DNA of 64,000 nt, from contig JAHJJI010000138.1 in assembly GCA_018823025.1 (NCBI GenBank), positions 1 through 64,000 of the forward strand. The letters run 5' to 3'. The DNA is from Gammaproteobacteria bacterium. GTDB lineage: Bacteria > Pseudomonadota > Gammaproteobacteria > Burkholderiales > Sulfuricellaceae. Positions within the stretch are counted from its first letter, which is position 1; each line of letters opens with the position of its first letter. The position numbers and the translations under genes were made by a program. Shown here one piece after another: positions 1 through 64,000 of the stretch. Under the pieces are notes generated by a model. That model saw only the letters and a list, made by a program, of their open reading frames with translations. It ran no database searches and was not told where the DNA came from.

Positions 1-939
1 GGTCAGGGTGAATTCATCGTCGCCGAGGCGGACGAGTCCGATGCCTCCTTCCTCTACCTGACGCCGGTGATGGCAGTGGTGACCAATATCGACGCCGACC
101 ACATGGAAACCTACGGCCACGATTTCGGCCGCTTGAAGCAAGCTTTCGTCGACTTCATCCAGCGCCTGCCGTTTTACGGTATGGCGGTGTTGTGCTCAGA
201 CGACGCCAACGTACGTGAAATCATGCCGCGCATTACCAAGCCGGTGATCACCTATGGTCTGGAAGAAGGTGCGCAGGTTCAGGGTACGGATCTCATCCAC
301 AGTGGCGGCCGGATGGATTTCAAGGTGCAACGAGCCGGGCTGCCGCAGTTGGCGGTGACGCTCAACATGCCCGGAAACCACAACGTATTGAATGCGCTTG
401 CGGCGATTGCAGTGGCAATGGAAGTGGGCGCGTCAGATGCGGCCATCGTCAAGGGATTGGCCGAATTCAGCGGCGTCGGCCGGCGCTTCGAACGTTATGG
501 CAAGGTTTTCCTGCCGGATGGCGGCAGCCTCACCCTGATTGACGATTATGGCCATCATCCGGTCGAGATGGCCGCGACCCTGGCAGCAGCGCGCGGGGCA
601 TTCCCGGGTCAGAGGCTAGTGCTGGCATTTCAGCCGCATCGTTACACCCGCACTCGTGATTTGTTCGAGGATTTTGTCAAGGTGCTGTCGACTGTCGACG
701 TCCTGCTGCTGACCGAAATCTATCCGGCCGGCGAGGCGCCGATCGTAGCCGCAGACGGCAGAGCATTGGCGCGCGCTATCCGGGTGGCGGGCAAGGTTGA
801 GCCGATTTTTGTGGAAACCGTGGCGGAACTGCCGGGTGAAATTCTGAATGCGGTACGGGACGGCGATGTGGTGCTAACCATGGGTGCAGGATCGATCGGC
901 CAGGTGCCTAACAAGCTAGTCCTGAGTCCTGAGTCCTGA
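1..939 (+). CDS. murC: UDP-N-acetylmuramate--L-alanine ligase (3' part)
   Basis: MurC adds L-alanine to UDP-MurNAc with ATP in the cytoplasm, the first step of the peptidoglycan stem peptide. The reading frame is open from base 1, so the N-terminal part, including the P-loop, lies outside the window. The visible part starts with the Mur central-domain segment EADESDASF, followed by TNIDADH, and has [13 protein letters not shown] and DDYGHHPVE, both typical of Mur ligases and MurC. The C-terminal ligase domain follows ([34 protein letters not shown]). The last few residues (VLSPES) are encoded by a heptamer repeat that runs into the gap before murB, so the C-terminus looks extended by the repeat. 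It is the first gene of the visible murC-murB-ddl-ftsQAZ cluster. Identification is secure. Confidence 0.95.
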
Positions 940-1020
940 GTGCTGAGTATGTGTGCGAACTTTCAACTTCCCCACTCAAAACTGAGCACTCAGGACTTGG
1001 AACTCAGGACTCAGGACTCG
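919..1020. repeat. Heptamer-repeat hairpin between murC and murB
   Basis: The left arm (919-949) is a tandem of 7-mers of the form CTGAGTN. The right arm (981-1020) is the reverse complement pattern (ACTCAGGACT and variants), so the region can fold into a long imperfect hairpin with a loop of about 30 nt. It encodes the last residues of MurC and covers the possible upstream starts of murB. A related hairpin lies at 17886-17957 between pilD and pilC. Function is unknown; dispersed intergenic repeats of this kind are plausible but I could not count copies outside the window. Confidence 0.7.
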
Positions 1021-1938
1021 GTTTTGCGTGGCGTGCTGAAGTACAACGAGCCGATGAGCAAGCACACCAGCTGGCGCGTCGGCGGTCCGGCCGAGCGTTT
1101 CTACATTCCGGCGGATATCGCCGATTTGGCGCAGTTTTTGCAGGGGTTGGCGGCTGACGAGCCGGTGCACTTCATCGGCCTGGGCAGCAACTTGCTGGTG
1201 CGCGATGGCGGGGTGCGTGGCACGGTAGTGCTTCTGCACAGTGCGCTTAACCAGATCACGCTTAGTTATGGCAAGGCGGGCGCGACGACTGGTGTTTATG
1301 CCGAGGCGGGCGTGGCCAGCCCGAAGGTAGCGCGATTTGCTGCCCTGAACGGTTTTGAGGGCGCCGAGTTTCTCGCCGGCATTCCCGGTACGGTGGGCGG
1401 TGCGCTGGCGATGAACGCCGGCTGCTACGGAGCGGAAACCTGGCAACACGTGACCGAAGTGCTGACCATCGACTGCTTTGGCGAATTGCGCCGCCGTACG
1501 CCGCAGGATTTTGACATCAGCTATCGCCACGTGGCGCTCAAGGCAGGCATAGGTAGCGAATGGTTCGTCGCCGCCTGGTTCGCTTTCAAGCCCGGCAACG
1601 GTGAGGTTTCACGGAAAAAAATCAAGGGCTTGCTGGAAAAGCGGGTGGCGAGCCAGCCGATCGGCACGCCCAATGCCGGCTCGGTGTTCCGCAATCCGGC
1701 TGGCGACTATGCGGCGCGACTGATCGAGGCGTGCGGCCTGAAGGGAACGGCGCTTGGCGGGGCGATGGTGTCGCCCAAGCACGCCAATTTCATCGTCAAC
1801 GCCGGCGAAGCCACGGCAGCGGACATCGAGGGGCTGATCGCCAAGGTGCGGCAAACGGTCAAGGAGCAGTACGGCATTGAGCTGGTCACCGAAGTGCGGG
1901 TAATCGGTGAGGCGTTAGGGGTGAGGGGTGAGGGGTGA
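949..1938 (+). CDS. murB: UDP-N-acetylenolpyruvoylglucosamine reductase
   Basis: MurB is the FAD- and NADPH-dependent enzyme that reduces the enolpyruvyl group to give UDP-MurNAc in the cytoplasm. The family hallmarks are present: [11 protein letters not shown] near the N-terminus (FAD domain), [31 protein letters not shown], then [22 protein letters not shown], and [10 protein letters not shown] near the C-terminus. The start is uncertain. GTG 940 and ATG 949 lie in the CTGAGTN repeat, and the conserved protein begins only around TTG 1024 ([17 protein letters not shown]), so the first ~25 residues from ATG 949 are probably not native. The C-terminal residues VRGEG are encoded by a second tandem 7-mer (GGTGAGG) at 1915-1940. 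It lies in the division cluster between murC and ddl. Confidence 0.93.
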
Positions 1939-1940
1939 GG
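1915..1940. repeat. Tandem GGTGAGG 7-mer at the murB/ddl junction
   Basis: Three to four near-perfect copies of GGTGAGG cover the murB stop codon and run up to the ddl ribosome binding site (GAGGAG at about 1937-1942). The copies encode the last residues of MurB. The unit length equals that of the CTGAGTN repeats at the other end of murB, but the sequence differs. Confidence 0.6.
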
Positions 1941-1949
1941 AGCAGAAGC

Positions 1950-2927
1950 ATGCAAGTTGAAACTGGCAAGGGTTTGACGGAGAAAAATGACCGTGGGGAA
2001 ACCGGAGCTTTTTCCCCTCACGCCTTCGGCAAGGTCGCGGTGCTGCTGGGCGGAAAATCCGCCGAGCGCGAGGTGTCGCTTAAAAGCGGCAATGCGGTGC
2101 TGGCAGCGCTCAAGCGCAGCGGCGTCGATGCGCATGCGTTCGATCCAGCCGAGCGGGAGTTAGGCGAGCTGAGGCGGGATGGTTACCAGCGTGTGTTTAT
2201 CGCCCTGCACGGTGGCCAGGGCGAGGATGGTACGGTGCAGGGCGCGCTGTCTCTGCTGGGCATTCCCTATACCGGCAGCGGTGTGCTGGCGTCGGCCCTG
2301 GCGATGGACAAATGGCGCAGCAAGCTGGTGTGGCAGGCGGCGGGAATGCCGGTACCCGCCTACGAGTTGCTCGATGCGGGCAGCGATTTCGCGGCGGTCG
2401 CCGCGCGCCTCGGCTTGCCGCTGTTCGTCAAGCCGGCTAACGAGGGCTCCAGCGTCGGCATCAGCAAAGTGAAGTCAGTCGCAGATTTACGCACCGCTTA
2501 CGAGCTGGCAGCGCGCTACGACGATCTGGTGATTGCCGAGCAGTTTGTCGGCGGCGGGGAGTACACCGTTGCGATCCTCGGCAGCGAGGTTCTGCCGGCG
2601 ATCAAAATCGAGCCGGCCAACGAGTTCTACGATTATGAAGCGAAATACCTGCGCGACGACACCCGCTACCTTTGTCCGTGCGGTTTATCTGCAGAACAGG
2701 AGAGCGAAATTCAGCGCCTGGCAAAACAAGGATACGCAATAATCGGCGGCGCCGGATGGGGGCGGGTGGATTTCCTGCTCGACGCGGCAGGCAAGCCGTA
2801 CTTGCTTGAAGCCAATACCTCGCCCGGCATGACCGACCATAGCCTGGTGCCGATGGCAGCGCGGGCAGCGGGCCTGAGTTTTGAAGATTTGGTGATCAAG
2901 GTTCTTGAACTGGCGAGCGCGGCATGA
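1950..2927 (+). CDS. ddl: D-alanine--D-alanine ligase
   Basis: Ddl joins two D-alanines with ATP for the peptidoglycan pentapeptide. It is an ATP-grasp enzyme: the N-terminal domain carries [14 protein letters not shown] and [18 protein letters not shown], the ATP-binding lobe [15 protein letters not shown], and the C-terminal catalytic lobe [10 protein letters not shown] and [17 protein letters not shown] with the metal ligands. ATG 1950 is chosen because GAGGAG lies about 8 bases upstream; a GTG at 1935 overlaps the murB stop. The first ~25 residues before the conserved GKVAVLLGG are atypical of the family and may be dispensable. It sits between murB and ftsQ as in other beta- and gammaproteobacteria. 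Confidence 0.95.
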
Positions 2928-2965
2928 AGGTTATGGACCCTGCGCTCAGGAACTGGAACTGAATC

Positions 2966-3772
2966 GTGTGGGATAAAACGCAGATGACTTTGTGGCTGGC
3001 AAACATGCTTTACGCACTGGCAGGGGTGCTGCTGCTGTATGCCGTATTGTTTCTGGTGGTGCATTTGCCGGTATTTCCGCTGCGCAAGGTGGACGTCAAG
3101 GGAGAGTTGCAGCATGTCAACCGCGAGCAGGTGAAATTTATCGTGGCACGTGAGATGAAAGGAAACTTCTTCACCCTCGATCTAAACCGCACTCGCTCGG
3201 CGTTCGAAAAGCTGCCCTGGGTGCGCAACGTAAGCGTGAGGCGGCGCTGGCCGGACAGGCTGGAAGTAGCAATTGAGGAGCATGTGGTGCTGGCACGCTG
3301 GGGTAGTTCGGCGTTGGTTAATACGCAGGGTGAACTGTTCAGGGCGGCCTCGAATGCGGTGCTGCCGGAGTTCAATGGCCCGGAAGACGCGGCACGGGAA
3401 GTGACAGGCCGTTATGAGGAATTCAGTCGGATGCTCAAGCCTTTCAACCTGGTTCTGATCCGGATGACTCTGTCGGACCGCCGTGCGCTGCAGCTCAAGC
3501 TGAATAATGGACTGGTGGTGGAATTGGGCAGGGAAAAGGTGCACGAGCGTTTGGAGAAATTCGTCGGGGTGTACGACCAGACCGTCGCCAAGCTCCCGAT
3601 AGCTGTCGCCTACGTTGACTTGCGCTATCCCAACGGGTTCGCGGTGCGCTATCCACAGATAGCTTCGATGCCAGCAAAGAAGGCGCAGCCGGCAGCAAGG
3701 CCGGGTCAGGGAAATTTGAAGAAAAAAGTCGGGTTGCGACGTGATGCCAATGATCTGGCAGTTGCCGCCTGA
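2966..3772 (+). CDS. ftsQ: Cell division protein FtsQ
   Basis: FtsQ is a bitopic inner-membrane protein that links early and late divisome proteins through FtsB/FtsL. The protein has a short cytoplasmic N-terminus, one transmembrane helix at about residues 10-32 (LANMLYALAGVLLLYAVLFLV), then a periplasmic POTRA domain (FPLRKVDVKGELQHVNREQV) and the FtsQ beta domain (LPWVRNVSVRRRWPDRLEVAIEEH; ending near FAVRYP). The start is GTG 2966; an in-frame ATG lies a few codons later. A lysine- and alanine-rich tail follows the conserved region. Length (268 aa) is normal. Its place directly before ftsA supports the call. Confidence 0.93.
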   Translation: MWDKTQMTLWLANMLYALAGVLLLYAVLFLVVHLPVFPLRKVDVKGELQHVNREQVKFIVAREMKGNFFTLDLNRTRSAFEKLPWVRNVSVRRRWPDRLEVAIEEHVVLARWGSSALVNTQGELFRAASNAVLPEFNGPEDAAREVTGRYEEFSRMLKPFNLVLIRMTLSDRRALQLKLNNGLVVELGREKVHERLEKFVGVYDQTVAKLPIAVAYVDLRYPNGFAVRYPQIASMPAKKAQPAARPGQGNLKKKVGLRRDANDLAVAA

Positions 3773-3787
3773 CAAGGGAGACATGGG

Positions 3788-5026
3788 ATGAGCAAGGCTA
3801 AAGAACAAAAGAATCTGATCGTGGGGCTGGATATCGGCACCTCGAAAATCGTCGCCATCGTTGCGGAGATACTGCCTGAAGGGCGGCTGGAAATCATCGG
3901 CATGGGGCAGACGCCGTCGCGCGGTTTGAAGAAGGGCGTGGTGGTGAATATAGAGTCAACTGTCAACGCCATCCAGCGCGCGCTGGAGGAGGCCGAACTG
4001 ATGGCCGACTGCAAGATTCGCGAGGTCTACACCGGTATAGCCGGCAGCCATATCAGGAGCATCAACTCGCATGGCATGGTGGCGATCAAGGACAAGGAAG
4101 TGAATCAATCCGACGTTGACCGGGTGATCGAAACGGCACGCGCGGTGATCATTCCGACCGACCAGCAGGTGCTGCACATCCTTACCCAGGAATTCATCAT
4201 CGACGGGCAGGAAGATGTGCGCGAGCCGCTCGGCATGAGTGGGGTGAAGCTGGAGGTCAAGGTGCATATCGTCACCGGCGCAATCAGCGCGGCCCAGAAC
4301 ATCATCAAGTGCGTGCGCCGGTGCGGGCTGGAAGTGCGCGACCTGATACTGCAGCCGCTGGCATCGAGCATGGCGGTGTTGTCGGAGGATGAAAAAGACC
4401 TGGGTGTGTGCCTGGTAGATATCGGCGGCGGCACTACCGACATTGCGGTATTTACTGGCGGCGCGATCCGCCACACCTCGGTAATCCCGATTGCCGGTGA
4501 CCAGATCACCAACGATGTGGCCATGGCGCTCAGGACGCCGACGGCGGATGCCGAGGACCTGAAGGTGAAATACGGCTGTGCACTGCGCCAGCTGGCTGAC
4601 GCGAAGCAAATGATCGAGGTGCTCGGCGTCGGCGACCGGCCTGCACGCCAGCTGTCCCGCCAGACCCTGGCCGAAGTGATCGAGCCGCGGGTCGAGGAAC
4701 TGTACAGCCTGGTGCAGGCGGAATTGCGCCGCAGTGGTTTCGAGGAGCTGCTCTCTTCCGGCATTGTTATCACTGGTGGCAGCAGCGCCATGGAGGGTAT
4801 GGCGGAGCTGGGCGAGGAGGTGTTCCACATGCCAGTACGGCTGGGAATGCCACAGTACGTGGGCGGGCTAGCCGAGGTGGTGCGCAATCCGCGTTTCGCC
4901 ACCGGTGTAGGACTGCTGCTTGCGGGGATGGATCAACACCAGCGGCATCACCTGGCAACAATGCAGAACGGCTCGGTGACACAGATTTTCAATCGGATGA
5001 AGAGTTGGTTTCAGGGGAATTTTTGA
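3788..5026 (+). CDS. ftsA: Cell division protein FtsA
   Basis: FtsA is an actin-like ATPase that tethers FtsZ to the membrane. Phosphate-binding motif 1 is GLDIGTSKIVAIVAE near the N-terminus, the 1C domain follows (SHGMVAIKDKEVNQSDVDRV), phosphate 2 is VDIGGGTTDIAVF, and the adenosine motif is VITGGSSAMEG. The C-terminal amphipathic helix for membrane binding is visible in the last residues (IFNRMKSWFQGNF). At 412 aa it has family length. ATG 3788 has GGGAGA just upstream, and the gene is 15 bp after ftsQ. Confidence 0.97.
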   Translation: MSKAKEQKNLIVGLDIGTSKIVAIVAEILPEGRLEIIGMGQTPSRGLKKGVVVNIESTVNAIQRALEEAELMADCKIREVYTGIAGSHIRSINSHGMVAIKDKEVNQSDVDRVIETARAVIIPTDQQVLHILTQEFIIDGQEDVREPLGMSGVKLEVKVHIVTGAISAAQNIIKCVRRCGLEVRDLILQPLASSMAVLSEDEKDLGVCLVDIGGGTTDIAVFTGGAIRHTSVIPIAGDQITNDVAMALRTPTADAEDLKVKYGCALRQLADAKQMIEVLGVGDRPARQLSRQTLAEVIEPRVEELYSLVQAELRRSGFEELLSSGIVITGGSSAMEGMAELGEEVFHMPVRLGMPQYVGGLAEVVRNPRFATGVGLLLAGMDQHQRHHLATMQNGSVTQIFNRMKSWFQGNF

Positions 5027-5166
5027 GCGTTGGTTTGGCTACGACTAACCTGCTTCGCAGGAAAGTCTGCGCCGCAACAAGCCCTGCGGGCGTGTTGTCA
5101 AGGGAATTTATGAGCAGGTAATTTTTGGGTTTTTAAACTTTGGGTATAACAACAAAGGAGACAGGC

Positions 5167-6321
5167 ATGTTTGAGATCATGGACACACAAGGTCAGGAAG
5201 CGGTAATCAAGGTCATCGGCGTGGGCGGCTGTGGCGGCAATGCAGTGGATCATATGATCGCCAGTGGCTTGGGTGGCGTCGAGTTTATCTGCGTCAATAC
5301 CGATGCGCAGGCACTCAAGCGCAATCAGGCCGGCGTTACCGTGCAGCTGGGCTCGGCCATCACCAAGGGGTTGGGCGCGGGCGCAAATCCCGCAGTCGGG
5401 CGCGAGGCGGCACTGGAGGACAGAGAGCGTATCGCCGAGTTGATCGACGGTGCCGATATGTTGTTCATTACTGCCGGCATGGGCGGTGGCACCGGTACCG
5501 GTGCCGCGCCTGTGGTGGCCGAGGTAGCCAAGGAGCTGGGCATCCTAACCGTGGCGGTAGTAACCAAGCCGTTCGGTTTCGAGGGCAAGCGCATGAAAGT
5601 GGCGCTCGAAGGTATTGAGGCGCTGACGCAGCACGTCGATTCCCTGATCGTGATCCCAAATGACAAGCTGATGGAAGTGCTGGGTGGCAAGATTGGTTTC
5701 CGCGATGCCTTCAAGGCTGCCGATGGCGTGTTGCACGGCGCGGTGGCGGGTATTGCCGAGTTGATCAAATGCACCGGCTTGATCAACGTTGATTTTGCCG
5801 ACGTGCGTACGGTGATGTCGGAGATGGGTATGGCGATGATGGGTTCGGCTCAGGCAACCGGTGTAGACCGTGCTCGCATGGCGGCAGAGCAGGCTGTAGC
5901 CAGCCCTCTGCTGGAAGATGTCAACCTTTCCGGCGCGCGCGGCGTACTAGTCAACATCAGTGCCAGTGAGGATATGAATCTCGAGGAAGTCTACGAAGTG
6001 ATGAACACCATCCGCAGCTTCACAGCCGAAGATGCAACGGTGATTTTCGGTACGGTGTTCGACAGCACACTGCAGGACGAATTGCGCGTGACCGTGGTGG
6101 CTACCGGTCTGGGTTCGCCAGTCAACCGTCAGCAGAGCAAGCCGTTAAGCATAGTGATTTCGAAGACCGGTACCGACAATGAGCCGATGATGGTGGATTA
6201 CACAGAACTGGAGCAGCCTGCGGTGATGCGGCGTCGGCGTGATGCCCAGGTTGAGGCGATGAAACAGTCCGGTGTGGAATTGCTCGATATTCCGGCATTC
6301 CTGCGCAAGCAAGCTGACTGA
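5167..6321 (+). CDS. ftsZ: Cell division GTPase FtsZ
   Basis: FtsZ is the tubulin homologue that forms the Z ring at midcell. The GTP-binding T-loops are visible: GVGGCGGNAVDHM at residues ~15-30 and the tubulin signature GMGGGTGTGAAPVVAE at ~105-120. The conserved C-terminal peptide that binds FtsA and ZipA is DIPAFLRKQAD. The start is ATG 5167, since AAAGGAG lies about 7 bases upstream; a longer in-frame opening at 5140 is unlikely. This gives 384 aa. The 140-bp gap after ftsA holds a small hairpin (CCTGC-TTC-GCAGG at 5049-5061) and may contain a separate ftsZ promoter, with a weak -10 TATAAC at 5145. Confidence 0.98.
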   Translation: MFEIMDTQGQEAVIKVIGVGGCGGNAVDHMIASGLGGVEFICVNTDAQALKRNQAGVTVQLGSAITKGLGAGANPAVGREAALEDRERIAELIDGADMLFITAGMGGGTGTGAAPVVAEVAKELGILTVAVVTKPFGFEGKRMKVALEGIEALTQHVDSLIVIPNDKLMEVLGGKIGFRDAFKAADGVLHGAVAGIAELIKCTGLINVDFADVRTVMSEMGMAMMGSAQATGVDRARMAAEQAVASPLLEDVNLSGARGVLVNISASEDMNLEEVYEVMNTIRSFTAEDATVIFGTVFDSTLQDELRVTVVATGLGSPVNRQQSKPLSIVISKTGTDNEPMMVDYTELEQPAVMRRRRDAQVEAMKQSGVELLDIPAFLRKQAD

Positions 6322-6456
6322 TCCGCGTTGATGAGCTGAATCGCGGCGTCCACTGGGCGGCACGGGGTGTCGGTTTCGGTGCGAGGGTTGGACAGTCACG
6401 CTCGCCGTGCTAAACTGCCGGCCTCTGACAACACCATGATGCTCATGGGGAAATTC

Positions 6457-7371
6457 GTGATTAGACAGCGGACATTGAAAAATATCATACGCGCCACCGG
6501 GGTGGGGCTGCATACCGGCGAGAAGGTGTATCTCACCTTGCGCCCGGCCGCGGTCGACACCGGCATCGTGTTTCGTCGCGTCGATCTGGCGGAGCCTGTG
6601 GACATCAAGGCGGAACCATACAGTGTGGGAGAAACCCGGTTGTCCTCGACGCTGGTGCGGGATGGCGTCAAAGTGTCTACCGTCGAGCATCTGATGTCGG
6701 CCTTTGCCGGCCTGGGTATCGACAATGCCTACGTCGACCTGTCCGCGCCGGAAGTGCCTATCATGGACGGCAGCGCCTCACCTTTCGTGTTTCTGCTGCA
6801 GTCTGCAGGCATCGAAGAGCAGCCGGCAGCGAAAAAATTCATCCGCGTCAAAAAAACGGTGGAGGTCAGGGACGGCGACAAATGGGTGCGCTTCGATCCG
6901 CATTCAGGCTTCAGGCTGAACCTCACCATTGCTTTCGATCACCCGGTATTGTCCAATTCCGGCCAGTCAGTCACGGTGGATTTTGCCGACACCTCCTTCG
7001 TCAAGGAAATTGCGCGCGCTCGCACCTTCGGCTTCATGCACGAGGTGGAGGCAATGCGCTCGCAAGGTCTGGCGCTGGGTGGCAGTCTCGATAACGCGAT
7101 CGTGATGGATGAGTTTCGCGTTCTCAATAGTGATGGTCTGCGCTACGAGGATGAGTTCGTCAAGCACAAACTGCTGGATGCCATCGGTGATCTTTACCTG
7201 CTCGGCCATCCGCTGATCGGTGCGTTTACCGGCTACAAATCCGGACACGCAATGAATAACCGTCTATTGCGCTGCCTGATGGCAGATGCCGAGGCGTGGG
7301 AATTTGTCAGTTTCGAGCGCCAGGAAGATGCGCCGGCCGCATTGCAGCGGTTGAGCAGCCTGGCTGTTTGA
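6457..7371 (+). CDS. lpxC: UDP-3-O-acyl-N-acetylglucosamine deacetylase
   Basis: LpxC is the zinc deacetylase that commits UDP-GlcNAc derivatives to lipid A synthesis. Zinc ligands and catalytic residues are in place: [15 protein letters not shown] (first His), [15 protein letters not shown] (HxxxD) and SGHAMNN (catalytic His). The GTG start at 6457 gives the typical opening [20 protein letters not shown] and 304 aa; an in-frame ATG at 6445 would add four residues. The gene follows ftsZ, the usual proteobacterial order at the end of the division cluster. Confidence 0.96.
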
Positions 7372-7375
7372 GCGT

Positions 7376-7564
7376 TTGCTAGTACTCCGGTTATTTGTCT
7401 ATCTCGGCCTGATTGCCATTGTTGTTGCTGTGGTGATGTTTCTGTTTACCCGCGATATCCGCTACCTTCGCCTCGCCTGGCAAATTTTCAAGCGCTCTCT
7501 GGTATTCCTGCTGGTTTTCGGGGTCCTGCTGATGATGGGGCGTTTAATCCTTTATCGCATCTGA
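7376..7564 (+). CDS. Small conserved-type membrane protein, unknown function
   Basis: A 62-residue protein beginning at a TTG only 4 bp after the lpxC stop. It is almost wholly hydrophobic, with two predicted membrane helices (about residues 4-25, VLRLFVYLGLIAIVVAVVMFL, and 42-57, LVFLLVFGVLLMMG) separated by a basic, aromatic linker (TRDIRYLRLAWQIFKRS). Codon use is like its neighbours and the spacing suggests translation with lpxC. Its 3' end overlaps that of the convergent dciA by 21 bp. I do not recognise a named family. Confidence 0.6.
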   Translation: MLVLRLFVYLGLIAIVVAVVMFLFTRDIRYLRLAWQIFKRSLVFLLVFGVLLMMGRLILYRI

Positions 7565-7984
7565 ATGCCGCTGGATCAAGGTATGAAGGGCGTTTTTCAG
7601 CGGTGAATCCACCAGGCTTTGTTCCAGTTTCTCCAAGCTGCTCAAAGCGTTATGGCTGACCGTCAGGGTCTTCGGTTTTTTGCCTGGAAGCGGGCTCTCG
7701 ACTTGCACGTCCACCCGAATTGCAGTAATCTCAATCCCCCGATTTTGAATTTTTTCCAGCAGGCTGGGCACGAATTGCCGAAGTTTTCCGGCAACCGCGC
7801 CATTGTTTGCGTAGACGATCAGCGTTTTCAGGCGGACAGCGCCGACCCTGGACACAGCGGCCAGCGGTTTGGGCGCGACTTCAGTCCAGGCCTTCTGCAA
7901 TACCAGCAGTTTTTGCGCTTGCTGAAGGAGCGTCTGCAGGTTGGGTGCGGCGCTCAGGAATGAATGTGCTAGATGGGCGGGCAT
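7544..7984 (-). CDS. dciA: DciA-type protein (DUF721 family)
   Basis: DciA is the ancestral helicase operator that helps load DnaB in bacteria lacking DnaC. The protein has 146 residues and matches the DUF721 pattern: a basic helical start (LQTLLQQAQKLLVLQKAWTEVAP), the central GAVRLKTLIVYANNGAVAGKLRQFVPSLLEKI that resembles a KH-like fold, and a lysine-rich, less ordered tail. It lies in the usual betaproteobacterial place between lpxC and the M23 peptidase/secA pair, on the opposite strand. Family assignment rests on pattern and context. Confidence 0.75.
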   Translation of the reverse strand: MPAHLAHSFLSAAPNLQTLLQQAQKLLVLQKAWTEVAPKPLAAVSRVGAVRLKTLIVYANNGAVAGKLRQFVPSLLEKIQNRGIEITAIRVDVQVESPLPGKKPKTLTVSHNALSSLEKLEQSLVDSPLKNALHTLIQRHSDAIKD

Positions 7985-8012
7985 AAGAGATGCACAAATT
8001 AAAGGGAGAACT

Positions 8013-8927
8013 GTGAATATTATTCTAGTTTCCGGTAAGTTGGCAAAGGGAAAGACCTTGGCATTGAGTCATTCCCAGGTGATGTCCCTGGGTATGGCGC
8101 TTCTGGTTTTTCCATTGTTGCTGGCGATGGTTTTTACCTACTTGCTGTTGTTTCATGCGGCGGATATTCCCCACCCCTACCTGCAATCCCTGGTACTAAG
8201 CTCGCAGCGCACCGAGGCTGCCAAGAATCAGGTGTACTTGCGGGAGAATCTGAACGCCATGGCAGTGAAACTTGGCCAGATGCAGGCGCATGTGCTGCGC
8301 CTCGACTCCCTGGGCGAGCGATTGGCGACGCTGACAAACATAGGTAAACAGGAATTTGATTTTGACAAAAAGCCAGGCCAGGGTGGCGCGGAGTCCAGTC
8401 TGCCGGCGCGCGACATGACCATGAGCGAGTTTGGTCAGCAACTTGACGGTTTAATGAAAAAACTTGATGACCGATCCGATCAGCTTGGTTTGATGGAGGC
8501 GATGCTGGTTCAGCAACAGGCGAAGAAGGTCGCCATTCCGTCCGCCCGACCGGTGAGCACAGGTTGGTATTCCTCCAATTACGGTTACCGTATCGACCCC
8601 TTCACCGGCCAGAAAGCCTTCCATGAAGGTGTGGATTTCATGGCTGATTCAGGTACGGCTATCCATGCGGCGGGGGGCGGTATCGTGGTTTATGCGGATA
8701 CTTATGCCGGCTATGGTAATATGATAGAGATTGATCACGGCAACGGACTGATCAGCCGTTACGCACATGCTTCGAAATTGCTGGCCAAGGTGGGTGACGT
8801 GGTGATGAAAGGTCAAAAAGTTGGTGAGGTCGGCAGCACGGGTCGTTCTACCGGGCCGCATTTGCACTTTGAAGTACGTCACCGTGGCGCTCCACAGAAT
8901 CCGGAGCATTACCTGCATCTGGGCTGA
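8013..8927 (+). CDS. M23 (LytM-type) metallopeptidase, membrane anchored
   Basis: A probable peptidoglycan endopeptidase or a regulator of amidases. A transmembrane helix at residues ~25-48 (LGMALLVFPLLLAMVFTYLL) is followed by a periplasmic coiled coil (~70-165) and a C-terminal LytM domain (~190-300). The Zn ligands of M23 are present (HEGVD and GPHLHFEV), so the domain looks active, in contrast to degenerate members such as EnvC or NlpD. The start is GTG 8013 with AAGGGAG about 5 bases upstream; the frame is open further 5' without a better start. It stands directly before secA, the place of secM in enterobacteria, but is unrelated to it. Substrate is not known. Confidence 0.85.
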   Translation: MNIILVSGKLAKGKTLALSHSQVMSLGMALLVFPLLLAMVFTYLLLFHAADIPHPYLQSLVLSSQRTEAAKNQVYLRENLNAMAVKLGQMQAHVLRLDSLGERLATLTNIGKQEFDFDKKPGQGGAESSLPARDMTMSEFGQQLDGLMKKLDDRSDQLGLMEAMLVQQQAKKVAIPSARPVSTGWYSSNYGYRIDPFTGQKAFHEGVDFMADSGTAIHAAGGGIVVYADTYAGYGNMIEIDHGNGLISRYAHASKLLAKVGDVVMKGQKVGEVGSTGRSTGPHLHFEVRHRGAPQNPEHYLHLG

Positions 8928-9039
8928 CCGGGTGCTTTATGAGCCTCTGGAGTCAGAACTTCGACAAGAGGCATTCTTTAGTAACAGCCATCGCCCGGCT
9001 TGGCGCTGGCTTTTTGTTTATTTTACTTCCTGAAAACTC

Positions 9040-11763
9040 ATGATATCCCGTCTGGTCAGAAAAATCTTTGGTAGCCGCAACGATCGGCTAATCAAGCAAT
9101 ACACGCAAACAGTTCATATCATCAACGCGCTGGAGCCGAAAATTTCGCCTCTGTCCGACGCGGAGTTGCGTGCCAAAACGGATGAATTCAGGCAGCGTTA
9201 TCAGAACGGGGAATCTCTGGATGCGCTACTGCCAGAGGCTTTTGCTGTTGTACGTGAGGCTGGCAAGCGTGTGCTCGAGATGCGCCACTTCGATATGCAG
9301 CTGATCGGCGGCATGGTGCTGCATTATGGCAAGATTGCCGAAATGCGTACCGGCGAAGGCAAAACACTGGTAGCTACCTTGCCCACTTATCTCAATGCGT
9401 TGTCCGGCAAGGGCGTGCATGTGATTACGGTGAATGACTACCTGGCCAAGCGCGATTCCGAGTGGATGGGCCGCATCCACAATTTCCTCGGGCTTACTGT
9501 CGGCGTCAACCTGTCGCAGATGGATCACGAGGAGAAGCAGGCCGCCTACGCTGCAGACATTACCTACGGTACCAACAATGAATTCGGGTTCGACTACCTG
9601 CGCGACAATATGGTGTACCAGCCTACGGAGCGGGTGCAGCGCAGCCTGAATTACGCTGTCGTCGACGAGGTGGATTCAATCCTGATTGACGAGGCACGTA
9701 CCCCGCTGATCATTTCCGGCCAGGCCGAGGACAACGTCGATCTGTACCATCGCATCAACGAACTTGCGCCGAAGCTGGTCAAGCAGGAACTGGAAGATGG
9801 GCCTGGCGATTACAGCGTGGATGAGAAGTCGCACCAGGTGCTGCTCAGCGAAGAGGGGCACGAGCACGCCGAGCAGTTGTTGACGCAGGCCGGTCTGCTG
9901 TTGCCCGGCACTAGCCTTTACGATGCTGCCAACATCAGCCTGGTGCATCATCTCTATGCGGCGCTGCGCGCCCACGCTTTGTATCATCTCGACCAGCATT
10001 ATGTGGTACAGAATGGCGAAGTGGTCATCGTCGACGAATTTACCGGTCGTCTGATGTCCGGGCGACGCTGGTCGGATGGCTTGCATCAGGCGGTGGAGGC
10101 GAAGGAAGGCGTGGCGATCCAGAAGGAAAATCAGACTCTGGCGTCGATCACCTTCCAGAACTATTTCCGCATGTATTTGAAGCTCTCCGGCATGACCGGC
10201 ACGGCCGACACCGAAGCTTACGAATTCCAGCAGATCTACGGGCTGGAAACCGTAGTGATTCCACCACACCGTCCCATGATTCGCCAGGATCGCATGGATC
10301 AGGTTTACCGCACTGCCAAGGAAAAATATCAGGCGGTGATCAACGACATCAAGGAGTGCCAGAGTCGTGGTCAGCCCGTTCTGGTCGGTACGACCTCAAT
10401 CGAAACTTCGGAATACATTTCCGATTTGCTGCAGAAAGAAAAGCTGGCGCATCAGGTGCTCAACGCCAAGCAGCATGCGCGCGAGGCCGAGATCGTGGCG
10501 CAGGCGGGTCGGCCGAAAGCGATCACCATCGCCACCAATATGGCAGGCCGTGGTACTGACATCGTGCTGGGTGGCAGCATCGAGGGTGATTTCGAGAAGA
10601 TACGGCACGATGAGAGCTTGAGCGAAGATGAAAAGATCAATCGTCACAACGCGATCAAGATTGAATGGCAGCCAGTGCATGACCAGGTTCTGGCGGCGGG
10701 CGGTCTGCACATCATCGGTACCGAGCGCCATGAATCGCGCCGAGTCGACAACCAGTTGCGCGGCCGGGCCGGGCGTCAGGGCGATGACGGCTCAAGCCGT
10801 TTTTACCTGTCGTTGGAAGACCCGCTGTTGCGAATTTTCGCTTCCGACCGTGTGGCGGCCATCATGGATCGCCTGAAGATGCCGGAGGGCGAGGCGATTG
10901 AGCATCCGTGGGTGACTCGCGCTATCGAGAATGCCCAGCGCAAGGTGGAGGCGCGTAACTTCGATATCCGCAAACAATTGCTGGAATACGATGATGTTTC
11001 GAACGACCAGCGCAAGGTAATCTACGCCCAGCGCAACGAGTTGCTGGAGGCCGCCGATATTTCCGAAACCATCCAGGCGATGCGCGAGGATGTGATCAAC
11101 GACCATATCAGTTTGTCGATCATGCCTGAAAGCATGGAAGAGCAATGGGACGTGCTGGGGCTTGAGAAGTCGCTGCAGGCTGAGTGGCAGCTTGATCTGC
11201 CGCTGCGCGAGTGGTTGGATAAGGAATCAAACCTGGATGAACACGGCCTTCGCAAGCGCATCATCGATGCGGCCAACGCACAATATCAGCACAAGTTGGA
11301 ATCGGTCGGCGTCGAAACCATGCACCATTTCGAGCGCGCAGTGATGTTGCAAAGCCTGGATACGCACTGGCGTGAGCATCTGGCGGCGCTGGATCATTTG
11401 CGCCAGGGTATCCATTTGCGCGGTTACGCCCAGAAAAATCCGAAACAGGAATACAAGCGCGAAGCATTCGAGTTATTCTCCGATATGCTTGATCGTGTCA
11501 AGCGTGAAGTCACCAAGATCGTGTTGACCGTGCAGATCCGCAGCGAAGAGGATGTGGAAGCGGTTGAAGCCCAGCCGCAACCGTCCAATGTCCAATACCA
11601 CCATGCCGATTACGACGAGGCACTGGGCGGGGCTGCCGAAGAAGATGCAGAGGATGATGATCATCACCCCTTCGTTCGAGCCGGCGACAAGGTTGGACGT
11701 AACGATCCCTGCCCATGCGGTTCGGGCAGGAAGTACAAACAGTGCCATGGCAAGCTGAGCTGA
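9040..11763 (+). CDS. secA: Preprotein translocase ATPase SecA
   Basis: SecA is the motor that pushes preproteins through SecYEG. The 907-residue protein has the DEAD-motor pattern: Walker [15 protein letters not shown], Walker [21 protein letters not shown], the preprotein crosslinking region, and motifs [14 protein letters not shown] and [23 protein letters not shown] in the second motor domain. The C-terminus carries the zinc-binding SecB/ribosome site ([15 protein letters not shown]). A terminator follows at 11782. Confidence 0.98.
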
Positions 11764-11781
11764 GGTAAAGTTGATTGGCGC

Positions 11782-11811
11782 AAAAGCCGGCAGGATTGCC
11801 GGCTTTTTTTT
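11782..11811 (+). terminator. Rho-independent terminator after secA
   Basis: A GC-rich stem AAAGCCGGC / GCCGGCTTT with a 6-nt loop is followed by eight T residues, about 20 bp after the secA stop. It would end the secA transcript. Confidence 0.9.
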
Positions 11812-11895
11812 CGGTAAAAATTCGTTGCTACAATGTATTCTGGAAATGCGTGGACGATCAATAGATCAATCTGACTTGTGGAAGAGGGCGGTGTT

Positions 11896-12627
11896 ATGCG
11901 GGAAATCCTGAATGCCTTGCTGAAGGCGTTAAAAAGCTTGTTTCAACCGAAGATGCTGGCTTTGGTGCTGTGGCCTGTAGTGCTGGCGACTATCCTGTGG
12001 GGTGGGTTGGCTTTCTTTTTCTGGTCTGATTGGGTGGCCGGGCTGCAAGGCTTGATTGATCACGCCGCTGTGCACGATTTCCTGGGGCGGCACGAGCTTT
12101 CCTGGGTGGCGCGAGCCGCCGCAACCACGCTGGCCTTCATGGTGCTAGTCCCGCTGGGAGTGGTAACCGCGCTTCTTATCGCCGCAGTGGTGGCAATGCC
12201 CTATATGGTGCGTTTTGTTGCTGAGAGGGACTACCCGGGTATGGCGATGAAGCGAGGCGGTACCATGATGGGGTCTATCTGGAACGGGCTGGCCGGAGTA
12301 TTCGTGTTTGCCGTGTTATGGCTGCTTGCGCTGCCGCTGTGGTTGTTTGGGCCTTTCGCACTGCTTGTGCCGGTTTTCCTTTCCGCTTACTTAAACCAGC
12401 GCCTGTTCCGCTACGATGCGCTCGCTGACCATGCCTCACGCGAGGAGTACCAGCAAGTCGTGGAGCGGGCCGGAGGCAGGATGTATGTTCTGGGTGGACT
12501 GCTCGGACTGGTGCAGTTCGTGCCCTTTCTCAACCTGCTTCTACCGATCTACATCGGTCTGGCATATATCCATTTCTGCTTGGCGGAACTGCATGCATTG
12601 CGAACAGGCATTGCAATAGAAGTTTAA
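11896..12627 (+). CDS. EI24-domain (CysZ-like) membrane protein
   Basis: A 243-residue polytopic inner-membrane protein. About four to five hydrophobic segments are visible ([80 protein letters not shown]). The overall pattern, with [21 protein letters not shown] before the last helices, fits the EI24/CysZ family, whose enterobacterial member is a sulfate transporter. No sulfur-assimilation gene lies nearby, so substrate cannot be inferred. ATG 11896 is preferred over an in-frame GTG at 11878. It seems to be transcribed alone. Confidence 0.75.
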
Positions 12628-12709
12628 AACCTGCATGCCGAGAGGCGTTCTGACGGTCTTTTGGTTTAAAATAATCCAATTCGCCAATTTCACCGTTCAG
12701 GATACCTTA

Positions 12710-13939
12710 ATGCCCGTCAATCTTGCTCCACCTAATCCCGATCAACTGCTGCCCGTGAAGGGCGTGCGCCTCGGCATCGCCGAAGCCGGCATTAAAAAGG
12801 TGGACCGCAAGGATCTACTGGTCATGCAACTGGGTGAAAAGACACATGTGGCGGGCGTGTTTACCCTGAATCGCTTCTGCGCTGCGCCGGTGGTGCTGTG
12901 CAAGCAACATTTGGCGGTCGGTAAGGGCATCCGCGCACTAGTGGTGAACACCGGCAACGCCAATGCCGGCACGGGCGAAGAGGGGTTAAACCGCTCCCGG
13001 CGGACATGCGCCGAGGTGGCAAAGCTGCTCGGTTGTGCGGAGGAGCAGGTGCTGCCTTTCTCCACCGGCGTGATTCTGGAGCCGCTACCGGTAGAGAAGA
13101 TTGTTGCCGGCCTGCCGGCGGCAATTGCCGACCTCAATGAAAGCAACTGGTTCGACGCTGCGCAGGCGATCATGACCACCGACATCGTGTCCAAGGCGGT
13201 GTCGAAGCAGATCAGGCTGGGCGATGCGACAGTTACCATTACCGGCATCGCCAAGGGCTCCGGCATGATTCACCCCAACATGGCGACCATGCTCGGCTAT
13301 GTCGCTACCGACGCAGCGCTTAGTCAACCCCTGCTGGAGGCGCTGGTGCGCCATGCCGCCGACCGTTCCTTCAACTGCATCACGGTGGATGGCGATACTT
13401 CCACCAACGATTCCTTCATGCTGATCGCGACTGGCGAGGCTGGCATGCCGGAAATTACCGATGCGGCAAGTACTCACTACGCCGCACTGCGCGATGCTGT
13501 CACCGAGGTGTCTCAAGCACTGGCCCAGGCCATAGTCCGGGACGGCGAGGGTGCGACCAAGTTCATGACTATCAGCGTCGAGGGGGGGGGCTCTGAAGCG
13601 GAATGTCGCCAGGTGGCGTATGCCATCGCGCACTCGCCTCTGGTCAAAACCGCGTTCTTCGCTTCCGACCCAAATCTGGGGCGGATACTTGCCGCCATCG
13701 GCTATGCCGGCATTGCCGACCTGGATGTGGACAGGCTCAAACTCTATCTGGGAAATGTGCTGGTAGCGGAAAACGGTGGCCGCGCGGCGAGCTATCAGGA
13801 GCAGGACGGCCAGCGGGTGATGAAGGAGTCCGAGATCGCTGTGCGGGTACTGCTTGGTCGAGGTTCTGCTACGGCCACGGTATGGACCTGCGACTTCTCT
13901 TATGACTACGTCAAGATCAACGCCGAGTACCGAAGCTGA
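12710..13939 (+). CDS. argJ: Bifunctional glutamate N-acetyltransferase / amino-acid acetyltransferase
   Basis: ArgJ recycles the acetyl group from N-acetylornithine to glutamate and can also use acetyl-CoA, in arginine synthesis. It is made as a precursor that cleaves itself before a nucleophilic threonine. The cleavage signature is visible at residues ~180-195 ([14 protein letters not shown]), followed by [16 protein letters not shown] and the C-terminal [18 protein letters not shown] 12710 gives 409 aa, the usual length; the reading frame stays open upstream but the protein resembles family members only from here. It overlaps the next gene by 1 bp. Confidence 0.96.
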
Positions 13940-14889
13940 TGACGAACATTCTGGAGGTTGCCGCCGCCGTCATGCAGCGGTCAGATGGCGAGTTTTTACT
14001 GGCGGAGCGTCCGGCTGGCAAACTTTATGCCGGATGGTGGGAATTTCCCGGCGGCAAGATCGAAGCCGGCGAGTCGCCCTACCATGCGCTGGTTCGGGAG
14101 TTGCATGAGGAACTGGGAATTGATGTTGATGTGGCGCATCCCTGGTTGACACGTGTTTATACCTACCCTCATGCCACGGTGCGGCTGCATTTCTTTCGTG
14201 TGGTGAACTGGCATGGCGAGCCTCACGGCAAGGAAAACCAGCGCCTATCCTGGCAATACCCCGACGCGGTAAGTGTAACGCCGTTATTGCCGGCGAATGG
14301 ACCGGTTTTGCGCTCACTCAACTTGCCCTCGGTGTGTGCGATTACGCATGCCGTCGAATTGGGCGAGGAGCTATTTATAGAGCGATTGCAGGTCGCTCTG
14401 CAGCAAGGGCTCAAGTTGATCCAGGTGCGCGAGAAGGCCATGGATGCGGCAACATTGCGCGCCTTCGCCGCCGAGGTAGTGTGGCAGGCTCATGCCCACG
14501 GCGCGCGCGTGGTGATCAACGGCGATGCAGCCTTGGCCCGGGAGGTTGGGGCGGATGGGGTGCAGTTGAATTCTGCTCAACTGATGGCGTTGACGGCCCG
14601 GCCAGAATTGGAGTTGGTGAGCGCTTCCTGCCATGACAGGCATGAACTGGAGAGGGTAGTTGAACTGGAGCTGGATTTCGCGTTGCTGTCTCCGGTATTG
14701 CCGACCCAGAGCCATCCCGGAGCATCAGTTCTGGGCTGGGAGGGTTTTGCACACCTGGTTAGGGATTTGCCGATGCCGGTCTATGCGCTGGGCGGGGTCT
14801 CCCGCGCAGATATGGACGAAGCGCGGCGGCATGGTGCTCATGGAATCGCCATGTTGCGCGGGGCATGGCAGGCATTGGAAAGAACATGA
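13939..14889 (+). CDS. Nudix hydrolase fused to ThiE/TenI-like thiamine phosphate synthase domain
   Basis: The N-terminal ~130 residues form a MutT-type Nudix domain with a complete Nudix box (GGKIEAGES...RELHEELGI), which in MutT removes 8-oxo-dGTP. Residues ~145-316 form a TIM-barrel domain like ThiE/TenI: QQGLKLIQVREKAM, VVINGDAALAREVGADGVQLNS, and PVYALGGVSRADMDEARRHGAHGIAMLRGAW. This two-domain arrangement is known in beta- and gammaproteobacteria, where the second domain has no settled function. The gene is coupled to argJ (1-bp overlap) and overlaps the next small gene by 4 bp. Confidence 0.88.
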   Translation: MTNILEVAAAVMQRSDGEFLLAERPAGKLYAGWWEFPGGKIEAGESPYHALVRELHEELGIDVDVAHPWLTRVYTYPHATVRLHFFRVVNWHGEPHGKENQRLSWQYPDAVSVTPLLPANGPVLRSLNLPSVCAITHAVELGEELFIERLQVALQQGLKLIQVREKAMDAATLRAFAAEVVWQAHAHGARVVINGDAALAREVGADGVQLNSAQLMALTARPELELVSASCHDRHELERVVELELDFALLSPVLPTQSHPGASVLGWEGFAHLVRDLPMPVYALGGVSRADMDEARRHGAHGIAMLRGAWQALERT

Positions 14890-15311
14890 AAAAAATATGG
14901 CCTTTCTTGCTGTTGCTCCTGCCTGTGCTGCTGGTATTGAGTTTGCCACGCCTTATAGGTGGTGATGCTGGCGGGCCGATATTGACGGTGCATTGCCCTG
15001 ACCTGGTTCAAGGTTGCCAGGTGGAGTTCGGGGCACGGAGGGCGGAAGTCAGATTTCTGTCCGCCCCGACGCCTCTCAAGCGGTTCGATCTGGTGGTGAA
15101 GGCGCCCGATGCCGGCCAGGTCACCGCAGATTTTGCCATGCAGGGCATGAACATGGGGCCAAACCATTATGTGTTGCAACGTATAGCTGATGGGGTATGG
15201 CAAGGAAATATCCTGTTGCCGGTATGTGTTAGCGGCGTCAGTAATTGGACTATGATGTTGGAACTAGATGGCGTAAAGCGGCAAATCCCCTTTGTCGCGG
15301 TCAAGCAGTAG
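14886..15311 (+). CDS. Small exported or membrane-anchored protein, unknown function
   Basis: A 141-residue protein with a clear N-terminal hydrophobic helix after two lysines (KKIWPFLLLLLPVLLVLSL), likely a signal anchor. The exported part has two cysteines (VHCPDLVQGCQVEF) and a beta-rich region with MQGMNMGPNHYVLQ and NWTMMLELDG. This loosely resembles YtkA/FixH-like domains, but the match is only by eye. The start overlaps the Nudix-ThiE stop (ATGA), so translation is probably coupled. I cannot name a function. Confidence 0.65.
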   Translation: MKKIWPFLLLLLPVLLVLSLPRLIGGDAGGPILTVHCPDLVQGCQVEFGARRAEVRFLSAPTPLKRFDLVVKAPDAGQVTADFAMQGMNMGPNHYVLQRIADGVWQGNILLPVCVSGVSNWTMMLELDGVKRQIPFVAVKQ

Positions 15312-15312
15312 G

Positions 15313-15510
15313 CTAGTTGAGACCCTCGCCCTTTTTCGTCTCTTCTTCGTCTAGCGGGATACGATAGCCCTCTGTTGCCCATTGACCGAGATCTATCAGT
15401 TTGCAGCGTTCAGAGCAGAATGGGCGGAAAGGATTTTTCGGGCTGAAGGGCGCGAGGTTGTTACAAACGGGGCACGGGACTGAAGGCGAGAGTTTTGTAG
15501 TGGTATTCAT
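15313..15510 (-). CDS. yacG: DNA gyrase inhibitor YacG (zinc-binding)
   Basis: YacG is a very small protein with a four-cysteine zinc site (CPVCNNLAP...FCSERCKLIDLGQWA); the E. coli protein inhibits DNA gyrase. The family motif of CxxC, FRPFCSxRCKxIDLGxW is complete, and the acidic tail (LDEEETKKGEG) is typical. ATG 15510 is chosen over a TTG five codons upstream. It is adjacent to zapD and coaE, the usual yacG-zapD-coaE group. It converges with the upstream gene with almost no gap. Confidence 0.92.
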   Translation of the reverse strand: MNTTTKLSPSVPCPVCNNLAPFSPKNPFRPFCSERCKLIDLGQWATEGYRIPLDEEETKKGEGLN

Positions 15511-15542
15511 GTGCGGTAATGCCAACTAGTGATTGCCTGGCC

Positions 15543-16319
15543 TTAAAGGTTGCAAAGAGTTAAATCAAATTCAACGTCAGTGTCGCATCCCCGTGGCTTC
15601 TGGGGGCCGCCCAGAGCGGTGAAGCGGATGTTGATCGCATATTTGTTAGCGCTGATTTCGGGGAAGCAGGGCAAATCACGTGCGACTGAGATGCGCAGCA
15701 TCTGCGCCACCCTGCCACTCAGCATCTGCTGAAAGGCGCCTTGCTGTGCGGAGTGGCGGCTGGATTTGCCGCTGTCGCGCAGCATGCGCAGGATGATCCT
15801 CAATCCATCCCGAATCGGCAGCATCGGCTCCAGCCATTCCGTCAGATTCTGACGGCGCAGGCTTTCATCCTGGTTAAGCCAGAAATGATAGGAGGGCAAG
15901 TCGAATTCGCATACTCCCCCAGGGATAGAGGTGCGTTGCTTGATGCTCATCAGCCATTCATTCTCGCGCAGGTGCTGGCCGACCTTGCCAGGCAGGCTGT
16001 GCAGAAGGCCAGAGACATTGTCGATATCATGCAGCACCTCATTCAAGGCTTCTTCCGAAATGGCGGGATTGTTGCGCAGGGCTTCCAGAGTTTGCTTTTG
16101 CCGCTCAAGTTCCTGGAGCAGGTCGGATTTTAGATCGGGCCGGCAGGAGACTTCCAGAATTTCAAACAGAACCAGCAGTGCTGCGTGGTGATCCATCTGA
16201 TGCGACTGAGCGGAAAAGTACTGCACTTTGGCATAGAGATCCTCCAGCCGCAGGAGAGTGCGAATCCGCTCGTTGAGAGGGTGGTCGTAGGTGATCACTG
16301 TCGGGTCTTGGGTCGGCAA
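15543..16319 (-). CDS. zapD: Cell division protein ZapD
   Basis: ZapD crosslinks FtsZ filaments at the division site. The protein (258 aa) has the family opening YDHPLNERIRTLLRLEDLY, a helical N-terminal half with the dimer helices, and a C-terminal beta domain (EFDLPSYHFWLNQ; WLEPMLPIRDGLRIILRMLRDSGKS; YAINIRFTAL). The longest start is TTG 16319; GTG 16298 would match the length of typical homologues better. Neither has a clear ribosome site. Neighbours yacG and coaE confirm the call. Confidence 0.9.
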   Translation of the reverse strand: MPTQDPTVITYDHPLNERIRTLLRLEDLYAKVQYFSAQSHQMDHHAALLVLFEILEVSCRPDLKSDLLQELERQKQTLEALRNNPAISEEALNEVLHDIDNVSGLLHSLPGKVGQHLRENEWLMSIKQRTSIPGGVCEFDLPSYHFWLNQDESLRRQNLTEWLEPMLPIRDGLRIILRMLRDSGKSSRHSAQQGAFQQMLSGRVAQMLRISVARDLPCFPEISANKYAINIRFTALGGPQKPRGCDTDVEFDLTLCNL

Positions 16320-16415
16320 AGTTCAATACTGCCGAATTATAAGCGATCTGACAAGAATTTGTATTAACATAATTACATGAAACTTTGAATTGTTTCGATT
16401 TTTAGTGAAGCAGCT

Positions 16416-17027
16416 TCAACCCTGCCGCTGCTGCAATGCCAGTGTCAAGTAATGCTGATGTAATTCCCAAGCGTGTTTTTCAAGATCTGCATGGTTGCCC
16501 AAGTTGGGCAGGATGTCATCAGCTTGTTTAATGCGCTCCGCGCGAGGAGTCTGGTGAGCCATGATGGACCGTACCTCTTCGGCGGAAAGTTTGCTACGGG
16601 ACATGGTTCTGGATATTTGCTGGTTTTCATCGCAATCCACCACCAGTATCCTGTCAACCAGATCGCGGTATGCACCGGTCTCAAAAAATAGCGGGATCAC
16701 CAGTACCAGATAGGGCCCCCTCGCTCCATCCATTTCCGCGATGACCTGTTGTTTGATCAGAGGGTGGAGTAGCGTTTCAAGTTTTTCCTTGGAGGCGCTA
16801 TCGGAAAAAACCAGTTTGCGCAACTTGGCACGATCGAGATTTCCATCCGGTAATTGGTAGCTGGTGCCGAACGCCTCGATGATGGCGGTAAGGGTGGGAG
16901 TGCCTTTTGCCGTCAGGCGATGCGCAATCTCATCGGTGTCGATGACGGTGGCACCCAAGGCGGAAAAAATCCGGGCGGCGCTGCTTTTCCCGCTGCCGAT
17001 GCCACCGGTGAGGCCGATCACCAGCAT
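16416..17027 (-). CDS. coaE: Dephospho-CoA kinase
   Basis: CoaE phosphorylates dephospho-CoA at the ribose 3' position, the last step of coenzyme A synthesis. The P-loop GLTGGIGSGKSSA is near the N-terminus, followed by IDTDEIAHRL (substrate-binding Asp) and the lid region. Length (203 aa) is normal. It follows pilD by 3 bp in the same direction, as in many betaproteobacteria where pilB-pilC-pilD-coaE-zapD-yacG form one group. Confidence 0.95.
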   Translation of the reverse strand: MLVIGLTGGIGSGKSSAARIFSALGATVIDTDEIAHRLTAKGTPTLTAIIEAFGTSYQLPDGNLDRAKLRKLVFSDSASKEKLETLLHPLIKQQVIAEMDGARGPYLVLVIPLFFETGAYRDLVDRILVVDCDENQQISRTMSRSKLSAEEVRSIMAHQTPRAERIKQADDILPNLGNHADLEKHAWELHQHYLTLALQQRQG

Positions 17028-17030
17028 GCC

Positions 17031-17885
17031 TTAGAGTCCGAGATAAGCCTGGGTGATCTGCTTTCCCCACAGCAAGGCGATCAGACCGCCGCCCGCTAGG
17101 TAGGGTCCGAAGGGGATCGGAATCTGGCGCCCATGACCGGCAAACAGGATCAGTGAGATGCCGACCACAGCTCCGACTAGTGAAGAAAGCAGGATGACCA
17201 GCGGCAGCATCTGCCAGCCCAGCCATGCCCCGATCGCGGCAAGCAGCTTGAAATCACCATAGCCCATACCTTCCTTTTTTGTGGCTAGCTTGAACAGCCA
17301 GTAAACGCTCCAGAGCGAAAGATAGCCCGCCACAGCGCCGACCAGGGCTTCGTTGAGACTGGTGAAAAAGCCGTTGAGATTGAGTAGCAGTCCGAGCCAG
17401 ATTAGGGGTTGGGTGATGCTGTCTGGTAGTAGTTGAGTGTCGAAGTCGATGAAGGTCAGTGCGATTAGTGCCCAGGTGAATATTAGGGCGGCCAGGGCAG
17501 TCGGGCCGAAGCCGAAATGCCAGGCGATGTAACCGCTGATAATGCCAGTAATGGCTTCGACGATGGGGTAACGTGGGCTGATCGGGGTCTTGCAGTATGA
17601 GCAACGGCCGCGCAAGATTAGCCAGGAAATTAGCGGAACGTTTTCCCATGCCGATATCCTGTGACTACAGGACGGGCAGGCAGAGCGCGGAATAACCAGG
17701 TTGTAGGGTGCGGCGGGCGGAGTTCCTTCTCCGTCAATAGTATTGCATTGCTCGCGCCACTCGCGCTCCATCATCCTGGGCAGACGATGGATGACGACAT
17801 TCAAGAAACTGCCGACCATCAGGCCGAGTAGTGCAGCCACACTAACATACAGCGCCGGGGAGGATTGCAGGGGTTCGAAGCTCAT
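17031..17885 (-). CDS. pilD: Prepilin peptidase / N-methyltransferase
   Basis: PilD cuts the leader of type IV prepilins and methylates the new N-terminus, in the inner membrane. The protein (284 aa) shows the N-terminal cytosolic domain with two CxxC pairs (CPSCSHRI and CSYCKTPI), the two catalytic aspartate motifs (DFDTQLLPDSITQP and GYGDFKLLAAIGAWLG), and about seven to eight membrane helices. It lies downstream of pilC, with a heptamer-repeat hairpin in the gap. Confidence 0.95.
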   Translation of the reverse strand: MSFEPLQSSPALYVSVAALLGLMVGSFLNVVIHRLPRMMEREWREQCNTIDGEGTPPAAPYNLVIPRSACPSCSHRISAWENVPLISWLILRGRCSYCKTPISPRYPIVEAITGIISGYIAWHFGFGPTALAALIFTWALIALTFIDFDTQLLPDSITQPLIWLGLLLNLNGFFTSLNEALVGAVAGYLSLWSVYWLFKLATKKEGMGYGDFKLLAAIGAWLGWQMLPLVILLSSLVGAVVGISLILFAGHGRQIPIPFGPYLAGGGLIALLWGKQITQAYLGL

Positions 17886-17957
17886 TTGAGTCCTGAGTGC
17901 TGAGACCTAAGCGCTGAGCGCAGTCCACTCAGGACTCAGCACCCGGCACTCAGGACT
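17886..17957. repeat. Heptamer-repeat hairpin between pilC and pilD
   Basis: GAGTCCTGAGTGCTGAG on one side and CTCAGGACTCAGCAC plus GGCACTCAGGACTG on the other can pair as a hairpin. The units are the same as in the murC-murB gap. It lies between the pilC stop and the pilD start on their shared transcript, so it may act on message stability or only be a neutral insertion. Confidence 0.7.
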
Positions 17958-17961
17958 GTTT

Positions 17962-19182
17962 TTAAATGACTTGGCCCATCTTGAAGATCGGCAGGTACAT
18001 GGCGATAACCAGGCCACCAATAATCACGCCCAGAACCACCATGATGATCGGCTCCATCAGGCTGGAAAGCGCTTCCACGGCATCGTCCACTTCGGCCTCA
18101 TAAAAATCGGCCACCTTGGAGAGCATAGAGTCCAAAGCGCCGGATTCCTCACCGATTGCGACCATTTGCAGCACCATGTTGGGAAACAGATTGGTGTTCT
18201 GCATCGCCACGGTCAGGCTGGTGCCGGTGCTGACTTCACTCTGGACTTTTTTCGTGGCGTCAAAATACAAGGCGTTGCCGGCAGCGCCGCCGACCGAGTC
18301 AAGCGCTTCAACCAGGGGGACGCCGGCGGCAAACATGGTGGAAAGGGTGCGGGTCCAGCGCGCAATAGTGGCTTTCTCGATTACCGCGCCAAATATAGGC
18401 AGTTGCAGAGACAGTCGGTCCATGAAGTACTGCATTTTCTTCGAGCGTCTCCAAGTGTAGAAAAAGAACTGAAGACTACCCCAGATTACACCGAAAATTG
18501 CCCACCAGTAGGCAACGAAAAAGTCGGATATGGCCATTACCACCAGGGTCGGAGTGGGCAGGTCGGCGCCAAAGCTGGTAAACAGTTCCTTGAACGCAGG
18601 CACAACGAAGATCATGATGATTGCAGTGATGACGAAAGCCACAACAAGGATGGATATCGGGTAGAACAGCGCGGATTTGATCTTGCCTTTGATGGCGAGG
18701 ATCTTTTCCTTGTAGGTCGCGAGGCGGTCCAGCACCGTGTCGATAATGCCCGCTTGTTCGCCAGCGTTGACCAAATTGCAGTACAGCGCGTCGAAATACA
18801 ATGGGTGTTTGCGGAATGCCTGGCTCATGCTGCTACCGGTTTCAATGTCAGCCTTGATATTGCCAAGCAGCTTCGATACGGCCGGATTGCTGTGTCCCTT
18901 GCCGACAATGTCGAAGGACTGGAGCAGCGGAACGCCGGCTTTCATCATGACGGCCAATTGCCGTGTGAACAGGGCGATGTCTTTTTCGGTAACTTTCTTG
19001 CCTTTTTTGAAACCGCCCAGCTTTTTTACCTTGAGAATGGTAATGCCTTGACGCCGCAGCATGGTACGCACTACTGCCGCACCCGGTGCGCTCATCTCGC
19101 CCTTTACAGCTTTACCTTTTTTATCCGTCCCCTCCCAAGCGTAGAGGAGATCTTTCACTGCTACCTTTTTTGCGACGGCCAT
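17962..19182 (-). CDS. pilC: Type IV pilus inner-membrane platform protein PilC
   Basis: PilC is the polytopic platform protein of the type IV pilus that PilB acts on. The protein (406 aa) has two GspF/PilC repeats: FTRQLAVMMKAGVPLLQSFDIV in the first and WTRTLSTMFAAGVPLVEALDSVG in the second, each followed by membrane helices, with a third helix near the C-terminus (PIIMVVLGVIIGGLVIAMYLPIF). It lies 10 bp downstream of pilB. Confidence 0.96.
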   Translation of the reverse strand: MAVAKKVAVKDLLYAWEGTDKKGKAVKGEMSAPGAAVVRTMLRRQGITILKVKKLGGFKKGKKVTEKDIALFTRQLAVMMKAGVPLLQSFDIVGKGHSNPAVSKLLGNIKADIETGSSMSQAFRKHPLYFDALYCNLVNAGEQAGIIDTVLDRLATYKEKILAIKGKIKSALFYPISILVVAFVITAIIMIFVVPAFKELFTSFGADLPTPTLVVMAISDFFVAYWWAIFGVIWGSLQFFFYTWRRSKKMQYFMDRLSLQLPIFGAVIEKATIARWTRTLSTMFAAGVPLVEALDSVGGAAGNALYFDATKKVQSEVSTGTSLTVAMQNTNLFPNMVLQMVAIGEESGALDSMLSKVADFYEAEVDDAVEALSSLMEPIIMVVLGVIIGGLVIAMYLPIFKMGQVI

Positions 19183-19192
19183 GCGTATCCCT

Positions 19193-20908
19193 TTACTCGT
19201 TGGTGACGGCTTCGATTTCTTCCAGCGTTGTCAGACCGGCTTTCACCTTGATCAGTCCGGATTGACGTAGGTCGCGAATACCTTCGCGCTTTGCCTGGTC
19301 GGCGATGTCATGCGCGGTGCCATTTTTCATGATGATGCGGCTCATTTCGTCGCTGATCGGCATGACTTGGTAGATGCCGACTCGCCCCTTGTAGCCGGTA
19401 CCCTTGCAGATTTCGCAACCGATATGGCCATAAGGCTGCCAACTGCCGTCGAGATCCTCTTCGGTATAACCGGCACGCAATAGTGCTTCCCTGGGAATTT
19501 CGATGGGCTGTTTGCACTTGCACAGGCGCCGTGCCAGACGCTGTGCGGTAATCAGGATGACTGCGGAGGCGATGTTGAAAGGGGCGACTCCCATGTTCAT
19601 CAGACGGGTCAAGGTGCCTGGCGCATCGTTGGTGTGCAGGGTGGACAGAACCATGTGGCCGGTTTGCGCTGCCTTGATCGAGATGTCCGCTGTTTCCAGG
19701 TCGCGGATCTCACCCACCATAATGACATCCGGGTCTTGACGCAGAAAGGACTTGAGTGCTGCGGAGAAGGTCAGTCCAGCCTTGTCGTTGACGTTAACCT
19801 GGTTGACGCCGGGAAGGTTGATCTCGGCTGGGTCTTCCGCGGTGGAGATGTTAACGCCGGGTTCGTTCAGGATATTCAGGCAGGTATAAAGCGATACGGT
19901 TTTGCCACTGCCGGTTGGTCCGGTTACCAGCACCATGCCATAAGGGCGGCGGACGGCGTTGAGCAGAAACTCTTTTTGGTCTGGCTCGTATCCCAGTGCA
20001 TCAACGCCCAGCGTGGCGCTGGACGGGTCGAGAATCCGCATCACGATTTTTTCGCCGTACAGAGTAGGCAGAGTGCTGACGCGGAAGTCGATGGCGCGGT
20101 TCTTGGACAGCACCAGCTTCATTCGACCGTCCTGAGGCACTCGTTTCTCGGAAATGTCGAGCTTGGAAATGACTTTGATGCGGGATGAGAGCTTTTCCTT
20201 GATTGCCAGGGGTGGTTGAGCTACTTCAGAAAGTATGCCGTCGAGGCGGTAGCGGATGCGGTAGTATTTTTCGTAGGGTTCAAAATGGATGTCTGAAACA
20301 CCGGCATTGATCGCGTCCAGCAGGATTTTCTGGAGGAAACGGACGACAGGGGCATCGTCGATTTCCGCGCTGGCGCCCTCATCTTTTTGCGCCAGCGCTT
20401 CCTCGTCGGTGAATTCAAGGTTGATGTCGTCGCCAGCCAGATTCTGCAGGGTAGTGTCAGTAGCTTCGGCAATTTTTTCTATCAGCTTGCCGAGTTTGTC
20501 GTCTTCCACTACCACCGGCTCAACCGTGAGGCTGGTTTTGAATCGCACATCGTCCAGGGCGCGCAGGTTGGCTGGATCGGAGGTGGCGATAAACAGGCGA
20601 TTGCCGCGCTTTTGCAGGGCCAGAACGCGCCGGCTTCTGATTAGTTTGGCATCGAGCACATCATTGGGTAGGTGATCCACATCGATGGCTGCCAAGTCCA
20701 GCAGGGGGAAACCGAATGTCCGCGCAGCAAATTCTGCAACTTCCAGGGAACTCATTTTTTTGCTTTGCACCAACTGGGCAACAAAGCCAGTTTCATCGGC
20801 GCCAGCCTGGGACTGAATGGCCTCGGCATCGGCCTCCAGCAGGCGCCCGCTTTGAACTAGTGCGTTGGCCAGTCCGCTAAGCTTGGTCGAAGTTGTTGCT
20901 GCTGCCAT
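19193..20908 (-). CDS. pilB: Type IV pilus extension ATPase PilB
   Basis: PilB is the hexameric cytoplasmic ATPase that drives pilus assembly. The 571-residue protein contains the N-terminal GspE/MshEN domain, the Walker A motif GPTGSGKTVSLYTCLNIL, the Asp and His boxes (TAEDPAEINLPGVNQ; LSTLHTNDA), Walker B (IMVGEIRDLETADI) and a four-cysteine zinc site (CKCKQPIE and CEICKGTGYKGR). All key residues are present, so it looks functional. It is first in the pilB-pilC-pilD order. Confidence 0.97.
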   Translation of the reverse strand: MAAATTSTKLSGLANALVQSGRLLEADAEAIQSQAGADETGFVAQLVQSKKMSSLEVAEFAARTFGFPLLDLAAIDVDHLPNDVLDAKLIRSRRVLALQKRGNRLFIATSDPANLRALDDVRFKTSLTVEPVVVEDDKLGKLIEKIAEATDTTLQNLAGDDINLEFTDEEALAQKDEGASAEIDDAPVVRFLQKILLDAINAGVSDIHFEPYEKYYRIRYRLDGILSEVAQPPLAIKEKLSSRIKVISKLDISEKRVPQDGRMKLVLSKNRAIDFRVSTLPTLYGEKIVMRILDPSSATLGVDALGYEPDQKEFLLNAVRRPYGMVLVTGPTGSGKTVSLYTCLNILNEPGVNISTAEDPAEINLPGVNQVNVNDKAGLTFSAALKSFLRQDPDVIMVGEIRDLETADISIKAAQTGHMVLSTLHTNDAPGTLTRLMNMGVAPFNIASAVILITAQRLARRLCKCKQPIEIPREALLRAGYTEEDLDGSWQPYGHIGCEICKGTGYKGRVGIYQVMPISDEMSRIIMKNGTAHDIADQAKREGIRDLRQSGLIKVKAGLTTLEEIEAVTNE

Positions 20909-20983
20909 CTGGGATTGTCCGCCTAGGGATTAAAAACAGCCCAATAATGCACTTGGCAAGTTTTTTTGTAAAGACGGCGAAGT

Positions 20984-22255
20984 CTATTCCGAAGAGGATA
21001 AGAGTGGGAAAATGCGTACGACTTTGACGATGCGATCCTGTGTCTGGACAATTTCCAATGTATATCCATTAATTTTGAAGCTGGTGCCGGCTTCCGGGAT
21101 ATCCTCGAAATGTTCTAGAATCAGGCCGTTCAGGGTTTTAGGACCGTCCAGCGGTAAATTAAGTTTGAGTTTGCGGTTCAGGTCGCGCAGAGAGCAACCG
21201 CCATCGACCAGCCAGCTGCCGTCATCCTGCGGGTAGATGCCGCCGTGGGCGGTAGGGCGTGAGGCGAATTCGCCGACGATTTCTTCCAGAATGTCCTCCA
21301 GGCTCACCAACCCGAGCAATTCGCCATATTCGTCCACCACCAGGCCGATATGGTGGCGATTTTCCTGGAAGTGTTGCAGCTGGGAAAAAAGCGAGGTTCC
21401 GGCGGGGATAAAATAAGGTTCGCGAACAATTTCCTGCAGCACTTCGGTATTGATTTCGCTGCTGCGAACCTGGTGCAGGACATGGCGGATATGGATTACG
21501 CCAACGATATTGTCCAGTCTGCCCCGGTACACAGGTAGTCGCGTGTGGTGGCTGGTGGCGAGTTGTTCCCAGATCATTTCTTCGGGCGCATCAAGGTCAA
21601 TCGCCTCGATCTGGTTACGCGGGATCATGATGTCGTCGACGCCGATGTTTTCCAGCTCGAAGAGATTGAGGAAAATGCTTTGGTGCTTGGGCGGAATGTA
21701 ACGCCCCGCCTCCAGCACCAGGGTGTGTAGCTCTTCCATATTGAGATGGGCTGCGGCGGCGCTCGGCGGCTTCAGGCGCAACAACCAGAGCAGGGCCTGA
21801 ACGAACAGATTGAGGAGCCAGATCACTGGATAGAAAAGCTTGAGCAAGGGAGCGAGAATGTAACTGGACGGGATCGCGATGCGTTCCGGATAGGCAGCCC
21901 CTATCACTTTCGGGGTGATTTCGCTGAACACGAGAAGAGCGGCAGTGACGGATAAAGTGCCGATAGCAAGCGCGAATTCGCTTTCGCCCATCAGTCGGAC
22001 GGTGATTATGGTGACCAGGGTGGCCGCCGCAGCGTTAAGCAGATTGTTACAGAGCAGAATTACGCCGAGCAATTTGTCGGTCTTTTCGAGCAATAGAGAG
22101 GTAAGTTGAGCTCCGCGATGCCCGCGATTGGATAGATGCTTCAGTCGGTAGCGGTTAAGAGCCATCATGCTGGTTTCGGACATGGAAAAAAGTCCCGAAA
22201 AAACCAGAAGCAGCATCAGCACGATGAACAATGTGCTTGTTGAGATGTCATCCAA
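20984..22255 (-). CDS. CNNM/CorC-type membrane protein with CBS pair
   Basis: A 423-residue protein with an N-terminal DUF21 (CNNM) membrane domain of three to four helices (LFIVLMLLLVFSGLFSMSETSMMALNR is the first part), a central CBS pair (MIPRNQIEAIDLD; LPVYRGRLDNIVGVIHIRHVL; HHIGLVVDEYGELLGLVSLEDILEEIVGEF) and a C-terminal CorC/HlyC domain. Proteins of this build are linked to magnesium or cobalt efflux and to membrane repair, but the transported ion is not certain. It resembles YfjD. It is followed by the ypjD gene upstream on the same strand, also a usual neighbour of ffh. Confidence 0.87.
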   Translation of the reverse strand: MDDISTSTLFIVLMLLLVFSGLFSMSETSMMALNRYRLKHLSNRGHRGAQLTSLLLEKTDKLLGVILLCNNLLNAAAATLVTIITVRLMGESEFALAIGTLSVTAALLVFSEITPKVIGAAYPERIAIPSSYILAPLLKLFYPVIWLLNLFVQALLWLLRLKPPSAAAAHLNMEELHTLVLEAGRYIPPKHQSIFLNLFELENIGVDDIMIPRNQIEAIDLDAPEEMIWEQLATSHHTRLPVYRGRLDNIVGVIHIRHVLHQVRSSEINTEVLQEIVREPYFIPAGTSLFSQLQHFQENRHHIGLVVDEYGELLGLVSLEDILEEIVGEFASRPTAHGGIYPQDDGSWLVDGGCSLRDLNRKLKLNLPLDGPKTLNGLILEHFEDIPEAGTSFKINGYTLEIVQTQDRIVKVVRIFPLLSSSE

Positions 22256-22283
22256 GGAGAAATGCCTTCATGCTATAAAAAGC

Positions 22284-22351
22284 GTGATGTGCAATGGGTG
22301 AGTTGGCGGTGGTGCTGGCTTTGACTTTCCCCCTCCCCTATTGCTCATCAC
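22284..22351. repeat. Imperfect inverted repeat between ypjD and the CBS-protein gene
   Basis: GTGATGTGCAAT (22284-22295) and ATTGCTCATCAC (22340-22351) are reverse complements at 11 of 12 positions, with a 44-nt loop containing GGTGAG and CCCTCCCC tracts. No T-run follows it, so it does not look like a terminator. Confidence 0.5.
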
Positions 22352-22358
22352 TGGTGAG

Positions 22359-23186
22359 TTAGCGTTGCAGGATTATTTCCAGCACGAATTTGCTCCCGAG
22401 ATAGGCCAGCAGCAGCATCGCAAATCCAGCGAGCGTCCAGAGGATGGCGGTGCGACCACGCCAGCCATAAATTTGCCGTCCTCCAAGCAGGGCTGCGTAA
22501 ATGCCCCAGGATAGTAGTGCAAATAGCGATTTGTGGCTGAACTGCAGGGGTTTGTGGAAGAGCTCCTCGGAGAACAGTACACCGCTCAGGATAGACAGGG
22601 TGAGCAGGATGAAGCCCGCCGCGATGATGCGAAACAGCAGCGCCTCCATCGCCAGCAAGGGGGGTAATTTCCCCTGGAGGCGTGACAGGGCGTGGCCGTG
22701 CAGGCGACGTTCAACTACGGCCATTAGCACCGCGTGCACTGCCGCGATAGTGAATAGGCTGTAGGCGAGTACCGAAATCAGCAGATGAACCTTGAAAAGC
22801 GGTAGTTCGGTATGGGCGATGGTATGTGCTTCCGGAAAAATCAGCGGCAGCAGTAGACAGATCGCAGCGCCGGGCAATACCAGGGTTTGCAAGCCTTCCA
22901 TGTTGTAACGGAAGCTGGCGAGCCAGTAAACCAGCACGGTGAGCCAGGAGATTGCCGATATCGTATTGCCGATGCCGAGGTTCAGGCCCGCACCGGGAAG
23001 CAGGGAAGGTTGCAGCAGTGCGCCATGCAACGCGAGTGGCACCAGTATGGCGAGACGCCAGGCCACCGAGGTTTCGGCGGTGTGGTGTGCTATTTCCGGG
23101 CTGGCGGGGCGCCAGACCGAGCGCCAGAAAATCAGGCCGAGCGCACTGTAAAGCAGAAAGGCGAGGAAATGGAGTGAACCGCTCAT
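22359..23186 (-). CDS. ypjD: Cytochrome c assembly-like inner membrane protein YpjD
   Basis: A 275-residue polytopic protein of the CcsA/CcmC-like family with about eight membrane helices (for example LAFLLYSALGLIFWRSVW at the start and VHLLISVLAYSLFTIAAVHAVLMAVVER in the middle). The typical histidine of the first helices of the periplasmic face is present (LALHGALLQ). E. coli YpjD lies beside ffh and the rpsP operon, as here, but on the opposite strand. Its role is not settled; haem transport is suspected from the family. Confidence 0.85.
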   Translation of the reverse strand: MSGSLHFLAFLLYSALGLIFWRSVWRPASPEIAHHTAETSVAWRLAILVPLALHGALLQPSLLPGAGLNLGIGNTISAISWLTVLVYWLASFRYNMEGLQTLVLPGAAICLLLPLIFPEAHTIAHTELPLFKVHLLISVLAYSLFTIAAVHAVLMAVVERRLHGHALSRLQGKLPPLLAMEALLFRIIAAGFILLTLSILSGVLFSEELFHKPLQFSHKSLFALLSWGIYAALLGGRQIYGWRGRTAILWTLAGFAMLLLAYLGSKFVLEIILQR

Positions 23187-23279
23187 TGTGTTGTAAACTT
23201 GTCGGCGTTATTGTTTCTCTAAACCCAAAGTCTACACTATCCGCATTCGGATTAACATTCAGCAGGATATTTTGCCGCC

Positions 23280-24623
23280 ATGTTCGACAATCTCACTAAT
23301 CGCCTTTCCGGTGTAATCAAAACCCTGCGCGGCCAGGCTCGCCTGACCGAAGTCAATATTCAGGATGCGCTGCGCGAGGTGCGCATGGCCTTGCTCGAGG
23401 CGGATGTCGCCTTGCCGGTGGTGAAGGATTTCATTGCCCACGTCAAGGAGCGTGCACAGGGCCAGGAGGTGCTGGCCAGTCTGACCCCAGGCCAGGTCGT
23501 GATCGGTATCGTCCATCAGGAAATGGCCCGACTGATGGGTGGCCAGAACGCCGCGCTCAATTTCACCACGCTGCCGCCCGCGGTAATATTGATGGCGGGC
23601 CTTCAGGGCGCAGGTAAAACCACCACCTCGGCCAAGCTGGCCAAATACCTGCGCGAGCAGATGAAGAAAAAAGTGCTGCTGGCAAGTTGCGACGTTTACC
23701 GCCCGGCGGCGATGGAGCAGTTGCGTGCCTTGGCGCAGCAGATCGAGACGGATTATTTTCCTGCCGAAGCAGGTCAGAGCCCGGAGCAGATCGCGCTGGC
23801 GGCACGGGATTACGCCGACAAGCATTTCCACGATGTGTTGATCATAGACACCGCAGGCCGCTTGGCGATAGACGAAGCCATGATGGCCGAAATCCAGCGC
23901 TTGCATGAAGTCCTCAAACCGATCGAGACCCTGTTTGTGGTCGACGCTATGCAGGGGCAGGACGCGGTTAATACCGCCAAGGCTTTCAGTGAGGCGTTAC
24001 CGTTGACCGGCGTGGTGCTCACCAAGCTCGACGGCGATGCACGCGGTGGTGCGGCGCTGTCGGTGCGCCAGGTCACTGGCAAGCCGATCAAGTTCGCTGG
24101 CGTAGGTGAAAAAGTAGGTGGTCTCGAAGCCTTCCATCCGGAGCGGATGGCTTCTCGGATTCTCGGCATGGGCGACGTGTTGTCCCTGATTGAAGAAGCC
24201 CATCGCGGCGTCGACCAGGAAGAAGCGATCAAGCTGGCAAAGAAAATGAAGTCCGGCAAGAGCTTCGATCTCGAAGATTTCAAGGCGCAGCTGCAACAAA
24301 TGAAAAAAATGGGCGGTGTCGCTGCCCTGATGGATAAACTGCCTGCACAGATGGGGCAGGCAGCGGCGGGCATGGCGGACGACAAGTCGATTAATCGTAT
24401 CGAGGGTATTATCAACTCGATGACGCCGGGAGAGCGCCGCAATCCGGCGCTCCTCAAGGCTTCGCGCAAGCGCCGTATCGCCGCTGGTGCCGGGGTGCAG
24501 GTGCAGGAAGTGAATCGCTTGCTGAACCAGTTCGAGCAAACCCAGAAAATGATGAAGATGGTCGCCAAGGGCGGGATGGCGAAGATGATGAGGGGCATGA
24601 AGGGCATGTTACCCGGTATGTAA
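23280..24623 (+). CDS. ffh: Signal recognition particle GTPase Ffh
   Basis: Ffh with 4.5S RNA brings nascent membrane proteins to FtsY. The protein (447 aa) has the N domain, the G domain with P-loop GLQGAGKTTTSAKLAKYL, DTAGRLAIDE and TKLDGDARGGAAL, and a methionine-rich M domain at the C-terminus (FEQTQKMMKMVAKGGMAKMMRGMKG region) that binds signal sequences and RNA. ATG 23280 is divergent from ypjD. Confidence 0.98.
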   Translation: MFDNLTNRLSGVIKTLRGQARLTEVNIQDALREVRMALLEADVALPVVKDFIAHVKERAQGQEVLASLTPGQVVIGIVHQEMARLMGGQNAALNFTTLPPAVILMAGLQGAGKTTTSAKLAKYLREQMKKKVLLASCDVYRPAAMEQLRALAQQIETDYFPAEAGQSPEQIALAARDYADKHFHDVLIIDTAGRLAIDEAMMAEIQRLHEVLKPIETLFVVDAMQGQDAVNTAKAFSEALPLTGVVLTKLDGDARGGAALSVRQVTGKPIKFAGVGEKVGGLEAFHPERMASRILGMGDVLSLIEEAHRGVDQEEAIKLAKKMKSGKSFDLEDFKAQLQQMKKMGGVAALMDKLPAQMGQAAAGMADDKSINRIEGIINSMTPGERRNPALLKASRKRRIAAGAGVQVQEVNRLLNQFEQTQKMMKMVAKGGMAKMMRGMKGMLPGM

Positions 24624-24633
24624 ATAATCTTTC

Positions 24634-24663
24634 TTGCGTTTATTCCAAAACTTAGCGTAAAAT
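24634..24663 (+). promoter_or_regulatory. Putative sigma-70 promoter of the rpsP operon
   Basis: TTGCGT (24634-24639) and TAAAAT (24658-24663) are separated by 18 bp, and the rpsP start lies 43 bp downstream of the -10 element. The -35 matches TTGACA at four positions. Confidence 0.6.
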
Positions 24664-24706
24664 GGCCGGCTTTTTAGACCGAATTTTTTAAGGGTGACAT
24701 TTAATT

Positions 24707-24949
24707 ATGGTTGTGATTCGACTTGCCCGTGGTGGTGCCAAGAAGCGCCCGTTTTTCAACGTAGTCGTGGCTGATTCCCGCAATCGCCGTGACGGCAGAT
24801 TCATTGAGCGCGTGGGTTTCTACAACCCGGTTGCGCGTGAAGGTCAGGAAGCTGTGCGCCTCGACAGTGAGCGCATCAGCTACTGGCAGGGACACGGCGC
24901 GTTGCTGTCCGACGCTGTGGCCAAGCTCGTCAAGCGTGCCGCCGCCTAA
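24707..24949 (+). CDS. rpsP: 30S ribosomal protein S16
   Basis: S16 binds 16S rRNA early in 30S assembly. The 80-residue sequence has the family start [33 protein letters not shown] region and [16 protein letters not shown] near the end. It opens the conserved rpsP-rimM-trmD-rplS operon. Confidence 0.98.
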
Positions 24950-24962
24950 GAATCTGGTAGTA

Positions 24963-25442
24963 ATGGGGCGCATCGCCGCCCCGTTCGGTGTCCTCGGCTG
25001 GGTCAAGGTGCAGCCGTTTACCGAAAAAATCAATGGGCTGCTGGCTTTTCCCGTCTGGAGTCTTGGGCGGGGCGAGCAGTGGCGCGAGGTCAAGGTGCTG
25101 GACTCGGAAGCCCATCACAAGACTCTGGTTGCCAGGCTGGACGGGTGTAATGACCGCGATGCCGCAGCGGCGCTGAAGGGTCTTGAAGTTGCAGTGCCGC
25201 GCGAGGCGCTGCCGGAAGCGCCTGAAAATGAATATTACTGGTCCGATCTGATCGGTCTGGAAGTAGTGAATGTTCAGGGTGAAGTACTGGGCAAGGTGGC
25301 AGAGCTTCTGGAAACCGGAGCTAATGACGTGCTGGTGGTAGAGGGGGAGCGCGAAAGGTTGCTCCCGTTTATTGCTCAGGTCATCCTCAAAGTTGACTTG
25401 GCGGCGGGTCGGATCGACGTGGACTGGGACGCGGATTATTGA
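24963..25442 (+). CDS. rimM: 16S rRNA processing protein RimM
   Basis: RimM helps mature the 30S head, binding S19. The protein has the RimM N-terminal barrel ([21 protein letters not shown]) and the C-terminal PRC-barrel ([39 protein letters not shown]). ATG 24963 gives 159 aa; no strong ribosome site is visible, but the gene starts 13 bp after rpsP and is probably coupled to it. The stop overlaps the trmD start. Confidence 0.95.
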
Positions 25443-26209
25443 ATTTCGACGTCATTACCTTGTTCCCGCCGATGTTCGACGCGCTGGCCAAACACGGCAT
25501 CACCCGGCGCGCGCTGGAGCAGGAGCGTTTCCAGTTGCAGGTGTGGAATCCGCGCGATTTCACCGAGGACAACTATCGTACGGTAGATGATCGCCCCTAC
25601 GGAGGCGGGCCAGGCATGGTGATGCTGGCCGAACCGCTGGAAAAGGCGATCCTGGCTGCAAAAGAGCGGCAGAAGCTGGCCGGTGTGGCAAGCCCGAGGG
25701 TGATACATCTTTCACCTCAAGGCAAGATGCTAACCCACCAGCGGGTGATGGAACTGACCCAGGAGCCAGGTTTGGTGCTGCTGGCGAGCCGTTACGAAGG
25801 TGTGGACGAGCGCTTGTTGCGCCATCAGGTGGATGAAGAAATCTCGATCGGCGACTACGTATTGTCCGGTGGGGAATTGGCGGCGATGGTGTTGATTGAC
25901 GCCGTTGTAAGGCAGTTGCCCGGCGTACTTGGTGATGCCGAATCGGCAGTGCAGGATTCATTTGTGGATGGGCTGCTGGATTGCCCCCACTATACCCGTC
26001 CCGAGGTTTATCAGGGCGAGACGGTGCCGGAAGTTTTGATGTCCGGGCACCATGCGGAAATTCAACGCTGGCGGTTGAAGCAGGCGTTGGGCAGGACCTG
26101 GTTGAGGCGGCCGGATTTATTGGCTGCCCGTCAGTTGACAAAAGAGGAATCCGGGCTGCTGGCTGCATTTAAAGCAGAAAACCAGCAGGAACAGGAATCC
26201 AATAAATAA
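25439..26209 (+). CDS. trmD: tRNA (guanine37-N1)-methyltransferase
   Basis: TrmD methylates G37 of tRNAs that read codons starting with C, which prevents +1 frameshifts. The SPOUT enzyme motifs are seen: [22 protein letters not shown] at the start, [26 protein letters not shown], and the trefoil-knot SAM site [21 protein letters not shown]. The likely start is TTG 25439, which overlaps the rimM stop (TTGA), an unusual start that reflects translational coupling. 256 aa is normal. Confidence 0.96.
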
Positions 26210-26227
26210 CGAAGCAAGGAGTTTTAA

Positions 26228-26611
26228 ATGGATATCATCAAGCAGCTGGAACAGGAAGAAATCGCCCGCCTGGGCAAAATCATCCCCGATTTCGCACCGG
26301 GCGACACGGTGATCGTCGGTGTCAACGTCGTGGAAGGTACCCGCAAGCGGGTGCAGGTTTTTGAAGGTGTGGTGATTGCCAAGCGCAACAGGGGACTCAA
26401 CTCCGCCTTTATCGTCCGCAAAGTTTCCAATGGCGAAGGCGTGGAGCGTACTTTTCAGACCCACTCCCCGCTGATTGCTAGTATCGAAGTGAAGCGCCGC
26501 GGAGACGTGCGCCGCGCCAAGCTGTACTATCTGCGTGACCGCTCCGGTAAATCTGCGCGTATCAAGGAAAAGCTGGTCGCCCGCATCCAGACGGCGAAGC
26601 CGGCTCAGTAA
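26228..26611 (+). CDS. rplS: 50S ribosomal protein L19
   Basis: L19 lies at the 30S-50S interface. The 127-residue protein shows [42 protein letters not shown] and [20 protein letters not shown], all family segments. AAGGAG precedes the ATG. Last gene of the operon, with a terminator behind it. Confidence 0.98.
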
Positions 26612-26630
26612 GCCTGTACGCTGTAGTCCA

Positions 26631-26672
26631 AAGGCCACGAAGGCATTGCCTTCGTGGCCTTTGTTATTTTGA
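26631..26672 (+). terminator. Rho-independent terminator after rplS
   Basis: AAGGCCACGAAGGCA pairs with TGCCTTCGTGGCCTT in a perfect 15-bp stem, closed by a very short loop and followed by TGTTATTTT. Strong terminator. Confidence 0.93.
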
Positions 26673-26707
26673 TCGGCTAGAATGGTGATATGCACTATCT
26701 GGATCTG

Positions 26708-26768
26708 ATACCCCTCTCCCACAAGGGGCTTCCCTCATCCCAACCTTCTCCCAGAGGGAGAAGGGGCG
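26708..26768. repeat. CCCTCTCCC/GGGAGA-type intergenic hairpins before ogt
   Basis: The gap before ogt holds CCCCTCTCCCACAAGGGG and CCTTCTCCCAGAGGGAGAAGG, each able to fold on itself; the second is a strong 8-9 bp stem. Such C/T-rich paired tracts are common intergenic repeats in proteobacteria. It ends immediately at the ogt start. Confidence 0.55.
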
Positions 26769-27281
26769 ATGGCAAAGGGCGCTTGTTTTGAATTGCGCGG
26801 TTGCGAGGTAATGACTTACCAGGCGAGATTTCCTGCACCGTTTGCGGTGCTCGGCATCATGACCGATGGCACTGCGCTGGCCGCTCTTGATTTCCTGCCG
26901 CCTGGAACGCCGGTTCTGGAGCCGCTGGATGCCATTTCCAGGCAGGTTTGCTCGCAGTTGCAGGCATATCTTGCCGATCCTCTCTTTTGCTTTGACCTGC
27001 CCCTCGCATTACATGGCACCGTGTTTCAGTCCAGGGTGTGGCAGGTGTTGCGGCAGATTCCCAGCGGCTCGACACAAAGCTATGGCGAATTGGCCAATCG
27101 GCTTCACTCCGCGCCGCGCGCGGTGGGGCAAGCCTGCGGCGCCAATCCCATTCCCGTGATCATCCCCTGCCACCGCGTGCTGGCGCGAGACGGTCTGGGC
27201 GGGTTCATGAACAGTACCGGCGGCGATCCGCTGGCGATCAAACGTTGGTTGCTACAGCATGAGCGCAGACAGCCTGCTTGA
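26769..27281 (+). CDS. ogt: Methylated-DNA--protein-cysteine S-methyltransferase
   Basis: The protein takes the alkyl group from O6-alkylguanine onto its own cysteine. The active-site segment NPIPVIIPCHRVLARDGLGGF with the PCHR cysteine is present, preceded by the recognition helix SYGELANRLHSAPRAVGQACGAN. Up to 170 aa from ATG 26769; an ATG at 26811 is an alternative. The stop lies inside the xerD gene, which starts 23 bp before it, so the two are coupled. It could equally be called Ogt or Ada C-terminal-like. Confidence 0.9.
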   Translation: MAKGACFELRGCEVMTYQARFPAPFAVLGIMTDGTALAALDFLPPGTPVLEPLDAISRQVCSQLQAYLADPLFCFDLPLALHGTVFQSRVWQVLRQIPSGSTQSYGELANRLHSAPRAVGQACGANPIPVIIPCHRVLARDGLGGFMNSTGGDPLAIKRWLLQHERRQPA

Positions 27282-28155
27282 CGAATTCTGTGACGCGCTG
27301 TGGCTGGAGGAAGGCCTGGCGCGCAACACACTTGAAAGCTATCGGCGTGATTTGCGGCAGTTTTCCGTTTGGTTGCAGGGGACATGCAGCAAGAGCTTGC
27401 AGGAAGCGAGTCACGCCGAGTTGGAGGGGTTCTTGTCGCATCAGTACAACGTGGTGAAAACCCGTGCCAGTACGGCGAGTCGCGAGCTTTCCAGCTTCCG
27501 GCGGTTTTATCGCTACCTGTTGCGCCAAGGCCGGATAAGTGCCGATCCGACGCTCAATATCGCCTCGCCGAAACAGGTCAGGGCGCTGCCAAAAAGCCTG
27601 ACCGAAGCGGATGTGGAAGCTTTGTTGGATGCGCCTGATATTGGCGACGCGCTGGGTCTGCGCGACAAGGCGATGCTGGAAACGCTTTATGCCACCGGCC
27701 TGCGGGTTTCCGAACTGGTGACATTGAAGGTAGCGGAAGCCAGCCTGGATATGGGCGTGGTGCGCGTGATGGGTAAAGGCGGCAAGGAAAGACTGGTCCC
27801 TCTGGGCGAAGAGGCTGTTGGCTGGCTAAAGCGCTATCTGACCGAAGCACGCCCGCATCTGCTCAATGGCAAAGCCAGTGACGCCCTGTTTGTCACTGCC
27901 CGGCGCGGGGCAATGACGCGTCAGGCCTTCTGGTATTTGATCAAGCGCCGCGCCATCCAGGGTGGGGTCGGGAAACCGTTATCACCACATACCCTGCGCC
28001 ATGCCTTCGCTACCCATCTGCTTAATCATGGTGCTGATTTGCGCGTGGTGCAGATGCTGCTCGGGCACGCCGATATCTCTACCACTCAAATCTACACTCA
28101 TGTGGCGCGGGAACGCCTGAAGCAATTGCATGCCAGCCATCACCCACGGGGGTGA
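27259..28155 (+). CDS. xerD: Tyrosine recombinase XerD
   Basis: XerD with XerC resolves chromosome dimers at dif under FtsK control. The protein (298 aa) has the N-terminal SAM-like core-binding domain (LLDEFCDALWLEEGLARNTLESYRRDL region) and the catalytic domain with Arg (YATGLRVSELVTL), Lys (GKGGKERLVPLG), HTLRHAFATHLLNHG (HxxR), LGHADISTTQIYTHV (His and Tyr). All five catalytic residues are present. The name XerD rather than XerC rests on the motif GKGxKERLVPLGxEAxxWL and is probable. Confidence 0.92.
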   Translation: MSADSLLDEFCDALWLEEGLARNTLESYRRDLRQFSVWLQGTCSKSLQEASHAELEGFLSHQYNVVKTRASTASRELSSFRRFYRYLLRQGRISADPTLNIASPKQVRALPKSLTEADVEALLDAPDIGDALGLRDKAMLETLYATGLRVSELVTLKVAEASLDMGVVRVMGKGGKERLVPLGEEAVGWLKRYLTEARPHLLNGKASDALFVTARRGAMTRQAFWYLIKRRAIQGGVGKPLSPHTLRHAFATHLLNHGADLRVVQMLLGHADISTTQIYTHVARERLKQLHASHHPRG

Positions 28156-28162
28156 TGGGATG

Positions 28163-28323
28163 CTAGCAACCTGTCGGACTTAAAGGAAATCGGCTGCAAA
28201 ATGAGCTGGTCGGTGCATATTTCCCCGCTTTCCTGCGCCAATATGAATAACTATTGGCTTGAAAATCTGCCCTCGACCAGCTCATTTTTCGCTTCGATTC
28301 TTTGAAGTCCGGCAGGCTGCTAG
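28163..28323. repeat. MITE-like 160-bp inverted repeat between xerD and tauE
   Basis: The left arm (28163-28213) and the reverse complement of the right arm (28273-28323) match along about 50 bp with a few differences: CTAGCAACCTGTCGGACTT against CTAGCAGCCTGCCGGACTT, then AAATGAGCTGGTCG in both. The core of about 60 bp holds no gene. The right arm contains the stop codon of the TauE-like gene. No target-site duplication is evident. It looks like a non-autonomous mobile or REP-type unit. Confidence 0.75.
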
Positions 28324-29027
28324 GCCAAGGCTTTCCAGATCAGTGAGGCGCTGCTGCCGATGAGCAGCACGCCGATGAGCTTGAGCATTTGCGGGCTGGA
28401 GATGCCGAGATGGGCACGGTGGCCGAGATACAGGCCGAGCGCCATGACCGGCAGGGCGGTGAGGATGGCGGTGAGCATTCCGTTCTGCAGCAGCAGGCCG
28501 GTAGCGAGGAAAGAAACGATGCGCAGTCCGCCCTCCAGGGTGAACAGTCCGGAGAAGGTGGCGCGCAGTTCGGCTTTGTCTTTCAGGCGGTGGGACAGGT
28601 AGATGATGTAGGGCGGACCTCCCGTGCCGAATAGTGCGCCAACGGTGCCGCCGGTGAGCCCGGTCGGTATGGCCCACCAGCGTGAGATGGTGGCTTCGCC
28701 GTGGATATTGAGCAGGTTGCGCACGCCGAAGATCAGCACAAAAATTCCCAGGCCGATCAGCAGCGGTTCGCGCGGCAAGTGGATGAGCAGCGTTACTCCC
28801 AGGATCACGCCGGCCGCGCCGAAGGGCAACAAAGGTTTTAGTTCGTTCCAGTTGATGTGCTTGCGGGTTTTGCCGCCGAGCGCAATGGAAGCCGAAAAAT
28901 CCAGCACCAGCACCAACGGTACGACAAATTGTAGGGGCAGGAAGTGCGCCAGGAGGGGTACCGCAATCAGTCCGGAGCCGAAACCCGTGATGCCCCGGAT
29001 GAAGTAGGCGAGAAGGAGGATTAGCAG
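28320..29027 (-). CDS. TauE/SafE-family membrane permease (non-standard start)
   Basis: A putative anion exporter of the TauE/SafE (sulfite exporter) type with eight or so membrane helices. The family N-terminal repeat, YFIRGITGFGSGLIAVPLLA, is in frame but lies upstream of the first canonical start (TTG 28916). Between the frame-closing TGA near 29067 and that point there is no ATG, GTG or TTG. The likely start is therefore CTG 29027, an ATC or similar codon further up, or a start lost by a frameshift. The second half repeats the motif (IPTGLTGGTVGALFGTGGPPYIIYL). The stop lies in a MITE-like inverted repeat. Substrate unknown. Confidence 0.75.
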   Translation of the reverse strand: MLILLLAYFIRGITGFGSGLIAVPLLAHFLPLQFVVPLVLVLDFSASIALGGKTRKHINWNELKPLLPFGAAGVILGVTLLIHLPREPLLIGLGIFVLIFGVRNLLNIHGEATISRWWAIPTGLTGGTVGALFGTGGPPYIIYLSHRLKDKAELRATFSGLFTLEGGLRIVSFLATGLLLQNGMLTAILTALPVMALGLYLGHRAHLGISSPQMLKLIGVLLIGSSASLIWKALA

Positions 29028-29044
29028 GGCAGCCGCTAATGCTT

Positions 29045-29407
29045 CTAGGCTGATGGCCGTTCCCCGCGTTCAATCATGATGCCCAGTCGTTTGACGCCGC
29101 GCAGCATGCCCAATTTGGCGACAGAGACTTTTACCCAGGGTGCGCCGAACTCGGTGCGGATCAGGGTGGCAATATGCTCTGCCAGGGCTTCCACCAGGGA
29201 AAATTGCTGTTCGGCTGCGGTTTGGCGAATGCGTGCCATTACCGCGCCGTAGTCGATAGTGTCCTCGATGTTGTCGGTTTCTCCGCCACGGCTGTGCGGC
29301 AGGCCGATGTCGATGTCAATACGGATGGTCTGAGGGACTTTGCGCTCCCACTCATAGATGCCGATGACGATGTCGAGCTTGATTTCTTCCAGGAAAACGA
29401 TATCCAT
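29045..29407 (-). CDS. folB: Dihydroneopterin aldolase
   Basis: FolB splits dihydroneopterin in folate synthesis. The 120-residue protein opens with DIVFLEEIKLDIVIGIYEWER and has TIDYGAVMARIRQTAAEQQFSLVEALAEHIA, with the conserved Glu and Tyr of the active site; KLGMLRGVKRLGIMIER closes it. ATG 29407 is preferred to an upstream start at 29488 that would overlap the plsY promoter and gene. It is divergent from plsY, a common arrangement. Confidence 0.93.
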   Translation of the reverse strand: MDIVFLEEIKLDIVIGIYEWERKVPQTIRIDIDIGLPHSRGGETDNIEDTIDYGAVMARIRQTAAEQQFSLVEALAEHIATLIRTEFGAPWVKVSVAKLGMLRGVKRLGIMIERGERPSA

Positions 29408-29468
29408 CGGGTGTTCGGGCGGGCAAATTGCCGTAAAATCTAAAAGTGGCCATTTTAAGTGATTTGAT

Positions 29469-30092
29469 ATGAATACGGTAATTTTCATCCTCGCGGCTTA
29501 CCTGATTGGCTCGGTCTCCTTTGCGGTACTCACCAGCAAGATGTTCGGCCTACCCGATCCGCGCACCTTCGGATCGAAAAATCCGGGCGCGACCAATGTC
29601 TTGCGCACCGGCAAAAAACTGGCCGCCGCGGTGACTTTGCTGGGCGATGGCGCCAAGGGGTGGCTGGCGGTTTTTCTGGCGTTGCGCCTGGCGCCCGTCT
29701 ACGGCCTGGACGAGACTGTCGTCGCTGCCTCGGCAATAGGGGTGTTTCTCGGCCATGTCTACCCGATTTTTTTCGGCTTCCACGGCGGCAAGGGCGTGGC
29801 TACGGTGCTGGGCATCCTGCTTGCGCTTAATCCCTGGCTGGGTCTTGCTGCCTTGGCAACTTGGCTGCTGGCTACCTACATGTGGCGAATTTCATCGTTG
29901 TCCGCCTTGATTGCGGCGGTGTTCACGCCGCTTTACGCCTGGTTGTGGTTGAAATCCGGTGTGCTGGTTGCGGCGGTGGCGGCGGTGTCGCTGCTCCTGA
30001 TCTGGCGGCACAAGAGTAATATTCAGAACCTGCTTTCCGGCAAGGAGCATGCGATTGGCAAGACTCAGCCCGGCGATGCACCACCGCAGTAG
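29469..30092 (+). CDS. plsY: Acyl-phosphate:glycerol-3-phosphate acyltransferase
   Basis: PlsY makes lysophosphatidic acid from acyl phosphate and glycerol-3-phosphate in the inner membrane. The 207-residue polytopic protein has all three family motifs: YLIGSVSFAVL near the start, GSKNPGATNVLRTGKK, and FHGGKGVATVLGI. It is divergent from folB with a 61-bp gap. Confidence 0.96.
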   Translation: MNTVIFILAAYLIGSVSFAVLTSKMFGLPDPRTFGSKNPGATNVLRTGKKLAAAVTLLGDGAKGWLAVFLALRLAPVYGLDETVVAASAIGVFLGHVYPIFFGFHGGKGVATVLGILLALNPWLGLAALATWLLATYMWRISSLSALIAAVFTPLYAWLWLKSGVLVAAVAAVSLLLIWRHKSNIQNLLSGKEHAIGKTQPGDAPPQ

Positions 30093-30123
30093 GCTCTATA
30101 CTTAAGGCACGGGAGGTGTGGCT

Positions 30124-30918
30124 GTGGCCTGGTTCGAAAAGGAAATGGATTACGCACGGGAAAGCCTGGAACAGGTTTCCCTTACGGCTATCGAGCAGGC
30201 TGCGGAGAAGCTGAATGGTGTTGTCCAGGATGGGGTGAAGGAGGCCAGCGGCGAACTGCGTGAAGCGGTCTTGAGCGCGAGCCGGGAAGTCGATCACAAG
30301 CTGGACAAGATTTCCGCCGAATTGCACAGTCAGCGCCAGTTCACCAAAGACGACGTGATCGAACTGGTGGACTACGCAGCAGAGAAGCTCGGCGCCACTG
30401 TTGACGCCCGTGTGGGTGTGATGAAGGCGGAAATCACCGCCTTGGTGCAGGACCGGGTCGAATATCTGAAGCGCGAGGTGGACAGCTTTTTCATCCAGCG
30501 CCAGCAGGATCTGGCTCGCGAACGGAGGCGCCTGATCATCAATATTCTGATCGCGGTGGTTGCTTCTGTGGTCATGGGGGGGCTTTCGCTGATGTATCAT
30601 CGCGCCCTGCTCGGCGGTATGGACATGTACAGTCTGTTTCGCGTGGTGTTCCTGTCGCTTAGCGGCGGCTACGCCGTCTATCTGCTGGTCAAACTGGTGC
30701 TGAAATACCGCAGCATGTCGGAGCACAAGAAGGATATGGTGTTCCTCGCCATGAAATACTGGGGGGTGTTGCGGCCTGAGAGCGTGTTCGGTCACGTGCT
30801 GTTGATCCTGATCCTGATCGCGTTCTATGCGCTGCTGTTTTTTCCGCTTGAGGTGACGCGGATGATCGGCAATGAATCCTTGATCCGCTGGGTGGGCGGA
30901 TTGCGCGGAATCAAATAG
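30124..30918 (+). CDS. Coiled-coil membrane protein, unknown function
   Basis: A protein of about 264 residues. The first ~130 residues are a charged, alanine- and glutamate-rich amphipathic region that reads as a long coiled coil ([38 protein letters not shown]). Four membrane helices follow ([66 protein letters not shown]). GTG 30124 has GGGAGGT 6 bases upstream; the alternative GTG 30118 is too close to it. The 3' end overlaps that of tsaD by 8 bp, convergent. I do not recognise a family. Confidence 0.7.
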
Positions 30919-31915
30919 TCGCCAGATCCCAGCGCGGACGCACGTTGAACTGCCAGCCCTTGGCGGGCATAAGCTTAATCCGCATCGCGCCGGCGAAGGC
31001 AATCATGGCGCCGTTGTCGGTGCAGAATTCGAGCTTCGGATAAAATACTTCAAAGCCACGGCGGGCGGAAAGCGCAGAGAGCTGTTCGCGCAACTGCCGG
31101 TTGGCTCCCACTCCGCCGGCTACCACCAACCGGTCCAGGCCGCTCTGGCTCAGTGCAGCCAGTGATTTGGCTGTGAGTACTTCAACGATGGCGTCCTGAA
31201 AGGCGCGGGTGATGTCATTCACGGTCTGGTCGTCCAGCGTCTGCTGCCTGGACAGGGTCAGCACTGCAGTCTTCAGGCCGCTGAAGCTGAAATTGAGGTC
31301 GCCGCTATTGATCATGGGTCGCGGCAGCTTGAAGCGTCCCGGCACGCCCTGCTCGGCCCGCATGGATAGCGCCGGCCCACCCGGATAGCCCAGTCCGAGC
31401 AATTTGGCGGTCTTGTCGAAGGCTTCGCCGGCGGCATCGTCCAGGGTTTCTCCCAGGGTTTCGTAGGCGCCGATGCCGGAAACTTTCATCAACTGGCTGT
31501 GGCCGCCGGAAACCAGCAGGGCGACGAATGGGAAGGCGGGCGGATTGGGTTCGAGCAATGGCGCGAGCAGGTGGCCTTCAAGATGGTGAATGCCGATGAC
31601 AGGCACCTTGAGCGCGAATCCAAGCGCGGCGGCAATGCTGGCACCTACCAGCAGCGCACCGGCTAGCCCTGGCCCTTCGGTATAGGCGATGGCCCCGATG
31701 TCGTCCAGGGTGCAGCCGGCTTGCTGCAGGGTTTGCCGGGTCAGTGGCAGCACGCGCCGGATGTGATCACGCGAAGCGAGTTCCGGTACTACCCCGCCAT
31801 ATTCAGCGTGCATCGCCACCTGCGAGTGCAGTGCATGGGCGAGCAAGCCCCGCTCCGTATGGTACAGAGCAACGCCGGTTTCATCGCAGGAGGTTTCGAT
31901 TCCGAGGACTAGCAT
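30911..31915 (-). CDS. tsaD: tRNA N6-adenosine threonylcarbamoyltransferase TsaD
   Basis: TsaD transfers the threonylcarbamoyl group to A37 of ANN-decoding tRNAs. The ASKHA-fold protein (334 aa) opens with [16 protein letters not shown], carries the iron-binding [14 protein letters not shown] with both histidines, and then [20 protein letters not shown] and [16 protein letters not shown]. It is divergent from rpsU with a 120-bp gap, as in many proteobacteria. Confidence 0.97.
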
Positions 31916-31982
31916 AAGGCCGCCATCATAGCGGTTTTGCAGGGAACGGTAAATTTGGCTATGAAAAAGATTATTTAGCCGA

Positions 31983-31988
31983 TATAAT
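31983..31988 (+). promoter_or_regulatory. Putative -10 element upstream of rpsU
   Basis: A perfect TATAAT lies about 48 bp before the rpsU start. A good -35 at the proper distance is not visible, so only the -10 is claimed. Confidence 0.4.
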
Positions 31989-32035
31989 TATCGACTTGCT
32001 TCAAAACTCATTACTAAATTTAAGGTGATTTACTC

Positions 32036-32248
32036 ATGCCGAGTGTACGTGTCAAGGAAAACGAGCCGTTCGATGTAGCTCTGCGCCGCTTCAAGCGCGC
32101 TGTGGAAAAAACCGGTCTGCTGACTGAACTTCGCGCTCGCGAATTTTACGAGAAGCCCACTGCTGAGCGCAAGCGCAAGATGGCTGCTGCCGTCAAGCGT
32201 CACTTCAAGCGCCTGCGCAGCCAGATGCTCCCCCCCAAGCTTTACTGA
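32036..32248 (+). CDS. rpsU: 30S ribosomal protein S21
   Basis: S21 assists mRNA start selection on the 30S subunit. The 70-residue basic protein has the family form: [24 protein letters not shown], then [13 protein letters not shown] and [10 protein letters not shown]. It opens the operon rpsU-yqeY-dnaG-rpoD (translation, replication and transcription initiation), with AGGTGA before the ATG. Confidence 0.98.
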
Positions 32249-32251
32249 GCA

Positions 32252-32698
32252 ATGAGTCTCAGGCTTCAAATCGCCGAGGATATGAAATCGGCGATGCGTG
32301 CCAAGGATGTGTCACGCCTTGCGGCGATCCGGCTGCTTATGGCCGCGATCAAGCAGCGCGAGGTGGACGAGCGCATCGAGCTCTCCGATGATCAGGTGAT
32401 CGCGGCGATCGAGAAAATGCTCAAGCAGCGGCGCGACTCCATTTCCCAGTTCGAATCCGCTGGACGACAGGATCTGGCTGACATCGAGAAGTTCGAGGTG
32501 TCGGTGCTGCAGGGTTATATGCCGCTGCCCCTGACGGACTCCGAGGCCGAGGCGCTGGTTGTTGCCGCGATTGCTTCCTCCGGGGCGGCTGGCGTGAAGG
32601 ACATGGGCAAGGTCATGGCGATCGTCAAGCCGCAAATGGCTGGACGTGCCGATATGGGCAAGGTGTCTGCCCTGATCAAAGCCAAACTGGGCGGCTAA
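32252..32698 (+). CDS. yqeY: GatB/YqeY domain protein
   Basis: A 148-residue helical protein of the YqeY family, related to the tail domain of GatB and perhaps acting in tRNA metabolism. It has the pattern RLQIAEDMKSAMRAKDVSRLAAIRLLMAAIKQREVDER, QRRDSISQFESAGRQDLADIE, and KVMAIVKPQMAGRADMGKVSALIKAKL at the end. It lies 3 bp after rpsU, the typical position in betaproteobacteria. Confidence 0.93.
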   Translation: MSLRLQIAEDMKSAMRAKDVSRLAAIRLLMAAIKQREVDERIELSDDQVIAAIEKMLKQRRDSISQFESAGRQDLADIEKFEVSVLQGYMPLPLTDSEAEALVVAAIASSGAAGVKDMGKVMAIVKPQMAGRADMGKVSALIKAKLGG

Positions 32699-32803
32699 GC
32701 GTTTCAACTCCACAGCTTCATCCGTCCGTCCGACCGCCGTTTCCGATTCCCGTATTCAGTAGTGGGCGGAGCTGTTTTGGTGTAATGCTTTAGCAGGGGG
32801 CTC

Positions 32804-34567
32804 ATGATTCCGCAGTCCTTCGTCCAGGATCTTCTCAATCGCCTGGATATCGTTGACGTGGTGGACCGCTACGTCCCGCTCAAGAAGGCGGGCGCGAACT
32901 ATGTCGCCTGCTGCCCGTTTCACAGCGAAAAATCCCCATCATTTTCGGTTAGTCCCACTAAGCAGTTTTACCATTGCTTCGGTTGCGGCGCGCACGGCAG
33001 CGCCATTGGGTTTGTCATGGAGCATCAGGGTCTGGGCTTCGTCGAGGCAGTAGAGGAATTGGCCAGAAGCGCTGGCCTGACGGTGCCGAAAGAAGAATCC
33101 GGGCATTATGAGCGCAAGACAGAGGGTGATTTTGAGGCCCTGACCGAGGCGATGCAGCATGCGACTCATTATTACCGCGATGAGCTAAAGCGCTCGGAAG
33201 GGGCGATCGCATACCTGAAAAAGCGCGGTCTTTCCGGCGAAATCGCGGCGCGCTTCGGTATCGGTTATGCGCCGGGAGGCTGGCAAAACCTCGCCACGGT
33301 TTTTTCCGACTACCAGGCGAAAGCTCTGGTGCAGGCGGGGTTGGTGATCGAGGGCGAAGGCAAACGCTACGACCGTTTTCGTGACCGGATCATGTTTCCC
33401 ATCATCAACCAGAAGGGTACGGTGATCGGTTTCGGCGGGCGGGTGCTGGAAACGGGGGAGCCCAAGTACCTGAATTCTCCGGAAACTCCGCTGTTCGAGA
33501 AAGGTCGTGAGCTTTACGGCCTGTTCCAGGCACGCCAGGCGATTCGCGCCGCCGGCAAAGTGATCGTGGTGGAAGGTTACATGGATGTGGTGGCGCTGGC
33601 GCAGCACGGCGTCGAATATGCTGTAGCGACGCTGGGTACCGCGACTACGCCGGTGCATGGGCAAAAATTGTTGCGGCAAACCGATAACGTCGTGTTCTGT
33701 TTCGATGGCGACACGGCGGGGCGCAAGGCGGCATGGCGCGCACTGGAAAACAGCCTGGCGCTGGTGGGTGACGAAAAAAGCATCAGGTTCCTGTTTCTGC
33801 CCCAGGGCGAGGACCCCGACAGCTACATCCGCAAGGAGGGGAAGGCGGCATTCGAGGCGCAGTTAGAAAGCGCGATGCCGATGTCGGAGTTTCTCCTGCG
33901 TGAACTGGCCGCCGGGGTGGACATGCAAACCATGGAAGGGCGGGCACACTTTCTAAAGCTGGCGCAGCCTTTGGTGCAGCAGGTGGCTGCACCGGCGCTA
34001 CGCATGATGCTGCAGCAGCGTCTATCGGAATTGGCAGGTGTTACACGGAATGAACTAGAAGTGCTGATTCCGGTCAAATCGACGGTAAAACCTGCTGCTA
34101 CTCGTACACGACCCCGGCCATCCCGCAAGCCGCCCTCGCTGGCCAGAAAGTTGCTGCAACTGTTGCTTGTCCAGCCCGAGTTGGGTGTGGGTTTCGATAT
34201 GAGCCTGTTGGGCGAGGGTTCGGAGGAGTTGAAGACTTTGTCAGCGCTGCTTGGTTTCGTCGCCGCTAGTCATTCTCAGCCAACGACGACGGTAGCTGTA
34301 TTGGAGCGTTTTCGTGGCACGCTTCATGAAGTTTTGTTGAGCGAGGTGTCTGGCGAGATTCTGCAGTGGGACGAGGCATTTGAAGTGGCGGAGGAGTTCG
34401 CCGGCGCGCTGGAGCAGTTGCGCGAGGGTGGGCGCAAACGCAGGTTTGATGAACTGCTGGCGCTTTCCTGTACGCAGGGGCTTTCTGTGGATGAGAAGCG
34501 GGAGTTATTGAGCTTGCTGCCGGGAGGCTCGGCTTCGACAAATAGTGACCAATCCGCCCAAAAATAG
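32804..34567 (+). CDS. dnaG: DNA primase
   Basis: DnaG makes the RNA primers for replication. The 587-residue protein has an N-terminal CHC2 zinc domain (CPFHSEKSPSFSVSP and HCFGCGAHGSAIGF), the catalytic TOPRIM core with the conserved glutamate (VIVVEGYMDVVALAQHG; CFDGDTAGRKAA; PDSYIRKEGK), and a C-terminal DnaB-binding helical domain. All TOPRIM acidic residues are present. It lies in the macromolecular synthesis operon. Confidence 0.97.
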   Translation: MIPQSFVQDLLNRLDIVDVVDRYVPLKKAGANYVACCPFHSEKSPSFSVSPTKQFYHCFGCGAHGSAIGFVMEHQGLGFVEAVEELARSAGLTVPKEESGHYERKTEGDFEALTEAMQHATHYYRDELKRSEGAIAYLKKRGLSGEIAARFGIGYAPGGWQNLATVFSDYQAKALVQAGLVIEGEGKRYDRFRDRIMFPIINQKGTVIGFGGRVLETGEPKYLNSPETPLFEKGRELYGLFQARQAIRAAGKVIVVEGYMDVVALAQHGVEYAVATLGTATTPVHGQKLLRQTDNVVFCFDGDTAGRKAAWRALENSLALVGDEKSIRFLFLPQGEDPDSYIRKEGKAAFEAQLESAMPMSEFLLRELAAGVDMQTMEGRAHFLKLAQPLVQQVAAPALRMMLQQRLSELAGVTRNELEVLIPVKSTVKPAATRTRPRPSRKPPSLARKLLQLLLVQPELGVGFDMSLLGEGSEELKTLSALLGFVAASHSQPTTTVAVLERFRGTLHEVLLSEVSGEILQWDEAFEVAEEFAGALEQLREGGRKRRFDELLALSCTQGLSVDEKRELLSLLPGGSASTNSDQSAQK

Positions 34568-34619
34568 TATATAATTTAGCACTTTTTTGCAACGAAATCC
34601 TTTGCTGGAACAGAATGTT

Positions 34620-36515
34620 ATGGCGACAGAAAACGACAAATCCGAATTACGCATGAGCGACGTCGATGCGCGACGGATGCGCCTGAAGACCCTGATTGTG
34701 CTGGGTAAGGAGCGTGGCTACCTGACCTACGCCGAGATAAACGACCATCTGCCGGATGATATGCTCGATGCCGAGCAGATCGAGGGCATTATCAGCATGA
34801 TCGGCGACATGGGAATTTCCGTGTGCGACGAGGCGCCGGATGCGGAAACCCTGCTCATGTCCGATGCTGCGCCGACAGTGACCGACGAAGATGTCGTGGA
34901 AGAGGCCGAGGCGGCGCTATCCACCGTAGATTCCGATTTCGGTCGTACCACCGATCCGGTGCGCATGTACATGCGCGAGATGGGTTCGGTAGAATTGCTG
35001 ACCCGTGAGGGCGAGATTGAAATCGCCAAGCGTATCGAAGATGGCTTGAAGCACATGGTGCAGGCGATTTCCGCATGCCCGACCACGATCACCGAGATTC
35101 TTGCGCTGGTAGACAAGGTTGAGCGTGACGAAATGCGTGTGGACGAGCTGGTAGACGGCTTGATGAACGCGGATGGAGAGCTTGAAGAAGATATCGCGGA
35201 TTCTGCCGTGGAAGCGGAGGAAGCGGGCGAAGCGGCCGAGGAGTTGACGGAAGAAGAGGAAGAAGAAGCCGGCGCGGCGGTGGCCGCAGCCAATCTGGCC
35301 CAGCTCAAAGCCGATGCGCTGGAGCGCTTTGCAGTGATCCGCAAGGCATTCGACAAGATGCAGCAGTCGCTGGCGAAGAAAGGCCCCAAGGCTAAAGGCT
35401 ACAAGGAATGGCAGGAACAGGTCTCTGGCGAGCTCCTGTCCATTCGTTTTTCCGCCAAGCAGGTTGAATTTCTGTGTGAAAGCCTGCGCTCCCTGGTGGA
35501 AGAAGTGCGCAGCTACGAGCGCGAGATCATGGAATTGTGCGTGACCAAATCCGGCATGCCGCGGACGCATTTCATCAAAACTTTCCCTGGCAACGAAAAC
35601 AACCTGGACTGGGTGTTGACGGAAATCGCCACCAAGAAGCCCTACTGCGAGAAGCTGACGCGTTTCCAGCATTCCATTGTCGACCAGCAGCAGCGCTTGC
35701 TGGATTTGCAGGAACGAGTGCGGATACCTATCAAGGACCTCAAGGAAATCAATCGCCAGATGTCCACCGGCGAAGCCAAGGCGCGTCGTGCCAAGCGCGA
35801 AATGATCGAGGCCAACCTGCGCCTGGTGATCTCCATTGCCAAAAAATACACCAATCGCGGCCTGCAGTTCCTCGATCTGATTCAGGAAGGCAATATCGGA
35901 CTGATGAAGGCCGTGGACAAATTTGAATACCGCCGTGGCTACAAGTTTTCGACCTATGCCACCTGGTGGATTCGTCAGGCAATCACGCGTTCCATCGCCG
36001 ATCAGGCGCGCACCATCCGTATTCCGGTGCACATGATCGAAACCATCAACAAGATGAACCGCATCTCGCGTCAGATCCTGCAAGAAACCGGACAGGAACC
36101 CGATCCTTCAGAGTTGGCGGAAAAGATGGAAATGCCCGAGGAGAAGATCCGCAAAATCCTCAAGATTTCCAAGGAGCCAATCTCCATGGAAACCCCGATC
36201 GGCGACGACGAGGATTCTCACCTGGGTGACTTCATCGAAGACTCGACAACGCTGGCTCCCGCCGATGCAGCGCTGTATGCCTCATTGCGCGAAGCCACCA
36301 AGGAAGTGCTGGAATCACTCACGCCGCGCGAAGCCAAAGTGCTGCGCATGCGCTTCGGCATCGAGATGAATACCGACCACACCCTGGAAGAAGTCGGCAA
36401 GCAGTTCGACGTCACTCGCGAGCGTATTCGCCAGATCGAAGCCAAGGCCCTGCGTAAGTTGCGTCATCCTTCCCGCTCCGAACGCCTGCGCAGTTTCCTG
36501 GATAACGAGGTCTGA
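34620..36515 (+). CDS. rpoD: RNA polymerase sigma-70 factor RpoD
   Basis: RpoD is the housekeeping sigma factor. The 631-residue protein has region 1.1, region 1.2 ([23 protein letters not shown]), a long acidic non-conserved region with [10 protein letters not shown], region 2 ([35 protein letters not shown] and [16 protein letters not shown]), region 3, and region 4.2 ([30 protein letters not shown]). ATG 34620 is chosen over an upstream in-frame opening at 34587. Confidence 0.98.
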
Positions 36516-36543
36516 TCCAGGGCCAGCGCAGAATAGAGTTATT

Positions 36544-36620
36544 GGGCCTGTAGCTCAGTTGGTTAGAGCAGAGGACTCATAATCCTTTGGTCCACGGTTC
36601 AAGTCCGTGCGGGCCCACCA
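36544..36620 (+). tRNA. ileX: tRNA-Ile2 (anticodon CAU)
   Basis: A full 77-nt cloverleaf with encoded CCA: acceptor GGGCCTG with CGGGCCC, D arm AGCTCAGTTGGTTAGAGC, anticodon stem GAGGA/TCCTT with loop CTCATAA (anticodon CAT), T arm CACGG-TTCAAGT-CCGTG, then A73 and CCA. A CAT anticodon can be Met or the lysidine-modified Ile2. The variable loop (TTTGGTC) and the place right after rpoD, where E. coli also has ileX, favour Ile2. The 3' half (36575-36620) is the left att site of an integrated element, so this part was delivered by the element. Confidence 0.88.
36575..36620 (+). repeat. attL (3' half of tRNA-Ile2)
   Basis: Direct repeat with 40040-40085. The two copies differ only at 36594 (A) and 36608 (T), a base pair of the T stem, where attR has T and A. 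Both copies can therefore form the stem. Confidence 0.9.
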
Positions 36621-36636
36621 ACAAAACAAGCACTTA

Positions 36637-36663
36637 GGCCACTCGAAAGAGTGGCCTTTTGCT
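36637..36663 (+). terminator. Terminator after tRNA-Ile2 (inside the element end)
   Basis: GGCCACTC-GAAA-GAGTGGCC is an 8-bp perfect stem with a GAAA tetraloop followed by TTTTGCTTTT. A similar but distinct hairpin follows the attR copy at 40099, so the terminator as well as the tRNA end is duplicated. Confidence 0.85.
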
Positions 36664-36676
36664 TTTATGGGGGTTT

Positions 36677-36697
36677 TTGCCGCAATATTGCCGCAAT
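36677..36697. repeat. Paired TTGCCGCAAT sites, left end of the element
   Basis: Two copies of the near-palindrome TTGCCGCAA lie side by side (TTGCCGCAATATTGCCGCAAT), 57 bp inside attL and upstream of the integrase start. The same double site with one base change is at 39903-39923 near attR. Likely binding sites for the integrase arm domain or a directionality factor. Confidence 0.7.
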
Positions 36698-36740
36698 AAT
36701 TTTTCTGGTTCATAATATTCAGTATTCTCCTTTTCGGGAT

Positions 36741-37802
36741 ATGAGTATGCCAAAGCAAGAAAAATTACCACATAACATTCGACTTCGCGGTGACTTACAG
36801 TATGCCGTTGAGATTCGGCGACAAGGGTTCCATGTTCACGAAACATTCATAACCCTCAAGCAAGCCATCGACTTTCGCGACAAAACCCTTGCCGATATCG
36901 ATGGTGGAGCTTTCCGCTCGACTGCACACCTTAAGAAGATTACCTTTGCTGTCCTAATCAAAAAATATATGGATATCCACATATTGGGTGACTCTGTGGG
37001 TGATGATGGTGAGCGTCGCCCGAAACCTTCTAAAAAGCAGGATTATCACCGTGCCAAAACCTGGCTTGGCCGTCCAATTGCCCATCGATTAGCCGCGCAA
37101 CTCCGGCCTTCGGACTTCGTTAAAGTAAGAGATGACCGTCAGAAAATAGATAAGAAAGCTAACAACACTATTCGCTTAGAGTTGGCATTCGCGCAATCTG
37201 TTTTCAAGACAGCGATTTGTGAATGGGGAATGGATATGTTGGATAATCCACTCGAAAGCGTCAAAAAACCACGCGGAAACAGACGCACCAGACGTTTGTT
37301 GCCGCATGAAGAGCCTTATCTGATTGCTGCCTTAAAGTCTGGCAGAAACCCAATGATGCTCCCAATTGTACGGTTTGCTATTGAATCGGCCATGAGGAAG
37401 GGTGAGATAGTTGGGCTCACTTGGGACAGGGTTAACCTGGAAGATGAAACGATTTCATTGACAGAGAAGGATACAAAAACAGATACCGCGCGAACCATTG
37501 TCATGACAGAGGAGGCCAAGGCTATCTTGGAGGCACTGCCAAGAACGCTCACACAGGTGAGTGTATTCAATACGTCTGCGAACGCCATAACTCTAGCATG
37601 GCCACATGTGCTTCTTCGAGCGCGCAAACTTTATGAGGAAGATTGTGTGAAAGCGGGCCACGACCCTGACCCTCGGATATTTAATGATTTCAACTTTCAC
37701 GACTTGCGGCATGAGGCCACATCACGGTTGGCGGCACGTTTGAAAAGCTTAAGTGTTGCCACCCTATACTGTCTATCGCTAGTAATATTGAACCAACCAT
37801 AA
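36741..37802 (+). pseudogene. int: Tyrosine integrase of the element, C-terminus lost
   Basis: The protein reads as an island-type integrase: an N-terminal arm-binding part, a SAM-like domain (residues ~85-190) and the catalytic domain with Arg I (ESAMRKGEIVGLTW), Lys (EKDTKTDTARTIV) and HDLRHEATSRLAARL (HxxR). Directly after this, at about 37743, the frame enters foreign sequence (19 odd residues, then stop). The segment with the second His/Trp and the nucleophilic Tyr is missing, so it cannot be a working recombinase. The start is ATG 36741 or 36747. The frame crosses into the remnant gene on the other strand. It would have excised or inserted the element at tRNA-Ile2. Confidence 0.88.
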
Positions 37803-38022
37803 GCACTCCAAGTGCCACATAAAATACCGTGCTTGCGTTTTTTATTGGCTTATCGAATGACGTTTTCATCTCATGATAAGCGCTCGCCAACCCAGCGCTT
37901 GTAGCACCTGGCAGAAGATTTTCAATTTGTTCATTTAAGGCTTTGTACTTAATTTTTTGTTTTTCTTCAAAGTCACTTAATACCTTTGTTCTCACATCCA
38001 ATTCGCTGGCGAGGCCTGTCAC
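37690..38022 (-). pseudogene. Remnant of a coiled-coil membrane protein gene
   Basis: 110 residues: a charged helical part (FEEKQKIKYKALNEQIENLL), then a membrane helix (TVFYVALGVLMVGSILLAID), then a tail whose last ~17 codons are the antisense of the integrase gene. The junction with integrase sequence is near 37740, so the 3' end is truncated. The 5' end is unclear: upstream to ~38140 another frame on the same strand reads ELEDGREKRTELALLHAIQ and GCLHVARHFLERSDRPRQR, which looks coding but has no identity I can name. Both pieces are probably debris of a central deletion. Confidence 0.5.
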
Positions 38023-38121
38023 TACGTTCCAGAAAATGGCGGGCTACGTGCAGACATCCTATGGAGCCGGCCTGAATGGCGTGCAGCAATGCCAGTTCAG
38101 TGCGTTTTTCCCGCCCATCTT

Positions 38122-39102
38122 CTAACTCCCCCTGGCTAGCGGCGGGGTTGGTAGTTTATTAACTTTTCTCGTCAGCAGGATGGTAGTTGCTAAAAGCGGC
38201 CTCGAAGAGCTGCCCTCGGGGCCTTCGCTGGCTGATACAAAACGCGCGCCACGCATGCGCGCGATGTCGTTCCTGACCTTATCACCTTCCTTGAGAAGAA
38301 AGGTGCTGAACTCGGCCTGCTGTCCGTAATCGTTGAACAGTTCAAGGAGTACTTCGACGAAAGTTGATTTGCCGTTAGCGCCATTACCATGGAGCAGGAA
38401 AAAGCATTGCTCGTCGGTTAGCCCTGTCAGACTGTAACCTACGACACGTTGCAGGAATAGGTCAAAGTCTTTGTCGCTGCTGGTGATTTCGTCGATGAAT
38501 TGCTCCCAGCGGGGAGCAGGTTCGTTGAGGCCTTTGTATTGAACTGGGGCCATCTTGGTCATCCGGTCGTCGCGGTCAAAATTGCGCAGTTGCCCGGTTT
38601 TCAGGTCAATGGTGCCATCAAGGCAGTTCAGGAGCATATGCCCCTGGTCAAGTTCCTCATGGGAGATAGGGATGCCGGGTTCCGTTTCCGCTAGCTTGAT
38701 ACTGGCTTGGATGCGCTGGAGGCTTTCACTGCGGCGGGAGTGCTTGATGAGTTCTTCGGCCTCCGCCTTCAGTTCGCTGCTGACGGCTTTGTTCGTGGTG
38801 CTGGCAGCCTGTGTTAAAAGGTTAGCCGCTTCCTTCAGAATGTCGCGGCAATTCGCCTTGGCGAGACGCATGACATCGCCGGTCTCGTCCTCCGTCCAGC
38901 GCTTGTCGTTCCAGGACAGCCAGATGCCGAGCTTGCTTACCCAGTGCAAGTTTTTGCCATAGGACGCAACCAAACGTTGTGCGTTGCCATAGTCGGTGCA
39001 TGGAATGGTCGCGGGTGGGGTAGTGGGAATGCTGCTCAATGCCGGGGAGGGAGATGGCGTTGCCGTTGCCGTAAGAGTTGGAGTGGTAGAGGCCATTAGC
39101 AA
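38122..39102 (-). pseudogene. P4-family phage primase/helicase, C-terminal part missing
   Basis: 326 residues. After an S/T/P-rich opening, the D5_N-type domain (residues ~40-215) leads to the superfamily-3 helicase Walker A, FFLLHGNGANGKSTFVEVLLEL, followed by FSTFLLKEGDKVRNDIARMRGARFVSASEGPEG. Family members go on for over 150 more residues (Walker B, motif C, D5 tail), but here the frame changes to unrelated sequence (SSSRPLLATTILLTRKVN...) and stops at 38122. A one-base shift near 38215 would restore only about 20 more residues, so both a frameshift and a deletion are possible. It overlaps the preceding alpA-like gene by 7 bp (operon). In P4 the alpha protein with this module starts replication of the satellite. 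Confidence 0.8.
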
Positions 39103-39464
39103 AACCCCCTCAAGGAAACTTCCTGCTGACGTTCTAATTGCTCCCGTTTCGTGGGACGCCCACGACGCTTTGCTGCGGGTTGGGAGAGTTTTACAACATT
39201 GGAAGGTTTTCCGGCTACAGAAGTAGGCGCCTGCTCATTCTTTGAGTTTGACCCATACACGATGGGCAGGCCGTTAATCCAGTTGTCCACGTCTCGCGAC
39301 GAAAACAGGATGTTATTGATGCCGGGGATTTGTTTTCTTGGAGGGAGTTTCTTGGTTTTCTCCGAGTCGGAGAGCATGTTCCGGATGGTGCCAGGCGCAA
39401 GCCCGATAACATTGGAGAGTTGTTCTACATTGAGTAGGCGAATGCCTGAATATTGTGAATCCAC
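39096..39464 (-). CDS. AlpA-like HTH regulator of the element
   Basis: A 122-residue protein whose first ~65 residues fit a MerR-like winged helix of the AlpA/excisionase type: LLNVEQLSNVIGLAPGTIRNMLS, PPRKQIPGINNILFSSRDVDNWING. The C-terminal part is basic (AAKRRGRPTKREQLERQ) and resembles an AT-hook. AlpA-like proteins activate or repress satellite and island genes and may promote excision. It is the first gene after the structured leader and is coupled to the primase. The frame is intact. Confidence 0.75.
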   Translation of the reverse strand: MDSQYSGIRLLNVEQLSNVIGLAPGTIRNMLSDSEKTKKLPPRKQIPGINNILFSSRDVDNWINGLPIVYGSNSKNEQAPTSVAGKPSNVVKLSQPAAKRRGRPTKREQLERQQEVSLRGFC

Positions 39465-39539
39465 GTGTAAATACCTCTAGGAGGCTCGTCGATATCAATA
39501 ACATCGACGGGCAAGCTAGGTGGGATACGTGGAAAACAA

Positions 39540-39867
39540 TGTTTTATATGTGTGGCGCCTTGTGACACGGGGGTGTGGTGCTTGCGGTAGCTCCCCCACC
39601 ATGAACCTCGTTAAGGTTCCGGGTAGCCCCACACAGCAGTCTATCCCGTCGCGGTTGCGTTGCGCTTCCTTCTCACAATCAGCCTAAGCTGATGGGGGTC
39701 GCCTTGTCACAACGCACCGGTCTGAGCGCTCCTCTTGGACTACGAGGTCTTTCCAATGAGTGACGATGCTCTGCCACTCCGCTCATTCCAGCCCACAACT
39801 ATTGCATCGAATGTTGAGCATGCTAGCACTGTGAAATGTGCTTGACAAGCCCCCACGATTTTTGATG
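39540..39867 (-). ncRNA. Candidate P4 CI / P1 C4-type antisense RNA in the leader
   Basis: No gene fits 39465-40039. The minus-strand transcript has three or more stem-loops (ATCAGC-4nt-GCTGAT at 39678-39693; GAACCT-5nt-AGGTTC at 39603-39619; CCTC/GAGG at 39731-39747). A central segment, read on the minus strand as GACAAG (39708-39703), GCGA, CCCCCAT (39698-39692), is complementary to GTGGGGG plus CTTGTC (39856-39844) at the leader 5' end, 12 Watson-Crick pairs and one G-U with a GCGA bulge. The CCCCCATC part also pairs with GGTGGGGG (39600-39593) further downstream. An antisense element flanked by two targets is the P4 seqA-seqB-seqC or C4 layout. The RNA ends given are approximate. The identity is inferred, not tested. 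Confidence 0.55.
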
Positions 39868-39873
39868 GAAAAG

Positions 39874-39879
39874 ATTATA
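39874..39879 (-). promoter_or_regulatory. Putative promoter -10 of the element leader
   Basis: A perfect TATAAT on the minus strand, preceded by TGGG. Transcription would start near 39867, about 10 nt before the GTGGGGG segment and 400 nt before the AlpA-like gene. No good -35 is seen; the double TTGCCGCAAT site lies just upstream (39903-39923) and could be an operator. Confidence 0.5.
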
Positions 39880-39902
39880 CCCAGTGATAAGAGGGAAGAT
39901 GT

Positions 39903-39923
39903 TTGCCGCAATCTTGCCGCAAT
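39903..39923. repeat. Paired TTGCCGCAAT sites, right end of the element
   Basis: TTGCCGCAATCTTGCCGCAAT, identical at 20 of 21 positions to 36677-36697, in the same orientation. It lies about 117 bp inside attR and just upstream of the leader promoter. Confidence 0.7.
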
Positions 39924-40039
39924 TCATTTCGTTATGATGTGATTTGTAATGATACTTAGTGAGAGCGATAACAATATAACATATTGTTTGTACATATATT
40001 TTATATGCAATGCCATATTTGACAGGGGAAAGAAATAAA

Positions 40040-40085
40040 ACTCATAATCCTTTGGTCCTCGGTTCAAGTCCGAGCGGGCCCACCA
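40040..40085 (+). repeat. attR (duplicate of tRNA-Ile2 3' half)
   Basis: Copy of the tRNA 3' half from the anticodon loop through CCA. It lacks a 5' half, so it is no tRNA gene. Its T stem reads CTCGG/CCGAG against CACGG/CCGTG in the active gene. By the logic of integration this is the original chromosomal 3' end. Confidence 0.9.
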
Positions 40086-40098
40086 TAAAAATGCAATA

Positions 40099-40127
40099 GG
40101 TCACTCTTCGGGTGGCCTTTTTGCTTT
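40099..40127 (+). terminator. Terminator beyond attR
   Basis: AGGTCAC pairs with GTGGCCT (one G-T pair) around TCTTCGG, followed by TTTTTGCTTTT. It is the probable original terminator of the rpoD-tRNA transcript and is similar to the one at 36637. Confidence 0.75.
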
Positions 40128-40489
40128 TCTGGGGGGCTGTAGGCGCTGTGTAGGTTTTTTCAAACAGTGCAAGTTTAAGCCTGAACCTGAAGGCCTGTTC
40201 CATCTCTTGTGGGGAGTGATTGATTTGGGTTGGTATGATTCTGTAGCGACTACTGACTTAAAATAATAGCCAAGTAAATTAGTCTGGTATAAAATATGAC
40301 TTACTTGGTTAAGTATTGTTGATTTTTTTAACCCAGAAAATGGATTGCATCCAGTGGAGAAATTGCTTGTTGGGGGCATAGTTAAATCAATCGCTCTACT
40401 CTTTGTCTTTGGCAATACTGTATTCAAACATTATCCTGAAAACGGAATCATTCTTTGAATTACTGTTAAAAACAGAAAGGAAAAATGCT
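40128..40489. other. Intergenic region between attR and mscL
   Basis: About 360 bp, visibly A+T-rich toward mscL. A minus-strand open frame through 40101-40427 has no domain, odd composition and no ribosome site. I see no other structure here. Confidence 0.4.
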
Positions 40490-40888
40490 ATGGGTATGAT
40501 GCAGGATTTTAAGGCGTTTGCAGTTAGAGGGAATGTCGTTGACATGGCCGTTGGTGTTATTGTTGGAGCGGCGTTTGGGAAAATTGTTTCATCCTTTGTT
40601 GCCGACGTAGTCATGCCACCAATAGGAGTTCTTTTAGGTGGGGTTAATTTTTCCGATCTTGCAGTCACCATAAAAGAAGCAGCGGATAAATCACCCGCGG
40701 TTATCATAGCCTATGGGAAATTCGCCCAGACGGTTATCGACTTTACCATTATTGCATTTGTGATTTTTATGGCTGTTCGGTTTATAACCTCACTTAAGAA
40801 AAAAGAAGAAGCCGCTCCTGCGGCCCCGGCGGCTCCGTCAGCAGAGGAGGTTCTGCTTACAGAAATCCGAGATTTACTTAAGAAATAA
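40490..40888 (+). CDS. mscL: Large-conductance mechanosensitive channel
   Basis: MscL opens under membrane tension and releases solutes in osmotic downshock. The 132-residue protein has the N-terminal helix ([33 protein letters not shown]), first transmembrane helix, periplasmic loop, second helix ([19 protein letters not shown]) and the cytoplasmic bundle helix ([16 protein letters not shown]) after an Ala/Pro linker. ATG 40490 has AAAGGA upstream. The link to trehalose genes further on is only thematic (osmotic stress). Confidence 0.96.
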
Positions 40889-41002
40889 TCGGTTACTAAC
40901 GAACGAATCTAATAACAGTTCGTTCAATGGGCGGCGACTTGCCGTCACGAGCTTGATTGAAATGTTGGATATTCAGGCCAAAGGCTACCAAGGAGATAGA
41001 CA

Positions 41003-41815
41003 ATGTTGCTACATCACTTTGTTCGTAGAGTTATTGTTGCATTCGTTGCACTGGCTATTACCTCGGTCAACGCCTTTGATCTGGGAGACTTGGTCAACAA
41101 AGACACGCTAAATAAATTGGGCGACGCTATACCACAGAACGCTGCGCCCGCCACCCCTGCGGTACAGCAACCCACTCCCGTGTCATCGGCCGGCTTGGCT
41201 AGTTTTAGCAACAAAGACCAAGTGGGCAGCCTGAAGCAAGCGCTCACGCAAGGCGCGGAAACAGCTGTTGCCAGCCTCGCCAAAGAAAATGGCTTTCTGG
41301 GTAACGATAAAGTACGCATCCCGCTTCCTGAAAGCCTGCAAAAAGCGGATAGCCTGCTGCGAAAATTCGGCATGGGTAGCTACGCGGACGACCTGACTAC
41401 ATCGATGAATCGCGCCGCCGAGGCTGCTGTGCCGGAAGCAAAGATCCTGCTGACAGGCGCAGTGAAGAAAATGACGGTAGAAGATGCCAAGGGAATTTTG
41501 ACTGGTGGCAACGACGCGGCCACCCAATATTTCCGCAAAAACACAGAAGCCGCGCTGGCTGAAAAATTCAAGCCCATCGTGAACAAGTCGATGAAGAAAG
41601 TGAAGTTGGCTGAGAAATATGACCAATTCGCTGGCAAAGGTGCAAAACTGGGTTTGGTAGACGAGCGTGACACCAAACTAGATGATTACATCACCCGAAA
41701 AGCCATGGATGGCCTGTTTCTGATGATGGCCGAACAAGAAAAAGCAATCCGCGAGAACCCCTTGCAAGCCACTGGTGCGCTGGCGCAGAAGGTTTTTTCT
41801 GCGATCAAGTTCTGA
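41003..41815 (+). CDS. DUF4197 exported protein
   Basis: A 270-residue protein with a signal peptide (about residues 1-24: RRVIVAFVALAITSVNAF) and a mainly helical exported domain that fits DUF4197: SLKQALTQGAETAVASL, VRIPLPESLQKADSLLRKFGMG, KMTVEDAKGILTGGNDAATQYFRKNTE, and TRKAMDGLFLMMAEQEKAIRENP. Function of the family is unknown. It seems to be monocistronic. Confidence 0.85.
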   Translation: MLLHHFVRRVIVAFVALAITSVNAFDLGDLVNKDTLNKLGDAIPQNAAPATPAVQQPTPVSSAGLASFSNKDQVGSLKQALTQGAETAVASLAKENGFLGNDKVRIPLPESLQKADSLLRKFGMGSYADDLTTSMNRAAEAAVPEAKILLTGAVKKMTVEDAKGILTGGNDAATQYFRKNTEAALAEKFKPIVNKSMKKVKLAEKYDQFAGKGAKLGLVDERDTKLDDYITRKAMDGLFLMMAEQEKAIRENPLQATGALAQKVFSAIKF

Positions 41816-42584
41816 GGCGTCCGCGCCTTATCGTTGAAACAAGGGTTTCTATGTATTCCAATTTAAAATTAACAGAATTCCGAGATTAATACCGGTTTGC
41901 TCTGATCACTCCCATCATTCGGTAGGATGCGATTCTGCCGTCGATCCTAATGTCCCCATAGTGCCAAGAAAGTCGTTCACCAGCTAGATTGAATTTTGAC
42001 ATTCAAATGAAACCATGGAACGATGGTGGTTATTGTGTGGCTAATCAAAAGCATCCAACACAGATGATCAATGGGTTTCACTAGAAAGAGTGTGCGCATC
42101 ATGCATAGAAATTCCACGCTACCCGTCTACAGGGTGGAGTTTATCCCCGCTGAACGTAGATTGATTGAAAGGTGTAGCGCGCTACAACGCCTCAAGGAAC
42201 GCCTCCCATCCGGTGAGCGCAGGACATCGCCGGGACGCCGCGAGGACGATAGGAAAGCGTGCGCCTGATATTGCGCGGGGCTTTCCCCTGTAACTCAGTA
42301 GCAAACCGTAGCTCGAATTCCCCCTGTGCATAGCGCGTACAGTTTCTTTTTTTGATGCTGTAGGGAAACGTTCGAATTTCTCTCGCGGGGGCGATAGTGG
42401 CCTGTCGTATGTGGTCGAGACAGTGTAACTACTTCGTGAATTTGGTGCGTTGTAGCATGTTGATCCAATATCAATTTCGGAAATCGGATGGCCCTGTTGG
42501 CAATTGATAAAACCGATCCTGTATCCCCTCGCCTATCTCGCCCTTTAGAACTTCGGTCTCAATTTTCATTTTAATATTGAAACA
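41816..42584. other. Intergenic region before the GH77 gene, with one doubtful small ORF
   Basis: About 770 bp. A 65-codon frame at 42071-42268 (arginine-rich, ending ERRTSPGRREDDRKACA; possible start ATG 42101) has no clear ribosome site and no recognisable domain. The rest has no tRNA, repeat or terminator that I can support. Confidence 0.4.
42071..42268 (+). CDS. Doubtful small basic protein
   Basis: Up to 65 residues, 13 or more arginines, no membrane segment and no domain that I recognise. It stands alone in a large gap. Composition in the frame is plausible for coding, but length and lack of a clear ribosome site make it uncertain. Confidence 0.2.
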   Translation: MGFTRKSVRIMHRNSTLPVYRVEFIPAERRLIERCSALQRLKERLPSGERRTSPGRREDDRKACA

Positions 42585-44549
42585 ATGCCTACGAATCACA
42601 CACTCAAGGAACTTCAGATGCTCGACTCGCCGGGAACGGCGCGCCTCACGCCCGCCCTCGACCCCGATCTCGTCGAGGCGCTAAGGCTGCTGGACAAATC
42701 GGACTTTCTGCTGGCGGTGCACGATGCGAGCTTTCCAGGTGTGGAAGGTGAAGATGCCGGGAGAGGCAGTCCTTACGGCGCGGGCGGCCTGGCACTGGCC
42801 CGGTTCGCCCGTTCTTTGGGTTTTACCGGCCTGCAATTGGGTCCCCAGGGGCAGACCTCCCCGGTTAATCACTCTCCTTATGATGGCACCATATTCTCCC
42901 GTAACATCTTTTCCCTGGACCTGAAGGCCCTTGCCCGCGATTCCGAGTGGGGTGGCCTGCTGGGTGAGGATGCCTGGCTAGAGGCGGTGGCCGGCAACCC
43001 CCGCCCCGACGGGAACAGGGTGGCCAGCGCCTACACCTTCGACGCCTATGCAAAAGCGGTGGAGGATATCCATCAGCGCTTCGATGCGGCTCGGCAGCGG
43101 CGCGAACCCGCCGCCCTTCAGCTTGACACCGCGCTCGCTGCCTTCTGGCAGGAGAACCGTTGGCTGCGCGACGATGCGCTATACGAGGCCCTGAGCCTGG
43201 AGCACGGCCGGCTTCCGTGGCGGCAATGGCCGCAGGAAGGGGAGCGCGCCCAAGACCGCGTACTGCCCACTTCGACCACTGCGGACAGCGAGCAACGCAG
43301 GCAGATGCTGGAACAAAGACATGGTGGCCTGCTGGAGCGTTATGCACTGGTCCAGCTCATTCTGCTCGAACAGCACCGGACCTTCCGGAGCCAGATGCAG
43401 GCTTTGGGCCTCAAGATCTATGGTGACGTGCAGGTGGGATTGTCCCTGCGTGACGCCTGGAGCCAGCAAGCCTTGCTGCTTGGCGGCTATGTCATGGGCG
43501 CCCCACCCAGCCGCACCAATATCGATGGCCAGCCCTGGAACTATCCGGTGCTGGACCCGGCCCACTTTCTCAGCCCGGGAGGCGAGCCTGGCCCGGCGCT
43601 CATTTTCGTCGCCGAGCGCCTGGGAAAAATGCTGGCGGAGTTCGACGGGCTGCGTCTGGATCACCCTCACGGCCTGGTCTGCCCCTGGGTCTATCGGGCC
43701 GACGACCCCGATCCTTATCACGCGCTGCAGCGCGGGGCACGGCTGTTCTCCTCCCAGGACGACCATCCCGATCTCGCCCAGCATGCCATCGTGCAACCGG
43801 ATCAGCTCAACCAAGAGCGGCCTGCTTATGCCGACGATTGGGTGCGAGAACTGACACCTGAGCATGAGAGACGCTACGCTGTGTTGATGGACACACTCAT
43901 GGAGCAGGTGCACGTCCATGGCAGGCGCAAGGAGGATATCCTGTGCGAAGTGCTGTCCACCGAGACGCTGCCCCTCAGGCAGGTGCGCTTGCGGCATGGC
44001 TTGGGCCGCTTCCGTGTGACCCAGAAGGCCGATCTGGACGATCCCACAGATGTCTATCGCAGCGAGAACGCGCAGCCTCAGGATTGGGTCATGGTGGGCA
44101 ACCACGACACGCCGTCCATCTGGCGCCTGACGAAGGACTGGCAGGGGAAGGAGGAGGGACTAAAACAAGCGGCTTATCTCGCCCGCCGCCTGCGCCCTGA
44201 CGCCCCTGAACCACTGGCGTCTGCCTTGGCCGCTGACTACCGCAAACTGGCCCACGCCAAGGTGGCCGACCTCTTTCTGAGTCCCGCCCGCCACGTCATG
44301 TTGTTCTTCGCCGACCTGTTCGGGCTGGAGGAAACCTACAACGTGCCGGGCACGATGAATGAGGACAACTGGACCCTTCGGGTACCCCCGGACTTTGCCC
44401 GCCGCTATGAAGATGATCGGCGGCGAGGCGAGGCGCTCAACCTGCACGCGGTGCTGGCGCTGGCCCTGCGCGCGCGACCTGAGATCGCCCGCGCCAGGCC
44501 GGAACTCATTGCCCGACTGGAGGCGCGTGCGGGCTGGCGTATCGATTGA
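42585..44549 (+). CDS. malQ: 4-alpha-glucanotransferase (GH77), stand-alone
   Basis: MalQ moves alpha-1,4-glucan chains between maltodextrins. The 654-residue protein has the GH77 catalytic residues: nucleophile Asp in DGLRLDHPHGLVCPW (~355), acid/base Glu in DILCEVLSTETLPL (~453) and the third Asp in VGNHDTPSIW (~505). The N-terminal part shows LGFTGLQLGPQGQTSPVNHSPYDGTIFSRN, the substrate-loop region, with a Gly/Pro-rich opening. It is unlike the MalQ half of the 52.4-57.5 kb fusion, which has canonical GED and VSTHD motifs, so the two are not recent duplicates. It is 8 kb away and on the other strand from the glucan operon. ATG 42585 or 42618. Confidence 0.88.
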   Translation: MPTNHTLKELQMLDSPGTARLTPALDPDLVEALRLLDKSDFLLAVHDASFPGVEGEDAGRGSPYGAGGLALARFARSLGFTGLQLGPQGQTSPVNHSPYDGTIFSRNIFSLDLKALARDSEWGGLLGEDAWLEAVAGNPRPDGNRVASAYTFDAYAKAVEDIHQRFDAARQRREPAALQLDTALAAFWQENRWLRDDALYEALSLEHGRLPWRQWPQEGERAQDRVLPTSTTADSEQRRQMLEQRHGGLLERYALVQLILLEQHRTFRSQMQALGLKIYGDVQVGLSLRDAWSQQALLLGGYVMGAPPSRTNIDGQPWNYPVLDPAHFLSPGGEPGPALIFVAERLGKMLAEFDGLRLDHPHGLVCPWVYRADDPDPYHALQRGARLFSSQDDHPDLAQHAIVQPDQLNQERPAYADDWVRELTPEHERRYAVLMDTLMEQVHVHGRRKEDILCEVLSTETLPLRQVRLRHGLGRFRVTQKADLDDPTDVYRSENAQPQDWVMVGNHDTPSIWRLTKDWQGKEEGLKQAAYLARRLRPDAPEPLASALAADYRKLAHAKVADLFLSPARHVMLFFADLFGLEETYNVPGTMNEDNWTLRVPPDFARRYEDDRRRGEALNLHAVLALALRARPEIARARPELIARLEARAGWRID

Positions 44550-44711
44550 TCAGGCGAGGCCTTTGGCCGTGTGCGTCAGTCGGACAGTCAATAACAGGAC
44601 AGCGGGGACAGGACGATTGCATCCTTTTCCGCCACGATGCGCTCGTTCGTGCAGAGATCCTTCCTGCCATCCTGCAGGAAGAAACCGTGCAACCTTAAGG
44701 AAGCTCTGAAC

Positions 44712-44785
44712 AAGTCCGTCACACCGGCGAAAGCCGGTGTCCAGCGCATTGAAAATACTGGATTCCGGCTTTCGCCGGAATGACA
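44712..44785. repeat. REP-like hairpin element (CCGGCTTTCGCCGG type)
   Basis: CCGGCGAAAGCCGG at one side and GATTCCGGCTTTCGCCGGAATGAC at the other form two short palindromic stems with a 20-nt spacer. This motif is a widespread dispersed repeat in beta- and gammaproteobacteria. It stands between malQ and the discoidin-like gene. Confidence 0.75.
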
Positions 44786-44837
44786 AATCGGGATTTTTTC
44801 AGCGGTTCCTTGACGCGTCGACCGGAATCGTCAGCGG

Positions 44838-45335
44838 TTACATCTGGAATGCGATGTGGTTCAGTTTTGCCAGGCAGTTAAGGTTTCCCTTGTCCGGTTT
44901 AATGGTCATTTTCAGGTCTGTAATTTGAGGAAGATCCAGTTTCAGTTCCTCTCTTTGAAATGTGCTTCCGTTCGGACTGAAATTGTATTCGTGCCGAAGG
45001 ATTTCCCGGAAGTGGGCGCCGGAATCGGTGGATACCTCAAAACAGACTTCCTGCGTGCGGGCTATTTCCTGTTCCTCGATTTCATAAATGATGCCGGTAA
45101 TGTTCTGGGGCGCATCAAATTTAAAAATCAGACTCTGCGGTCCCGTGGATCCCGCCACCCATTGCGAGCTACCCGGCCCCGTGCTGCCGTCAACGACATT
45201 GTCCAGAGGGGAGTTTTCGGATTCAGAGGTGGCGATAACCTCCGCGTGCTGGATGATGTCGATGGTGTTCGCAGAAGCATGCATGGCTGTCCCTGTTGCG
45301 GACGGCATGATTTTTTTCCTTAATTTTTCGTGCAT
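44838..45335 (-). CDS. F5/8 type C (discoidin-like) domain protein
   Basis: A 165-residue protein that is nearly a single discoidin-type beta sandwich: NVVDGSTGPGSSQWVAGSTG (the calcium-loop and SxW region), SLIFKFDAPQNITGIIYEIEE, CFEVSTDSGAHFREIL, and the closing DLKMTIKPDKGN. Such domains bind sugars or other surfaces. There is no signal peptide or membrane helix, so it looks cytoplasmic. ATG 45335 has AAGGAGAAG upstream. It stands alone on the minus strand beside malQ; a link to glucan metabolism is possible but not shown. Confidence 0.72.
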   Translation of the reverse strand: MHEKLRKKIMPSATGTAMHASANTIDIIQHAEVIATSESENSPLDNVVDGSTGPGSSQWVAGSTGPQSLIFKFDAPQNITGIIYEIEEQEIARTQEVCFEVSTDSGAHFREILRHEYNFSPNGSTFQREELKLDLPQITDLKMTIKPDKGNLNCLAKLNHIAFQM

Positions 45336-45650
45336 TTTCTTCTCCTTGTAGAGGAACGGAAAGGCCGTTTAAATTCTCAAACCAAGTATAGCCCTGACAA
45401 AAGAATGAGTTATTGTTTTCTCCTCATTCTGCCGTTAGTTGTTGGCGCGTGGAGAGTTTTGACCAAGTTTGAGCGACATTAAGAGACCAACTGGCCCCCA
45501 CCTTTTCTTGCTACCATGTAATCTTGATCAATATCTCTCGACCCTCGCGATCGGTGCCAAGGCGGGCAGGTCTGAAGAGACAATCGATGCGGCGCACGTA
45601 TCGCGTGCGACTGCAGTGTGTTTGACGTTGCAGTGACTGACCGATTACCT
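45336..45650. other. Intergenic region between the discoidin-like gene and pqiA
   Basis: A divergent gap of about 315 bp that must hold promoters for both sides. GAATGAG and CCTCATTC (near 45402-45429) can pair with a loop of about 12 nt. TTGACC near 45458 is a possible -35 toward pqiA, with no strong -10. Nothing else is seen. Confidence 0.4.
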
Positions 45651-46262
45651 ATGTCCTCGCCCACATTTGTCGCCTGCCTGGAATGCGACCTGCTGCACCG
45701 CCAGACGCAATTGCCGTCCGGCGGCGAGGCACGCTGCACACGTTGCGGCGCGCTTCTCTACCGGCACGCGCCGCCGGATGCAAACGAGCGGGCGCTAGCG
45801 CTGGCGCTTACGGCGTGCATCCTCTTCGTTGTTGCCAATGTCTATCCGATTGTCGGGCTGGAAGTGCAGGGCACGCACACCAGCTCGACGCTCTTCGGTG
45901 CGGTGGAGTCTTTGTGGGATGACGAGGCACGGACGGTGGCGGTGCTGGTGTTTTTTACCACGATATTCGTGCCGGCAGCAGAGCTCATCGGACTGACCTG
46001 GGTGCTGGTGACGCTGCGACAGGGCGCGCGCGGCCGTGGGGCTGTGCCGATTCTTCACTTTATTGAAAGCGTGAAACCGTGGGGCATGGTGGAAGTGTTC
46101 TTGCTTGGCGTGCTGGTGTCGCTGGTAAAGCTCGCGCATATCGCGACAATCGAGCCTGGTGTGGCCCTGTTTTCCTTCGGCGCATTGATGGCGTTTATCG
46201 CGGCTGCCGCAGCCGCATTCGACCCAGATGCCGCCTGGAAGCAACTGGAGACAATCCGGTGA
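45651..46262 (+). CDS. pqiA: PqiA-like protein, first half
   Basis: PqiA is the inner-membrane part of the Pqi system, which works with a PqiB tunnel to move lipids between membranes. Here the usual ~420-residue two-module protein is split: this 203-residue unit has one zinc-ribbon (CLECDLLHRQ...CTRCGALL) and four membrane helices (CILFVVANVYPIVGLEVQG; VLVFFTTIFVPAAELIGLTWVLV; GMVEVFLLGVLVSLVKLAHIA). ATG 45651 follows a region with no good alternative. Its stop overlaps the GTG of the second unit. Confidence 0.85.
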   Translation: MSSPTFVACLECDLLHRQTQLPSGGEARCTRCGALLYRHAPPDANERALALALTACILFVVANVYPIVGLEVQGTHTSSTLFGAVESLWDDEARTVAVLVFFTTIFVPAAELIGLTWVLVTLRQGARGRGAVPILHFIESVKPWGMVEVFLLGVLVSLVKLAHIATIEPGVALFSFGALMAFIAAAAAAFDPDAAWKQLETIR

Positions 46263-46885
46263 GCATGGCGCCGACCGCAGCCCGGAGCGGTCTGCTTGCG
46301 TGCGAGGTGTGCCGGCTGGTGAGTCACGCGCCGCCGCCGGGCAGCGATGCATACTGCCCGCGCTGCGGCGCGATGCTGCATACGCGCAAGCCCGCGAGTC
46401 TGGCGCGCACCTGGGCTTTCCTTATCGCGGCTATCATCCTTTATGTGCCGGCCAATACGCTGCCTATCATGGACACCAGTTCGCTCTTCGGTACGCAGAG
46501 CGATACCATCCTCTCCGGCGTCGCATTCCTGTGGACGTCGGGATCTTTTGTCCTGGCGTCGCTCGTGTTTTTTGCCAGCGTGATGGTACCCTTGGCGAAG
46601 ATGATCGCGCTGGCGGTCCTTGCTGGCTCGGTGCAAATGCGTTCTGTCAGGCACCAGCGCACGCGCACGCGGCTTTACCGAATTATTGAATTCGCAGGCC
46701 GCTGGTCGATGCTCGATATTTACGTCGTTACGATACTGGTGGCGCTGGTTCAGGTGAGCACGTTCGCCTCGATTCACGCCGGGCCTGGCGCGGCTGCGTT
46801 CGGCGCGGTGGTGGTGCTGACCATGTTCGCCGCCGCAAGCTTCGACCCACGCTTGATCTGGGACATACAGGAGAAAGAATCATAG
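46259..46885 (+). CDS. pqiA: PqiA-like protein, second half
   Basis: A second one-module PqiA unit (208 aa) with its own zinc ribbon (CEVCRLVSHAPPPGSDAYCPRCGAML) and four helices (AFLIAAIILYVPANTLPIMD; LVFFASVMVPLAKMIALAVLAG; MLDIYVVTILVALVQVS). It starts at GTG 46259 inside the stop of the first unit (GTGA), or ATG 46265. The two units together rebuild a full PqiA; they probably act as a heterodimer. Confidence 0.85.
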   Translation: MSMAPTAARSGLLACEVCRLVSHAPPPGSDAYCPRCGAMLHTRKPASLARTWAFLIAAIILYVPANTLPIMDTSSLFGTQSDTILSGVAFLWTSGSFVLASLVFFASVMVPLAKMIALAVLAGSVQMRSVRHQRTRTRLYRIIEFAGRWSMLDIYVVTILVALVQVSTFASIHAGPGAAAFGAVVVLTMFAAASFDPRLIWDIQEKES

Positions 46886-46911
46886 AGCAGCCCCCGAACC
46901 CGCAGGATCCC

Positions 46912-48528
46912 GTGATCATCCCGGAAGCCCGCGTGAAACCGCACCGTCGCTGGTCGCTGCAGCTGGTGTGGCTGATTCCGATCATCGCGGCGCTGATTGG
47001 CGGCTGGCTCGCTGTCAAGGCAGTGCTCGATCGCGGTCCGACGGTCACCATCAGTTTCAGCACCGCTGAAGGGCTGGAACCGGAGAAGACGCGCGTCAAG
47101 TACCACAACGTGGACATCGGTCGTGTTATTGCTATCGCGTTCTCGGAAGACGGCAAGGGGGTCGTCGCCACAGTGGCCCTTAGCAAGCAGGCCAAGCCCT
47201 TCCTCGTCGAAGATACCCGTTTCTGGGTGGTGCGCCCGCGCATTTCGGGGACACAGATATCCGGCCTGGGTACGCTGCTCTCGGGCGCCTATATCGGCAT
47301 GGACGTGGGTTCCTCGAGTGATTCGAGGCGCAAGTTCGTCGGGCTCGATGTGCCACCGATCGTCACCGTCGACCTGCCTGGGCGTCATTTCCAGTTGCGT
47401 GCTGATGATCTAGGCTCGCTGGATATCGGCTCGCCGGTTTACTTCCGTCGCGTCCAGGTCGGCTCGGTCGTCGCCTATGAACTCGACAAAGACGGCGTGG
47501 GCGTGCAACTGCGCGTGTTCGTCAACGCGCCCTACGACCGCCACGTCAAGTCAGACACGCGCTTCTGGCAGGCGAGCGGCTTCGATGTGGCGCTCGATGC
47601 AAGCGGAATCCGGCTGAATACCGAGTCGGTCGCGGCTATGTTGCTTGGAGGTGTCGCCTTTCAGACCCCGGCCGAATCTGCGCAGGCGCCGCCAGCGCAA
47701 GGGAACGCAAGCTTCACGCTCTATCCAGACCAGGGCAAGGCGCTGCGTCTGCCCGATACCGCCGAAGAGACCTACCATCTGGTGTTCGATGAATCGGTGC
47801 GCGGGCTCTCCGTCGGTGCACCCGTGGATTTCCGTGGCGTGGTGGTGGGCGAAGTCGCTGCCATCGACGTCGACTTCGACGCAAAGAACATGGCTGTGCG
47901 CATTCCCGTCAAAGTGAGACTCTACCCGGACCGGCTACGCGGCAAGGCAAAGCAGGGCACGGCGATGCCCGGTGCGCTTATCGACAGGCTCGTTGCGCGC
48001 GGCCTGCGCGCGCAACTGCGCAGCGGCAGCTTGCTCACCGGTCAGCTCTTCGTCGCGCTCGATTTCTTTCCCGACGAACCGAAGGCGGCGGTGCTGAAGC
48101 GCGCCGGAAGTGCCGAGATTCCAACCGCAGCCAGCAGTCTTCAGGAACTGCAGGCAACGTTGCTGCGGCTTGCACGCAAGCTGGACAAGCTGCCGCTGGA
48201 AGCGACAGTCGCCGATGCGCGCAAGTCGCTGAAGGCACTTGAAAGCATGCTTGCTGCAACCGAGGGCGCCGTGAAACGGGTCGACAGCGACCTCACACCG
48301 CAGGCGGGGCGAACGCTGGCCGATCTGAGCCGCACGCTGTCGAGCGCGGAGAAGACGCTCGCCGGCATCGACGGTTTGCTTGCCGAAGATGCGCCCATGC
48401 AGCACGACGTGCGCGAGTCATTACGTGAAATCTCGCGAGCGGCGGAGGCGATGCGCAGTCTGGCAGATTACCTTGAGCGCAACCCCGGCGCGATCCTGCG
48501 CGGCCGTGTCGAGGAGTCAGCACAGTGA
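46912..48528 (+). CDS. pqiB: PqiB-type MCE protein
   Basis: PqiB forms a periplasm-spanning stack of MCE rings. The 538-residue protein has one N-terminal membrane helix (WSLQLVWLIPIIAALIGGWLAVK), then three MCE domains (residues ~45-135, ~160-240 and ~285-390; for example GLEPEKTRVKYHNVDIGRV, LDIGSPVYFRRVQVGSVVAY, and LSVGAPVDFRGVVVGEVAAI), and a C-terminal helical stretch (~400-520) that builds the needle. The protein resembles homologues from about GTG 46912; in-frame codons extend upstream to ATA 46882, which overlaps the pqiA stop, so the true start may be further 5' at a non-standard codon. Confidence 0.9.
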   Translation: MIIPEARVKPHRRWSLQLVWLIPIIAALIGGWLAVKAVLDRGPTVTISFSTAEGLEPEKTRVKYHNVDIGRVIAIAFSEDGKGVVATVALSKQAKPFLVEDTRFWVVRPRISGTQISGLGTLLSGAYIGMDVGSSSDSRRKFVGLDVPPIVTVDLPGRHFQLRADDLGSLDIGSPVYFRRVQVGSVVAYELDKDGVGVQLRVFVNAPYDRHVKSDTRFWQASGFDVALDASGIRLNTESVAAMLLGGVAFQTPAESAQAPPAQGNASFTLYPDQGKALRLPDTAEETYHLVFDESVRGLSVGAPVDFRGVVVGEVAAIDVDFDAKNMAVRIPVKVRLYPDRLRGKAKQGTAMPGALIDRLVARGLRAQLRSGSLLTGQLFVALDFFPDEPKAAVLKRAGSAEIPTAASSLQELQATLLRLARKLDKLPLEATVADARKSLKALESMLAATEGAVKRVDSDLTPQAGRTLADLSRTLSSAEKTLAGIDGLLAEDAPMQHDVRESLREISRAAEAMRSLADYLERNPGAILRGRVEESAQ

Positions 48529-49121
48529 AGCTTGGAGCTGTGCTGGCCGTATCGCTGCTGCTGACGCTCGCCGCCTGTGCAACGCCGGCGAAGACACGCT
48601 ACTACACGCTTTCTGGCGAATCGCCGCTGTCAGCGACAGAAGTAACCGGAGTTCCTGACTATCGGGTCGCAATCGGCCCGGTTACCGTGCCAGACGCGCT
48701 GGACCGGCAACAAATCGTGCTCCGTGTCGCGCCGAACCGCAATGCGATTCTGGACGACGAGCGTTGGTCTGAGCCCTTGAAACGCGAGATTCCGCGCGTC
48801 CTCGCAGAGGAGGTCGGGCAACGCTTGCCCGCGGCGCGCGTCGCAGTGCATTTGCAGTACGGCGGGCAGGGCGCGGATTACCGGGTGTTGATCGACGTGC
48901 TGAGTTTCGAGTCGGTGCCAGGCGAATCGATCACGCTAGAAGTGGCGTGGAGTGTGCGGGACCGCGCCGGCGAACGACTGCGCGAAGCGCATTCCGTTTT
49001 CGTCGAACGGGTAAATGCTCCGGGGGTTGCCCCGCTAGTCAGCGCACATGCAAAAGCGCTTGACGTGCTCGGACGCGAGATCGCCGAGGCGCTGGATTTG
49101 CTCACGCGGGCAAAACGATGA
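48525..49121 (+). CDS. pqiC: PqiC-type lipoprotein
   Basis: The 198-residue protein is an outer-membrane lipoprotein with a signal peptide and lipobox LAAC (residues ~15-18) followed by ATPAKTRYYTLSGE. The rest fits the ABC-transport auxiliary (PqiC) domain: VAIGPVTVPDALDRQQIVLRV and DDERWSEPLKREIPRVLAEEVGQRL. It overlaps pqiB by 4 bp. It would join the MCE stack to the outer membrane. Confidence 0.9.
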   Translation: MKLGAVLAVSLLLTLAACATPAKTRYYTLSGESPLSATEVTGVPDYRVAIGPVTVPDALDRQQIVLRVAPNRNAILDDERWSEPLKREIPRVLAEEVGQRLPAARVAVHLQYGGQGADYRVLIDVLSFESVPGESITLEVAWSVRDRAGERLREAHSVFVERVNAPGVAPLVSAHAKALDVLGREIAEALDLLTRAKR

Positions 49122-49679
49122 GGCTCACCTTAGTCGTTCAAGCTTGATTTTACAGATTGCCCAATTCAGTCGGATTGTAAGGGTCTGTGAAGTGCCACTT
49201 TCGGACGGTCAACGTTTAAAACCGAAAGTCCGGAAGTGCTGATAAAGCAGACTGCAATTTTTTCCCCTGTCGTAAAATCTGGCACATAAACGGGGCCACC
49301 TGCCATCAAATTGGAAATAATCCATTGCATTCCTCACCTGAACTAAAGAAGGCGTAAATATTTTTGTCGAAAACTTTTACATTCTTACATGTAAAGCATC
49401 GCTGATTATTCCATAAGCGACTGATTGCTAACAAACTGCGTTGTTATAGCGCGATTCTTGCTTTATCCCAGAAGGCTGAGATTTCATTATAAAAATGCAC
49501 GCTCAAGCTTAACCCCGCCATCCTCACACCGCACAACCAAGAAAATTTAGTACTGGGGCATTATAGAGAATAGGGGGAGAGAAAAGAGAATGCGGAGCGT
49601 TGGCTAAGCGTAACGCGAAATTGGCTGACAGCTAGTCAGTCGAATTATAAGAACGAATGCAAACGAGGGGGTATGGAAA
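49122..49679. other. Long untranslated region before the PEP-CTERM gene
   Basis: About 560 bp without a supportable gene, A+T-rich. It holds imperfect inverted repeats (for example CTTTCGGAC against GTCCGGAAG around 49197-49246). No terminator with a T-run was clear after pqiC and no sigma-54 site was convincing. Confidence 0.4.
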
Positions 49680-50795
49680 ATGCGGTACAGTTTAGAAAAC
49701 ATTCATTTCGCGGTTTTATCGTTGTGTCTTGTGATATTTCCTATCTCAGTCCACGCTGGCGTTATATATCAAATCACGGACTTGGGAACGTTTGGTGGGA
49801 GTGAAAGCTACGCTAAAGGAATGAATGACGCCGGACAGGTTGTGGGATATTCCTACCTCACTGACAATCGAACCGTAAGGGCATTCCAATGGAGTAATGG
49901 GATGTTGGTACAAAGCATTCCATTCACCCCAAGCATTGCGACGGCAATTAACAACTCTGGTCAAGTAGTTGGGAACGCATATACTGCTTCGGGCAGAAAT
50001 GCCGCGATCATCAACGGCACTGAGATTGCATACAGCAGTAAGGCCTTGGCTATAAGCAACAACGGCGTTGCCGTGGGAAGCTATGATCCGGGTGGTGCTG
50101 CAACCCATGCTGCGTTGTGGCGTGTTAGCAACCTGAACCCATTCAACACCGCACCCCTCGACCTTGGATCGCTTCAACAAAACAGTTTGCAGTACACAAG
50201 CCAGGCAACAGGTGTGAACGACAATGGGGTTGTAGTCGGGTGGTCTGAAATTTTGGCTAGCGCTTATCAGGTCACGACTCATGCCGTTGTTTGGGAAAAT
50301 GGACAGATAAGAGATTTGGGTGTCCTAGCTAACCCTTCTTGGGGCGTCGGATTTTCCAAAGCCATGGCGATCAACGATCACGGTCAAATAGTGGGTGTTT
50401 CAACGGCTCCAGGGAATATCAACGCAGCAATGCTTTGGCAAAACGGGCAGGTACTCGATTTAGGCAATTTGAGTGGAGCTGATTGGACTCAGGCGAATGA
50501 CATCAATAACCTTGGACAGGTGGTAGGCATTTCTGGCAATAGTGCCTTTCTGTGGAGCGGGGGAGTAATGCTAAACCTTAACGATTTGGTTCCCAATTTG
50601 GAAGGCTGGACACTTACCGAAGCGGTAGGCATAAATGATGGCGGACAAATTATTGTAAACGGCATAGACCAGATTGGTTCGATGAGGCACGCATTTCTAT
50701 TGAACCCAGTCACCGTTCCAGAACCGGGAACACTTGCGCTAGTCATGCTCGGCATAGCGACGTACTTTGGTAGGCAAAGAACGAACCAGAAGTGA
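49680..50795 (+). CDS. HAF-repeat PEP-CTERM sorting domain protein
   Basis: An exported protein of 371 residues with a signal peptide (about 1-26, ending VHAG), then about six HAF-type repeats of roughly 45-55 residues with the pattern DLGxxGG-(S)xAxxINxxGQVVG (for example LGTFGGSESYAKGMNDAGQVVGYS; AINNSGQVVGNA; AMAINDHGQIVGVS; DINNLGQVVGIS; GINDGGQIIVNG), and a C-terminal PEP-CTERM tag: VPEPGTLALVMLGIATYFGRQR. The tag is cut by exosortase and marks an exopolysaccharide-linked surface protein. No exosortase or sorting genes are in the window. ATG 49680 has GAGGGGGT upstream. Confidence 0.9.
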   Translation: MRYSLENIHFAVLSLCLVIFPISVHAGVIYQITDLGTFGGSESYAKGMNDAGQVVGYSYLTDNRTVRAFQWSNGMLVQSIPFTPSIATAINNSGQVVGNAYTASGRNAAIINGTEIAYSSKALAISNNGVAVGSYDPGGAATHAALWRVSNLNPFNTAPLDLGSLQQNSLQYTSQATGVNDNGVVVGWSEILASAYQVTTHAVVWENGQIRDLGVLANPSWGVGFSKAMAINDHGQIVGVSTAPGNINAAMLWQNGQVLDLGNLSGADWTQANDINNLGQVVGISGNSAFLWSGGVMLNLNDLVPNLEGWTLTEAVGINDGGQIIVNGIDQIGSMRHAFLLNPVTVPEPGTLALVMLGIATYFGRQRTNQK

Positions 50796-51006
50796 TTTGA
50801 AGGTGGGTTACAGGTTCCTTAGCCATCCTTGCTAGCCCAATCCCACTTAGAACAAGTACTCAGCACGGGACCAGTGCAACATATTTCTACCGTCCTACAA
50901 AGAACATCCAGCCAGCCGGGCGCCTTGATCGTTGAACGTCAACTCGTTGCTCCAGAGCCGACATTAGCTACAAGTTTTCCAATTACCGCTTTGGGTCGCG
51001 AGTAGC

Positions 51007-52413
51007 CTACTGACTCTCCGGCACGACCCGATCTTGCCTTGCACATTCCGTCCCCTGCGCTGCCAATTCGCGAAGTGTCATTTCGCCGACCGAAGATTCG
51101 ACTGCTTGCTGAACCCGACCGAGCAGATCGTCGACAGGCTGCGGTGCAGGCAGTCCATCGGGCGACAAGAAGCGTTCCTCGCCGGCGGCGCGCACGGTCT
51201 CAATCACCTGTGTCACCGATATCAGAGAGGGGTCGCGCGCCGGCATGTAGACAGGAGGATCGTCACTGCTCTGCATGATGAGCTTGCGACTTTCCAGCGC
51301 ATCGAGTATCACCTCCAGAGCGTGCATCGGCACGCCGAGCAGGCGTGTAAATTCCAGCAGCGATGGCATGCGCTCGCCGGCAAGAAATCGGCCTGCAACC
51401 AGGCTCATTACCGACAACCCAACCCGCTCGCGCATCCGGTTGCTCAGTCGCGGTTCGCCACCACCGGCGTACAGGTATTCGGGGTGCTGGACGTAGAACG
51501 CGACGCTCGCGCCGAACAACAAGATCAGCCAGTTCAGGTACAGCCAGATCATGAACAGGATCAGAATCGCCAAGCCCGAGTAAATTGCCGCGTACTGGTT
51601 CGATGACACCACGAAGGTAGCGAATGCCCATCCTGCGGTTTGCCAGGCGATCCCGCCGGCTATGCCGCCGAGTAGCGCGGGGACGAATCGGACGCGCGTG
51701 TTCGGAATGAAGATATAGACGAAGGTGAAGGCCGCGATCACCAGCAGGTACGGGATAAGCCGACTGACCGCCTGTATGGTCTGGCCCAGTACATCGATCG
51801 CTAGCAGTTCGCGAACCACCTCCACATTCATCACGGTAGCGGTGATTCCCAGTGCCGAAAACACCAAAATCGGACCGACCATGAGCACGCTGATATAGCG
51901 GCTGAACCTCTCTCCCAAGGGTCTGGGGCGCGGAATGTGCCAGATGTGGTTCAGCGACTCCTCGATTTTCTGCATCAGCGAGATCGAGGTGTACACGAGG
52001 AGTGCCAACCCGACTGCGCCTAGCACGCCAACATTCATTTTCTCGATGAACTGTACGATATTGTGCGCGATTTCCTCGCCCTTCTCACCGAGCGGCGCGA
52101 GAAAGTTCAGCAGCATAGGCAGGATCTGGTTGTAGACGCCGAATGCCTTCAGCACCGAGAAGCTCAGCGCGAGCAGTGGCACGATGGAAAGCAGCGTTGT
52201 GTACACGAGTCCCATCGCACGAAGAGTGAGCTGACCGCGCGCGAGGTCATGCGACAGAACCAGCACCGTGCGTACGACCCTCAATGCGCGCGGCTTCAAA
52301 GGCGACTCCTGGACGCCCCATACGACTTTGTCGATACGCTTCAGGAAATCCGACATATCAGATTGTGGCGCGTCCGCACGAGTTTGCGCAGCCATGCTTC
52401 CATTGTCGGCCAA
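51007..52413 (-). CDS. YihY/BrkB-family inner membrane protein
   Basis: A 468-residue membrane protein of the YihY/BrkB family (once wrongly called RNase BN): the first ~300 residues hold about six helices with LTLRAMGLVYTTLLSIVPLLALSFSVLKAFG, the family hallmark TLLSIVPLLAL, and FVPALLGGIAGGIAWQTAGWAF. The C-terminal ~150 residues are a soluble winged-helix-like part (LLEFTRLLGVPMHALEVILDALESRKLI). TTG 52413 is chosen because GGAGGT lies 7 bases upstream; ATG 52395 is the alternative. It starts at the base next to the MalQ-TreY stop and so is the last gene of the glucan operon. Confidence 0.87.
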   Translation of the reverse strand: MADNGSMAAQTRADAPQSDMSDFLKRIDKVVWGVQESPLKPRALRVVRTVLVLSHDLARGQLTLRAMGLVYTTLLSIVPLLALSFSVLKAFGVYNQILPMLLNFLAPLGEKGEEIAHNIVQFIEKMNVGVLGAVGLALLVYTSISLMQKIEESLNHIWHIPRPRPLGERFSRYISVLMVGPILVFSALGITATVMNVEVVRELLAIDVLGQTIQAVSRLIPYLLVIAAFTFVYIFIPNTRVRFVPALLGGIAGGIAWQTAGWAFATFVVSSNQYAAIYSGLAILILFMIWLYLNWLILLFGASVAFYVQHPEYLYAGGGEPRLSNRMRERVGLSVMSLVAGRFLAGERMPSLLEFTRLLGVPMHALEVILDALESRKLIMQSSDDPPVYMPARDPSLISVTQVIETVRAAGEERFLSPDGLPAPQPVDDLLGRVQQAVESSVGEMTLRELAAQGTECARQDRVVPESQ

Positions 52414-55400
52414 TCATGCGACCTCCTCGGAAGCCAGTAAAACCACCGGAAAGCAGGCCAGCAACTGACCAAGTGCAAGGTGGCTGGCTGCTGCATGGCG
52501 TTCGCCGGTGAGGACGTTGCGCCATTCCAGGCTGGCTAACTCGCCGGGCAGTTCCAGCATCGTGTCGCCCCAGATTTCGGTTCCCAAAGGCAGAGCGATG
52601 CGGTCGCCCAGCAGGCGGGCCGGCAGACGCGGCACCAGGACAATCAGGGATTGATTTTCGTGGCGCCGGGCAAAGGCGCAGGCATGGATGGCGAGTTTGC
52701 CGCGCACCATCAGGGGCAGGTAGCCGCCATCGCGAAACACCTCTGGCCAGCGCGCGCGCAGGGTCAGGCTCTGCCACAGGGTATACAGCTTGATGCGGCC
52801 GTCTCCCATGTTCGCCAGCAGTGGCTGCAGGCGCTCTGGCCACTGTTCCGGCGGCGCGTCTGTCAGTGCCCGCGTTTCCGCGAGCAGTTCGCGACGCTGC
52901 GCGAAGTCCACCGGCCGACGGTTATCCGGGTCGACCAGATTGAACTGCCACAACTCGCAACCCTGGTAGATGTCGGGCACACCCGGTGAGGCGATCTTGA
53001 TTAGCGTCTGGGAAAGTGCGTTGATCAGGCCATGGTGGGAGATGGTCTGCACCATAGTCACGAAGTCGGCCAGAAACAGGTTTTTCTCGCCTGGCGCCAG
53101 CAGAGCCTGGACAAAGCCACTCACCGCGCCCTCGTAGTCGGCATTGACCTTGACCCAGCTGCTGTGTTCCTTGGCCTCGCGCAGCGCCTTGATCATGTAG
53201 GCGTCGATGCGCGCCCGGTATTCGGCCAGCCCCGCATCGTCGGGCGGGGTCAGCGGCCAAGTGCCGATCAGGGTCTGGTAGAGCAGATACTCGTCGTTGC
53301 GCGATGGCGCCTCGATGCCGTCAATCAGGCGCTTGCGGCCACGGTTGAGGCGGCTCCAGCGCTTGAGTATCAGCTTCCACGCCGCCGGTATCTCGGAGAG
53401 TACGTTGAGACGGGCGCGCACGTCCTCGGAGCGCTTGCTGTCGTGGGTGGAGGTGGCCAGCATGTTGTGCGGCCAGCGGATGGCGCGGGTACGTGTTGCG
53501 GAGTGAAAGGCCGCCACTGAAATGCCGAAGCGACGTGGCTCGCCGCCAACGTCGTTGAGCGATGTCAGGCGGTGGTAGCGGTAAAAGGCCGTGTCCTCGA
53601 CGCCCTTGGCCATGACTGGAGAAGAGACCTGCTGGAACTTCATGGCGAAAGCCTGCAAGGGCTCGCGGAACGAGGCGCTGCGGCCGCAGCCGATATCGGT
53701 GGTCAGCACGCTTTCGAGAAAATCGTAGATGCCGGTGTCGGCATCCGGGCTGCGCTTCTTGGCCACTGCCACCGCCCAGGCAATGTGGCGGCGGTCGTCG
53801 GCGGACAGTTCGCCGTGGGCGACGTAGCTGCGATAGATCGGGAAACAGGCCACCACTTCTACCAGCGCCTCGCGTAGCCCGTTGAGGGTGAAGTCGAAGG
53901 TGTCCCGACTGGCGGCGGCAATGCGTGCCAGGCGGTTGGCGAGGGCGTTGAACTCGCTCGACAGGGCGGTGCGCATGATCAGCTTCTTGGCGTCGTAGGC
54001 CAGCTCTTCGAAGTCGCTGGTTATGCCGCTGAAGTCGCGGTAGATACGCGTCATGCGCCGTTCGGCGGAACTGTCGACGAACAGATTGTTGACCAGGTTG
54101 GCGAAGCGGTAGCCGGTTGCACCGTGGATCGGCCAGTCGTCCGGCAGGCGCTCGTGATCGGCGAGGATCTTCTCGATCACCAGGTACAGCGGCAGCGGCT
54201 CACCCGCCGCAAGGGGCTTGCCACCGACGACCTGCTGCAGGTGACGGAAGTACTCGCCCGGATCGTAAAGCCCATCGGGATGGTCGATGCGCAGCCCCTC
54301 GACTTTGCCCTGGGCGACGAGATCGAGAATGAAACGGTGAGTGGCGTCGAATACCGCCGGGTCTTCCATGCGTAGCGCGGCGAGGTCGTTGATGTCGAAG
54401 AAACGCCGGTAGTTGATCTCGTCGGAAGCGACACGCCAGTAGGCAGGGCGGTATCCCTGGACCAGGATCAGCTCGTGCAACAGGTCGAAGCTGGCAGGCT
54501 GGCTGGGGTTGCCATTGAATTCCGCGAGATTGTCGGCGATGTGATGAGCGATATCGGCACAAGCTTCGCTCAACGCGGCGAGGTGACGCTTGTGCACTTC
54601 CTTGTCGCGCTGGCGCTCGGCCATGCGTGCCGGGTCCGTGTCAGTGCGCCCCGGCAGGTGGCCAAAGGCGGTGAGCAGGGCTTCCAGCTCGCCGTAGCGC
54701 TCGTGGTTTTCCCCGATGGCGGTCTCCAGGCGCTCACGGCGATGGCCGATGATGCTTGGATAGCTCGCCGGGTCCACCGGCAGACGGTGCTGGTAGTAGA
54801 AAACACTGAATTCGCCGCGCACTGCATCGAAGTCCAGGCGCAGTTCGCCGCGGTTGAGCACGGCGCCGTAGTGGTCGCCCAGCAAGGGCAGCAGCACTTT
54901 GCCCTTGAGGTCCGGATTGAGCGGATCCCAGTCGATGTCGAAGAATGCGCCCCAGGCCGAAGCCGGGCCGTTCTCCAGTACGTCCAGCCACCAGGCGTTA
55001 TCTGAGCCCATGACGCCCATATGATTCGGCACCACGTCAACGATCTGGCCCAGCCCTTTCTCCTTGAACGCGGCAACAAAATCCTCATATTCCTGCGGCG
55101 TGCCGATTTCCGGATTGAGGGCGGCGTGGTCAACGATGTCGTAGCCATGCCCGCTACCCGGTCTCGCCCTCAGATAGGGCGAGGCGTAGCAATGGCTTAC
55201 TCCCAGTTCGGCGAGATAAGGCGCCAGGGCAGTCGCCTGCGCGAAGGTGAACTCGCGGTTGAACTGCAGCCGGTAAGTGGCGCGCGGTATCACCGCCACG
55301 CGGGTTGGCGTCGGTGCTTCATCACGAGGCACTACCGCGCTGCCCCGCTCCTTGATCAGAACCTCGCCGATGGCGGCGAAGCGGCTGTCGTCCCGCCAGT

Positions 55401-57552
55401 CCTCCAGATCCAGGGGCAGGCGCCGCCGCCAGTTAGGATGCTGCTCATCGCGGCTCCCTGGCAAGTTGGTCTGCTCGATAATGCCAAGGATATCCTCGGG
55501 CTGCACCACCAGTATCTGTGCCTGCGTCTTCGCCAGGTAAGCATGGATGGCGACCATCAAGGCCGGCGTCATCTCGGGAACAGTATTCGGATGGATGCTC
55601 GCACCCGATGGCAGTAGTCCCTCGCGCTCCAGCGCCACCAGGAAGCGTGCTCGATCCTGGGCGCGTTCCACCACCAGTTTGTTGCGTTGTTCGTCCGAGG
55701 GGAAGAGATGCAGGGCGCTACGGGTGTCGAGGTCGCTGCCTTTCCAGAAACCGCTAAGCGTCGGCAGATCGTGGGTGCTCACCGACACCAGGGCCTGACG
55801 CATGTACTCGGCTGGCGGCTTGAATCCGCCGTCTTCTGTCCTCTCGAACAGGAATGGCCGGTAGGACAGCACGCCGATCGTGGCGAGATGGGGTCGGAAG
55901 CCATCGGGAACGGTGCCCAGGTCCTCGCCAACTACCATGCAGCGATTACGCTGACTTTCCAGCGCGATGATGCCGAGCAGATCATCCAGCGGATAGGCAA
56001 CATAGGCACCCTGTGTCGGCGACATGCCGACGGGTACCCAGAACAGGCGTATGAATTGCATGACGTGGTCGATGCGCAGCGCGCCGCAGTGGCGCATGTT
56101 GGCGCGCAGCACATCGATAAACGGCGCGTAGGCCGCCTCCCGCAGGCGATGAGGCACGAGGGGCGGCAACCCCCAGTCCTGGCCAGCAAGATTGAAGTCG
56201 TCGGGCGGTGCGCCGACATAGGCGCCGATCGCGTAAGCATCCTGCCAGGCCCAGACTTCCGATCCGCCCGGATTTACCCCCACTGCCAGATCCTGATAGA
56301 GACCCACGCCCAAGCCGCGGCGACTCGATTGCCGGCCCACGGCAGCGAGTTGCTCGTCGGCGAGCCACTGCAGCCAGACAAAAAACTCGACGGCATCGGC
56401 ATGTTCGGTCGCGAATGCTGTCACTGCCGGCGCTTGCGGATGGCGGTATTCCTCGGGCCATGCCGGCCAGCCCCAGACAGCGGGATTCTCGCGCCGAAAG
56501 TGCTCCTGCAAGGCTTCGAAGCGCGCGTGGAATTCCAGCTCTTCGCCCATTTTTTCTCGAAACAGACGGAAAGTGCGTGCCCGGTCACTGTCGTTGGCGA
56601 GGTGCTGGTCGAGGAAGTAGCGGTAGACTATGGCGAGTACCTCGCGCTTGGCCGCCGCCACCTCCTCATAAGCGACCTGCTCGCTGGCGCGCAGCCGCCT
56701 CAATCGGCCCTGAAAGAGATCGGAGGCGACGAGGTTGCGCGCTGCATCGCACTCGGTGAATTCCGGAACCGCCTCCACGTCTATGTAGAGGACGTTGACG
56801 AAACAGCGACTGGACGGGCTGTAAGGGCTGATTCGCTCAGGGGCATCCGGGAACATGGCGTGCAGGGGGTTGACCCCGATTACGCCGCCCCCTGCTTCTG
56901 CCGACAGATCGACCAGGGCGCGCAGGTCGCTAAAATCTCCGATTCCCCAGTTGCGCCGCGAGCGCAGGCCATAGAGTTGTACCGTCGGGCCCCAGACGCG
57001 ACCTTCTCCATGTATGGCTTCAGGCTGGTAACAGCTCGAAGGCGTGACGATGAGCGTCATCGCTGCTTGATCTTGTACTTCGCGTCCCGGTTGTTCGACT
57101 TCGAGACGGTAGTAGCCAGGCGTTACCAGCTGCGGCAGGCTCAGTTCGCCGCGCAGGAAATTTGTGCTGCCCAGGCGTTGCTCACCCAGTCGAGGCAATT
57201 CGGCTGGCAGAAACTCGCCTGTCGTCTGCACGCCGTCCTCCGTTGTAAGTATCCAGCGATGCGGGCGGCTCGCCCTGGTCGCAGACAGGGAGAGCGGCAC
57301 CGCCGGTGCCGAGCCGGCCTGCAACACCATGACCGGAGGCAGAGGCCGGCGCCATTCCTGTTCTTCCATGTTCTTCAGCAGGACCGCAGGGTCCGCCTCG
57401 GCAGGGAAGTGCATGGCGGCCAGCAGGGCGTGGAGCGTCTGCTCCGAGGTCGCATGGCGCGTGCCCCAGATGTCGTCGTACTCGGCGGCGATCCCGCAGT
57501 GCGCGGCGAGTTGCATCAGCGCATCCGGGGTGTTTGAGGTGGAACGTGTCAT
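52414..57552 (-). CDS. 4-alpha-glucanotransferase / malto-oligosyltrehalose synthase fusion
   Basis: A 1712-residue protein made of two full enzymes. Residues ~1-735 are MalQ (GH77): nucleophile in GALRIDHVMQFIRLFW (~492), acid/base in VVGEDLGTVPDGF (~541), third Asp in VSTHDLPTLSGFW (~594). Residues ~750-1712 are TreY (GH13_26): PRATYRLQFNREFTFAQATAL, YASPYLRARPGSGHGYDIVDH, nucleophile in GLRIDHPDGLYDPGEYF (~1087), acid/base in VIEKILADHERLP (~1125), third Asp in STHDSKRSEDVRARL (~1367). TreY turns the reducing end of a maltodextrin into a trehalosyl unit, and MalQ would supply longer chains. The start (ATG 57552) overlaps the treZ stop by 4 bp. All catalytic residues are present in both halves. 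Confidence 0.92.
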   Translation of the reverse strand: MTRSTSNTPDALMQLAAHCGIAAEYDDIWGTRHATSEQTLHALLAAMHFPAEADPAVLLKNMEEQEWRRPLPPVMVLQAGSAPAVPLSLSATRASRPHRWILTTEDGVQTTGEFLPAELPRLGEQRLGSTNFLRGELSLPQLVTPGYYRLEVEQPGREVQDQAAMTLIVTPSSCYQPEAIHGEGRVWGPTVQLYGLRSRRNWGIGDFSDLRALVDLSAEAGGGVIGVNPLHAMFPDAPERISPYSPSSRCFVNVLYIDVEAVPEFTECDAARNLVASDLFQGRLRRLRASEQVAYEEVAAAKREVLAIVYRYFLDQHLANDSDRARTFRLFREKMGEELEFHARFEALQEHFRRENPAVWGWPAWPEEYRHPQAPAVTAFATEHADAVEFFVWLQWLADEQLAAVGRQSSRRGLGVGLYQDLAVGVNPGGSEVWAWQDAYAIGAYVGAPPDDFNLAGQDWGLPPLVPHRLREAAYAPFIDVLRANMRHCGALRIDHVMQFIRLFWVPVGMSPTQGAYVAYPLDDLLGIIALESQRNRCMVVGEDLGTVPDGFRPHLATIGVLSYRPFLFERTEDGGFKPPAEYMRQALVSVSTHDLPTLSGFWKGSDLDTRSALHLFPSDEQRNKLVVERAQDRARFLVALEREGLLPSGASIHPNTVPEMTPALMVAIHAYLAKTQAQILVVQPEDILGIIEQTNLPGSRDEQHPNWRRRLPLDLEDWRDDSRFAAIGEVLIKERGSAVVPRDEAPTPTRVAVIPRATYRLQFNREFTFAQATALAPYLAELGVSHCYASPYLRARPGSGHGYDIVDHAALNPEIGTPQEYEDFVAAFKEKGLGQIVDVVPNHMGVMGSDNAWWLDVLENGPASAWGAFFDIDWDPLNPDLKGKVLLPLLGDHYGAVLNRGELRLDFDAVRGEFSVFYYQHRLPVDPASYPSIIGHRRERLETAIGENHERYGELEALLTAFGHLPGRTDTDPARMAERQRDKEVHKRHLAALSEACADIAHHIADNLAEFNGNPSQPASFDLLHELILVQGYRPAYWRVASDEINYRRFFDINDLAALRMEDPAVFDATHRFILDLVAQGKVEGLRIDHPDGLYDPGEYFRHLQQVVGGKPLAAGEPLPLYLVIEKILADHERLPDDWPIHGATGYRFANLVNNLFVDSSAERRMTRIYRDFSGITSDFEELAYDAKKLIMRTALSSEFNALANRLARIAAASRDTFDFTLNGLREALVEVVACFPIYRSYVAHGELSADDRRHIAWAVAVAKKRSPDADTGIYDFLESVLTTDIGCGRSASFREPLQAFAMKFQQVSSPVMAKGVEDTAFYRYHRLTSLNDVGGEPRRFGISVAAFHSATRTRAIRWPHNMLATSTHDSKRSEDVRARLNVLSEIPAAWKLILKRWSRLNRGRKRLIDGIEAPSRNDEYLLYQTLIGTWPLTPPDDAGLAEYRARIDAYMIKALREAKEHSSWVKVNADYEGAVSGFVQALLAPGEKNLFLADFVTMVQTISHHGLINALSQTLIKIASPGVPDIYQGCELWQFNLVDPDNRRPVDFAQRRELLAETRALTDAPPEQWPERLQPLLANMGDGRIKLYTLWQSLTLRARWPEVFRDGGYLPLMVRGKLAIHACAFARRHENQSLIVLVPRLPARLLGDRIALPLGTEIWGDTMLELPGELASLEWRNVLTGERHAAASHLALGQLLACFPVVLLASEEVA

Positions 57553-59384
57553 GAATGGTCTCCAGATTGCAGATGCCAGGCCACCGACCAGGGTGGTAGT
57601 TGCCCAGCTTTGATCATGGTGTCGTCGAGGTTGGTTGTGGCGAAGATCAAGGAGCCGGTGGCGGGTGCCGCCTCGACTACGTCTTCGCCAAAATTGGCAT
57701 CCAGCATCAGCAGGCTGCCATCACCGAGACGCCAGCGCAGGTTAAGCGCGCGCGCCGACAACAGCGTTGTTTTCGGATCACCGTTGCCCATGCCGGCCAG
57801 ACGCGGAGCTATCCACTGCCGACGTAGCGAGAGCAAATCCCGGTGGAGTTCGAACACGGCGTGGTGAGGCGCGCGATCGATGGCGCTCCAGTCGAGCACG
57901 CAGGCGCTGAAGGTGGTCTCGGCATTCGGATCGGGAATGCGCTCGCGCGCGGCAGGATCGGAAAAACGGGCGAAGCGCGAGAATTCTCGCCGCCGTCCTT
58001 CGGTCACGGCGCGGGCCAGTTCGGGGCCGAAATCGCAAAAGAACAGGAAGGGCTGGGCGGTGGCAAATTCCTCGCCCATGAACAGCAGCGGCGGTTGCGG
58101 CGCGAGCAGCAACACGGCCGTGACGGCTTCCATTACCACAGGGGAAGCGAGGTGGCTCAGGCGTTCGCCAAAGGCGCGGTTACCGATCTGGTCGTGGTTC
58201 TGAAGAAAATTGATGAAAGCAGCGGGCGGCAGGTGGCCACTCGGTTCGCCGCGCAATTTGCCGTGCGCGAAGGCCGAAGCTTCGCCCTGATAAGCGAAAC
58301 CCTCGGTGAGGCAGCGGCCCAGTAGCTGTGCCGGTTCGGCAGCATAGTCAGCATAGTAGCCATCGCTTTCACCCGTGGCGAGCACATGAAATACATGGTG
58401 GATGTCGTCGTTCCACTGGGCCGTGGCATGGCGTAATACACCGGCGTCCTCGCGGTCCAGGTAGCGAGCCTGGTTGTGCTCGTTTTCCAGCACCATGTGG
58501 ACGTGGCGCCCGCCCCCTCGGACTGACCTGAAGGCTTCGGCGAGTTCCTCGATGATGTCCGGTGAACTGTCGTCGCAGATAGCGTGAATGGCATCCAGAC
58601 GCAGACCGTCGAGATGGAATTCCTCCAGCCAGTAAAGGACGTTGTGGACGAAGAAGTCGCGCACCGCACGATTATTTTCTCCGTCAAAGTTGATCGCCGC
58701 GCCCCATGGCGTTTTATGGTGCGGATTAAAGAAGTCCGGGGCGTAGGCGTGCAGATAGTTACCCTCGGGGCCGAAGTGGTTGTAGACCACATCCAGCAGC
58801 ACCATCAGCCCGCGTTCGTGAGCTGCGTCGACCAGACGCTTGAAGTCTTCCGGTCGGCCATAGGCAGCATCGGGGGCGAAGGGCAATACGCCATCGTAGC
58901 CCCAGTTGCGCTGGCCGGGAAAATCGGACACCGGCATGATCTCCAGCGCGGTCACGCCCAGATCGGCAAGATAGTCGAGTCGTTCGATGACGCCGTCGAA
59001 GCTGCCTGCCGGCGTAAAGCTGCCGACGTGCAGCTCGTAGATCACCGCCTCTTCCCAAGGCCGGCCGCGCCAGTCGCTGTCAGACCATTCAAAAGCGGCT
59101 GTGTCGATGACCTCCGAGGGGCCATGAATGTCCTCAGGGTTGTAGCGCGAGGCCGGATCGGGCACCAGCAATCCGTCAGGTAGCCTGAAACTGTAACGGC
59201 TGCCGGCATGCGCCGTGGGCACCGTCAGTTCGAACCATCCTGAGTCCGCGGCCGTCATGGGCAGTTCCTGCATCTCGTCGAGCCGCAGCACGACGGCCGC
59301 GACGCCGGGCGCCCAGAGGCGAAATCGCACGCCGCCGGCGTCAAGAAGATGGGCGCCGAAAGGCATGCTGTGATGGCGCTTCAT
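57549..59384 (-). CDS. treZ: Malto-oligosyltrehalose trehalohydrolase
   Basis: TreZ releases trehalose from the product of TreY. The 611-residue GH13 protein has an N-terminal CBM48-like domain (GVRFRLWAPGVAAVVLRLDE), then the barrel with nucleophile in GLRLDAIHAICDDS, acid/base in HMVLENEHNQARYL and third Asp in LQNHDQIGNRAFGERL. The motif LEIMPVSDFPGQRNWGYDGV is typical of TreZ. It overlaps its neighbours by 4 bp on both sides. Confidence 0.95.
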   Translation of the reverse strand: MKRHHSMPFGAHLLDAGGVRFRLWAPGVAAVVLRLDEMQELPMTAADSGWFELTVPTAHAGSRYSFRLPDGLLVPDPASRYNPEDIHGPSEVIDTAAFEWSDSDWRGRPWEEAVIYELHVGSFTPAGSFDGVIERLDYLADLGVTALEIMPVSDFPGQRNWGYDGVLPFAPDAAYGRPEDFKRLVDAAHERGLMVLLDVVYNHFGPEGNYLHAYAPDFFNPHHKTPWGAAINFDGENNRAVRDFFVHNVLYWLEEFHLDGLRLDAIHAICDDSSPDIIEELAEAFRSVRGGGRHVHMVLENEHNQARYLDREDAGVLRHATAQWNDDIHHVFHVLATGESDGYYADYAAEPAQLLGRCLTEGFAYQGEASAFAHGKLRGEPSGHLPPAAFINFLQNHDQIGNRAFGERLSHLASPVVMEAVTAVLLLAPQPPLLFMGEEFATAQPFLFFCDFGPELARAVTEGRRREFSRFARFSDPAARERIPDPNAETTFSACVLDWSAIDRAPHHAVFELHRDLLSLRRQWIAPRLAGMGNGDPKTTLLSARALNLRWRLGDGSLLMLDANFGEDVVEAAPATGSLIFATTNLDDTMIKAGQLPPWSVAWHLQSGDHS

Positions 59385-61513
59385 GATGAACTCCGCTGGA
59401 TCAAGAGGGCGAGCGAGCGGCCTGCGAGGGGATAAGTGTCTCCATCCTGGAATTGGCCGTCAAGTTCCAGGCCGCCGGCGAGGTGAGTGTCGAGGACGCT
59501 CTGCCATACGCCGCCTTCGCATAGTACGGGCAGGATGAAGGGTATGGTTTCGTGGTGGCTGTTGAAAAGCAGCAGGAAATTCTTGTCGCGTATAAGTTGA
59601 CCGCGTTGGTCCTGCTCCTGCATGCTTTCGCCGCCCAGAAAGACGCCGAGACAGCGCGCGAAATCGTGAGCCCACTCTTCGTCGTTCATCTCGCTGCCGT
59701 CGGGCTTGAACCAGTGAATGTCCTTGGTGCCAGAGCCGTGGATGGCGCGGCCCTGGAAGAAGTTGCGACGGTGGAATACCGGGTGTTCCCGGCGCAGAGC
59801 GATGACGCGTTGCACGAAGGCGAGGAATTCCCGGTCGTCCGCGGAAAGATTCCAGTTCACCCAGCTGATCTCGTTGTCCTGGCAGTAGGCGTTGTTGCTG
59901 CCTTGCTGGGTGCGGCCCATCTCGTCACCAGCCACCAGCATCGGCACGCCCTGGGAGAAGAACAGCGTCGCCAGCAGGTTGCGCTTTTGTTGCGCGCGCA
60001 GGGCGTTGATGTCGGCATCCTCGGTCGGCCCTTCGGCGCCGCAGTTCCATGAATTGTTGTTGTCGGTACCGTCGCGGTTGTCCTCACCGTTGGCCTCGTT
60101 GTGCTTGTCGTTGTAGCTCACCACGTCGTGCAGGGTGAAGCCGTCGTGGGCGTTGATGAAGTTCACACTGGCGTAGGGCTTGCGGCCGCTGTGATCATAG
60201 AAATCGCTGGAGCCGGTGAGACGTTGCGCGAAATCGCCGATCAGGCCGCCATCGCCCTTCCAGTAGGAGCGCATGTTGTCACGGTAGCGGTCGTTCCACT
60301 CGCCCCAACCCGCCGGAAAGTTGCCCACCTGGTAGCCACCCTCGCCCAGATCCCAGGGTTCGGCGATGAGCTTGACCTGTGACAGCACCGGGTCCTGGAG
60401 CAGGATATCGAAGAAGGCGCCGAGGCGATTGACTTCGTGCAGTTCGCGCGCCAGGGCCGAGGCCAGATCGAAGCGGAAGCCGTCGACATGCATCTCCAGC
60501 ACCCAGTAGCGCAGCGAGTCCATGATCAGCTGAAGTGCGCGCGGCTGCTGCAGGTTGAGGGTGTTGCCGCAGCCCGTGTAATCCATGCAGTAGCGCGGAT
60601 TGTCGCCGACCAGTCGGTAGTAGTAAGCGTTGTCGACACCCCTGAAGGAGAGCGTCGGTCCGAGGTGGTTGCCCTCGGCGGTGTGATTGTAGACCACGTC
60701 GAGGATGACCTCGATACCGTTCGAGTGCAAGGTCTTGACCATGGTCTTGAACTCGCTCACCACGCCGCTGGAGCTGTATCGGTGATCGGGGGCAAAGAAA
60801 CCGATGGTGTTGTAGCCCCAGTGGTTGGAAAGGCCCCGCTCGAGAAGATGACGGTCGTCGAGAAAGGCGTGCACCGGCATCAGCTCCACCGAGGTGATGC
60901 CCAGGCGCTTGAGATGGTTGATGACCGGCGCCGTCGCCAGGCCGGCATAGGTGCCGCGCAGGGGCGGCGGAATGTCGGGGTGGTTCTTGGTTAAGCCGCG
61001 CACGTGTAGTTCGTACACCACCATGTCGGACCAGGGGATGTTCGGGGATTTGTCCTCGCCCCAGGTGAAGGCCGGATCGATGACGCGGCACTTGGGCATG
61101 TCGGCGGCGTTGTCGCGGCGGTCGAAGGACAGGTCTTCGCGACGGTGCCCGATCTTGTAGCCGAAGTGGGCATCGCTCCATTTGATCTGGCCGACGATGT
61201 CCTTGGCGTAGGGCTCGATCAGCAGTTTGTTGGGGTTGAAGCGGTGACCGTTCTCCGGGTCGTAGGGGCCGTGAATGCGGTAGCCGTAAAGCATGCCGGG
61301 GCGTGCCTCCGGCAGGTAGCAATGCCAGATCAGGTCGGTCCGCTCGCGCAGTTCGATACGCTGAATTTCGCGCCGTCCGGTGGGGTTGAACAAACACAGT
61401 TCGACGCGTGTCGCGTTCTCGGAAAAGATGGCGAAGTTGACACCCTCACCATCCCAGTTGGCACCGCGCGGAAAGGGGGTGCCGGGCCAGACGGCGCTGA
61501 TGGGTAGAGTCAT
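59381..61513 (-). CDS. glgX: Glycogen debranching enzyme GlgX
   Basis: GlgX (isoamylase/TreX type) removes alpha-1,6 branches from glycogen, giving linear chains that TreY can use. The 710-residue GH13_11 protein has an N-terminal CBM48, nucleophile in VDGFRFDLASALARELHE, acid/base in LIAEPWDLGEGGYQVGNFP, and third Asp in NAHDGFTLHDVVSYNDKHNEANGE. It overlaps treZ by 4 bp (ATGA) and follows glgC by 10 bp. Confidence 0.95.
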   Translation of the reverse strand: MTLPISAVWPGTPFPRGANWDGEGVNFAIFSENATRVELCLFNPTGRREIQRIELRERTDLIWHCYLPEARPGMLYGYRIHGPYDPENGHRFNPNKLLIEPYAKDIVGQIKWSDAHFGYKIGHRREDLSFDRRDNAADMPKCRVIDPAFTWGEDKSPNIPWSDMVVYELHVRGLTKNHPDIPPPLRGTYAGLATAPVINHLKRLGITSVELMPVHAFLDDRHLLERGLSNHWGYNTIGFFAPDHRYSSSGVVSEFKTMVKTLHSNGIEVILDVVYNHTAEGNHLGPTLSFRGVDNAYYYRLVGDNPRYCMDYTGCGNTLNLQQPRALQLIMDSLRYWVLEMHVDGFRFDLASALARELHEVNRLGAFFDILLQDPVLSQVKLIAEPWDLGEGGYQVGNFPAGWGEWNDRYRDNMRSYWKGDGGLIGDFAQRLTGSSDFYDHSGRKPYASVNFINAHDGFTLHDVVSYNDKHNEANGEDNRDGTDNNNSWNCGAEGPTEDADINALRAQQKRNLLATLFFSQGVPMLVAGDEMGRTQQGSNNAYCQDNEISWVNWNLSADDREFLAFVQRVIALRREHPVFHRRNFFQGRAIHGSGTKDIHWFKPDGSEMNDEEWAHDFARCLGVFLGGESMQEQDQRGQLIRDKNFLLLFNSHHETIPFILPVLCEGGVWQSVLDTHLAGGLELDGQFQDGDTYPLAGRSLALLIQRSSS

Positions 61514-61523
61514 AACAGATATC

Positions 61524-62743
61524 CTAGATTTGGTAACGGGTTACGTCTGGTATGTCCAGACCCTTGGGTACCACCACCACGCCACCCTCGCTGACGGTAT
61601 AGCGGGCGCGGTCCGCCGCCGCATCGAAACCGATCCGGCTGTTCGGTGCGATGTCGTTGTAGCGGTCGACGATGACGCGCTTGAGGCGCGAGCCGCGGCG
61701 GATGATACTGTAGTCCATGATCACGCAGTCCTCGATCTCGACATCCTCTTCCACAATCACCTCGCGACGCAGGACGGAGTTGTGGATGCGCGCACCCTTA
61801 ACCATGGAGCCGGCGCCGATGGCGCTGTTAATGATCTCACCCGAGACGATGCGGGGTGCCGGCCCCTGGTAATTGCTGGAATTGATGAACCATTGCGGGT
61901 TGAAGAGATCGAATCGCGGCTGCTCGCCCAGCACGTCCTGGTGTGCGGCATAAAAGGCATCGATGGTGCCGACATCGCGCCAGTAGGGCTGCTCCTCGTA
62001 GCTGGCGGTGCCGGGGATGCGATTGTCGGCGAAGTTGTAGGCAAACACCCGGTGGCTGTGGATCAGGCGCGGCAGAATATTGCCGCCAAAATCGTGCTCG
62101 TTTTTTTCCTTTGCTTCGTACAAAGCTTTCAGCAGGACATCGGTGTTGAACAGGTAATTGCCCATGGAGCCGTAGGCGCGGCTTGGATCAGAGGGGATGG
62201 GCGGTGGATTTTTCGGCTTTTCCAGAAACCCCTTGATCTGGCCCTGTGCGTCGGCGTCGATGATGCCGAAGGCCGACGCTTCAGCCAGCGGCACTGGCAG
62301 CGCCGCTACCGACACATGGGCCGATTTCTGTTGGTGGAAGTCGATCATCTGCCGCACGTCCATGCGATAGATGTGATCGGCGCCGAACACTGCGACCATG
62401 TCGGGCGCATGGTGCTTGATCAGATTGATGTTTTGAAACACGGCGTCGGACGTGCCCTGGAACCATTCCTGTCCCTCGCGCATCTGTGGCGGCACGATGG
62501 TGATGAACTGTCCGGGGCAGGAGTTGGCATATCCCCAGGCCTTGTTTACGTGCTCGATCAGCGACTGTGACTTGTACTGAACCAGCAGGTAGACGCCGCG
62601 TATATTTGAATTCATCATGTTGCTGAGGACGAAATCGGCGATGCGGTAGCGGCTGCCGAAGGGCACCGCCGGCTTGGATCGTTCCGCCGTGAGGGGATGG
62701 AGTCTGGAACCCTGGCCTCCGGCCAGAACCATGGCGAGCACTT

Positions 62744-62747
<4 letters not shown>
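61524..62747 (-). CDS. glgC: Glucose-1-phosphate adenylyltransferase
   Basis: GlgC makes ADP-glucose, the committed step of glycogen synthesis. The 407-residue protein has the nucleotidyl motif LAGGQGSRLHPLTAERSKPAVPFG, the ADP-glucose site and a left-handed helix domain at the C-terminus (INSAIGAGSMVKGARIHNSVLRREV). FGADHIYRMDVRQMI carries the catalytic Asp. It overlaps the maltokinase gene by 4 bp. ADP-glucose can feed GlgA, or GlgM of the GlgE route; neither is visible. Confidence 0.96.

Positions 62748-64000
<1,253 letters not shown>

Follow-up and report, generated by a model that had tools for sequence, protein, structure and literature searches.

A structured leader before an AlpA-like gene in a decayed tRNA-Met element: resemblance to P4 immunity and a predicted stem over the start codon

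Introduction

The question raised by this locus is whether a non-coding leader of about 400 nt, lying before an AlpA-like HTH gene and a P4-family primase gene, is an antisense-RNA immunity switch of the kind known from phage P4 and phage P1, or whether its structure serves another purpose. A preliminary description of the window (the whole stretch of 64,000 nucleotides analysed here) had taken three complementary segments of the leader for the counterparts of seqA, seqB and seqC, had regarded the surrounding element as a betaproteobacterial satellite and had suggested that the switch may still act as immunity against related elements. In P4 the order seqA, CI, seqC is found within one leader (PMC4825925), and the same order of segments is the published logic with which the leader is compared below.

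The element and its nearest intact relative

The element is a 3.5-kb insertion at the tRNA-Met(CAT) gene that adjoins rpoD (36544-36620, plus strand), which is its integration target. It is bounded by a 52-nt direct repeat, 92% identical between its copies, the first forming the 3' part of the tRNA (36575-36626) and the second the far boundary of the element (40040-40091). Inside one end of the element, at 36676-36697, TTGCCGCAAT occurs twice in tandem and in the same direction, the copies 11 bp apart, and inside the other end a second such pair, 95% identical to the first, was found by repeat search at 39902-39923, just upstream of the leader promoter; from their position these are probably, or in the case of the second pair putatively, integrase arm-type sites.

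Next to the tRNA is the remnant of a tyrosine integrase (36651-37802, plus strand), which matches positions 2-142 of 172 in PF00589 and whose similarity to two intact integrases in tblastn stops near 37730-37751, before the C-terminal end that carries the catalytic Tyr. On the minus strand (38122-39096) is the remnant of a P4-family primase/helicase, some 250 aa of a protein of about 800 aa, with a match to D5_N, a match above cut-off to TIGR01613, a match to positions 333-572 of 772 in phrog_6088 and a tblastn alignment spanning 369-616 of 819. Domain searches and tblastn bear out the earlier remark that primase and integrase are broken, both being truncated. Between the two remnants an ORF of 110 aa (37690-38022) has a possible membrane segment and no convincing family match, and is possibly a fragment.

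The HTH gene itself (39096-39464, minus strand) starts with GTG and matches HTH_17 and a PHROG excisionase/regulator family, both weakly, with its homologues aligning from the same N-terminus. Its TAA overlaps the ATG of the primase gene in a TAATG junction. As integrase and primase are truncated, the leader and the system that it belongs to are probably a relic in the window, in which transcription and expression of the HTH gene may still be possible.

The nearest intact relative found, L061, is an element of 12.4 kb that comes from a different genome of the class and was reached through a profile of HTH homologues. It lies at the same tRNA-Met beside rpoD between identical att repeats of 48 nt, its integrase is intact and 36% identical to that of the window, and its HTH protein is 31% identical. 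The HTH gene of L061 heads an operon HTH-RepA-RepC with overlapping frames, in which RepA is a RepA-like ATPase (AAA_25) and RepC matches PF06504 with 228.6 bits, and the element further carries a MobF relaxase and a TrwB-like coupling protein. By its gene content L061 is therefore a mobilizable element and not a phage satellite. The IncQ-like replication module of this chromosomal tRNA-Met element (L061 positions 3932-5898) is accompanied by three 22-nt tandem repeats after repC.

Operons of this kind are not limited to L061. On plasmid pPNAP03 a related HTH gene lies directly before a RepA-family helicase, and on a Pseudomonas plasmid another lies directly before a replication initiation protein gene. 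Since such HTH genes head replication operons in L061 and in plasmids, the leader is placed here with the replication operons that integrative mobilizable elements and plasmids carry. The window element does have the P4-type traits of an integrase and a P4-family primase in a tRNA-integrated element, both of them truncated. Among the ORFs examined there are no capsid-hijacking genes of the sid, psu or delta types, a loss that decay could explain, and no relaxase or coupling protein was recognised in the ORFs of the 3.5 kb. With no capsid-hijacking gene here and a nearest relative that is mobilizable and has a RepA-RepC replicon, the satellite label is not upheld.

Layout of the leader

That a long, non-coding and structured leader precedes the AlpA-like HTH gene and the P4-family primase is confirmed. 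The presumed 5' UTR occupies 39465-39867 on the minus strand and the leader runs from a TATAAT through segments A, B and C to the GTG at 39464. The ORF list of the window has no ORF of at least 60 aa inside it on either strand, and the leader as a whole folds with a z of -2.65 to -2.8. The three segments and the perfect stem-loops of the preliminary description are all present, as is its TATAAT box. Segment A, GTGGGGGCTTGTC, is at 39856-39844, segment B, GACAAGGCGACCCCCAT, at 39708-39692 and segment C, GGTGGGGG, at 39600-39593, with stem-loops ATCAGCTTAGGCTGAT (39693-39678), GAACCTTAACGAGGTTC (39619-39603) and GTCGAT...ATCGAC (39508-39488), all on the minus strand. Pairing between B and C reaches nine contiguous pairs (CCCCCATCA with TGGTGGGGG).

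The TATAAT (39879-39874) is a possible -10 box, but the promoter scan does not call it as it has no acceptable -35. The scan instead calls TTGTCA-17-TAGCAT (39848-39820), with a TG before its -10, which is a consensus match only and which overlaps segment A. If this site is the promoter, transcription starts downstream of A and A would be absent from the transcript. On the opposite strand the scan called no antisense promoter within the leader.

A stem over the start codon

In the folding calculations the strongest structure of the leader is one that the preliminary description did not mention, a stem that includes the start codon of the HTH gene. The predicted fold covers 39452-39540 on the minus strand, pairs the GTG (39464-39462) with 39531-39529 and encloses an inner hairpin (39509-39487). 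The start region folds with a z of -5.0 and the GTG is paired with a probability of 1.0 in the local ensemble and in that of the full leader. Sliding folds place the excess stability where the HTH gene starts (39440-39590, with a z near -4), and it is the stem pairing the GTG that causes it; in the leader core (39620-39860) there is no gain in stability over shuffles.

Compared with a sample of 200 start regions taken from the window and from related loci, which are those of mechanically called ORFs and may in some cases be mis-started, the start region of the window falls in the lowest 0.5%. In the same ranking the HTH homologues of L061, L064, L131 and L128 fall at 1%, 2%, 11% and 18.5%, the first two being extreme as well and the last two tending in that direction; the start codon of L064 is a guess. 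Three further homologues (L003, L004 and L127) have ordinary start regions with no comparable structure.

The explanation preferred here, with about an even chance of being right, is that the leader is a 5' UTR by which translation is gated, directly for the HTH gene and by coupling at TAATG for the replication gene, in a small element that is integrated at a tRNA and has integrative mobilizable elements as its relatives. The stem would limit translation of the HTH gene, and translation of the replication gene would be limited together with it by coupled translation at the TAATG junction. Refolding of the leader, an antisense RNA or a protein could then open the stem, and it is possible that the long-range alternatives offered by A, B and C decide whether it opens.

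Complementarity of segments A, B and C

The complementarity was assessed with a count of helices that allows one bulge, against 1000 dinucleotide shuffles and against random 403-nt windows from the same DNA. A looser score for a duplex at the 5' end had given no signal (p 0.56) and was replaced by this stricter count, which was devised after the segments had been seen, so that the p values that follow carry the choice of statistic. Taken over the whole leader, the best long-range pairing has a p of 0.08 against shuffles. For the pairing of A with B, where the 5' arm lies within the first 45 nt, p is 0.021 and 8.2% of the random windows equal it, whilst for A:B together with B:C, by the same post-hoc statistic, p is 0.004 and 3.4% of the random windows equal it. 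In the ensemble of the full leader A:B is essentially unformed, with pair probabilities that sum to 0.01, and B is partly paired with C and partly elsewhere. The arrangement of repeat, anti-repeat and repeat is therefore present as described and mildly above chance against shuffles, but it is matched by some random windows and its A:B part is not populated; a real complementarity, modestly beyond chance, is weakly supported.

The same statistic can be applied to other leaders. Long non-coding leaders are also found in L061 (z about -5) and in L128 (z -2.9), these structures resting on folding energies and the copies of the L128 leader all being near-identical. In L061 CGTGACGGGGTTCTC is complementary to GAGGGTCCCGTCACG, which lies about 290 nt further on (p 0.009), and TCCCGTC, within GAGGGTCCCGTCACG, pairs in turn with GACGGGG just downstream, giving a triple with a p of 0.020. 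L128 and L064 have no such triple by the helix statistic (p 0.20 and 0.33). A triple in two of four leaders does not amount to proof. The leaders of L061 and the window do not align in sequence (p 0.51), nor do any two of the leaders, and so the likeness between L061 and the window is one of design and not of sequence homology.

An unlikely alternative to gated translation is that runs of G and of C, in a region that is GC-rich and decaying, produced the complementarity by accident, with no switch beyond ordinary UTR structure. The p of 0.08 for the best long-range pairing, the 3.4-8.2% of random windows that are as extreme, the shuffle-like folding of the mid-leader and the decay of the element are in keeping with such an accident, but the z values of the whole leader and of the start region exceed chance and L061 has a similar arrangement.

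Is the leader a C4/CI RNA?

It could also be argued that a short RNA holding segment B is cut from the leader and pairs with A and C, in trans or in cis, to stop expression of the replication genes, making it a functional analogue of P4 CI and P1 C4 that has either diverged beyond the C4 models or arisen independently. The A:B plus B:C result against shuffles and the triple of unrelated sequence in L061 are in keeping with such an analogue, as is the order of the segments, which is that of P4. Furthermore, a putative small ORF of 28 codons (39602-39516), with GAGG just 3 nt upstream, has its ATG overlapped by segment C, and C4-type targets often overlap leader ORFs.

Against this, an Rfam search of 39300-40000 matched no family up to E=10, including C4 (RF01695) and a1b1 (RF03163), where the control with phage P4 found CI as C4 with 74.9 bits and, beside it, isrK and a1b1, the latter with 44.1 bits. 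A local C4 model, trained on the C4 RNA of P4 together with nine from relatives, likewise found nothing in the window leader; it gives P4 79.8 bits, which shows only that the model works as P4 is one of its ten training sequences. Genuine C4 RNAs are readily detected in other genomes of the order, with an Rfam-type search finding C4 in 6 of 61 sampled relatives. The two-hairpin C4 fold was not recognised in the leader by the covariance models, and no isrK-like terminator hairpin follows segment A. As neither Rfam nor the local model matches where P4 scores, the leader is not a C4/CI RNA by these tests, and judged by its sequence it is outside the recognisable C4/CI family.

To this are added the random windows that score equally, the leaders of L128 and L064 that have no triple and the unpopulated A:B pairing, with the result that even an analogue of CI/C4 is rather unlikely. 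Phage P4 is of little help as a positive control for the helix statistic, since the p of 0.007 that its leader reaches comes from the outer stem of C4 and not from seqA and seqC. The suggested immunity against related elements is likewise not supported.

In genomes of the same order (L029-L038) C4 antisense RNAs are found with up to three matches per genome, two of them over the cut-off.

Other roles and other occurrences of the leader

It is improbable that the leader acts instead mainly as a DNA element, with integrase arm sites, a promoter, a replication origin or sites for the HTH protein in which GTGGGG repeats serve as iterons, for whilst arm-type repeats lie at both ends of the element and the leader holds three copies of GTGGGG that point the same way, with six in 3.4 kb (1.75 expected, with 2 of 200 shuffles reaching six), the GTGGGG repeats are irregularly spaced, the tandem 22-nt repeats of L061 sit after repC and outside its leader, and the start-codon stem is a feature at the level of RNA. 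A tandem repeat before the L061 leader, TTACGCCAAAATTACGCCAAA, resembles the second arm-type pair of the window.

A search for DNA homologues of the leader among phages, among plasmids and in 399 genomes of the order gave nothing but short, chance-like matches, and the best of these that were read lie in apparent coding DNA or in promoter regions of unrelated genes. A viral contig (L007) with an exact match to segment B was rejected, as the match is in an apparent coding region and the other parts are absent. Viral contigs hold no relative of the HTH protein or the integrase of the window, nor of the L061 HTH protein; they do hold relatives of the primase, 32-42% identical, and by tblastn the HTH gene is in none of them. 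About 30 loci with related integrases gave no convincing further element in which an HTH gene follows a leader, and an Rfam search of the L061, L127 and L128 loci up to E=1 found only a tRNA and its antisense.

Comparison with known systems

As in P4 CI and P1 C4 (RF01695, with targets RF03163), an untranslated leader stands before replication genes and has a middle segment complementary to segments upstream and downstream. It differs from them in having no covariance-model match, no two-hairpin fold and no isrK-like terminator, and in having a relative that is a mobilizable element. For the window the outcome is mainly a correction, in that a repeat and anti-repeat seen by eye resembled P4 immunity and that family models, controls and relatives support neither the family nor the satellite label.

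The gene order can be compared with that of the IncQ-type repF-repA-repC operon, where RepF regulates the operon, and which like the RepA-like AAA_25 and RepC PF06504 operon of L061 has a small HTH gene first, a helicase next and overlapping frames. Unlike an IncQ-type operon the window has a P4-family primase remnant where RepA-RepC would stand, and its leader is about 400 nt long. By its name the int-alpA RNA motif is a structured RNA of the integrase/alpA neighbourhood. It is listed as an Rfam family in PMC12370729, and up to E=10 the leader of the window matches neither it nor another Rfam family.

Structures that gate translation are also named for plasmid replication leaders, an example being the repZ pseudoknot of ColIb-P9 (PMC12370729). 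The window resembles leaders of the ColIb-P9 type in its RNA structure over a start region within a long leader, and differs in that no opposite-strand promoter was called within the leader and Rfam finds no known leader of this kind here. If the gating of translation preferred above, by a start-codon stem in a long leader, is general, it would point to control at the level of RNA for the replication of integrated mobilizable elements, whose usual descriptions are confined to their proteins. A bolder form of this idea is that HTH-first integrative elements carry a class of long leader RNAs that lies outside Rfam and lacks sequence conservation. In these RNAs competition between a 5' segment, an anti-repeat and a second repeat would set the opening of the stem at the HTH start, the logic of P4 having been reinvented; this is improbable.

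The interior of the window element (36575-40091) is inverted with respect to L061 (3005-15504) and L131, the integrase being next to the tRNA in the window and the leader being next to it in the other two. L131 (2425-15476), which is from the genus of the window, is a 13-kb element at a tRNA-Arg; its HTH homologue is preceded by a leader, and a hairpin covers the start region.
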